Source of the DNA: Phormidium tenue FACHB-886
GTDB taxonomy: Bacteria > Cyanobacteriota > Cyanobacteriia > Elainellales > Elainellaceae
NCBI RefSeq assembly: GCF_014764505.1
Contig: NZ_JACXWX010000043.1
Location: 1-38,451 of the forward strand
Reading direction: 5' to 3'
DNA: 38,451 nt
Shown: positions 1 through 38,451 of the stretch, piece after piece
Layout of the letters: each line of letters begins with the position of its first letter
How positions within the stretch are numbered: position 1 is the first letter of the stretch
Made by a program: the position numbers and the translations under genes
Notes under the pieces: generated by a model
Databases searched by the model: none
Seen by the model: the letters and a program-made list of their open reading frames with translations, nothing else
What the model was told of the DNA's origin: nothing

Positions 1-378
1 CTGTACTTCAAGTTGTTCAGCCAGAACTTCAATGGCGATGTGATGCTGGACTTTTTGCGTCGCTTGATTCGGCAGGTACCGCAAAAGGTGTTTTTGATTG
101 TCGACAAGCATCCGGTGCATCTATCGGCGAAAGTCAATCGCTGGTTAGAGCAACATGCTGATCGCATCCGGATGTTTTTGTTGCCGTCTTATAGCCCCGA
201 ACTCAACCCGGATGAGTTGCTCAATCATGATGTGAAGGCGAATGCAGTGGGGCGAAAACGAGCGAGAACGAAGCGAGAGATGATGGAGAATGTGCGGCAG
301 CATTTACGACGTCGGCAACGACAACCGGATGTTGTACGACGCTTTTTCCATGAGAAACATGTCGCTTATGCTGCCTAG
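1..378 (+). CDS. IS630-family transposase, C-terminal part (cut by window edge)
   Basis: The reading frame is open from the first base, so the gene starts outside the window. It ends in the DDE domain typical of IS630/Tc1-type transposases: FLIVDKHPVH carries the second catalytic Asp and the run SPELNPDE carries the third acidic position. A basic C-terminal tail follows (KREMMENVRQHLRRRQR) and the protein ends HVAYAA. Family members have the same order of blocks and much the same ending, so the C-terminus appears complete. The N-terminal HTH part cannot be judged. The visible part has no frameshift or internal stop, unlike the other IS relics in this window. The role would be cut-and-paste transposition into TA targets. 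Confidence 0.85.
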   Translation: MYFKLFSQNFNGDVMLDFLRRLIRQVPQKVFLIVDKHPVHLSAKVNRWLEQHADRIRMFLLPSYSPELNPDELLNHDVKANAVGRKRARTKREMMENVRQHLRRRQRQPDVVRRFFHEKHVAYAA

Positions 379-436
379 AAAAGTGTTCACCATTTTCTGC
401 CCTGGTTAGTAAGTAGTTATTTAATCCACGATTCTA

Positions 437-609
437 AGAGCAGTTGTCACTGGCATCATTGCTAGTAGTAGATTCACATTTGCCCAGGAGCTAACTCAAA
501 CTCTGCTTCAGCAAGGGAAACGCTGTGTCAATATTTCAGTGGATGATTTTCATAATCCTCGCTCGATTCGCTATCGTCAAGGACGTGAATCCGCCCAAGA
601 CTACTTCGA
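437..609 (+). pseudogene. uridine-kinase-like P-loop fragment
   Basis: Translation in this frame reads AVVTGIIASSRFTFAQEL, then VNISVDDFHNPRSIRYRQG, then RESAQDYFEF. Bacterial uridine-kinase-like P-loop proteins have a Walker A of the form GxDASGKTTFA followed by VDDFHxPRxxRYRQGRES. The second block is well kept here, but the Walker A has lost its Lys and Gly (ASSRFT). There is no start codon in frame, a stop lies just upstream (422-424), and the frame runs into the 3' end of the oppositely oriented sulfate-binding gene. I read it as a dead internal fragment left by rearrangement. Confidence 0.6.
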
Positions 610-614
610 GTTTA

Positions 615-1661
615 TTATGCTTTACTGGCAGTCTGAATTTTGTCAAACGTTGCTCCCTCTGCGAAGAACTGCTTCTGGACAATATCCCAACCTCCTAAAT
701 CCTGAACGGTGAATAGAGTTTTGACTTGAGGATACTTCGATGCCACCTCTGTAACCATGTTAGGGTTGACGGGACGGTAGCCTAACTTAGCAAATTCTTG
801 TTGGGCTTCTGCTGAGTAAAGAAAATCGACAAACGCTTCTGCCACTTCTTTAGTTCTGTGCTGCTCAACGTTTTTGTCTACTACGGCAACAGCGTTGTCG
901 ATGGAAATGTTAACCTCAGGAATTGTGTAAGGCAATTTCTGTCCATTCGTTGCAGCCAGAACGATCTCGTTTTCGTAGTTGATCAAGACATCTCCCTGCC
1001 CCTGTTGGAAAAACAAATTGCTAGCCTCACGCGCATCTTGTGTTAGTGTAGGGGCATTTTTATAGACTTTAGTCACATACTCCAGCGCTTGCTGTTCATC
1101 CGCCCCGGTTTGGGTCACAGAGCCCCACAAAGCCAAAAATTCCCAAATTGCAATACCAGATGTTTTAGGGTCAGCTGCAATCAACTTCACATTGTCTTTT
1201 GCCAGGTCTGCCCAAGTCTGAATGCCTTTAGGATTGCCAGGGCGCGTGACAATAGCAGCGACCGATCGAGTCACAACTCCATTTTTGGGAGCTTCTCTTT
1301 CCCAACCTGGTTCAATCAGCCCGGCTTGCTGAATTTTATTGATGTCTAGGGCGAGTGCCAGGTGTACTATATCTGCTTCTTGTGAGCCTTCAATTACAGC
1401 ACGAGCTTGCGAACCAGAGCCCCCATAGCTCTGCACGAAACTAACATTTTGTTGATGTTCTTTCTTCCACTTCTCAACAAATTTGGGAATGATCCGATCG
1501 TGAGCGGCTTTCGTCACAGAGTAGGAAACTAACTTTAGCTCAACGTCGGGTTTGGCAGCAGTGCTGCTTTGGCAGGCAGCGATCGTTACGCTCAAGCTAA
1601 TTCCTATCAGAAATAGACAGATAGAACTCCACAGTGACCGCTGGTTAAACCAAGTTTTCAT
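615..1661 (-). CDS. sbpA: sulfate ABC transporter substrate-binding lipoprotein
   Basis: This is a periplasmic sulfate/thiosulfate-binding protein of the Sbp/CysP family, which hands sulfate to a CysTWA-type importer. Starting at the ATG at 1661 it has 348 residues, with a signal segment and lipobox TIAAC (Cys30). The ligand-loop signature QSYGGSGSQARAVIEG followed by EADIVHLALALD is diagnostic. An in-frame ATG 90 bp further upstream (1751) would place 30 extra polar residues before the signal peptide, so 1661 is preferred; a GGGG run lies 11 bases ahead of it. The gene is last in the pst-ppk2 gene run, 111 bp after ppk2. No sulfate permease or ATPase gene is visible, so it must work with components encoded elsewhere, or it has been recruited. 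sbpA is a family-level name. Confidence 0.88.
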   Translation of the reverse strand: MKTWFNQRSLWSSICLFLIGISLSVTIAACQSSTAAKPDVELKLVSYSVTKAAHDRIIPKFVEKWKKEHQQNVSFVQSYGGSGSQARAVIEGSQEADIVHLALALDINKIQQAGLIEPGWEREAPKNGVVTRSVAAIVTRPGNPKGIQTWADLAKDNVKLIAADPKTSGIAIWEFLALWGSVTQTGADEQQALEYVTKVYKNAPTLTQDAREASNLFFQQGQGDVLINYENEIVLAATNGQKLPYTIPEVNISIDNAVAVVDKNVEQHRTKEVAEAFVDFLYSAEAQQEFAKLGYRPVNPNMVTEVASKYPQVKTLFTVQDLGGWDIVQKQFFAEGATFDKIQTASKA

Positions 1662-1772
1662 GGATCGTTTACCCCACTGTCTAATCGTCTGCAAAGTTTT
1701 AAAGCTATAAGTTTGAACTTGCTTAATCCAGTACATTATCCGATGCACCAACTTGATAAGATATGAAAATTT

Positions 1773-2744
1773 TTAATCTGGAACCACAATATTTTCTAAG
1801 CCTATTTCTGCTGCAGGATATTGCGGATGCATTGCCTCTAGCGTGTCTGCGATCGTTCGAGCTACCACTAGATTGCGATACCACTTATTATTCGCAGGTA
1901 CGACGTACCAGGGGGCATGAGCCGTTGAGCAATTATTAATCATCTCTTCAAAAGCCGCTTGATAGTCATCCCAAAACACACGTTCTTTCAAATCATTACT
2001 GGAAAACTTCCAATGCTTATTTGGGTCTTCTAGCCGACTTTCTAAGCGCCGTTTTTGTTCGTCTTTGGAAATGTGGAGGAAAAACTTGATGACCGTGATG
2101 TCGTTAAGCGTGAGCATATGCTCGAACTCATTAATTAAGTGATACCGCTGCCGCCAAACGTTCTCCGGCACCAGCTGCTTTACCCGCACAACCAGCACAT
2201 CTTCGTAATGAGAGCGATTGAAGATGGAAATCATGCCGCGCTGGGGTGCCCGTTGGTGGTAGCGCCACAAGAAATCGTGACCTAATTCCTCATCGCTAGG
2301 CTTCTTAAATGACCAAACTTGGCAACCTTGCGGGTTGAGACCGCCAAAGACATGTTTTATAGTGCCATCCTTGCCACCTGTGTCCATGGCTTGCAGCACA
2401 ATGAGCAAGCTGCGCTTGTGTTCGGCATACAACCGTTCTTGCAGATTCTGCAAGCGTTGACGCTGTTGTTCAAGTTCTTCCTCAACGTGCTTCTTTTTCC
2501 TGTAGTCCTCAGAAGCATTTGGATCAAGATGCGCTAAGGTAATGGGCTGCCCAGGATGGACTCGGTAGCGAGGATAGTCTGGCTTAGGAGGCGGCTTATC
2601 TACTACAGTTTTCTCAGGTGCCATCTCCTCGGCAGACTCAGTTGTCGCCTTCGCTGCCGCTTGTTGAGTTTTGGGAGATTCTGCTGGCGCTAACTGATTG
2701 GTGACAGCAGGACTGCTATTGGTTGAATGATTTGGCTGGCTCAT
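1773..2744 (-). CDS. ppk2: polyphosphate kinase 2 (PPK2 family)
   Basis: PPK2 enzymes transfer phosphate between polyphosphate and nucleotides, usually making NDP or NTP from polyphosphate. The 323-residue protein has a Walker A at 120-130 (MDTGGKDGTIK, Lys125), the Walker B-like ISIFNRSHYEDVLV at about 172-184, and a lid region with RRLESRLEDPNKHWKFSS. All are family hallmarks. The first 55 or so residues are a low-complexity Ala/Pro/Thr/Glu-rich tail absent from minimal PPK2 proteins, followed by a charged helix (residues 80-110). The gene starts 18 bp after pstB, so it is almost certainly cotranscribed with the phosphate importer, linking phosphate uptake to polyphosphate turnover. Substrate class (AMP or ADP) cannot be assigned from what I see. 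Confidence 0.92.
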   Translation of the reverse strand: MSQPNHSTNSSPAVTNQLAPAESPKTQQAAAKATTESAEEMAPEKTVVDKPPPKPDYPRYRVHPGQPITLAHLDPNASEDYRKKKHVEEELEQQRQRLQNLQERLYAEHKRSLLIVLQAMDTGGKDGTIKHVFGGLNPQGCQVWSFKKPSDEELGHDFLWRYHQRAPQRGMISIFNRSHYEDVLVVRVKQLVPENVWRQRYHLINEFEHMLTLNDITVIKFFLHISKDEQKRRLESRLEDPNKHWKFSSNDLKERVFWDDYQAAFEEMINNCSTAHAPWYVVPANNKWYRNLVVARTIADTLEAMHPQYPAAEIGLENIVVPD

Positions 2745-2762
2745 TTTGTTTTCTAATCTACC

Positions 2763-3572
2763 TTAACCAAAACGCCCGCTGATATACTCCTGAGCTTCTT
2801 CAGTCTTTGGAGAATTAAAGATTTGTTCGGTAGGACTGAACTCAACTAATCTTCCCCGCCGCTTGCCGCTAGAATCTGTTTCCGTATTAAAAAATGCTGT
2901 CAAATCTGAGATTCGCGATGCTTGCTGCATATTGTGGGTCACGATGATGATGGTGTATTGCTCCTTCAGCTCCATACAAAGCTCTTCAACCTGCTTCGTT
3001 GAAATGGGATCGAGCGCCGATGCGGGTTCATCCATCAAGATCACATCGGGCTTCATCGCAATCGCTCGGGCAATGCAAAGCCGTTGTTGCTGTCCTCCCG
3101 ATAAATCTGTCCCTTTTGCTTTCAGCTTGTCTTTCACCTCATCCCAAAGGGCAGCTCGCCGCAGCGATTGCTCCACCAATTCGTCCATATTCCCTTTGTA
3201 GCCATTGGCTCGTGGACCAAAGGCAATATTTTCGTAGATTGACTTAGGAAAAGGATTTGGTCGTTGGAATACCATGCCAATTTGCCGTCGGACTTTTACC
3301 GGATTGATTTTGGGGTCATAAATGTTTTTGCCCTGGTAATTGATCTTGCCCTCAACCCTGGCTCCAGGAATGAGATCATTCATCCGGTTAAAGCAGCGCA
3401 GTAGGGTGCTTTTACCACAGCCTGAAGGTCCAATAAAGGCAATGATCTTTCGTTCAGGAATTTCCACATTGACTTCCTGAAGTGCCATAAAGTCACCATA
3501 GTAAACCTTGACACCTCTGACTGCAAAAGTTGTCGTTTCGAGCGTGTCCAAAGCTGCATTGTTCGATCGCAT
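2763..3572 (-). CDS. pstB: phosphate ABC transporter ATP-binding protein PstB
   Basis: This is the ATPase of the PstSCAB high-affinity phosphate importer. It has Walker [11 protein letters not shown]-loop FQRPNPFP, signature LSGGQQQR, Walker [13 protein letters not shown] and the switch His in [20 protein letters not shown] and DLTAFF are typical of PstB rather than of other importer ATPases. The start at 3572 gives 269 residues and has an AGGAG ribosome-binding site 8 bases upstream. The frame extends 29 codons further to 3659, but those residues are not PstB-like. It follows pstA by 129 bp and precedes ppk2 by 18 bp. Confidence 0.96.
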
Positions 3573-3701
3573 ACGTGTAGCTCCTAGTGCTGCATTGCAG
3601 TTGAATGAATAGTTAGAGTTCGTAGAGGCGCGTGTTAGCGAACCATTTGTGCAATACAAGTTCTACTGACATCGCTTGAGCAGAAGCCAAAAATAAATGT
3701 T

Positions 3702-4604
3702 TTATTTCAGCATCGAGAAGCGATTTCGCAGATAAATGGCTGCCCCATTGAGAACTAGAATGACAAACAATAAAACAATGATGGTTGCAGCAGCAGCATC
3801 GGCAAACCCAGGCTCAGGACGAGTGATGTAGCTGTAAATCTGGATCGGTAAAGCCATAAACCGTTGAAACAAGCCAGGATTAAATGTGAGAAAACTCACC
3901 GCGCCAATCACGAGTAGAGAAGCGGCATCACCGATCGCCCGCGAAACGGAAAGAATGACTCCAGTTAAGATTCCAGGAACGGCATAGGGTAGAACATGAT
4001 TCCATACCGTTTGCCATTTAGTTGTTCCTAAACCGTAGGATGCTTCGCGCAGAGCATCAGGAACCGCTCGAATTGCCTCCCTCGAAGTCACAATAATGAC
4101 GGGCAAAGACAGCAAAGATAAGGTGAGTGCGCCAGTAATCAATGATGGACCAAAGCCTAAAAGATAATAGAAAACGCCTAACCCCAGTAGCCCATAGACG
4201 ATCGAAGGAATTCCAGCCAGGTTGGCAATGTTAACTTCGATGATATCGGTCCACCAAGCTTTGGGTGCGTATTCTTCGAGATATAAAGCTGCCCCTACGC
4301 CGATCGGTACGGAGATTAGCATGACTAACAGCCCTAGAAGAATGCTGCCAAAAATAGCAGGGCGTATCCCTCCTTCCTCTGAAAAACGAGAAGGCATGTC
4401 AGTTAAGAAACCAGGCGTCAACAGCCTAGCTAAGCCATCCTTGAAAACATCGATGACTAGGAGAGCAAGAACAACTAAGCCGATAGACAAACCAATCAGA
4501 AAGAGAATTTCAAAAACTTTACCGATTCTTTCTCTTTTCTCAACTTGCGGAGTAAATTCCTCCGCTTGTTCTTGAAGATCATTTTGGTAATACGAAGTAG
4601 CCAT
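3702..4604 (-). CDS. pstA: phosphate ABC transporter permease PstA
   Basis: One of the two membrane permeases of the phosphate importer. About six hydrophobic segments are visible, with the binding-protein-dependent permease EAA-type loop near SREAIRAVPDALREASYGLGTTKWQTV, which contacts PstB. The sequence GIPSIVYGLLGLGVF is typical of PstA. I place the start at the ATG at 4604 (300 residues, MATSYYQND) because the 18 extra codons up to 4658 would overlap pstC and are not conserved-looking. No strong ribosome-binding site is visible; the gene begins 25 bp after pstC, which allows translational coupling. Confidence 0.95.
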   Translation of the reverse strand: MATSYYQNDLQEQAEEFTPQVEKRERIGKVFEILFLIGLSIGLVVLALLVIDVFKDGLARLLTPGFLTDMPSRFSEEGGIRPAIFGSILLGLLVMLISVPIGVGAALYLEEYAPKAWWTDIIEVNIANLAGIPSIVYGLLGLGVFYYLLGFGPSLITGALTLSLLSLPVIIVTSREAIRAVPDALREASYGLGTTKWQTVWNHVLPYAVPGILTGVILSVSRAIGDAASLLVIGAVSFLTFNPGLFQRFMALPIQIYSYITRPEPGFADAAAATIIVLLFVILVLNGAAIYLRNRFSMLK

Positions 4605-4629
4605 GATGATGCACGCAGAATTAATGAGT

Positions 4630-5565
4630 TTAATACTTTTCTTTGTAGCGATTTGCAATCCAATGACTAACGATGTTCAACGTGAGTGTGAGTAAAAACA
4701 AAACAGCTCCCACAGCGTACAGCGTGTTGTAATTCAGGCTTCCGCGAGGGCTATCGCCTCCAGAAATTTGAGCCATGTAAGCAGTCATGGTTTCCACAGT
4801 TTGAAAAGGATTAATGCTGAGCCGAGGCTGCTGCCCCGCTGCAATCACAACAATCATCGTTTCACCAACGGCTCTGGAAATACCTAGAATAACTGAGGCA
4901 GCAATTCCGGAAAGAGCCGCAGGGAAGATAATTCTGGTGATGACTTCCAGCTTTGTCACTCCCATTGCGTAAGCACCTTCCCGTAGAGAGCGAGGCACAG
5001 ATTGAAGGGCATCTAAGCTGATGGAGCCAATGGTAGGCATGACCATGATTCCGGTCATTAGCCCAGCACTGAGGGCGTTAAAAACTTCCAGGGGAAAAAA
5101 GTTGCGCAGCACAGGGGTTACAAACAATAAAGCAAAGTAACCAAAAACAACCGTAGGGACTCCCGCCAGCAGTTCTACAGCCGGGCGTAAAATACGTGAC
5201 ACCTTGGATGAGGCATATTCGCTCAAGTAGATAGCAGCAGATAAACCCAGCGGAATGGCAACAAACATGGCGATCGTTGTCGTCAATAATGTGCCATTGA
5301 TTAACGGCCAAATTCCAAAGTGTTTCTCTGCGAATAAAGGAGTCCAGCGGGTATCGAGAAAGAACTGAGCCAGTGAAACCTCTTGGAAAAACTGAAAAGT
5401 GACTCGGAAGATAATAAAAACAATTCCAAATGTCGTGAGTACAGAAACTAACGCGCAACAAAACAAAAGTGCTGCAATAATCTTTTCCTGGATATCCTCG
5501 CCTGCTCTTTTTTCAAGCGATCGTCCATCTTGATTCGATTCATTCCTGAAATTTGTGTTTTGCAT
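4630..5565 (-). CDS. pstC: phosphate ABC transporter permease PstC
   Basis: The partner permease of PstA. The 311-residue protein has about six membrane segments, the PstC-like block [36 protein letters not shown], and the coupling loop [20 protein letters not shown]. The sequence [13 protein letters not shown] is another family mark. It lies 58 bp after pstS and 25 bp before pstA on the same strand, so it is part of the operon. The first 28 residues are polar and cytoplasmic. Nothing suggests damage. Confidence 0.95.
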
Positions 5566-5623
5566 AGCATTAGGAAGCCGTTGAAGAGCGTCAAGGTTTA
5601 GTCAGTTTTTCAGGAGAAATGTT

Positions 5624-6619
5624 CTAAAGAAGATCTGCAATTGGTTCGCCAGGTTTTGCATCTTTAAATTTAGAACCCGTTTCCTCAGCAGCAAGTTTTT
5701 GTTTGATTTTAGGGTAAGCTTCATCGGGTAATGCCACATAACCCACTTGGTCAACCCATTTCCAAGAATTCTCGATATAGAACTCAACAAACTCTTTGAC
5801 TGCTGGCTCACTATCTAGGGACTTCTTGCTGACATAGATAAAGAGCGGACGGGACAAGGGCAAATAGATATTCTTCACCACATTGTCTAAGGGAACGGGT
5901 GTTTCACATTTTCCTTCTGGACTTTGCACAGCCACTAAATTCAGCTTATCCTGGTTTGCCAAATAGTAAGATATGCCAACATAACCTAATGCACCCGCAT
6001 CTCCTATCACCCCTTGAACAAGAACGTTTTGGTTATGGCTAGGTGTGTAGTCTGTACGGCTATCCTTAGCTTTACCTGTAACAGCTTGAGTGAAATAGTC
6101 AAAGGTTCCAGTATCAGAAGCTGGAGCATAAAGCTTTAACGGCTGATTGGGAAACTTTGAATTAATTTGATTCCAGCTGGTTACTGTATTAGCTGATTCA
6201 GAGTTCCAAATCTTATTAAGCTCCTCGATCGTTAAGCACTTAGCAAAGTTGTTTTGACGATTAGCAATGACAGCAATTCCATCTAGAGCAATAGGCAGCT
6301 CCACAACTTCAATTCCCTTCTTTTTGCAGGTTTCAATTTCCTCATCTTTAATGGCGCGTGAAGCGCCAACAACATCAATGTCACCATTACAAAACTTACT
6401 AATGCCACCTCCTGTGCCACTTGAAGCAACACTAACCTGAGCCTCTGGTTTAACCTTCTGAAATTCTTCTGCAACGGCTTGATGGATAGGAAAACCTACA
6501 GCTCCACCGTCAACACTGACCTCGTTTTTCTTTTCTTCGGTACTATTACAAGATGTTACACCAAAGGTAAAAATTATTGCTAAAGCTGTTAGTAGAACTT
6601 GAGACTTTAGAATTGCCAT
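5624..6619 (-). CDS. pstS: phosphate-binding lipoprotein, PstS/SphX type
   Basis: The periplasmic phosphate-binding component of the importer, first gene of the operon. It has 331 residues, a signal peptide and lipobox GVTSC (Cys24). It resembles the cyanobacterial SphX type: AVAEEFQ, the phosphate-loop SSGTGGGISKFCNGDIDVVGAS, and ASDTGTFDYFTQA. An oddity is the first binding loop, where SphX-type proteins usually read DGSSTVxP but this one reads DGGAVGFP. The Ser/Ser/Thr ligands are thus replaced, which may alter affinity or selectivity (inference). The region upstream holds a 12-bp tandem repeat and a copy of the CGATTTACCGT core motif. No strong Pho box is visible. Confidence 0.92.
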   Translation of the reverse strand: MAILKSQVLLTALAIIFTFGVTSCNSTEEKKNEVSVDGGAVGFPIHQAVAEEFQKVKPEAQVSVASSGTGGGISKFCNGDIDVVGASRAIKDEEIETCKKKGIEVVELPIALDGIAVIANRQNNFAKCLTIEELNKIWNSESANTVTSWNQINSKFPNQPLKLYAPASDTGTFDYFTQAVTGKAKDSRTDYTPSHNQNVLVQGVIGDAGALGYVGISYYLANQDKLNLVAVQSPEGKCETPVPLDNVVKNIYLPLSRPLFIYVSKKSLDSEPAVKEFVEFYIENSWKWVDQVGYVALPDEAYPKIKQKLAAEETGSKFKDAKPGEPIADLL

Positions 6620-6733
6620 TAGAAGTTTGTGGTTAAAAACGGGTGTTCATGTATAGACTTTTGGATAGATAACGGAGCACCAAAAATCTTTAGGTCGTTT
6701 GAGTTCAGTTTAGAGAAATAGTTGCTCTAGCTC

Positions 6734-6757
6734 GTTTAGCGCAACGTTTAGCGCAAC
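6734..6757. repeat. 12-bp tandem repeat upstream of pstS
   Basis: Two perfect, adjacent copies of GTTTAGCGCAAC lie 115-138 bp upstream of the pstS start codon. The spacing of 12 bp is close to one helical turn, so this could be a tandem regulator-binding site, but no known SphR (Pho) box consensus is matched. The rest of 6620-6954 is AT-rich and carries no gene; besides this repeat it holds the CGATTTACCGT motif at 6833-6845. Confidence 0.45.
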
Positions 6758-6832
6758 TCAGTATATGCAGTTACATACTCCTAGTTAAATCAACGCATAT
6801 CATCCATTTATTTCTGAAAGTACTAAAACTTC

Positions 6833-6845
6833 ACCGATTTACCGT
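6833..6845. promoter_or_regulatory. candidate site of shared nutrient motif (pstS upstream)
   Basis: ACCGATTTACCGT shares an exact 11-bp core (CGATTTACCGT) with the two longer sites upstream of the sulfur-related genes at 13591 and 26115. It lies about 220 bp upstream of pstS, in the opposite orientation relative to the gene compared with the other two. Because the motif is partly dyad-symmetric, orientation may not matter. Confidence 0.35.
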
Positions 6846-6954
6846 TGTTTATGACAATATGAGAATTGTTAACTATACTCATCTTTCTAAAGAGGTAGGT
6901 TCTACAGCTAGTTTCAGTAGATCGAAAATAGGGCAGAAAAGGAGTAGGGTCAGG

Positions 6955-7180
6955 GGTTGTGTCGCAACAGGTTGAAGGTAAGGTGAAAAAGACTAGACCC
7001 TAGCAGTCGATTTTTTCATGTCTATCTCTTCTCTGTTTGAATGACGGCACTTTTTGCTAGAAATTATCTTGCTCAATATGGTGCGGTGGTATTGTCGCTA
7101 CGCCTTCTACCGCGATTGAGGAGATGGCTGCGCGAGGGGTGGAAGCCGAGCATTCTACGATTAACGACAGGTGTTGAAGT
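6955..7180 (+). pseudogene. IS6-family transposase, N-terminal relic with end repeat
   Basis: The terminal sequence GGTTGTGTCGCAA (6955-6967) lies 63 bp before an ATG at 7018. Translation from there gives MSISSLFE, a stop, then RHFLLEIILLNMVRWYCRYAFYRD, a frameshift, and EEMAARGVEAEHSTIN. This is the start of an IS6-family (IS6/IS26-like) transposase with at least one stop and one frameshift; the catalytic domain is missing. The relic at 25584-25836 has the same end sequence at the same distance from its ATG, so both come from the same element type. The 369 bp after it (7181-7549) hold a small hairpin near 7213-7241 (CCTCC...GGAGG) and no recognisable gene. Confidence 0.7.
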
Positions 7181-7549
7181 AAGCTCCAAAACTGAACAAA
7201 CGGATTCGGCCGAAATGACCTCCGATTTTCGGACAGGAGGCTAAGAGCGATTATCCTAAATGCCAGCAAAAAAGAGATCAAAACATTAACAAGACATTAT
7301 CAAGTACAAGAGGCTCAGCACATCGAACTTCAAGCTGTTAGTAGAGCTACAGTGAATACATACGAGTGATGGAATCTTGAATAGTAATACTGAATCAAAA
7401 GTAATAGTTAGTTGCTTTCACTTCGTAAAAAAGATAATTTAAAGATTGACCATTCTAAACCATGACATTGAGAATTTTTAGAAACTTACGCATACATGCA
7501 ATTGATACCACTTTCTTTACCCTGCCTCAAAAGCCGAGCATGGAAGGCA

Positions 7550-8295
7550 CTAAATATTACAGTTGTAGATAGTTATTAGACAAGAGAGCGGATCGCCTTT
7601 TGTAGTGGTAGAAGCGAGCAGTAACTTGATCAGTTCTGCGCCAGATTGACCAGTGCAGTATCTGCTCCAATGACCAAACAACCGGGAATAGGAGTCTGCC
7701 AACCCACTTGAATAATTCAGCAATACTCGACGGGACAACAATCCTCGCGCCGCTTTGAATGCAGCCATACTGTTGTGATTCCCTCCGTTGTCCGGCAAAC
7801 TTTTTTGGGCACGAGTATGGGCTCAACCTGATGCCGCAGGACGCTCAAGAAGGCTTGGGCTGTCAGCACCAGTGTCATGTGCCGCTGCCATCCCTGCCAC
7901 GATCGCACTTCATATTGACTCAAGCCTAACCTGTCTTTAGCAATGGCAAAACACTCTTCGATTCGCCATCGCGCTCCTGCAACGCACACAATGTCTTCTA
8001 TTGTGATTCTCGCCCAGTCGTAAATTCGTTCTCCCTTCGTGCCATCGCCACAACTGAGACGCTGCCACTGTTCGGGTAATGCTTGAGCGAGAGCTTTAAC
8101 CCGATGCTCCTGATAACCGATAAAGATACAGTGAGCGCTCACAACCGTCAGCAGGTACGGTTGCTGATATTGCTCCTCTAGCCACCACCACAATTTGGTA
8201 GTGGTATTTCGTAAAGGATGAAGGGAATCCGAGACTTTTAGGCAGTAGTAGTTTTTGCCCGTAACGATGCATTGTAATGATGAATAAAATTCCAA
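7550..8295 (-). pseudogene. IS701-family transposase, frameshifted C-terminal part
   Basis: From 8295 down to about 7740 the translation contains CGDGTKGERIYDWARI and ARWRIEECFAIAKDRLGLSQYEVRSW, marks of IS701-family DDE transposases (the Glu of WRIEECF is the last catalytic residue). The characteristic C-terminus (SLEQILHWSIWRRTDQVTARFYHYKRR) continues in a different frame to about 7557, so there is at least one frameshift near 7740-7800. The N-terminal half with the first catalytic Asp is absent. The final 22 bases at 7550-7571 are shared, with one mismatch, with a copy at 31895-31916. Confidence 0.8.
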
Positions 8296-8338
8296 ATTGC
8301 ACCAATGTGGTTTTCCAACTTCCTGGAAAATGACAAAG

Positions 8339-10837
8339 TTAAGGTGAGCAGATAGGGACGGTTACAGCAATCACAGCTCCGGCTCCGGGCTGGGTCTGTA
8401 GCTGAAACTGAGCGCCGATCTGCTCTGCTCGCTGTCGCATGCTAATTAAGCCGAATCCATTACGGCAATGCTGTGGATCAAATCCTCGCCCGTCATCTCG
8501 CACACAGAGTTGGAGGTGGTCAGAGGCATAGATGAGGTGAACCTCAATCACGCTGGCTTGAGCATAGCGCAAACTGTTAGTAAGGGATTCTTGAGCAATT
8601 CGCAGCAGGTTCAGACCAACTTCAGCCTGCAAACAGTAGGGCGTTCCTTGAGTATGAACCATCGCTTGAATAGAGGTGCCTGTAGTTAGTTGTTGGATGA
8701 TACGGCTCAAGGTATCTGCAATGAAACAGTAGTCAGTGTTTTCCTGACATAGCGACCATACCGACAGGCGAGCCTCGGTTAAGCCCTCTTTGGCGATGGC
8801 TTGAGCGAGAGTAATGCAGTCTTGAACTTCGTTTGGTTCACTGTCAAGCAAGCTATCGGCAATTTGAAGTTGCATCAGCACGCCTATGAAGGATTGCGAC
8901 AGGGAATCATGAATTTCTCCTGCCATACGATTTCGTTCTGCCAAAATTGCCGCTTGTTGCGCCTCGTCTGCCAATTGTATGAGTTGAATCGCAAGTGCAG
9001 CTTGATGGGCGAGGGCTTCGACGAGGACTTGCCTTTGACCGCCTTCAGGATGTGGCTCACGAAAAGCAAAACCAATACCACCCACAATTTGCTCCCCGAC
9101 AATCAGTGGCACATGCAGCACCGATCGAAGACCAGCGCGGCTTAAAAATTCACCTGCGCCCGGTGAAAATAGGGCTGCATCAGCTTGAGGGTCATACCAA
9201 CGGGGGCAACGTTCCCGTTCGGCGATCGTATGAAAGTTTTCCGGTTGCATCTCATCAAGGCTGAAAGAAGGTGGGAGTTCAGGCTCATGCTTTACGTTCC
9301 CGTTGTGCTGGTGTAGGGAATTGTACCGGCGCTGTTTATTGTCATACACCACCAGATGGGCGCTATCTGCCCCTAGCTGCCGTGAGGTTTCGAGCAGCAA
9401 TTCATCAAAGAAGTGGGTTAGATCACCTTGTTTAGTCAGCCTGACCGCCGTTCGGGCGAGTGCATCATTTGCCCTTTCCAGTTCCGCAGCGCGTTCGTAA
9501 GCCGCTCTCTCTTGCTCACGGGCGATCGCCGCTTGTTTTGCTTCTTTTGCCAGTCGCGTCAGTTCGAGAGCCACTGCAACTTGATAGGAGAGCGCAGTGA
9601 TTGCCTCAGTAACAACAGTACTGGGACTGTCGGTTGTACGAAAAGCTAATCCCAGATACCCAAAAACCTCACTGCTAGTTGAGAATGGAATGTCCCAAAC
9701 TGCTTTATGCCCATGTGCTCTGTGATACTCTGTAGCTTGTGGAAACCAGTCCATACCATCTGGGGTCAATTTCCACCACATTGTTTGACCATTGGCAACT
9801 TTGGTGAAGTAGCCAGTCTGATCGCGCCGCGTCCAATCTCGTACCGCAATGGAAAATGGATGATTCTGCAACGGTTCGCCCCGCAGCAATTCATCGTCCT
9901 GTAAGATGGCAACAAACTCAAATTCTGTTCCTGCCACTCGACGCAGCACCGCTCCAGCCGCTGCACCAGAGGCTGCAATCGCCTCACGCAGAAATACAGT
10001 AAGAATGTCGTCGATGTTAGTGATCGTGGTGAGTTCAATTGCAGACCGTTGGAAAGCCTCGTTTGCTTTAGCCAGTTCTGCTGCGCGTTCTTGAGCCGCC
10101 TTTTCACTCAGCAACGCCTGCCGCTCGGCTTCTTCTCGTGCCTGCTGCATCCGTTGACGCACAATTGCACTGCCGATGCAGTCCGCTGCCGTTTGTAGTG
10201 TTGCTAATTCTGCTGAGGTGTGGTGCTTCGCCTCTTGGCAGTCGTCAAATACTAAAATCCCCCACCATTGCTCATTCACACGCATAGGGATGGCGTAGCC
10301 CGACTTGACCTCCACTCCTGGGAATAATGCCTGTAGCGATTCATCCCATTCTGAGCGCAGACCGCCAAACCCTTTGTTCTGCACAAACGTCTGGAAGAAG
10401 CTTTCTAAATTTCTTGTGTCTATTTGTTTGGCTTGGAGGGGCGATTGCTGTTGCCTTGTATCGGGTCTGATCCATTCGTAAAGAACATTGTGATAACGTG
10501 AGAACGGACGGGCAGGGTTATCACACAGGCTCTCTAGTATTTGGATGCGATCGGTTTCCAAACTCTCCCCGAGAATTCGCAGTGCGCTATTGATGGCTTG
10601 GTCAGGGTCATTGTTTGTCAATAAAGCATTGGCAGCAGAGGCGGTGGCTGCTAACAGGCGATGCTCTGAAGCAGAATCGCTACCCTTTAATTGCTGAGTT
10701 GCCTGGGAGTGCTCATACGACTGGAGACGCGATCGTAGCTCATGGTTCTCTTGCTTCAGCATCACAAGTTGGGCTTGCAGATTAGCCAATTGCTCATCAA
10801 CCTGCTCATCAGGTTTATGTGTGCCTGACTCTGACAT
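8339..10837 (-). CDS. multi-GAF sensor histidine kinase, NarL (HisKA_3) type
   Basis: An 832-residue cytosolic sensor kinase with no membrane segment. In order it has an N-terminal coiled coil (about 10-50), three GAF domains (roughly 65-230, 265-435 and 465-620) separated by Ala/Glu-rich helices, a HisKA_3 dimerisation domain with the phosphoacceptor in GEIHDSLSQ (His643), and a HATPase domain with N box ESLTNSL (Asn754) and G box DDGRGFD near 781, then GFGLISMRQRAEQIGA. HisKA_3 kinases normally pair with LuxR/NarL-type response regulators, but none is encoded nearby, so it is an orphan. GAF domains may bind a small ligand; no Cys-based bilin site stands out. A GAGGA ribosome-binding site lies close before the ATG. 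Confidence 0.93.
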   Translation of the reverse strand: MSESGTHKPDEQVDEQLANLQAQLVMLKQENHELRSRLQSYEHSQATQQLKGSDSASEHRLLAATASAANALLTNNDPDQAINSALRILGESLETDRIQILESLCDNPARPFSRYHNVLYEWIRPDTRQQQSPLQAKQIDTRNLESFFQTFVQNKGFGGLRSEWDESLQALFPGVEVKSGYAIPMRVNEQWWGILVFDDCQEAKHHTSAELATLQTAADCIGSAIVRQRMQQAREEAERQALLSEKAAQERAAELAKANEAFQRSAIELTTITNIDDILTVFLREAIAASGAAAGAVLRRVAGTEFEFVAILQDDELLRGEPLQNHPFSIAVRDWTRRDQTGYFTKVANGQTMWWKLTPDGMDWFPQATEYHRAHGHKAVWDIPFSTSSEVFGYLGLAFRTTDSPSTVVTEAITALSYQVAVALELTRLAKEAKQAAIAREQERAAYERAAELERANDALARTAVRLTKQGDLTHFFDELLLETSRQLGADSAHLVVYDNKQRRYNSLHQHNGNVKHEPELPPSFSLDEMQPENFHTIAERERCPRWYDPQADAALFSPGAGEFLSRAGLRSVLHVPLIVGEQIVGGIGFAFREPHPEGGQRQVLVEALAHQAALAIQLIQLADEAQQAAILAERNRMAGEIHDSLSQSFIGVLMQLQIADSLLDSEPNEVQDCITLAQAIAKEGLTEARLSVWSLCQENTDYCFIADTLSRIIQQLTTGTSIQAMVHTQGTPYCLQAEVGLNLLRIAQESLTNSLRYAQASVIEVHLIYASDHLQLCVRDDGRGFDPQHCRNGFGLISMRQRAEQIGAQFQLQTQPGAGAVIAVTVPICSP

Positions 10838-10872
10838 GCTTCCTCAAGAGAAATTAGCCCGACCTGTAATTC

Positions 10873-10986
10873 ATGCGTTCAACGGCAACCAAATTACTCG
10901 TTCTTAGTTTAGTCGGATTCGCTCTAGTTGGCATAACGAATGGTACAAAATTGATCTTGATTTCTTTGGTAACTCCTAAGAATTAG
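10873..10986 (+). other. short ORF, possible truncated secreted protein start
   Basis: A 37-codon ORF begins 35 bp from the divergent kinase gene. Its first 24 residues look like a signal peptide or one membrane helix (KLLVLSLVGFALVGI). It runs straight into the end of the IS4-like relic, so it may be the start of a gene truncated by that insertion, or simply chance. There is no clear ribosome-binding site. Confidence 0.2.
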
Positions 10987-11450
10987 GACAAAAATTGTAG
11001 AACATCCCGGAAATCATCCATTTTCTGCTCCAAGTTGAGAACAATGTGGCGGAGACGATCAAAACCATAACGGAAGATGCTCTTAGCTCTGCGTCTATGT
11101 TGTTTGATCGTCAATGGCTTGAGCTCATGGAGCCATTGTCCAGTCAGGCTGACCCAGCACAGAGCTAATGAGAGTAATGCCAGGAGTTTACTCAATCGCT
11201 CCAAATCCGTCAGATGAGTCAATTCCAGGCAAAACCCACACGTTTTGAAGATGCCAAATAAGGTTTCAATAGACCACCGTTTGGCGTAATTGGGGATGGC
11301 GGATTTGGGGGCACTTTGGGGCGCCACCACCAACAGTGAACTGCCCTCTAACCGAAAAGCGGCAATATAGACCCAGTGTCCCCATAAGCGTCGCTTGCGG
11401 TTGAGCGATGCCAAACAAAATCCCTCGACTTCCTGGGTTGGATACAGCCG
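10983..11450 (-). pseudogene. IS4-family transposase, C-terminal part
   Basis: The translation from VEGFCLASLNRKRRLWGHWVY through NYAKRWSIETLFGIFKTCGFCLE to the C-terminus (DFRDVLQFLS) matches the last third of cyanobacterial IS4-family transposases. The YAKRWxIExxF block carries the catalytic Glu, and LALCWVSLTGQWL follows as in the family. The N-terminal two thirds, with both catalytic Asp residues, are missing. The open frame continues upstream without interruption into a different transposase fragment (11451-11674), giving one continuous but chimeric ORF up to 11570. This is a deletion product, not a working enzyme. Confidence 0.75.
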
Positions 11451-11674
11451 CAAGTACACCAAAATAAACAACAATTTATTGCAGGTTTGCTTAACTTGGG
11501 GCTGCGCCCTCCCCCGTAGCGTTGTTGTTGAGCTTGATGGATATAATGCTACTCCATATAGTGCTGCCATGCCTGCTCAAAGCTGACGAGAAGTTGCTCG
11601 AATTCAACCCCTGTTAACCCTGTCAAGCTTTGTAACACTTGAGGTTTGTTTTGAACTTGGGTGTAGGACAGCAT
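11451..11674 (-). pseudogene. IS5-like transposase, N-terminal HTH fragment
   Basis: Reading from the ATG at 11674 gives MLSYTQVQNKPQVLQSLTG, LTGVEFEQLLVSFEQAW and a stop after HYME. The frame then resumes as RYGGGR, and in another frame NKLLFILVYLRLYPTQEV. These blocks match the N-terminal region (HTH_Tnp_4 type) of DDE transposases that start with a short helical domain and a KLLFILVYLRxYPTQE motif. One stop and one frameshift are visible. At PTQEV it is fused to the IS4 C-terminus, so two IS relics are joined end to end. Confidence 0.6.
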
Positions 11675-11756
11675 CTTTGCCTCCAAGCGTTCCCTCTGGT
11701 TTTATGACTTCCAGCTTAACTTTATTCCCGATAAAGTTTATTAATCAAAGGTGTGA

Positions 11757-12353
11757 TCAGGCTGTGACAGAGGCGATCGCTTTCCCGACTTCAGTTGCTT
11801 TTGGAACTTCAATCAACTGTCCCGTTTTGACATCGTAGATAAAACCATAAACCGGAATACTTTGAGGAACGAGGGGATGATTGCGAATCCGCTTAACGTC
11901 CACATAAACGCTCTCTGCTAAGTCTTTGAACGTTAGCCAATCAACAAATTCACCTTCCGCTGAACCAGGAGTTTGCCCCACATCTCGCCAGCCATTTGCA
12001 TCAATCACAGCCGTTTCCAAACTGCTAGACAATAAGCTGCGAATAATCTCATCGGTAAACAACTGCATTCCGCAATCCGTGTGATGGATCACAAACCATT
12101 CGCGAGTACCCAACAATTTGTAAGAGATGACAAGCGATCGAATCGCATCATCACTCGCCCGCCCGCCTGCATTCCGAACCACATGAGCATCTCCTTCTGA
12201 CAACCCAGCATACTTGGCTGGATCAAGCCGAGCATCCATACAGGTCAAAATCGCAAAACGGCGACTTGGTGGCAGCGGCAAACTTCCTTTGTCGCTAAAG
12301 CTATCAACGTAGCTCTGATTTGCAGATAGTACTTCGTCTAGAATCCGGCTCAT
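11757..12353 (-). CDS. beta-class carbonic anhydrase (or CS2/COS-hydrolase-like relative)
   Basis: A 198-residue beta-carbonic-anhydrase-fold protein. Zinc ligands Cys38, His91 and Cys94 and the Asp40-Arg42 dyad are present in CMDARLD and HHTDCGM. The family interconverts CO2 and bicarbonate; some members of this compact subclass instead hydrolyse CS2 or COS. No signal peptide is seen, so it should be cytosolic. It lies downstream of an orphan sulfonate/nitrate-type binding protein on the same strand, separated by 143 bp that contain a strong inverted repeat (12434-12473). That neighbour makes a sulfur substrate conceivable, but ordinary carbonic anhydrase activity is the default reading. No good ribosome-binding site precedes the start. 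Confidence 0.9.
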
Positions 12354-12433
12354 AGTCAGCGTTTTTCCCGTAATTGAACTCTCAAAATTTTTCTGGGGAT
12401 AACCTCACCGAGTTACAGATAACTCAGCTACAG

Positions 12434-12473
12434 GAGTTGTAAATGTTGTGTTATCTATCAACATCTACAACTC
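12434..12473. terminator. inverted repeat after the binding-protein gene
   Basis: Arms of 15 bp (12434-12448 and 12459-12473) pair at 14 positions around a 10-base loop. The structure begins 24 bp past the stop codon of the binding protein at 12497 and before the carbonic anhydrase start. It has the size of a transcription terminator or mRNA-stabilising hairpin but lacks a T-run on either strand, so a classic rho-independent terminator is uncertain. Confidence 0.45.
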
Positions 12474-12496
12474 ACTTCCATTTCACAGCTGTATCA

Positions 12497-13591
12497 TCAT
12501 CGCTTTGCTAATACCTCTTTGGGAAGTAGAGAGGCATATTGATCAGGTGATAAAAACCCGTCACGCACATTCACATTTTTAGGAATCACTTTCAAGCCAT
12601 ACCACTTATCGGCAACCACTTGCTGTCTGTTGACAATATCTTCAGTAATGGGTTGAACACCCCATTCTGTTTTGTCATACATTGTTTCGAGTATCTTCGG
12701 ATCAAGTTGCGTAACAGGGGCTAGAAGTTCTGTAATTTCTTTGCGATTTTGGCTTGCCCAAACCTCAGCTTTTTCCAACTCTTCGAGGAAGACTTTCAAC
12801 ACCTCTGGATGTTGCTCTAAAAATTCTCGTCGAGTGGAGTAGAAGTTTGTCGTATCGCGTAAACCGTCGCCACCATCAAACAGCACACGTCCCGTTCCTT
12901 TTTGCACATTTCTCGTGACAAATGGCTCCCATACAAACCAGCCATCGACCTTACCTTCAGCAAAGGCAGCATTGGCATCAGGGGGTGGCAGAAAGACCGA
13001 TTCAATATCGCTCAATTGCAAACCTTCCTTCTCCAATGCTCTAACCGTTAAGTAATGACCGATCGAGGCTTTCTGAAAGGCAATCCGCTTACCTTTCAAA
13101 TCAGCAATATTCTGAGCTGTGGAAGCTTGAGGAACTAAAAGAGAAATCAGGTTGCCGTTGACTGGAGTTGCTGCCAAATAGACCAGGGGCGCACCTGCGG
13201 CTTGAGCAAAAATAGGAGGCGATTCTGCGGTCGATGCGAGGTCAAGGCTGCCTGCATTAAGAGCTTCAAGCTGCTGAGGTCCGGCGAGATACTCATCCCA
13301 GGAGACGGTAAACCCCAATGGTTCTAACGCTTTTTCGAGGGTGCCTTGTTTTTCAAGTGCGGCAAGAGCCGTGAGTTGTTTAGATCGTACAACGTGAAAT
13401 ACTTTTTGCTCGGTGCTTGCAGGAGCACTGGCGCCATTTTGTGAGGAAGCATCAGGTACCGTACTAGATTGTGTTGTGCAACTTCCCAATGTTGTAGTAA
13501 GCACTAAACAGTAGGCTGCTGCAAATAACAAAAAGCGCCGAGTAAATCGTCGGTTTACCCAGGATGAAATCTTGGCTCTTAAGCTTTGCAT
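12497..13591 (-). CDS. orphan ABC substrate-binding lipoprotein, SsuA/NMT1 type
   Basis: A 364-residue periplasmic binding protein of the aliphatic sulfonate/nitrate/taurine group. It has an Arg-rich N-terminus, one hydrophobic segment and lipobox TLGSC (Cys38). Mature-domain features include LDLASTAESPPIFAQAAGAPLVYLA, DLKGKRIAFQKASIGHYL and GKVDGWFVWEPF, typical of SsuA-like proteins that present organosulfur compounds to SsuBC. No permease or ATPase lies beside it; the nearest matching set is at 27985-30967. An AAGGAG ribosome-binding site is present 11 bases upstream. Its upstream region carries the shared motif (13799-13820) also found before the sulfur operon at 26115, which supports a role in sulfur scavenging. 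Confidence 0.88.
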   Translation of the reverse strand: MQSLRAKISSWVNRRFTRRFLLFAAAYCLVLTTTLGSCTTQSSTVPDASSQNGASAPASTEQKVFHVVRSKQLTALAALEKQGTLEKALEPLGFTVSWDEYLAGPQQLEALNAGSLDLASTAESPPIFAQAAGAPLVYLAATPVNGNLISLLVPQASTAQNIADLKGKRIAFQKASIGHYLTVRALEKEGLQLSDIESVFLPPPDANAAFAEGKVDGWFVWEPFVTRNVQKGTGRVLFDGGDGLRDTTNFYSTRREFLEQHPEVLKVFLEELEKAEVWASQNRKEITELLAPVTQLDPKILETMYDKTEWGVQPITEDIVNRQQVVADKWYGLKVIPKNVNVRDGFLSPDQYASLLPKEVLAKR

Positions 13592-13798
13592 AGATCTATT
13601 GTCTCCTTCATTTTAGCTCAATGGAAAATGCAAAATCTTACTAAGATTAAGCCCACTGCTTGCTAACGGTTTGCTTCAAGTTCAGTCTTAATCAGGGCAC
13701 TATAGGATTTCCTTCTAACATTTGATACTTCCTTTCAGATAGCATAATCAGCAATCTCAGGATGCTAGAAGCAATTTACCCTCAGCTTGATTAATAAT

Positions 13799-13820
13799 CT
13801 ACGGTAAATCGGTAGATATA
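13799..13820. promoter_or_regulatory. shared sulfur-gene motif, site upstream of 13591
   Basis: Read toward the gene (minus strand) the core is CTACCGATTTACCGTAG, with flanks extending the dyad to ATCTAC...GTAGAT. It lies about 218 bp upstream of the start codon. A site identical at 20 of 21 positions lies about 203 bp upstream of the OsmC operon, in the same orientation relative to its gene. The stretch 13592-14044 holds no gene. Confidence 0.6.
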
Positions 13821-13910
13821 TAGTATTTTACAGGAATACAATTTCATACTTGCCTTGAAAGATCAAGTAAATTCTGCACTATTTATTAGTGGCTTAACAT
13901 AAATTTGCTT

Positions 13911-13928
13911 TTGTAACTTGAGTTACAA
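13911..13928. promoter_or_regulatory. palindrome matching the NtcA consensus
   Basis: TTGTAACTTGAGTTACAA has 8-bp perfect arms and fits GTA-N8-TAC, the consensus of the cyanobacterial nitrogen regulator NtcA. On the minus strand an AT-rich TAATAA lies about 24 bases further on, in the range where NtcA-activated promoters have their -10 box. It is about 320 bp from the 13591 start codon. The short consensus occurs often by chance; the full 18-bp symmetry is what makes it worth noting. Confidence 0.35.
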
Positions 13929-14044
13929 GTTTTTTGTAAATTGAACTACATCTTTTGAATTGCGACATCTTATGTTGCAATAAGAATAAGACTTGATTCC
14001 TTGGAAAAAATAATGGTAGGTTGCTAATCACTCAAATTAAAGTT

Positions 14045-15008
14045 GTCAGAACCGAGTATTTAAATCACGTCTCTTTCTTGGAAACGAGTCTTTCCTTTTA
14101 TTTTCTTTATTAAGCAACCTTGAAGATCGCTTGTAGTTCATTGACTCGTGCTAGACATTGTTCTCTTCTCTTGGGTAGAGACGCTACTCCTGTCATGTAA
14201 CGCTGGGTCTCATCAAATTTTTCACTTCACCATACGCTTAACAAAATCGCTGCGCTGATTCAAACGCTCCAAACCCTAATGTTGGATAGTAGCGTTGCTT
14301 TATGCCCCAATGGTGCTGATCGATCGGATTCCTCGGCAATCTCTTACCCATGTTCAACCGCTTCTCCCAGTTCTTTTGCGATCGCTCTCGGATAGCTCCT
14401 GTGTCCATCCGTTGCTACTCGTTGTGGCGGTTGTTCTGCGATTTCATAGGCTTGAGCAAAAAACGCTTTGGCTGCTTCCATGTCTCGCTTCTCGCTTAAT
14501 CTCACATCGACTAGATTGCCATCTTCATCTATGCCTCGATACAAGTAACACCACTAACCGCCGACTCGAATGTAGGTTTTGTCCACAAACCAGATCTTGC
14601 TTACCTTTCCCTGACGTTTGGCTCTCAGCTGCCGGGCAAAGACCGGAGCAAAACGCTTTTTCCAATCCCGCACGGTTTCATGGGTGAACTCAAACCTTCG
14701 CAATAAGAAGAATTCGGCAATATCGCGAAAGCTCAGCCTGTAGCGCAACCGACAGCAGTACTTGAAAGACGATATCGGTCGACACCGAAGATGAAGTTGA
14801 AGGAGGTGCCAGTCCGTTCATTAAAGGTGCGATGACAGTTCTTGCACTGAAACATTGCATAGCCCAGCTTCGTTGTATGTTCCAGGCGAGTCGCACGAGT
14901 TGAGCAGCAATATGGGCAATTCATAAGTAAGCTGGGCAGGAGATTGAGGGCAGCAGTCAGTTTATCAAGTCGGGGCTTCTGCCCTCAAGTTGAGTACCCA
15001 GTTCTGAC
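14045..15008 (-). mobile_element. decayed IS6-like element with terminal repeats
   Basis: GTCAGAAC at 14045-14052 and its complement at 15001-15008 sit in inverted orientation, within roughly 20-bp ends that agree at about 14 positions. Between them is one broken transposase gene (14110-14924). A second copy of the left end, 21 of 25 positions alike, occurs at about 25556-25580, also about 59 bp beyond a transposase stop codon, which supports the boundary. Exact ends and any target duplication are not resolved. Confidence 0.55.
14110..14924 (-). pseudogene. IS6-like transposase with zinc-ribbon N-terminus, multiply frameshifted
   Basis: The parts read in order but in several frames. They are an N-terminal zinc ribbon (MNCPYC...FQCKNCHRTFNERTG, Cys pairs 2 residues apart), STDIVFQVLL, then RYRLSFRDIAEFFLLRRFEFTHETVRDW. 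A DDE block WFVDKTYIRV follows, whose usual DET is DKT here, and then a stop. After that come YRGIDEDGNLVDVRLSEKRDM and DGHRSYPRAI, another stop, NPIDQHHWGIKQRYYPTLGF with a further stop, and finally RVNELQAIFKVA ending at 14110. At least two frameshifts and three stops are present, so the gene is dead. The tail matches the fragment at 25394-25510. Confidence 0.75.
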
Positions 15009-15122
15009 GGTTTCGCTTAAGTTATCAATAGTGACTGGTCAGAACGACTGCGATCGTCAACACTTAGGACATTTCAAAGTGCTTTGTTCTAACCGTACTC
15101 ATATCCTTTGAGGTTCTTCACC

Positions 15123-16025
15123 ATGCCGCCTGAAAACTCACCATTACCTATGCCAAGCCGCATAACTGCAAAGCACACTTGGTGGCGTGTATTCCTAATC
15201 GGTTTATTGCTTTATGTAATTAGCATTGTACTGACGGTGATGACGGGGAACCCTAATCTTTTCCCAACGATGATTTTACTGGGTAATTTCCTTATCCCGA
15301 TCACCTTTGTTATCTTCCTCTATGAACGACAGCATCTCAGTTCTATTACTTTTTCACGTTTGATGTTATGTCTTTTCTATGGGGGCGTTTTAGGGATTTG
15401 TGCAGCAGGTTTTTTGGAGCCGTTACTTCTTTCTTATGGAAGATCAGATTTTGTGGGTACTTCTTCAACAATTGATCTCATTACAGCTTTCAAGATAGGA
15501 TTAATTGAGGAGTTTGTGAAAGGTTTAGTCGTTGTTTTCATGGCTCGTAATCTACGGCACACCTCTGAATTAAACGGACTGTTAATTGGTGCTGCTGTTG
15601 GGATGGGATTTGCAGCTCTGGAAAGTACAGGATATGCATTCTCTGTATTTTTAGATGTATTTGCAAAAGTTGGGGAGAAACCCGTTGATCAAGAGGCGAT
15701 CGCTATTCTTTTTACCGTAGTGATTACTGCTTTGCGAAGCTTACTTGCTCCATTTGGGCACGCTGTTTGGACTGCTCTGCTTGCAGCTGTTCTGTTTCGC
15801 GAGAGCAGCTCCAGTCGCTTTCGGCTCACAGGATTAGTAGTTCTTACATATTTCACAGTCGCTTTACTTCACGGATTATGGGATGGATTACCCGGATTGA
15901 TAACTGTTCCATTTGTTAATCTGCTGTCCTTACTAATAGTAGGAATAGCCGGGTTGTTGATGCTTGTTCGCGTGTGGAAGAATGCGCTATATCGTGAAGG
16001 TAAAGTAATCAACCATTTGTCTTGA
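15123..16025 (+). CDS. PrsW-family intramembrane protease
   Basis: A 300-residue membrane protein with about eight hydrophobic segments. It carries the PrsW/CAAX-like protease marks: Glu129-Glu130-x2-Lys133 (IEEFVKG), GMGFAALES, His213 in GHAVWTALL and His250 with Trp253-Asp254 in HGLWDG. PrsW proteins cleave anti-sigma factors or process membrane proteins; the partner here is unknown and no anti-sigma gene is adjacent. I start at the ATG at 15123, preceded by TTGAGG, rather than the TTG five codons upstream. It is the only intact gene between the IS6 relic and the RND remnant, so its natural neighbours may be lost. Confidence 0.85.
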   Translation: MPPENSPLPMPSRITAKHTWWRVFLIGLLLYVISIVLTVMTGNPNLFPTMILLGNFLIPITFVIFLYERQHLSSITFSRLMLCLFYGGVLGICAAGFLEPLLLSYGRSDFVGTSSTIDLITAFKIGLIEEFVKGLVVVFMARNLRHTSELNGLLIGAAVGMGFAALESTGYAFSVFLDVFAKVGEKPVDQEAIAILFTVVITALRSLLAPFGHAVWTALLAAVLFRESSSSRFRLTGLVVLTYFTVALLHGLWDGLPGLITVPFVNLLSLLIVGIAGLLMLVRVWKNALYREGKVINHLS

Positions 16026-16586
16026 TGGTGGAAAAAGAGAGCATACTTGTAATTTTTTCCATTGCTGCTCCGTTCATTACACGCCCTGTTTTAACAACCG
16101 TTTGTACTGTGATCATTTTATTACTGGGAGCGGTTGCGTTCCGCTATTACCTGTAGAATATTTTTCTAAAGTTGCTCCAATTCAGGTGTAGGTAAGTGTT
16201 AGCTATGCGTGCAAAACGGTTTGCAAACTGTTGTCCCACTCTTACCTAAACCGGTTTAAGAGCAAGGCATCGTCGTTAAAACAGCTTCTAGTAGCATTCC
16301 TCAAGTCTACGGATTTCATACAACCAACAGTGAGTTTGATGTCATATTCGTCAGCAACTATGTGAATTTATATATCAATGATGAGATCGCTAGAGTACCA
16401 GGAGTAGGACAGGTCAATATCTTTGGACCAAGCCAGTATGCGATGCGATTTTGGCTTGGTCCAAATGCGCTGGCTAGTTGGAGCGTGACGGTTGATGAGT
16501 ATGAGCTGCCTCTAATCGAGGCGATCGAGCAGCGGGCGGGCCAGGGAAATTACTCGCTTGAGCGCTTTAAGTTTATTCCTCTCTAG
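16025..16586 (+). pseudogene. RND efflux pump (AcrB/HAE1-type), decayed remnant
   Basis: Starting at the ATG at 16025, the translation FITRPVLTTVCTVIILLLGAVA is the first membrane helix of RND pumps (family form FIKRPVFTTVxxxxIxLxG) and hits a stop at 16154. A second frame gives LPVEYFSKVAPIQV and VSVSYA, the conserved start of the porter domain. After more damage a third frame gives EQGIVVKTASSS, SNYVNLYINDEIARVPGVGQVNIFG and YAMRFWLGPNALAS, matching the PN1 region. Hundreds of residues are missing between and after these parts. From about 16500 the frame diverges from RND sequence and ends with a 15-residue tail that recurs at 17102-17147. Confidence 0.72.
16541..16586 (+). repeat. 46-bp imperfect direct repeat, copy 1
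   Basis: This stretch is identical at 40 of 46 positions to 17102-17147, and both copies end in the same TAG. In frame, copy 1 encodes QGNYSLERFKFIPL and copy 2 QGNDSVERSKFIPL, so both look like tails of the same unidentified protein family. The two copies bracket the SnoaL-like gene at 16653-17048. Confidence 0.65.
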
Positions 16587-16652
16587 CGACTGATTGCGAT
16601 CGCTTCAGTCAAGAAGAATCAACAGAATTATGAGATTTCTACACCACTAAGC

Positions 16653-17048
16653 ATGACTACTACAACATCTCTCCAAATCATCAAGTCGCTTTACGAGTCC
16701 TTGGACAAGGGCGACGTCACCACGGTCCGCCCCCTACTTGATCCCCAAATCGAATGGACGGAGGCAGAGGGGTTCCCGCTCGGTGGCACGTACCGTGGAG
16801 TGGAGGCGGTTCTCAAGGAAGTGCTAATGAGGCTGGCCACGGACTGGGAAGATTTTCAGACAACCCCGGACGAGTTCGTCGATGGCGGTGAGACTATCGT
16901 CGTCCTCGGTCACTATAGCGGCACCTACAAGGCAACCGGTAAAAGCTTCCAAGCGCCGTTTGCCCATATTTGGAAGGTTCGCGACGAGAAAGCTATCCGC
17001 TACGTCCAGTACACGGACACGTGGCTGGTCCAACAGACGCTGCAGTGA
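16653..17048 (+). CDS. SnoaL-like / nuclear transport factor 2-like protein
   Basis: A 131-residue protein of the NTF2/SnoaL fold: IKSLYESLDKGD, WTEAEGFPLGGTYRGVEAV, TIVVLGHYSGTYKATGKSFQAPFAHIWKVRDEKAIRYVQYTDT. Small stand-alone members are often enzymes acting on small hydrophobic compounds or are of unknown function; no substrate can be inferred. There is no signal peptide. Its base composition is visibly richer in G and C at third positions (for example GTCACCACGGTCCGCCCC) than its neighbours, and it sits between two imperfect direct repeats. Together these suggest recent arrival from another genome. Confidence 0.85.
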   Translation: MTTTTSLQIIKSLYESLDKGDVTTVRPLLDPQIEWTEAEGFPLGGTYRGVEAVLKEVLMRLATDWEDFQTTPDEFVDGGETIVVLGHYSGTYKATGKSFQAPFAHIWKVRDEKAIRYVQYTDTWLVQQTLQ

Positions 17049-17101
17049 CGGACTCCTGCAGACCCCTTCCGGAGGCGTAACTGGAGTAGCGGCGATTCGA
17101 A

Positions 17102-17147
17102 CCAGGGGAATGACTCGGTTGAGCGCTCTAAATTTATTCCGCTCTAG
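17102..17147 (+). repeat. 46-bp imperfect direct repeat, copy 2
   Basis: Second copy of the 16541-16586 repeat (40 of 46 identical). It abuts the 3' end of the haemagglutinin fragment on the other strand, marking a rearrangement junction at about 17148. Confidence 0.65.
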
Positions 17148-17148
17148 T

Positions 17149-17642
17149 TCAGGATGGGGGCTGACTGTTCCCTTGGGATTGAATGGTCAGGTTGCCGGCA
17201 TCAGCAGCCGTGGCAGTTTGAGTAAACAGTCCACTTGATGCACCAAAGAGGTGGAGATTCGAGAAGTTGACTGTGATGTCTCCTGCGTCTCCTCGCCCTG
17301 CGGTGCTGCTAACTAGACGACCGCCATCGAGCAATGAAAGGGAACCAGTAGTCAGAGCGATCGCTCCTCCTACCCCACTAGAATTGACTTCAGTGTTGGT
17401 AAACAGTCCGCTGGCTGCATTGACTGGATTAACGATGGGGCTGCCAAACTGTTCCAGTCGAGCGGCAAAGATCGGGTCACTGCCGGCAATCCTGAGGCGA
17501 TCGCTAGCGTTGACGGTGATGTCTCCAGCTTGACCGCTACTAGAGGCAGTGGTGAGCAATTGTCCACCTCTGGTTAAATCAACCGTGTCAGCATTGACAA
17601 TAATTTCTCCTCTTGCAACTTGCAAAAAAACTCCCTTGAAAT
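17149..17642 (-). pseudogene. filamentous-haemagglutinin-like (two-partner secretion) fragment
   Basis: The frame is open from just after the stop of the FAD gene and reads GVFLQVARGEIIVNADTVDL, then two or three imperfect beta-helix repeats with GDITVNASDRLRIAG, SGLFTNTEV, AGDITVNFSNLHLFG and SGLFTQT. Such repeats are typical of large cyanobacterial TpsA/FHA-like surface proteins, which usually exceed 800 residues. Here only about 163 codons remain, with no signal peptide or TPS domain, and no TpsB transporter gene is nearby. It is a broken internal or C-terminal piece. Confidence 0.65.
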
Positions 17643-17646
17643 TGCA

Positions 17647-19038
17647 CTACAGACGGGCAGGTGAATCGAGTAAACGCTGGATGACGCGACCTAGTATAAA
17701 AGGCTGAAACACCACGTTCAGAGGCTTGAGCAGATGCATGACCTCCATTATCGCAATTTGCACCTCTGCCTGCTCCACCACCAGTTTTTGCAACTGATCC
17801 GAATACCAGGTCATGAAATGAGTCATGGCGTTGCGTTGCTTGCCCTCCGTACTGCGATAGCGATCGTCTTGAGAGCTAGATAACGCCCAGGCATCTCGAT
17901 GCGCTTTCGCCAGTTGTTTTTGCAGGCGGCGGGTTTGCCCGCTCATCCTCATCCTGGCAGCATGAGCTTGAAAGAACTGATCGATTAACTCCGCTTCGAT
18001 CGCGGCAACCGTCATCCCCTGCCCATAGGTAGGATTGAAGGCGCAGGCAGCATGTCCGACGACGATAAACTGTTCAGGTTGATGCCGCAGTCGATCATAG
18101 TGCCGCAAGCGATTTTCGTTACTGTGATAGGTATAAATGGGCGTGAGCGGCGTTGCATCCTGGATCGCATCAACCAACGCAGAAGATCGGAGGCTGCGGG
18201 CAAAGGCTAAAAAGCCGGATTCATCGGTCGGGGGATAGTCCCGATCGCCCCCCGTTAAGCTGACAATCCAGCGATTACCCTCGATCGGAAAAATGGCTCC
18301 GCCTCGATTATCTTTGGGCGGGTCAGGTTGGATAAAGAGCAGCTTCCAATCTACATCTGCATGAGATGAAGGTTGATAGATTCGGGCAGTATAGCCGACA
18401 AAGGCATTGACTTCGGTTTCCTGGGGTGGCTCATATCCCAGAGCTTGTAACCACTGGGGAGCATGGGATGCTTTGCCACTGGCATCGACCACCCAGTCAG
18501 CATGAAGTTCCCGGATCGTTTCGTGATTGGAGTGAGGTACACTCCGGTCATGGCTGGAGGAATGGCGAATTCGTGCGGAGACTCCAATGATCTGCGTTTT
18601 CGCTTCATTGGCAAGCAGTCCTGTGACACTGGCTCCTTCTAGAAATTCCACATTGGGCAGCAATTTTAGGCGACGACGAATATTCCAATCGAGTAAGTCT
18701 CGACTACAGGCAAGCAGGATTAAGTCCGATGGACTGCGGGCAGTCCAGCCTGCGGGATTAAGAAAGGCAATTTCCTGGGAGCTATCGACTGCGATCGCCC
18801 CCTGAGCCAATAATTCCGCTTTCAAGCCTGGAAAGAACTGCTCTAAAATTTGCTGTCCTCGCAGCATCAGCGTATGGGGAAAGCGGGACTGGGGCAACCC
18901 TTGACGCGGAGCAGGCTGTTGGGGATAAAAGTCTCGTTCCAGAATGGTGACGCGATCGAAATGGTTTGCCAAAGCTCGACCTGTTAAGAGTCCTGCTAAG
19001 CTGCCACCAATGACCAAAGCATGGGTTTTGTCTTGCAT
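17647..19038 (-). CDS. FAD-dependent monooxygenase / oxidoreductase
   Basis: A 463-residue flavoprotein of the aromatic hydroxylase or geranylgeranyl-reductase-like superfamily. The N-terminal FAD-binding Rossmann motif is GGSLAGLLTGRAL with ILERD about 20 residues later; DWVVDASGKAS matches the mid-protein DG-like motif, and VVGHAACAFNPTYGQGMTVAAIEAE is the second FAD site (usually GDAAH...GQGMN), where the usual Asp is His. A GGAGG ribosome-binding site supports the start at 19038. There is no pathway partner next to it, so the substrate is unknown. A haemagglutinin fragment begins directly after its stop codon. Confidence 0.88.
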   Translation of the reverse strand: MQDKTHALVIGGSLAGLLTGRALANHFDRVTILERDFYPQQPAPRQGLPQSRFPHTLMLRGQQILEQFFPGLKAELLAQGAIAVDSSQEIAFLNPAGWTARSPSDLILLACSRDLLDWNIRRRLKLLPNVEFLEGASVTGLLANEAKTQIIGVSARIRHSSSHDRSVPHSNHETIRELHADWVVDASGKASHAPQWLQALGYEPPQETEVNAFVGYTARIYQPSSHADVDWKLLFIQPDPPKDNRGGAIFPIEGNRWIVSLTGGDRDYPPTDESGFLAFARSLRSSALVDAIQDATPLTPIYTYHSNENRLRHYDRLRHQPEQFIVVGHAACAFNPTYGQGMTVAAIEAELIDQFFQAHAARMRMSGQTRRLQKQLAKAHRDAWALSSSQDDRYRSTEGKQRNAMTHFMTWYSDQLQKLVVEQAEVQIAIMEVMHLLKPLNVVFQPFILGRVIQRLLDSPARL

Positions 19039-19057
19039 GACAATAACCTCCCTCCAA

Positions 19058-19684
19058 AATTAAATAGGGTCATGAACCAGGCGATGTGTTGTACGGCTGA
19101 AGCACTGGTTTCTATGGTTTGAAACTACAAGCTCCAATCAAGTCTTTCCCGCTTTTTGCAACACAAATATGTGACACACTTGCTGCAATCCTCTCTTTGT
19201 CAGGTCCTTTCCTGTCGGATAACACAGGTGATATTGGTGTGAATTCCATCGGCTTCTAATTGCCCAAGTCAGCGAGCAACAGTGAAAAGTGCAGGGGCAA
19301 CGGTGCAGCAAAAAGCTTGACTGTTTGAGCTTTGAGAAGGGCGATCGAGGCTCAGAGCTTGAGAATTGGAGCAGTTTGCTCGACGTTTCGGATTCTGGCT
19401 TTAATTTTGGAGTAGACAGGCTAAAGTTCAGAGATTTGTAGAATCGATATTTGTCAATGTCACTAGGCATCACATCCAGCCACGAGCGATCGTACCAAGC
19501 CGCGCAGCGCTGCAACTGCCCTCGATGAGTGCGCTGGGTTGTTGTCTGCCTTGCCCGTTTGCCTGAGAAACTCCTCGATCTGCCAGTCATGTCGCGATCT
19601 TCACGTTTGACAGTAGCACGATCAATTACGATCGTAATTTGAGCAGATTAATTCACCTGATTGCTGCCTGCAAGGGCTCTGTTT
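19058..19684. other. 627-bp intergenic region between divergent genes
   Basis: This region separates the FAD gene from the STAND gene and should hold both promoters. A 150-codon frame on the minus strand (19138-19590) has no recognisable domain and odd composition (many Ser, Cys and Arg); I do not call it a gene. The clearest element is a perfect 16-bp palindrome at 19624-19639. Confidence 0.4.
19624..19639. promoter_or_regulatory. 16-bp perfect palindrome upstream of the STAND gene
   Basis: AATTACGATCGTAATT is fully self-complementary and ends 45 bp before the ATG at 19685. A dimeric repressor could bind here. CGATCG cores are common in this genome type, but the flanking symmetry extends well beyond the core. 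Confidence 0.35.
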
Positions 19685-22600
19685 ATGACTCCTGAGGAAG
19701 CCATTGTTTCGCTTGATACCCTGTTGCCCGGACAAAAACTCAAAGACCTGCAAGAGGATGTGTTTCGTTACACCTGGCAGGGCTGGAGTTATGCTGAAAT
19801 TGCCGACCAGGTTGGCTACGATGTTGGATATATCCGCGATGTCGGCGCGAAGCTATGGCAGCAGCTATCGATCGCCTTTGGGGAATCTGTCACCAAAAAT
19901 AACGTACAGACGGTTGTACGCAGGCAAACGCTACAGCGGCAATCGGCAACGCTCGACTCACCTGTTGGAATTCCTTCAGGCTGGAGCGCAGCCTCTTTGG
20001 AGGGGCTCGCTCCATCCCAGCCCGCGATTCCGACGCGCCAACACTGGGGAGAAATCATTGATGTCCCCGTTTTTTACGGTCGCACTGAGGAACTCAATCA
20101 GCTAGAGCAGTGGATTGTTACTGACCAGTGCCGTCTGATTGCTCTGTTAGGAATGGGCGGCATCGGCAAAACAACCTTAGCAATCAAGCTGGTGGAACGA
20201 CTCCAAGATCAATTTGAAGTTGTAATTTGGCGATCGCTCCGCAACGCTCCACCGCTTGAAGAATTGCTCACAACCATCATTCCCCTGCTGTCTGAGCAAA
20301 AATTTGCATTGCCCACAACTCGCGCTGAACTAATTGCGCTGTTGATGCAGCAGTTGCGATCTTCACGCTGCTTGTTGATTTTAGACAACGCTGAAACGGT
20401 TTTAGAGCAGGCGGCGATCGAATATGGAGAATTGTTTCAAAAAGTCGGCGCAGAACGTCACGCAAGCTGTTTAGTGTTGACGAGCCGAGAAAAGCCGAAA
20501 CCGTTTGATACGCTAGAAGGAAAAACGCTGCCCGTCCGCACGATCGCGCTCAGCGGTTTGCGGCTCGAAGATGTGCAGGCGATCGTCAAGGCTGAAGGCT
20601 GTTTTTATACTTCGGAAGCCGAACTGCACAGGCTCACTGAATGCTATTCTGGCAATCCGCTGGCGTTGAAAATTGTTTCAACGACCGTGCAAGATTTGTT
20701 TGACGGCAGCATCGCGCAGTTTTTAGAGCAGGGATCGATCGCGTTTGGCAACATTCGTACCCTCATTGCTGAACAGTTTGATCGCCTCTCAGAACTCGAA
20801 AAACAAGTAATGTATTGGCTGGCAATCCACCGCGAATGGGCAGGCATTGCCGAGCTGCGATCGGATCTGATGGCGGAGCGATCGCAAGCCCAATTGCTGG
20901 AAGCATTGCAGGCGCTTAAACGCTGTTCTTTGATTGAGCGAACAGCAGGACGATTTACGCTGCAACCTGTAGTGATGGATTATGTCACCGAGCATTTTAT
21001 TGAGCAGGTGTATGAGGAAATTAAGACGCAGAATGTTCGCTTGTTCATCAGCCATGCTTTGATCAGAGCGGAGGCGAAAGACTACGTGCGCGAAAGTCAA
21101 ATTCGCGTCATTCTTCTGCCACTTATCACCAGGCTATTGAATGAATGGCGATCGCAAAGTGCGGTTTCTAGTCAACTCGATCAGCTGTTGGTCAAGCTGA
21201 AAGCGGAGTATGGAACTTCAGCCGGATATGGCGGCGGCAATATTATCAACCTGCTGAATCATTTAGACATTGACTTAAGTGATTACAACTTTTCAGGTTT
21301 GAGTATTTGGCAGGCCTATCTACAAAATGTAAGTTTGCAGGGCGTGAACTTTACCGATGCAGATTTAGCGAAATCTGTGTTTACCGAGACGCTGGCAACG
21401 CCCGCCGCTGTTGCTTTTAGTCTGGATGGGCAGCTTTTGGCAACGGGCGATCTCAATGGTGAAGTGCGGCTGTGGCGAGCGAGCGATGGCAAAAACATTC
21501 AAGCATTTCAGGGGCATACAAGCTGGGTGTGGTCGCTGGCGTTTAGTCCCGATGGTCGCACCCTCGCGAGTGGCAGTGACGATCGCACCATCAAACTGTG
21601 GGATCTTGACACGGGGCAATGTCTGCAAACGCTCGAAGGACACACTGGCTCAATCTGGTCAGTAGCTTACAGCGCAGAAGGTCAATTTGCCAGCGGCAGC
21701 GAAGACCAAACTATCAAGCTGTGGGATTTGAACACGGGGCAGTGTCTACAAACCTTGCAGGGACATACAAACTGGGTGCGATCGATCGCCTTTTGTCCGG
21801 TCGCGCCAATCCTGGCAAGTGCGAGTGACGATGCCACGATCAAGCTTTGGAATCTGCACACTGGAAATTGCGACCGCACCTTGAGCGGACATATTGGTCA
21901 TGTCTGGTCGATTGCGTTTCGCCCAAACAGTTCTGTTTTAGCAAGCGGCAGCAGTGATTGCACCGTGCGATTGTGGCAAGTCGAAACAGGCGAATGTCTG
22001 CAAATCATGCGCGGACATACGAACTGGGTGCGATCAATCGCCTTTTGTCCGCAGGGTCAACGCTTAGCCAGCGGCAGTGAAGATCAGACCATTAAGCTGT
22101 GGGATCTCGATACGGGTCAGTGTCAGCGGACGCTTAAAGGTCATGCAAACTGGGTGCGATCGATCGCCTTTAGTCCCGATGGTCAAACGCTCGCCAGTGG
22201 CAGCGGCGATCACTGCGCCAAACTTTGGGATGTGGTAACGGGAAACTGTCAGCGGACGCTCAAAGGCTATACCAATCGTGTCTGGTCAGTGGCTTTCAGT
22301 CCCGTTGGCGCTAGCCTGCCGTCAGGCATTGGTGCAACTTTAGCCAGCGGCAACGACGACTACACCATCAAGCTGTGGGATGTTAGCAGTGGCAGGTGTG
22401 CCCGTGTCTTACAAGGGCATCACAACGCCGTCTGTGCGATCGCATTTCATCCTGATGGCGAACTGCTTGCCAGCGGCAGCAGCGATCAAACCGTGAAGCT
22501 GTGGGATTCGCGATCGGGGCAGTGTTTGCAGACGTTGCACGGGCACACGAGTCGCATCTGGTCAGTGGCTTTTAGTCCAACTCAGCCACTGCTTGCCAGC

Positions 22601-23266
22601 AGCAGTGACGACCATACGATTAAGCTGTGGGATCTCGATACGGGTCAGTGTCGCCAAACCTTACAGGGTCATACAAGCTGGGTTTGCTCGATCGCCTTCA
22701 GCCCCAATGGTCAGCAAATCGTGAGCGGTAGCTACGATGAAACGCTCAAGCTATGGGATGTGGATACGGGCGAATGTCTGCAAACCTTTGAAGGGCATAC
22801 GATGTGGGTGTGGTCAGTGGCGTTTAGCCCAACGGGTGAAACGATCGCGAGTGGCAGCGGCGACGATACCGTGAAGCTGTGGAATTTGCAGGGACAGTGC
22901 GATCGCACACTGCACACAGATTCCAAGCGGATTTGGTCGATCGCCTTTAGCCCCAACGGAGAATTTTTGGCGATCGGCGGCAGTGATTGCACGGTGAAGC
23001 TGTGGAATGTGGCGACAGGCGAATGCGTTCAGACACTTAGCGGACACACCAGCCTTGTCTGGTCGGTGGCTTTCAGTCCGAATGGTCGCTGGCTGGCGAG
23101 TGGCAGCCAAGACGAAACGATTCGACTTTGGGATCTCGAAGCGGGAACTTGTCTCAATCTCCTCAAAGCCGATCGACCCTACGAGCGCATGAACATCACA
23201 GGCGTCACTGGACTGACTGAGGCGCAAACCGCCACGCTGCGAACGTTAGGGGCGATTTTAGAGTAA
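19685..23266 (+). CDS. STAND NTPase: vMAP-type HTH, NB-ARC and 14 WD40 repeats
   Basis: A 1193-residue signalling ATPase. Residues 1-95 are the HTH domain typical of cyanobacterial vWA-MoxR-associated (vMAP) STAND proteins ([35 protein letters not shown]). Residues 125-400 form an NB-ARC module with P-loop GMGGIGKTT (Lys162) and Walker B LLILDNAE (Asp234). A winged-helix/helical region and a short pentapeptide-like linker ([22 protein letters not shown]) follow. Residues about 571-1160 are 14 WD40 repeats, enough for two seven-bladed propellers, and repeat 8 has an 8-residue insertion. The propellers probably sense a ligand and trigger NTPase oligomerisation; defence or programmed-death roles are known for related STANDs, but no effector enzyme is visible here. 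The ATG at 19685 has an AAGGG site 8 bases upstream. Confidence 0.93.
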
Positions 23267-23305
23267 TCCAATCTTGATCGATTCAAGGTAGGGTGATTCG
23301 CGTTT

Positions 23306-23551
23306 TTGCGATCGCTTGGTTTCATTCACACAAGTCAAATCGGTCATGTGCAACCGTTTGGATTAGGTGAATGGTGCATGATTGTTCGCCTTGAGAAGCG
23401 AATTCCCGCTCAGTTAGATGAGCAGATGCGCGATCGATTGCTGCAGGAAAAGTTTGACACTTGGCTACAAGAGCAAGTGCAGCAGTTGCGCGATCGAGAT
23501 AAAGCTTGGCTTGGTTTTGTATCGGCTGACTTTGCAGAAGCCAATGGGTAG
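23306..23551 (+). pseudogene. C-terminal fragment of a PPIC-type peptidyl-prolyl isomerase
   Basis: The 81 codons read IHTSQIGHVQPFGLGEWCMIVRLEKRIPAQLDEQMRDRLL and end with FDTWLQEQVQQL. This resembles the last third of cyanobacterial SurA/PPIC-like isomerases, often found beside type I secretion genes, where this segment follows the rotamase domain. The catalytic domain is absent and only a weak TTG start exists, so it is probably a relic. Confidence 0.5.
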
Positions 23552-23562
23552 TGTTTACATCT

Positions 23563-23795
23563 GGTGATGATACTCATTACACGGCTAAACCAAACTTATA
23601 ACGGTTGATATACAATCCAATCACAATATCGTGCATCAGTTCAGATTTAGAGAAGCAGATCGTTTTGCGCACCAGTCGCTTAATTCGTGTTCTCAATGTC
23701 AGATGCTTCCGCTCAATTTTCTGCGTGTTTACCTTGCCCATTTGGTGCTGGTCTGGGGCTAACTTTCGTTGATAAACCGGTTCAAGAGTTTTCAT
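23563..23795 (-). pseudogene. IS1-family transposase C-terminus with end repeat
   Basis: The translation NTQKIERKHLTLRTRIKRL, VRKTICFSKSELMHDIVIG and LYINRYKFG is the well-known C-terminus of IS1-family transposase. The sequence GGTGATGATACTCATTAC at 23563 resembles the IS1 terminal repeat (GGTGATGCT...) and marks the element's end. Everything upstream of about 23795, including the HTH and most of the catalytic domain, is missing. Confidence 0.75.
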
Positions 23796-23824
23796 AGACA
23801 GCCTGCAGATTTATATTGTTTCCA

Positions 23825-24211
23825 TTACAATCGCACGTAAATGTTTGCCATACCTTGAGGTTCATTGATGTACTTACCAGTGTGTGAAGGGCTATAGGTC
23901 TCGTTATACAGACACAGGCTTTGAGGGTTTTTGGCAATAAACTGCATCATCTGTCGATGAGGTTCACTTCTGAAGAATTCTTTAAGGCTTTTCTCTGAAA
24001 GCCAATAACTGATCATGATGACTTCATTAAGACCGCAAATCCCTGCTTTGACTTGTATACAGCCTTCAGCTTGAGTAGTAACACTTCTAATCCACAAAAG
24101 TTTTTTCCATAGCCAGAAAAATCCAGCGCGATCACGAGCTACCAATCCATTAACAAAAACGACTGCCTCTGGGCTTTCTGGAAGATCGATTCGATAAACG
24201 GAATAACTCAT
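23825..24211 (-). CDS. antibiotic-biosynthesis-monooxygenase-like (dimeric alpha/beta barrel) protein
   Basis: A 128-residue protein, probably of the ABM/DUF4188-like dimeric alpha-beta-barrel group: FVNGLVARDRAGFFWLWKKL, GCIQVKAGICGLNEVIMISYW, KEFFRSEPHRQMMQFIAKNP. Members include heme-free monooxygenases and many of unknown substrate. An AGGAG ribosome-binding site sits 9 bases before the ATG. It is divergent from the PadR regulator at 24339, and the 127 bp between them carry two palindromic operator-like sites. It is therefore likely the regulator's main target and may act on a toxic phenolic or lipophilic compound (inference). Confidence 0.7.
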   Translation of the reverse strand: MSYSVYRIDLPESPEAVVFVNGLVARDRAGFFWLWKKLLWIRSVTTQAEGCIQVKAGICGLNEVIMISYWLSEKSLKEFFRSEPHRQMMQFIAKNPQSLCLYNETYSPSHTGKYINEPQGMANIYVRL

Positions 24212-24274
24212 ACATCAACACTCCTGACAGTTTTAATTGCATAAACTGACAGCACTATGGTCAACTATGTTACT

Positions 24275-24290
24275 ATTCAACTAGTTGAAT
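24275..24290. promoter_or_regulatory. operator 1 for the PadR regulator (predicted)
   Basis: ATTCAACTAGTTGAAT is a perfect 16-bp palindrome in the divergent intergenic region, 49 bp before the padR start codon. Confidence 0.6.
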
Positions 24291-24305
24291 ATATAGATAA
24301 AGTAT

Positions 24306-24321
24306 AGTCAATTAGTTGAAT
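24306..24321. promoter_or_regulatory. operator 2 for the PadR regulator (predicted)
   Basis: AGTCAATTAGTTGAAT matches operator 1 at 14 of 16 positions and is 31 bp away, close to three helical turns, so dimers could bind the same face of the DNA. It ends 18 bp before the padR start codon, which fits autorepression. Confidence 0.55.
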
Positions 24322-24338
24322 ATGTCAACCCTTCATCT

Positions 24339-24899
24339 ATGGCGTTATCTCATGCAATTTTGGCAACCTTGCTCAACCAACCCTGTAGTGGCTACGACCT
24401 GCGAAAACGGTTTGAAGGCTCTGTTGGTTTCTTCTGGCAAGCAAGTTTCCAGCAGATTTATCGCGAACTGAGCAAGTTGGAGGAGCAGGGTTTACTGAGC
24501 TCCGAGACAATCCATCAGCAAAATCGTCCCGACAAGAAAGTTTATCAGATGACGGAGGTGGGCAAAGATTACCTGAAAGCCTGGATCGCTGAACCTTGCA
24601 GCATAACTCCATCGCGAGATGATCTACTGGTGAAAGTATTCGCAGGTTACTTGGTACCAATGGAGACATTTCTAGCCGAGTTAAGGCAACATTGCAAACA
24701 ACACCAGGAGCGGCTAACGGTGTATCGACAAATTGAGCAACAATTTTTTGTGAATCCTGAATCCTTGCCGCTTGAGGAAAAATTTCGTTACCTGACGTTG
24801 CTAAATGGAATTCGTTACGAGTCGGAGTGGCTAGCTTGGTATGAAGAGGCGATCGCCATACTAAGTGAGCATTCAACTAGTCAAGTGAACCCTCAATGA
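24339..24899 (+). CDS. PadR-family transcriptional regulator
   Basis: A 186-residue PadR-type repressor: N-terminal winged helix (ALSHAILATLLNQPCSGYDLRKRFEGSVGFFWQ, QIYRELSKLEEQGLL, the wing with RPDKKVYQMTEVGKDYL) and a C-terminal helical dimerisation domain (Vir_act_alpha_C-like, KVFAGYLVPMETFLAELRQH). PadR proteins respond to phenolic or other small ligands. It is divergent from the monooxygenase-like gene at 24211, with palindromic sites in between. A degenerate third copy of the palindrome (ATTCAACTAGTCAAGT) lies inside the end of this gene at 24871-24886. Confidence 0.92.
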   Translation: MALSHAILATLLNQPCSGYDLRKRFEGSVGFFWQASFQQIYRELSKLEEQGLLSSETIHQQNRPDKKVYQMTEVGKDYLKAWIAEPCSITPSRDDLLVKVFAGYLVPMETFLAELRQHCKQHQERLTVYRQIEQQFFVNPESLPLEEKFRYLTLLNGIRYESEWLAWYEEAIAILSEHSTSQVNPQ

Positions 24900-25025
24900 T
24901 TGCTGAAGGACCAACAACGCTCATGCTTACCGATCTCTAGGAATTGATCGATTACAGGAGAACGTTAGGCAGCGATCGCTATTCCAACTGTGTACAACAG
25001 TTTCTTGACTCGGTTGGAATAGTGA

Positions 25026-25331
25026 TTAAACACTCCCGTTTTTGTCTGCGTTCAAGATCCGTGATGCCTTTTTTGCAATCTCTAGCTGAATCGCCAACTG
25101 TCCCACCATGCGTTCCAACTCGGCGATGCGTCCTTCCTCCTGGGTAGTTTGCTCCCCACTCTCAAACGTTTGGTGCGCTCGTTCGATAAATTCTCACTTC
25201 CATCGAGTCAGCACCGAATTGCGAATTTTGTAAACCCGACAGGCATCGGCTGGACTTTTCTCGCCACGGATGACTTCGAGCACCACTTTGGCTTTGAACT
25301 GGGCGGTGTATTTGCGTTGGTTGGCTGCCAT
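25026..25331 (-). pseudogene. IS3-family OrfA transposase subunit with internal stop
   Basis: Reading from the ATG at 25331 gives MAANQRKYTAQFKAKVVLEV, IRGEKSPADACRVYKIR, then NSVLTRWK followed by a stop and EFIERAHQTFES. It continues to GRIAELERMVGQLAIQLEIAKKAS and ends DKNGSV. This is the HTH plus leucine-zipper protein (OrfA) of IS3-family elements. The premature stop after TRWK and the absence of any OrfB downstream show it is dead. The bases beyond the ATG (to about 25388) are probably the element's end region. The 126 bp between padR and this relic hold only an 8-bp inverted repeat (24981-24988 and 25013-25020). Confidence 0.75.
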
Positions 25332-25393
25332 GCTCTTGCTCCCTCTCTTGGACTCAGTTTACTCTCTCCTCTTTGTCCAGTTTTAGGAATGCA

Positions 25394-25583
25394 CTACGGA
25401 ACTTTATGAGAATACAGCGCTATATGGCAGAAGTAGTATCACTATCTGAGAGAAGAGAACGATTTACAGAGCGAGTCAGTGAACTACAAGCGATCTTCCC
25501 AGCTGCTTAACAAAGACAAGAGCGAGAGAAGATATGTTTATGCAAAAGAGACAAGATTTGAATACTCAATTCTGACAATTTCG
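25394..25583 (+). pseudogene. tail and end of a second zinc-ribbon IS6-like element
   Basis: The frame LRNFMRIQRYMAEVVSLSERR, then FTERVSELQAIFPAA and a stop at 25508-25510, corresponds to the C-terminus of the transposase relic at 14110-14924 (RVNELQAIFKVA). About 59 bp after the stop comes TTCTGAC within an end sequence alike at 21 of 25 positions to the left end of the 14045 element. Upstream it is cut by the IS3 relic; downstream it ends inside another IS6 relic. Confidence 0.65.
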
Positions 25584-25836
25584 TTTATCGAGCTCTGGCG
25601 CATACCTCAAGATCCAACGGTTGATCGTCGAATGGTCTACCTCTAACCCTCACTCCTGCATCATCTCCTCCAGATCTCGATAGCCAAGGGAGTAACGGCA
25701 ATACCAGCAGACATTGAGCAGGATGATTTCAGGCAGAAAGTGCCGCCACTTGAACCGAGTAGGAGTAGACATTGGAGAGCGAGTCGGTAGAGTTTGGTTT
25801 GTCTACTTACCATTGACCCGTTTTTGTGACACAACC
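25584..25836 (-). pseudogene. IS6-family transposase N-terminus, interrupted by another IS end
   Basis: The end sequence GGTTGTGTCACAA (complement of 25824-25836) lies 64 bp before an ATG at 25772. The translation gives MSTPTRFKWRHFLPEIILLN, VCWYCRYSLGYRDLEEMMQE, a TGA stop (probably from CGA), then GLEVDHSTINRWILRYAPELDKR. The sequence breaks exactly where the neighbouring element's end begins. Same element type as 6955-7180. Confidence 0.7.
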
Positions 25837-25889
25837 GAAATTACTGTGAGATGTTGACCTCCTGCACTGTCTATGGCATTATTATTTCC

Positions 25890-25940
25890 ATCAAACATCT
25901 TTATATCTATCGATTTACCGTATTTTGATGAATGTTTGAT
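25890..25940. promoter_or_regulatory. shared sulfur-gene motif inside a 9-bp inverted repeat
   Basis: The core CTATCGATTTACCGTA (25907-25922) is centred between ATCAAACAT (25890-25898) and ATGTTTGAT (25932-25940), giving a nested dyad. The motif and its TATAT flank match the site at 13799-13820 at 20 of 21 positions. It lies about 203 bp upstream of the OsmC start codon. The remaining bases to 26114 show no gene. Confidence 0.6.
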
Positions 25941-26114
25941 TTACTGGGGTTACCCTTTGCCCCAAGATTTGCTCAATTAAGTCGACCCGAATCTGTAGCA
26001 TTCAGCTTTGGTAGGTAGCTAAAGAGAGGTTAAAGGGCAGATCATAGGCAGTAGCAAACTCCAAAGACAAGATACTTCTGTTTTAATTAGATAGATTGTT
26101 CTATTTACATCACC

Positions 26115-26651
26115 ATGACTGACATTACCACATCCACTCAAACGCCACTCCGTCCGGTTAGCAAGACAGGGCTAGAAAATTTGGCGGCAACAGCAAAAGC
26201 GAACCCCAATGTAGTCAAGTCTTTAAAGATCAAAACTGTTTGTGAAGGGCAGTTTCGCAATCTCAATTATGTGCGCGACTTACCCGCCCATGTGATTGAT
26301 GAACCTCCCGGTTTGCTCGGACAAGATACGGCTCCAAACCCTTCTGAGGCGGTGCTAGCGGCGCTGGGTTCTTGCCTCTCGGTGGGGATACATGCCAACG
26401 CCATCGTACGGGGCATTACCCTAACCAAGCTGGAGCTGGAGCTAGAAGGCGACATTAACATCACTGGCGTTTGGGGAATTGGGGATTTAGCCGAAAAGCG
26501 ACTGGGCTTTACTGATATTCGCGTCAAGGTCGATATCGAAGGCGATGCTAGTCGCGAAGCCTTAGATGATCTGGTGGCTCATGCCAATGTCTGGTCACCC
26601 GTCGCGAATACGCTTCGCAACCCAGTTAATCTGGCAGTTTCGCTGGCTTAA
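26115..26651 (+). CDS. OsmC-family protein
   Basis: A 178-residue OsmC/Ohr-superfamily protein. It contains the reactive Cys in the block ALGSCLSVGIHANAIVRGI and the C-terminal HANVWSPVANTLRNPV. In OsmC and Ohr peroxidases the second block has a Cys (CPV); here it is Ser (SPV), which puts the protein in the single-Cys branch and makes classic dithiol peroxide reduction unlikely. It is first in a run of five genes for organosulfur capture and may handle thiol or persulfide by-products (inference). No good ribosome-binding site precedes the ATG. Confidence 0.88.
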   Translation: MTDITTSTQTPLRPVSKTGLENLAATAKANPNVVKSLKIKTVCEGQFRNLNYVRDLPAHVIDEPPGLLGQDTAPNPSEAVLAALGSCLSVGIHANAIVRGITLTKLELELEGDINITGVWGIGDLAEKRLGFTDIRVKVDIEGDASREALDDLVAHANVWSPVANTLRNPVNLAVSLA

Positions 26652-26671
26652 GCGATCGCTCGTTTACTGAT

Positions 26672-26744
26672 GAAGCCAGACTGTGTGGATCAAGACTGTG
26701 TGGATCAGAAAGAAGATTGCCTTTCTGCCTCGGAGTCTGGCTTC
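26672..26744 (+). repeat. intercistronic hairpin with internal 15-bp tandem duplication
   Basis: GAAGCCAGACT (26672-26682) pairs perfectly with AGTCTGGCTTC (26734-26744). Between the arms, AGACTGTGTGGATCA is repeated twice in tandem (26678-26692 and 26693-26707), and a smaller stem CAGAAAG/CTTTCTG lies inside. There is no following T-run, so mRNA processing or stabilisation between osmC and the next gene is more likely than termination. Confidence 0.5.
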
Positions 26745-26780
26745 TAGAAACGCTTTTACCATTCTCGTTGAGATGAACCG

Positions 26781-27950
26781 ATGCAGGTTGCTTCCCTACA
26801 CAGTCCCATTCACAAAGTAGAAGAACTGCCCACAGTGACCCCGTTACTGGCGGCGTTAAAAGTTGCGATCGCCGAACAGCTTGCACCCCAAGTGCAAGCG
26901 ATCGACGAAGAGGGGGTGTATCCCCGTGAGTTTATGCAGCGGGTTGGTGCGTTGGGTGGATTTGCTCAAGCGATCGCCCCTCATTTAGATCAATCAGGTC
27001 ACGGGTTAAAGGCGGCGATTCAAGTGATTGAAGCGGTTTCAGCCGAATGCTTGTGTACTGGGTTTATGACTTGGTGTCAGATTGCCTGCACCTGGTATTT
27101 GCAAAACAGTGACAATGCTCATCTGAAGGCGCATTTGTTGCCGCAGGTTGCTTCTGGAAAGCTGCTTGGAGGCACGGGCTTGTCCAACCCTATGAAGCAT
27201 TTTGCAGCGATTGAGAAAATTGCCTTGACTGCTGAGCGACGACCAGGCGGTTATGTGCTGAATGGTCTCTTACCGTGGGTATCTAATATCGGCAGTGGAC
27301 ACCCGTTTGGGATTGCTGCCAAGCTGGCTGAAGGAGATGACTACTTAATGGCGATCGTCTCCGATTCATTTAAAGGCTTATCACTGCGCCAAAATGCTCA
27401 CTTTATCGCGCTAGAGGGTAGCGGTACCTTTAGCTGCGTTTTTAACGATGTATTTGTGCCCGATGAATGGGTCTTAGCAGCGCCTTGCGATGCCTATGTG
27501 CAGCGGATTCGCCCTGGTTTTATTCTGACTCAAGTGGGGATGGGTTTAGGCTTGGTCACCGATTGTATTGCTCTACTGGAGCGCTATCGTTCTCGGTTGG
27601 GTCATGTCAATCAGTTTCTTGATGATCAACCTGAAGACCTCGCGGCAGAACTCTCGATCGCCCGTTCCAAAACCTACACCCTGGCAGATCAGTTGAGTCA
27701 GCCCGATGTTCAGATTACCCCTGCTTTGCTCAAAGAGGTGATTCAAGTACGCATCGCCGCGTCGGAGCTGTCGTTACGAGCGGCAAATGCTGCCATGCTG
27801 CACGCGGGGGCACGAGCGTATTTGCAGGGTTCTAAACCCGCCAGACGGTTGCGAGAAGCTTACTTTGTGGCGATCGTCACGCCTGCGATTAAACAACTCA
27901 AGAAGATGTTGCATCACCTGGAGCCAGAGAGCAGAAGGGAAACGTTTTGA
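26781..27950 (+). CDS. acyl-CoA-dehydrogenase-fold flavin monooxygenase (SfnC/DszC-like)
   Basis: A 389-residue protein of the acyl-CoA dehydrogenase superfamily: LARGE N-terminal helical domain, GGTGLSNPMKHFAAIEKIALTAERRPGGYVLNGLLPWVSNIG in the middle beta domain, and a C-terminal helical bundle with KEVIQVRIAASELSLRAANAAMLHAGARAYLQG. Members linked to sulfonate transporters (SfnC, DszC type) use reduced flavin and oxygen on sulfones or thiophenes rather than dehydrogenating acyl-CoA. The link to OsmC and an Ssu-type transporter supports that reading, but the substrate is unproven. A separate flavin reductase is not seen here. Confidence 0.85.
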   Translation: MQVASLHSPIHKVEELPTVTPLLAALKVAIAEQLAPQVQAIDEEGVYPREFMQRVGALGGFAQAIAPHLDQSGHGLKAAIQVIEAVSAECLCTGFMTWCQIACTWYLQNSDNAHLKAHLLPQVASGKLLGGTGLSNPMKHFAAIEKIALTAERRPGGYVLNGLLPWVSNIGSGHPFGIAAKLAEGDDYLMAIVSDSFKGLSLRQNAHFIALEGSGTFSCVFNDVFVPDEWVLAAPCDAYVQRIRPGFILTQVGMGLGLVTDCIALLERYRSRLGHVNQFLDDQPEDLAAELSIARSKTYTLADQLSQPDVQITPALLKEVIQVRIAASELSLRAANAAMLHAGARAYLQGSKPARRLREAYFVAIVTPAIKQLKKMLHHLEPESRRETF

Positions 27951-27984
27951 GTTTTGAATACTGCGTAACCGTACATCATGCCTT

Positions 27985-28806
27985 ATGAATGAGCCATTTA
28001 TCGCCTCTTTAGCGGACGCACCTCGGCACACGCAGGAGGTTCCCCTGCTTGCTGTGCAGCATTTACAAAAACGGTATCAGACGCGCCAGGGGCTTTTGAC
28101 TGCCTTTGATGGAATTAACCTTCAGATACAAGCAGGAGAGGTTGTTTGTTTACTGGGAGCGAGCGGCTGTGGGAAGTCCTCGCTGCTGGCGACGATCGCA
28201 GGTTTACAGACTGCCGATCACGGGGATATTTACCTGAACGGAAACTCGCTGCACAGGAGCCATCCTCAAGTCGGTGTGGTGTTTCAAGACCCGTGCCTGT
28301 TGCCGTGGCTGACGGTAGCGCAAAATATTGCGTTTGGGCTAACGCTGAAGCAGGTGCCGTCGCTGTCTAAATTAGAGGTGCGATCGCGCGTTGCTAGTGC
28401 GATCGCGCAGGTTGGGCTACAGGGATTTGAGCGCAGCTATCCCCATCAGCTGTCGGGTGGTATGGCGCAGCGGGTGGCGTTGGCAAGAACGCTGGCGCGC
28501 CGTCCCTACCTGCTGCTGCTGGATGAACCCTTCAGCGCCTTGGATGCCATTACACGTCTGGATATGCAGACCCTACTGCTCAAAATCATTGCCCAACAGC
28601 AAACGACCGTCCTGATGGTCACTCATGACATTGACGAAGCGCTACTGCTGGGCGATCGCGTGTTGTTGATGGCACGTCACCCAGGGCGCATTGAGCGGGA
28701 ATGGAGTGTTACCCAGCCCAAACCCCGCTTTCAGCAAGCTCATGCCCTGGCAGATATTCGCTTTACTATCCTGGAGGCATTAGCCACGGTGATGGAGAGC
28801 CACTAA
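27985..28806 (+). CDS. ssuB: ABC transporter ATP-binding protein, SsuB/TauB type
   Basis: A 273-residue importer ATPase with Walker A GASGCGKSS, Q-loop VFQDPCLLPWLTV, signature LSGGMAQRVALAR, Walker B LLLLDEPFSALD and the switch His in VTHDIDEAL. The DPCLLPW block and DEALLLGDRVLLM are typical of the nitrate/sulfonate/taurine group. It is flanked by the monooxygenase 34 bp upstream and its cognate binding protein 32 bp downstream. The gene symbol denotes the family; the transported compound could be another organosulfur molecule. Confidence 0.92.
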   Translation: MNEPFIASLADAPRHTQEVPLLAVQHLQKRYQTRQGLLTAFDGINLQIQAGEVVCLLGASGCGKSSLLATIAGLQTADHGDIYLNGNSLHRSHPQVGVVFQDPCLLPWLTVAQNIAFGLTLKQVPSLSKLEVRSRVASAIAQVGLQGFERSYPHQLSGGMAQRVALARTLARRPYLLLLDEPFSALDAITRLDMQTLLLKIIAQQQTTVLMVTHDIDEALLLGDRVLLMARHPGRIEREWSVTQPKPRFQQAHALADIRFTILEALATVMESH

Positions 28807-28838
28807 ACCGTTCCAATTCTTTCATTCAGGAGCTGATC

Positions 28839-30104
28839 ATGGCTTGGTCTAACGTCTGCGCTTGCTGCGGCATGAGTCGCCGCGACTTTTTGAAATTGTC
28901 CGGATTATTTTCCACCTCGCTGGGTTTAACCCTGACAGCCGGTGGATGCCAATCGACCACTCCCCAAGCGGGCACAAGTCCCAGTCTTAACACCAGCGCT
29001 AACGCCAGCCCTAGCACCAGTGTCAGTGCTGACCAACCTGTAAAGATTGGCTACTTACCAATCACGGATGCATCTCCTCTGCTGATTGCCCATGCCAAAA
29101 AGTTATACGAAGCGGAAGGGTTAACCGCAGAACCACCGCGCTTGTTTCGCTCCTGGGCGCAAGTAGTAGAGGCTTTTCTGGCGCGTCAGGTGAATGTTGT
29201 CCATGTGTTGTCGCCAATGACGGTTTCACTCCGCTACGGGCGCAACTTTCCCGCCAAAGTAGTGGCATGGAACCACACCAATGGCTCAGCGCTCACCGTA
29301 ACACCTGATATAGAAACGCCAAAAGACCTGGGTGGCAAGACGATCGCCGTTCCCTTTTGGTATTCCATTCACAACGTTGTGCTGCAACAGGTGTTAAAGA
29401 AAGAAGGCTTAACGGTGATCCGTAAGCCCAAAGATACAGCAGTTGCTGCCAATGAAGTGAATTTGGTAGTGTTGCCACCTCCGGATATGGTTTCGGCACT
29501 GGCAACTAAAGCGATCGGGGGTTACATTGTGGCAGAACCATTTAATGCGGTGGCTGAGACCTTGGAAAAGGGCAAAATTCTCAGATTTACGGGCGATGTC
29601 TGGAAAGATCATGCCTGCTGTGTGGTCTTTCTCCACGAAGAAGATACAACTCAGCGCCAAGAGTGGACGCAAGGGGTGGTGAATGCCATCGTCAAAGCGC
29701 AGGCATGGATTCGAAATAATCGTGAAGAAACCGCTCAGATTCTGTCGAAAGATGGCAGTGGTAAATACACTCCCCATGCGCTGCCTGCTCTTGAGCGGAC
29801 TCTTACCTATTACGACAAAGAGTTTTACGGTAAACAGGGAGCCATTCAGCATCCCGACTGGGGCATTAACCGGATCGATTTTCAACCGTATCCGTTCCCT
29901 TCTTATACCGAGGAGCTGGTGCGGGTACTCAAGGAAACCCAGGTCGAGGGCGATACATCATTCTTGCAGGCGCTTGATCCTAAAGAAGTTGCCATCGATC
30001 TGGTTGATGATTCCTTTGTCAAAAAGGCATTGCAACAGGTCGGTGGGCTGCCAGCCTTTGGTCTGAAGGATAATTTCTCACGGTCTGAGACGATCGCGAT
30101 CTAA
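28839..30104 (+). CDS. Tat-type substrate-binding lipoprotein, SsuA/NMT1-like
   Basis: A 421-residue periplasmic binding protein. The N-terminus has a Cys cluster (CACCG, residues 7-11), a twin-arginine signal SRRDFLKLSG (Arg14-Arg15) and a lipobox-like TAGGC (Cys37), followed by a Ser/Asn/Thr/Ala-rich linker. The binding domain shows VKIGYLPITDASPLLIAHAKKLYEAEGL and DLGGKTIAVPFWYSIHNVVLQQVLKKEG, as in NMT1/SsuA-type proteins. The AGGAG ribosome-binding site just before 28839 fixes the start; the frame is open for 46 codons upstream over the end of ssuB. The partner ATPase and permease flank it. Confidence 0.92.
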   Translation: MAWSNVCACCGMSRRDFLKLSGLFSTSLGLTLTAGGCQSTTPQAGTSPSLNTSANASPSTSVSADQPVKIGYLPITDASPLLIAHAKKLYEAEGLTAEPPRLFRSWAQVVEAFLARQVNVVHVLSPMTVSLRYGRNFPAKVVAWNHTNGSALTVTPDIETPKDLGGKTIAVPFWYSIHNVVLQQVLKKEGLTVIRKPKDTAVAANEVNLVVLPPPDMVSALATKAIGGYIVAEPFNAVAETLEKGKILRFTGDVWKDHACCVVFLHEEDTTQRQEWTQGVVNAIVKAQAWIRNNREETAQILSKDGSGKYTPHALPALERTLTYYDKEFYGKQGAIQHPDWGINRIDFQPYPFPSYTEELVRVLKETQVEGDTSFLQALDPKEVAIDLVDDSFVKKALQQVGGLPAFGLKDNFSRSETIAI

Positions 30105-30184
30105 CGTGCCATGTTTGTGGCAGCGTTGCTTGCAACATCCCGACAGATTTGTTCTCAGAATTAATTGCGCCAGGATTACCACAA

Positions 30185-30967
30185 ATGACATCCACATTCA
30201 CACCTTCAACAGGTACTTTTCGCTTTAAGGTGCCGCTACCGCTGCTGGGTCTCATCGGTGGCACTTTGATTTGGTGGCTGTTAACGACACCGCTCTGGCA
30301 TCGTGACCCGATTGTGGCGGATTTTTCTCCTGAACGCACGATCCCCGCTCTGGTGCAACTCTTCAGCACAGGCACTATCTTTCCCCATATCCAAACCAGC
30401 TTACGACGGGTTTTTGTGGGACTAGCGGCGGCAATCGCGATTGGGGTACCACTGGGGTTGCTGATCGGTTTGTCCCGATCCTTGGAACGCTCTACCTCGG
30501 CTCTCTTGCAATTTATTCGAATGATTTCGCCCCTCTCCTGGATGCCGATTGCAGTGATGGCATTGGGTATTGGGGATTTACCCGTTTATTTTTTGCTCAC
30601 CATTGCAGCCGTGTTTCCCATCTTGCTCAACACCACAGCGGGAGTTCATGCGGTAGATCGCCGTTGGTTACTGTTGGCGCGCAGTTTGTGTGCCACCCAA
30701 TGGGAAACCACTTGGCGGGTCATCATGCCTGCAATCGCGGCACATATACTGACCGGGCTGCGGTTGGCGATTGGCATTATCTGGCTGGTGCTGGTGCCTG
30801 CTGAAATGTTGGGCGTGAGTGCAGGATTGGGCTACTATATCCTTGATACTCGCGATCGCCTTGCCTATCCTGAGCTGATGGCAGTAATTCTCATCATTGG
30901 TGCGATCGGCTATGGGTTGGACGGTTCGCTGCGGTTCGCTCATCAGCGATGGACCCACCAACGGTAA
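30185..30967 (+). CDS. ssuC: ABC transporter permease, SsuC/TauC type
   Basis: A 260-residue permease with about six membrane segments. It contains FVGLAAAIAIGVPLGLLIGLSRSLERS, the loop AVDRRWLLLARSLCATQWETTWRVIMPA that contacts the ATPase, and LGYYILDTRDRLAYPELMAVILIIG, all typical of sulfonate and nitrate permeases. I place the start at the ATG at 30185 (AGGA 10 bases upstream) instead of a TTG 12 codons earlier. It ends the transporter set and is 132 bp ahead of the TetR regulator. Confidence 0.92.
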   Translation: MTSTFTPSTGTFRFKVPLPLLGLIGGTLIWWLLTTPLWHRDPIVADFSPERTIPALVQLFSTGTIFPHIQTSLRRVFVGLAAAIAIGVPLGLLIGLSRSLERSTSALLQFIRMISPLSWMPIAVMALGIGDLPVYFLLTIAAVFPILLNTTAGVHAVDRRWLLLARSLCATQWETTWRVIMPAIAAHILTGLRLAIGIIWLVLVPAEMLGVSAGLGYYILDTRDRLAYPELMAVILIIGAIGYGLDGSLRFAHQRWTHQR

Positions 30968-31099
30968 GCTATTTCGAGAGGCAGTGCTATCTGACTGCGA
31001 TCGCTCGCAAAGCTGGAATCTATCCCGCTGATCATGAATTGAACGTCAACCTGGAGTATGCTCATTTCCAGGACACTGCTGATGAGGAGTCATGCCTTC

Positions 31100-31735
31100 A
31101 TGGTTAATCTTAAACGGACTCGTGAAGATGTGCTGCTTGCCGTTTTAGATTTGATCCATCGGCAAGGGTTTCACTCGACGGGACTCAAAGAGTTACTAAC
31201 CAGCAGCGGCGTTTCATCAGGCAGTTTCTATAACTATTTTGCCTCGAAGGATGAACTGGGTCATGCATTGATTGATTTTAAATGGAGCAAACTCAAGTCG
31301 CTCCTTTTTGGCGTGAACCAATCGGATGCGATCGCTCATCTGTTTCAGATGATTGATAAATTAGAAGCCATTCATCAAGCAGAAGATCCCTGTGCGGGTT
31401 GCTTTCTTGGCAATCTCATTGTGGAACTAGTTGAGCATAATCCCAGCTTTCGCCCACATCTGATTCAAGTGTTTGATGAGTGGCAGCACGAAATTGCCAA
31501 GTTGCTTCATGCGGGGCGTGCTCAACTGAAGCCAGAGATTGATCCAGACAGACTAGCTCAGCAGTTTTTAAGCGCGATCGAGGGAGCCTTACTGCTCGGA
31601 CGCTTATACGACGACCCAGAGCGCTTACAGCACTGTCTTGATGGTTGTCGTTATTTATTAAAGGTTTCTCTACGCAATGAACTAGAAATGGCATTGGGTC
31701 AAGACTTTGCCGATAATTTCAAGCATACGAGATGA
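31100..31735 (+). CDS. TetR-family transcriptional regulator
   Basis: A 211-residue regulator. The N-terminal HTH is KRTREDVLLAVLDLIHRQGFHSTGLKELLTSSGVSSGSFYNYFASKDEL, the classic TetR layout, and the ligand-binding C-terminal domain has the GCFLGNLIVELVEHNPSFRPHL pattern of the AcrR/YcdC-like branch. The ATG at 31100 has AGGAG 10 bases before it; an ATG at 31058 has a GGAG too close to be used well. It lies downstream of the ABC permease and on the same strand, so it may be cotranscribed and control the operon; whether it binds the dyad at 25890-25940 is untested. Confidence 0.9.
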   Translation: MVNLKRTREDVLLAVLDLIHRQGFHSTGLKELLTSSGVSSGSFYNYFASKDELGHALIDFKWSKLKSLLFGVNQSDAIAHLFQMIDKLEAIHQAEDPCAGCFLGNLIVELVEHNPSFRPHLIQVFDEWQHEIAKLLHAGRAQLKPEIDPDRLAQQFLSAIEGALLLGRLYDDPERLQHCLDGCRYLLKVSLRNELEMALGQDFADNFKHTR

Positions 31736-31787
31736 TGGCATAAGTATCGCCGATCTTCCCTATTGAAGTTGTCAAGTCCTAGTACGA

Positions 31788-31916
31788 CAGTTGTAGATAA
31801 TTTTTTGGAGTTGAAAGCCTCACTTAACCGTCATAATTTCTTTAACTTCTGGATTCAGAGAATAAAAACAAACCTAAAAATTGGTGCATTTAGTTATCTA
31901 CAACTGCAATATTTAG
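31788..31916. mobile_element. candidate MITE with ends like the IS701 relic
   Basis: CAGTTGTAGATAA at 31788-31800 and its perfect inverted copy at 31894-31906 enclose a non-coding AT-rich stretch. The right end, 31895-31916, matches at 21 of 22 positions the terminus just beyond the IS701-family relic (complement of 7550-7571). It therefore looks like a small non-autonomous element mobilised by that IS family. No clear target duplication is seen. The stretch 31736-32015 contains nothing else. Confidence 0.5.
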
Positions 31917-32015
31917 GTTCCATTCATAAAACTACCCGAAGACCAGCGGGATGGATGACTGTTCCGTTGAGTTCAACTCGGCTGCTATACCTATAAGCGA
32001 ATCAGAAATTACTGA

Positions 32016-33899
32016 TTATGTAAATATATTCAGCTCATTTAGGTTTCCTTCAGCTTCAACAACGCCATTTTCAAGAACAATAATCTGATCTGCTTCACGT
32101 AAAACAAAAGGTCGGTGGGAAATGACAAGGTAAGTAGGAGTATAGGGACGGATAGTTGGATGGGTAGTTGGTTGGATCAGCGGAGAGGAACGTTTGAGTG
32201 CGAACAGGCTTGACCAAAGTTTCTGTTCAGTTTCAAGGTCAAGGGCACTAGAGAGATCATCGAAGACAAGCAGTTCTGGTCGCCTGACTAACATCCGAGC
32301 GGCAGCAGTACGTTGCTGTTGCCCACCAGAGAGGCGCATTCCTTTAGAGCCGATAAGGGTATTGAGTCCTTCTGGCATAGCAGCAAGATCGCGATCCAGA
32401 GCAGCAAGGGCGATTGCTTCCCTTAATTCTGCTTCACCAATCTGCCATCCCAGCAGTAAATTCTCTTGTAGCGTATTGCTAAATAATTGCGGCACCTGCG
32501 GTGTATAAGCACTGTGCGGGGGAATAAAAAATTGGTCAGGACGATCGATGCGCGTTCCGTTCCAATAAATTTCTCCAGATTGCATAGGCAGTAATCCTAA
32601 CAGAACTCGCAGCAATGTCGTTTTGCCGGAGCCTACACGTCCCGTAATAACAGTCAGACTTCCTCGTTTGAGCGTCAGATTGATATTAGTTATGCCACGA
32701 TCGCTGCCTGGATATCGATAAGTCAGATGGGCTACTCTTAACTCCTCAAGAGTTGTATCCCGTGTCGGTTGAGCGATTGCAGGTAATTCAGGCACATATC
32801 CCCTTAAGTCAGGTAAATATAACGGAGCATATTCAACAATTCCTCCCTTCCCCTCCTGTTCTCCTGCTCTCTCCTCCTTAATCAACGCTGCCATTCGCTC
32901 AAATGAAACCTCAGTTTGCTTTGTTAGCGCTAAAAAACCACCTAAAAACCATAAAAAATCTGTTACGAACGCAAGATAATACACAAACAGAGCAAAATCA
33001 CCAACGTTGAAAGTACGATCGCTACTGCTAAAACCAGATTGAGCTGCAACTAATAGAATTAAGCCGGTTCCCAGGCTAACCAAATTCTCCAAACTTGAGT
33101 GGAGAACAGAGGTGAAAACTTGATCCTGCACCATGCGTTGACGGCATTGGTCACTGAGGCGATGCAGATGATTGAGAACAGTGGTTTCAGCTCCTGCAAC
33201 TTGAATTGCTTGTACAGCAGTAAAGATTTCTCCGACTAACCCGGTCACTTGCTGTGTTGCCTGACGACTGGCAGAGCGATAACGTTTGATGCGAGTTTCA
33301 GTATATTGAATTGCGAGGACGATCGCCACCAATGGTAAAAAAACAAACAGTGTTACCCTTGCATTGACCGTGAGAAGAATGATCAGGGAAACCAGTGCAA
33401 AAACGCCTGCTCCAAAAATTTCATTTGTTCCCACTACGTTATCTTCAACTTGCGCTGCATCATCTCGAAAAAAACTGATAACTTCACCGGGTGAAACTGT
33501 TTTACCGCCTCCAGCGAGTGGTTCTGACCCCGGACGTTGAAACAATTGCTTCAGTAGATTCCGTCGCAGCAGAGAACTTATCACAAAGCGATGCTGAGTT
33601 TTAGTAATACGTCCGGTAAAGATAGCAACAATGCGGGCAACCCCCACCGTTAACAATAATGCTATCCATATCAGTGGAGATTTCAGGAAGATAGGCTGAA
33701 TACTGCTTTCACTGGTTAAGGTATTAAAAAACTCACGAATAATTAAACCTGGTATAATAGGCAATCCCGCAATGAACATCCATAGAAAAGTATCCATTAA
33801 GTACAGCCCAAAAGCATAGCGAATCATTCGCCATAGCAGATGCCAAATTGAGAAATTGCCCATTATTATAAAATTTAACTGTTGTAAAATAGACTTCAT
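32016..33899 (-). CDS. ABC half-exporter with degenerate catalytic Walker B
   Basis: A 627-residue half-transporter: N-terminal six-helix permease domain (about 1-330) and ATPase domain (about 385-627). Walker A is GRVGSGKTT (Lys426), the signature LSGGQQQR is intact, and the H-loop is ISHRPF. Walker B reads LLVFDD (Asp547-Asp548), so the usual catalytic Glu is Asp. The other half-exporter (34563-36353) has the Glu but a changed signature (LSAGQ). This complementary pattern is what heterodimeric ABC exporters show. It is last in the iron-linked operon, 15 bp after the truncated MFS gene. The cargo is probably a siderophore or peptide-like compound (inference). Confidence 0.9.
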   Translation of the reverse strand: MKSILQQLNFIIMGNFSIWHLLWRMIRYAFGLYLMDTFLWMFIAGLPIIPGLIIREFFNTLTSESSIQPIFLKSPLIWIALLLTVGVARIVAIFTGRITKTQHRFVISSLLRRNLLKQLFQRPGSEPLAGGGKTVSPGEVISFFRDDAAQVEDNVVGTNEIFGAGVFALVSLIILLTVNARVTLFVFLPLVAIVLAIQYTETRIKRYRSASRQATQQVTGLVGEIFTAVQAIQVAGAETTVLNHLHRLSDQCRQRMVQDQVFTSVLHSSLENLVSLGTGLILLVAAQSGFSSSDRTFNVGDFALFVYYLAFVTDFLWFLGGFLALTKQTEVSFERMAALIKEERAGEQEGKGGIVEYAPLYLPDLRGYVPELPAIAQPTRDTTLEELRVAHLTYRYPGSDRGITNINLTLKRGSLTVITGRVGSGKTTLLRVLLGLLPMQSGEIYWNGTRIDRPDQFFIPPHSAYTPQVPQLFSNTLQENLLLGWQIGEAELREAIALAALDRDLAAMPEGLNTLIGSKGMRLSGGQQQRTAAARMLVRRPELLVFDDLSSALDLETEQKLWSSLFALKRSSPLIQPTTHPTIRPYTPTYLVISHRPFVLREADQIIVLENGVVEAEGNLNELNIFT

Positions 33900-33914
33900 C
33901 GGAAATAAGCTAGA

Positions 33915-34529
33915 TTAATAGAAAAAGGTTGAGGGTAGACTACGGAGTTTACAATGCTGTCTAATGATTAACAGAACGATTAACCCCACGACTGCTGGAA
34001 CCACTAAGATTGCAAATCCAGGTTGATAGCGCTGGTGCCATGCCAAGATCGCTGCCACTGCCAACGGACCTGATACAGCTCCAATTTGATCCAGAGCTTC
34101 GTGTAACCCAAAACCGAATCCTCCACCGACCCGCATAGCGGCATGAGATAGCAAAACATCACGGGGAGAGGTACGAATTGCCTTTCCAGTACGTTCTGCT
34201 AGCAGGAGCAGCGCTGCCGTTTCCCATCGTCCTGCTAAAGCGAGCAGTGGCATAGCGGCAGTATTGATCGCATATCCCAGTGTGGTCAAGCTCCAATACT
34301 GCCGAGTTTTATCACTTAAGTAGCCAGTGAGCAGACGCAATCCAAATCCAATTAATTCACCCACTCCGGCAATGAGTCCTACAACTGTGCCACTCGCTCC
34401 CAAAAAGCCGAGATATGCACCAGAAATACTGCGTCCGCCTTCATAGGTTGCATCAGCGCAGAGACTAACAATGCCAATGAAAATGACGAACTTGAGAGCT
34501 TGTTTCTCTACCGCTTTTTCTTCAACCAT
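33915..34529 (-). pseudogene. MFS transporter, N-terminal half only
   Basis: A 204-residue frame with six or so membrane segments: FIGIVSLCADATYEGGRSISG, GVGELIGFGLRLLTGYLSDKT, ERTGKAIRTSPRDVLLSHA, GFGLHEALDQIGAVSGPL. The D(K/R)T loop and GKAIRTSPRD motif are typical of major facilitator proteins near 400 residues. Here the frame stops after the sixth helix with a short unrelated-looking end (KLRSLPSTFFY), and the next gene begins 15 bp later, so the C-terminal half has been deleted. It may still be made but should not transport alone. Confidence 0.75.
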
Positions 34530-34562
34530 TCTTTTACTTTTGCACCCCTGAGGTTCTAAGTT

Positions 34563-36353
34563 CTATGTTGCTAATCCTGCTGATCCGGTTTTCATTAGCT
34601 GTGAGAATCGAGAGCCAGCATCCTTCACTAAGACCTGACGATCGCCATATTCCGCCACTTTTCCATTTTCTAGAATCAAAATTTGATCAACTCGCTGAAT
34701 TGTGGATAATCGATGAGCAATAATAATTCCGGTGCGGTTCTGTAAGAGCCGATCGATCGATCGTTCAATTAATTTCTCAGTCATTGGATCGAGCCGAGAA
34801 GAGGCTTCATCGAGAATGATCAGCCCTGGATTTTTGAGAAACACGCGGGCAAATGCTAATAGCTGCGCTTGTCCTGCTGAAAGTCCAACACCATTTGATC
34901 CGAGTTGAGTATCTAACCCGTTGGGTAATGAGCAGAACCATTCAATTAACTCCAGATGATTCAAGGTTTTCAAAATTTCAGTATCTGGAATTCGCTCATC
35001 AAAAAATGTCAAATTATCTCGAACAGTGGCTTGAAATAACTGCACATCTTGAGTCACCAATCCACCCCGCTGTCGTAGCAGTGCAAGCGGAGTCTGATCG
35101 ATCGGAACATCCCCCACCCGAAGCTCACCAGATTGGGCGTCATAAAGCCGCAAAAGTAAGCGGGCGATTGTACTTTTGCCGCTACCCGTGTGTCCAAGCA
35201 GCCCGAGGGTTTGTCCTGCTGGTAAGTAGAGTGAGATGTTTTGCAGCGTTTGAGTGATAGAAGCTGACGAAGTTGAACCTTCTTCGCAACTCCACTGCTT
35301 TACCTCCTTATAACTAAAGCAAACATTGTTAAACAATACAGACAACGCTCCTGCTGGCAGATAAGAATGACCTGCATCTTTTAACTGCGATCGCACATTC
35401 AACAACTCTCGAATTCGATGAATACTCGCTTCAACTTGTTGCAGTTCTTCCAATTCTTCGCGGATGCGTTCAATCGGTTGACTCAAGAGGTTCGTATAAT
35501 GGAAGATTAAATAAGCAGTACCGATAGTGATAGCGTTTTGATTCCAGAGGTAAGCCGAAACGGCAAGGGCGATCGCGTTACCAACAGTAAATAGTCCTAC
35601 ACTGCTAGACCAGAGAATCGTACTTGCAAATCTAGCTTTTTGATAAATGGGCAACCAACGTTGTAGGATTTCGTGAAAACGGTGCATAACATAGCTAACA
35701 GCTCCATTTGCGCGAAGGTCTTCGCGCCCTGCTAAATGTTCACCTAAAAAGCCAAAAAACTCAGCACTCATTTGACGATAGGCTGCCCAAGGAGCGATCG
35801 CGAAGGACTGTAACCCTAACAAGAGTGATAGTGCGATGAGTGAGAATAAAGTTAGACTTGCACCTGCCAACACATTTTCAGCAAATAAGATGATGAGAAT
35901 CCCCAGCAATAAAACACCATTGCCTAAAACATGAATGACAAGCTGAGAAAAGAAACGAGACAGCAAATTGACATCTCCATCAACTCGCTCCAACAGTTCT
36001 CCAGGCGTGTGCGACTTATGAAAAGAAAGATCTAGATTTAAACAATGTTTGGCTAAATCGAGCCTTAGGCTATTGGTAGCAATCCAGGCGACTGTTTCAC
36101 CCAGGTAAGTTGCTGTGATCGTTAGAATTTGCGTTAGTAAAGCTACACCAACAAAGGAAATTCCGGCACTGGATAGTTGTTGTGGCGAACCACCTGATAC
36201 AGCAGTATCAATGAAGTAACCCAAAATTTGAGGATTAAGAATTTGCAAGCCAATGCTACTAAGCAGAACGATCGCTAACCCAATCACTTGGCTCTGCTGT
36301 GGCTTGAGGTAGCGTGCCAGAAGGGAAGTAAATTGCTTAAGGGGAACTCGCAT
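34563..36353 (-). CDS. ABC half-exporter with canonical Walker B
   Basis: A 596-residue half-transporter: permease domain (about 1-310) and ATPase domain (about 340-596). Walker A is GHTGSGKST, Walker B LIILDEASSRLD has the catalytic Glu (Glu516), and the H-loop is IIAHRLST. The signature is LSAGQAQLL, with Ala for the first Gly. With the partner at 32016-33899 this gives one consensus and one degenerate ATP site, as in heterodimeric exporters. It is followed by the truncated MFS gene after 33 bp and preceded by DUF1636 at a distance of 117 bp. Confidence 0.92.
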   Translation of the reverse strand: MRVPLKQFTSLLARYLKPQQSQVIGLAIVLLSSIGLQILNPQILGYFIDTAVSGGSPQQLSSAGISFVGVALLTQILTITATYLGETVAWIATNSLRLDLAKHCLNLDLSFHKSHTPGELLERVDGDVNLLSRFFSQLVIHVLGNGVLLLGILIILFAENVLAGASLTLFSLIALSLLLGLQSFAIAPWAAYRQMSAEFFGFLGEHLAGREDLRANGAVSYVMHRFHEILQRWLPIYQKARFASTILWSSSVGLFTVGNAIALAVSAYLWNQNAITIGTAYLIFHYTNLLSQPIERIREELEELQQVEASIHRIRELLNVRSQLKDAGHSYLPAGALSVLFNNVCFSYKEVKQWSCEEGSTSSASITQTLQNISLYLPAGQTLGLLGHTGSGKSTIARLLLRLYDAQSGELRVGDVPIDQTPLALLRQRGGLVTQDVQLFQATVRDNLTFFDERIPDTEILKTLNHLELIEWFCSLPNGLDTQLGSNGVGLSAGQAQLLAFARVFLKNPGLIILDEASSRLDPMTEKLIERSIDRLLQNRTGIIIAHRLSTIQRVDQILILENGKVAEYGDRQVLVKDAGSRFSQLMKTGSAGLAT

Positions 36354-36470
36354 GAAGCATTCGCTCAGGATACAAGCTCAAGATACAAGCGTGAATACGA
36401 TCAAGGGCAGAATTGAACACTTAATCGAAGAATCATCATTGCAATTTAAAATCAAGCTCACGCACTAACC

Positions 36471-36851
36471 TTAAATAACAGGGGGAATTCTTACCAACAA
36501 CCGCGATCGTAGTTCTCCTGGCATTTTAGGCGGCTTGACATAACCATCTACACTCTTGAGGTAGAGTTCGCTAAATTGCTGTAACTCAGCAATACTGTCA
36601 GTATGGCTTAGATCGACAAAGTGATAAGTATATTTTTCAGGGCAAGAGAATGTGACAGAACAGGGACGATCGCACGTCCATAAGCACCCTACTGCTTGAA
36701 CGGTTAGTTCATTATGTTCAGATTGATGCTGATGCAAGGTTTGCAATTGTTTAAGTAACAGAACTCCCTCTGTAATGGTGTCTTCAGGGACATCATCATG
36801 AGCGATCGTGGTACTACAAGATTTACAAATCAATAGCGTATGCTTTGTCAT
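36471..36851 (-). CDS. DUF1636 ferredoxin-like metal-binding protein
   Basis: A 126-residue DUF1636 protein. Cysteines sit as ICKSC near the N-terminus and GCLWTCDRPCSVTFSC in the middle, consistent with a thioredoxin-fold [2Fe-2S] ferredoxin-like site; the biochemical role is not established. Its ATG overlaps the TGA of the binding-protein gene (ATGA), indicating translational coupling. Members often sit beside metal-uptake genes, which fits this operon. One idea is reduction or release of iron from a siderophore (inference). Confidence 0.85.
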   Translation of the reverse strand: MTKHTLLICKSCSTTIAHDDVPEDTITEGVLLLKQLQTLHQHQSEHNELTVQAVGCLWTCDRPCSVTFSCPEKYTYHFVDLSHTDSIAELQQFSELYLKSVDGYVKPPKMPGELRSRLLVRIPPVI

Positions 36852-37870
36852 AATTGAGGTGACTCAATAAGATATTTGAACAGATCATCAACAACTAAAT
36901 TAGCAGCGATCGTTCCACTACCAATCCAATAGCTAGAAACTTGATAAATTTTATTCTGTTGTATGGCTTTCAACTCCTGCCAAAGCGGATCAGACTTTAG
37001 TTCTGCTAGCTTTCGCTGAGCTTGTTGGTTAGCTTCAGCAGTGTTTTCACCTGTCCAAGTAAACATCACATCTCCATCTGCTTGATGCAGTAGTTCGCGG
37101 CTAATCGATGTTTGAATTTCGTTATCAAATCGTTTCTTCGCATCCGATGCAGAAATGTTTTGCGCTTCAGGACGCGGCAATCCAGCATCTTGTAAAACTG
37201 TTCCACAGAAAGAGTCTTTTAAGTAGATATTAATCTGTTCTGGATAGATGCGAATAACAGAAACTTTAGTCTGCTGCAACCGATCGCCCATTTTTTGCTT
37301 AAATTCATCCAATCGCTTGTAGTAATCATTCATCACTTGTTCGGCAATATCTGTCTTCTGAAGCATTTGGGCAACACTCATAAAGACATCTTTCCACTGC
37401 CCACTGTGTTCAAGTCCAAACAGGATGGTAGGTGCGATTTGCGAAGATTGAGAGTAGATTGTTTGGTAGTAATCACCTCCTACGATTAAATCGGGTCGCA
37501 GCGCCAAAATTCTTTCAAAACTCGGTTCGCCTGCATTACCAATGTCTGCAATTTCCGTTAAATCCTGTTTTAAGTGGGATGCAAATGAATCTGAGAGCGT
37601 TGCACCGATCGGTTTAATGCCCAACGAGAAAAGGTACTCTAAAGAAGTGGAATCTAACGCCACCACACGTTTGGGCTGAAGGGGGACACAGCTTTCTCCA
37701 GCGGCATGTTGTACAACTCTGCAATCACTGGAGCGATCGGCTGTTGTAGGAGTTGCATTGGAATGAGATGGATTGGAGTTAGAGGAAACACCGTTGCAAG
37801 CAGCAATCAGGGCAACTGTCAGAACCATCATTAACCCAAAACGAAGGTGACGATAGATTTTATGAAGCAT
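36848..37870 (-). CDS. iron-siderophore-type ABC substrate-binding lipoprotein (FecB/FepB-like)
   Basis: A 340-residue periplasmic binding protein of the helical-backbone type. It has a signal peptide with lipobox LIAAC (Cys25), a Ser/Asn-rich linker, then RVVALDSTSLEYLFSLGIKPIGA, IADIGNAGEPSFERILALRPDLIVGG and the C-terminal WQELKAIQQNKIYQVSSYWIGSG, marks of ferric-siderophore or cobalamin binding proteins. No FecCDE permease or ATPase follows; it heads a run with DUF1636 and exporter genes. No convincing Fur box is visible upstream; a 9-bp inverted repeat (AAAATGTGA at 37887, TCACATTTT at 37941) is the only element. The substrate is probably a ferric chelate. Confidence 0.88.
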   Translation of the reverse strand: MLHKIYRHLRFGLMMVLTVALIAACNGVSSNSNPSHSNATPTTADRSSDCRVVQHAAGESCVPLQPKRVVALDSTSLEYLFSLGIKPIGATLSDSFASHLKQDLTEIADIGNAGEPSFERILALRPDLIVGGDYYQTIYSQSSQIAPTILFGLEHSGQWKDVFMSVAQMLQKTDIAEQVMNDYYKRLDEFKQKMGDRLQQTKVSVIRIYPEQINIYLKDSFCGTVLQDAGLPRPEAQNISASDAKKRFDNEIQTSISRELLHQADGDVMFTWTGENTAEANQQAQRKLAELKSDPLWQELKAIQQNKIYQVSSYWIGSGTIAANLVVDDLFKYLIESPQL

Positions 37871-38451
37871 GACGATTCTACAAATTAAAATGTGATAGCA
37901 AGTGAACCAATGACGGTAAAGGGATCACCCTATCCATTAGTCACATTTTTCTTAACGATCTGAGCGAGAGCCAGAAATATTGTGAGATTTGAAATAGAGC
38001 GGATTTAGAAGAAAGAGGATCGATTGCTGAGGGAAGAAGATTTTAACAGAAGTAGACAAATAAGGAGAAGGAAAGTTTCAGAGGGTAAAGCGAGATGAAC
38101 AAGAGCAACGATTGCGACACAAATTTTTGAAGCTGCTTAACGAAGCTGAGATTGATGTATAGTGGGTGGTTAAGCGAGTAGAGCGGACAAAAAGGAAATA
38201 AAAGTAAACAAAGGCTAAAGTATCTGCTTAGATATAATTATATACTATTAATATCCAGATAAAGTCACTTTTGCGTTCTTGTGTAAGTGAAAGAGATAAG
38301 GAAGCAAAAGTAAACGAACAGAGAAGAATCGAGTATATTTCGTGAAGTACTAGGATTGAGTTAGAGAGCTAGTTTCATCTGTATTTGATGAAATAGGGAT
38401 GAAATTTTTGTGTTTAGGTGACGTGGTAGAGAGTAGAGAGTGCGGGTGATT
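37871..38451. other. 581-bp non-coding right end
   Basis: Purine-rich on the plus strand, with no ORF I can support. It should include the promoter of the iron operon. A short stop-bounded frame at 38088-38161 (KRDEQEQRLRHKFLKLLNEAEIDV) resembles the coiled tail of Uma2-type endonuclease-fold proteins, but is too short to call. Confidence 0.3.

Follow-up and report, generated by a model that had tools for sequence, protein, structure and literature searches.

Subfamily 1 of the PadR regulators comprises proteins of ~180 aa with a large helical C-terminal domain, according to the survey in PMC3506622. Among them is AphA of Vibrio cholerae, a long PadR of solved structure (1YG2). As recounted in PMC6855506, the AphA operator identified by ChIP-seq is ATGCAA-N4-TTGCAT, with a 25-bp footprint. 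The same source gives occlusion of RNA polymerase as its mode of repression, describes co-operative binding at adjacent sites, including a pair at tfoX that yields a 37-bp footprint, and relates that AphA was originally known as an activator.

A different operator form is given for LmrR, an inverted ATGT/ACAT motif with a spacer of ~8-10 (PMC3506622). For Bacillus subtilis PadR, structures exist with operator DNA (5X11) and with p-coumaric acid (5X13 and 5Y8T). A further protein of similar fold is Rv1176c of Mycobacterium tuberculosis, for which our literature search found no paper joining it with PadR. The search also returned little on PadR regulators of cyanobacteria; the PadR protein Pex is one that we take to be cyanobacterial. 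Pex is tabulated in PMC3506622.

Results

A long PadR regulator is encoded divergently from a monooxygenase-like gene

We analyzed a stretch of 38,451 nucleotides from Phormidium tenue FACHB-886 (the window), which corresponds to one contig (C194) of an 8.9-Mb genome. It contains padR and a monooxygenase-like gene in divergent orientation, separated by an intergenic gap of 127 bp (Table 1). The padR product matches the N-terminal winged-helix family PF03551 at 53.9 bits (cut-off 27) and PF10400, by which we scored the large helical C-terminal domain of subfamily 1, at 85.7 bits (cut-off 22.4), placing this protein of 186 aa in the long subfamily. Its closest relatives are found in cyanobacteria, such as Stenomitos, Leptolyngbya and Tolypothrix.

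To place this regulator among proteins of solved structure, we compared both its sequence and its predicted fold with known regulators. The nearest relative by full-length sequence is AphA (phmmer E 8e-35), ahead of Rv1176c and of B. subtilis PadR, which shares the fold family and the long C-terminal helical domain but is more distant (E 1.4e-17). The structural model (pLDDT 90.4) matched Rv1176c best (8IOI, E 2.6e-14); the complex of B. subtilis PadR with DNA came next, and then AphA. In this model residue 37 starts a predicted helix (residues 37-49) that we take as the recognition helix. AphA reads A-S-H-Q-Q-V-Y-R-E-L in this region, where the window PadR reads A-S-F-Q-Q-I-Y-R-E-L; AphA combines His37 with a G in the operator half-site, and the window PadR combines Phe37 with a T. 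Rv1176c (ATHQQIY) also has His at the position where the window protein has Phe.

The padC operator has the form ATGT-N8-ACAT. At up to one mismatch, this pattern had no match between the two genes and 11 matches in the whole window, compared to 16.0 expected. Given its absence between the genes, we rejected an operator of the padC (phenolic) type there; with AphA, and not a phenolic-acid PadR, as the closest solved relative by sequence, phenolic control of the window PadR is unsupported.

The divergent gene product matches PF13826 (Monooxygenase af470-like) at 30.1 bits (cut-off 25) over residues 46-108 only. Among the invariant columns of 27 aligned members are Trp70, His85, Glu104 and Tyr106. 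The structural model (pLDDT 78.9) had 105 PDB matches at E <=0.001, and many of the top matches are titled as ABM-type monooxygenases, with TM-scores by query length of about 0.5-0.6. These ABM-type oxygenases, including SnoaB (3KG0/3KG1) and RslO4 (7BIO), resemble the model in fold (E 5e-6 to 1.4e-5) at 9-16% identity for SnoaB and RslO4, and the Pfam match is likewise shared.

The gene pair is flanked by transposase remnants at 23560-23816 and 25060-25331, both on the minus strand. One is an IS1 transposase end (PF03400) and the other a stop-interrupted piece of HTH_Tnp_1 (PF01527); such remnants on both flanks point to a mobile neighbourhood for the pair. A 1201-aa protein rich in WD40 repeats is also encoded in the window (19661-23266); on visual inspection, its N-terminal half appears NTPase-like.

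Table 1. Coordinates of the genes, candidate operators and predicted promoter in the window.
Feature	Position	Strand	Description
PF13826 monooxygenase-like gene	23825-24211	-	128 aa; Pfam match; modelled ABM-type alpha/beta fold
Degenerate extra site	24259-24274	.	TCAA half-site at 24261-24264, 16 bp upstream of the site 1 TCAA
Candidate operator site 1	24274-24291	.	Perfect 18-bp palindrome TATTCAACTAGTTGAATA; 16-bp core 24275-24290; columns conserved in 25 Phe-type loci
Predicted monooxygenase promoter	24301-24328	-	-35 TTGACA (24328-24323), 16-bp spacer, -10 TATACT (24306-24301)
Candidate operator site 2	24306-24321	.	AGTCAATTAGTTGAAT; core inside the monooxygenase promoter spacer; columns conserved
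padR	24339-24899	+	186 aa, long (subfamily 1) PadR; PF03551 + PF10400; residue 37 is Phe
Weaker third copy	24871-24886	.	3 mismatches; judged outside the system; conserved in 1/25

Twin palindromes with an AphA-type layout lie between the two genes

The original prediction described one perfect and one near-perfect 16-bp palindrome, 31 bp apart between divergent genes, and its coordinates and flanking genes were accurate. Sites 1 and 2 have 0 and 2 mismatches, respectively, with a start-to-start distance of 31 bp, and the third copy has 3 mismatches; 0.17 matches per window are expected by chance at up to 3 mismatches. A single palindrome means little, as the window holds 2 perfect 16-bp palindromes compared to 0.7 expected by chance. 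The weight of the evidence is in the repeat and its conservation, rather than in palindromy alone.

The predicted window operator, ATTCAA-CTAG-TTGAAT, consists of two inverted 6-bp arms around a 4-bp gap, the same 6-N4-6 palindrome found in the AphA operator, with arms that each differ from the AphA-type arm ATGCAA by one base. The AphA consensus itself had 3 matches in the window at 2 mismatches, compared to 3.3 expected. The geometry of the pair is unlike that of the AphA pair at tfoX, since a 37-bp footprint is tighter than sites 31 bp apart need. AphA also differs in having many mapped targets: the window operator occurs at 4 places in its genome at up to 2 mismatches, both twin sites included, which does not exceed the 6 places for a reversed-pattern control, and we therefore claim no regulon.

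The twin sites and their spacing are conserved upstream of related padR genes

We assembled related padR loci from a contig scan (17 loci), the organism's own genome, PadR searches of 36 and 386 related genomes, a monooxygenase search of the 386 and 20 further regions, keeping 92 distinct loci after exclusion of 12 duplicates and 2 partial loci. Twin sites were counted in an early set of 49 distinct loci (34 with at least 45% identity and 15 with 30-45%), as two TCAA-N4-TTGA matches upstream of padR with at most one mismatch each and 28-35 bp apart. By this definition they were present in 20 of the 34 closer loci, where first-order Markov resampling of the upstream regions gave an expectation of 0.03, and absent in 14, one of which (L013) has a broken padR start and was scored as a miss. 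The more distant group had twin sites in 2 of 15 loci (0.01 expected).

Spacing was surveyed across all 25 Phe37 loci of the full set, allowing distances of 30-34 and no more than 2 mismatches in each site; three loci (L024, L017 and L065) needed 3 mismatches, and in L008, L024 and L026 the pair used is not the one nearest to the gene. The distance was 32 in 21 loci, 31 in 3 and 33 in 1. This is about three helical turns, a spacing that would place two dimers on one face of the DNA. In 13/25 Phe-type loci, another TCAA lies upstream of the site 1 TCAA at an offset of exactly 16 bp, compared to 0 or 1 loci at the other offsets from 8 to 39, and this extra half-site may hold a third, weaker dimer.

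Conservation did not extend to the third copy, which had been proposed to allow looping with the intergenic sites. The string exists, with its 3 mismatches, but a match of at least 12/16 at the same place was found in only one of the 25 Phe37 padR genes, that of the window itself. A 12/16 match at this place in L010 runs over the stop codon. We rejected three-site looping on these grounds and read the third copy, which lies inside codons, as a coincidence within the 3' end of padR.

Site 2 fills the spacer of a predicted monooxygenase promoter

Conserved columns also flank site 2. On its right, TGTCAA is conserved in 18-22 of the 25 Phe-type loci per column; on its left, TATA is conserved in 20-25 per column, with an A four bases further left in 24. 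On the minus strand, these columns correspond to a TTGACA and a TATA separated by a 16-bp spacer that site 2 fills; a reading with an 18-bp spacer is also possible. The window's own TTGACA-16-TATACT has 11/12 promoter matches, in a scan that performs at chance level (1 found, mean of 1.0 per shuffle). For padR, no conserved -35 was found upstream of site 1 across the 25 Phe-type loci. As site 2 fills the predicted monooxygenase promoter spacer, this arrangement is best read as repression by occlusion.

Two features of other loci in the set bear mention. Near several HlyD-linked, Gln-type padR genes (L082, L083, L086-L088 and L096), the site nearest to padR looks decayed and the -35-like TGTCAA is kept. 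The P. tenue genome itself encodes a paralogous PadR (L003, contig C168; 49% identity) with Gln37, which faces a gene for an HlyD-like exporter protein and has three CTCAA-like or related sites; cross-talk between this paralog and the window PadR is possible.

PadR residue 37 is associated with one base of the operator half-site

To relate the regulators to their operators, we recorded residue 37 and the base preceding CAA in 77 of the 92 loci; the remaining 15, in which the helix pattern found no match, are mainly an ADQAQIY outgroup and frames that are broken or distant, including L013. In these 77 cyanobacterial loci, the base was mostly T with Phe37 (24/25, 1 tie), Gln37 (19/22; 1 G, 2 unscored) and Tyr37 (1/1), T in 1/4 Ser37 loci (3 ties), and G in 16 of the 25 His37 loci (3 T, 6 unscored). 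Counted as single arms, Phe-type loci had 86 T and 2 G, His-type loci 45 G and 11 T, and Gln-type loci 47 T and 28 A, making Gln the looser class. Several His-type loci, including L067-L069 (L069 being cyanobacterial), contain the exact ATGCAA-N4-TTGCAT.

We added 14 plasmid loci, hand-picked for spread among 60 listed of 135 matching records, of which thirteen are from Actinomycetota and Pseudomonadota and one is from Synechocystis. Among the 12 His-type loci of this group, 5 had G and 7 were unscored; of the 2 Pro-type loci, one had T and the other was unscored. The scored Pro37 case is L121 on a Streptomyces clavuligerus plasmid, where the T-type site ATTCAACTTGTTGAAT lies upstream of padR and the divergent gene is NTF2-like.

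In the combined set of 91 loci, the base could be scored in 71. Residue 37 ranked first of the 186 PadR residues as a predictor of this base (phi 0.87, followed by residue 121 at 0.57), in a ranking that compares residues sharing one tree, so that relatedness remains, and that was made after residue 37 had been noticed. A naive Fisher test gave p = 2.4e-11 but takes no account of relatedness, and we do not treat it as proof. The tree gave 1 supported independent switch (4 on the best tree), too few for proof, and the independent-pair test cannot reach significance. The exceptions are three His-type loci with T and one Gln-type locus with G. We conclude that the association of His with G, and of other residues mostly with T, is strong but not proven.

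Related padR genes face two subfamilies of PF13826 enzymes

We asked which genes lie opposite padR in the same 77 loci, taking as neighbour the nearest divergent gene recognized by tblastn within the examined flank. The neighbour was a window-type monooxygenase in 16 loci, a second PF13826 subfamily in 10 and an HlyD-like exporter protein in 24; one locus (L024) had a Coq4-like gene with a second-type PF13826 gene behind it, and 26 had none of these types. We ran Pfam on seven neighbour proteins (four second-type, one Coq4-like and two HlyD-like). The four second-subfamily proteins matched PF13826 at 142.7 to 152.3 bits, and three of them also matched PF13816 (haem-containing dehydratase) below the cut-off (E about 3e-4), making a haem enzyme possible.

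The window-type monooxygenase occurred in 6 of the 386 genomes, with a divergent padR within ~1.5 kb in 5 of these, the window's own included; it had no match among 72,556 plasmid records. In the sixth (L060), the monooxygenase gene (1501-1875) has a divergent TetR gene and no padR, and the region separating the two genes contains TGTTGACATTGTCAACT and GTGTCAACAT repeats. Regulators of this enzyme can thus be swapped. The second PF13826 type was found in 14 of the 386 genomes. Of its 9 long matches, 7 have a divergent padR within ~1.5 kb per side and an eighth (in G380) at ~1.8 kb. The ninth (L132, genome G374) has the palindrome ATACAACAAGTTGTAT upstream of the second-type enzyme gene and no adjacent padR. 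No padR was found in the ~1.5-kb flanks in the five genomes with fragments only of this type.

Discussion

We propose, with good confidence, that this locus encodes an AphA-like PadR acting on twin ATTCAA-N4-TTGAAT operators, which represses both the oxygenase gene and padR and is released by a small molecule. What we observed directly is a set of sites with conserved sequence and spacing, a recurrent pairing of genes and an association between residue and base; PadR binding, co-operativity, repression, autoregulation and ligand release are inferred. In this mechanism, a long PadR dimer would occupy each of the two operators in the intergenic gap. At site 2, the bound dimer would lie over the spacer between the -35 and -10 elements of the oxygenase promoter and exclude RNA polymerase; its counterpart at site 1, on the same side of the DNA, would probably bind co-operatively with it and help to repress padR. 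A small molecule would then release PadR and induce the enzyme that acts on that molecule. That the arms read ATTCAA and not the ATGCAA of His-type relatives would be due to Phe37, the first residue of the recognition helix.

The assignment of the twin palindromes to the adjacent PadR in the original prediction agrees with their recurrence upstream of padR, even where the other neighbour differs, with the AphA-type layout and with a half-site base that tracks residue 37. These observations also weigh against the proposal that another regulator binds the palindromes, which adjoin padR for some other reason. PadR binding is a prediction from sequence, and the TetR partner of the enzyme in L060 shows that its regulator can differ; still, residue 37 tracks the base better than any other residue of PadR, the sites stay with padR as its neighbours change, and we regard binding by another protein as improbable. 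It is somewhat less improbable, but still unlikely, that PadR binds these sites and activates one of the two genes instead of repressing both. AphA was itself discovered as an activator (PMC6855506), and a padR-activating position is conceivable at site 1, which lies upstream of the monooxygenase promoter only in the padR direction, where no conserved padR -35 was found. Against activation, site 2 lies between the -35 and -10 elements of the predicted monooxygenase promoter, which is a repressing position. Looping between the intergenic pair and the third copy, inside the 3' end of padR, has the presence of that copy in its favour, but with conservation in 1/25 Phe-type padR genes and related codons without the palindrome in L011, we consider it highly improbable.

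Beyond repression by PadR at the twin operators, we consider it slightly more probable than not that residue 37 acts as a single-residue specificity switch of the AphA-like PadR clade, by which His reads ATGCAA, and Phe, Tyr, Pro and, loosely, Gln read ATTCAA or a near form. The window PadR would accordingly belong to the AphA-like regulators, with its target changed by one residue, and would act on half-sites arrayed in a 16-bp phase (the extra half-site, site 1 at +16 and site 2 at ~+48).

Our literature search found no paper on a PadR-PF13826 pair, and none combining PadR with DUF4188, which we take to be the older name of PF13826. The module overall is an ordinary-looking divergent regulator/enzyme pair with an unusually readable operator code; what is new is an AphA-like operator family in cyanobacteria and, probably, a one-residue reading rule. 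As two PF13826 oxygenase subfamilies are tied to one regulator class, an inducible detoxifying role is suggested. For this clade, the analysis predicts an operator and names a target gene pair, together with a rule by which one residue would set the DNA reading. If the rule is true, the targets of AphA-like PadR proteins would be easier to predict from sequence, and orthogonal small repressors could follow.
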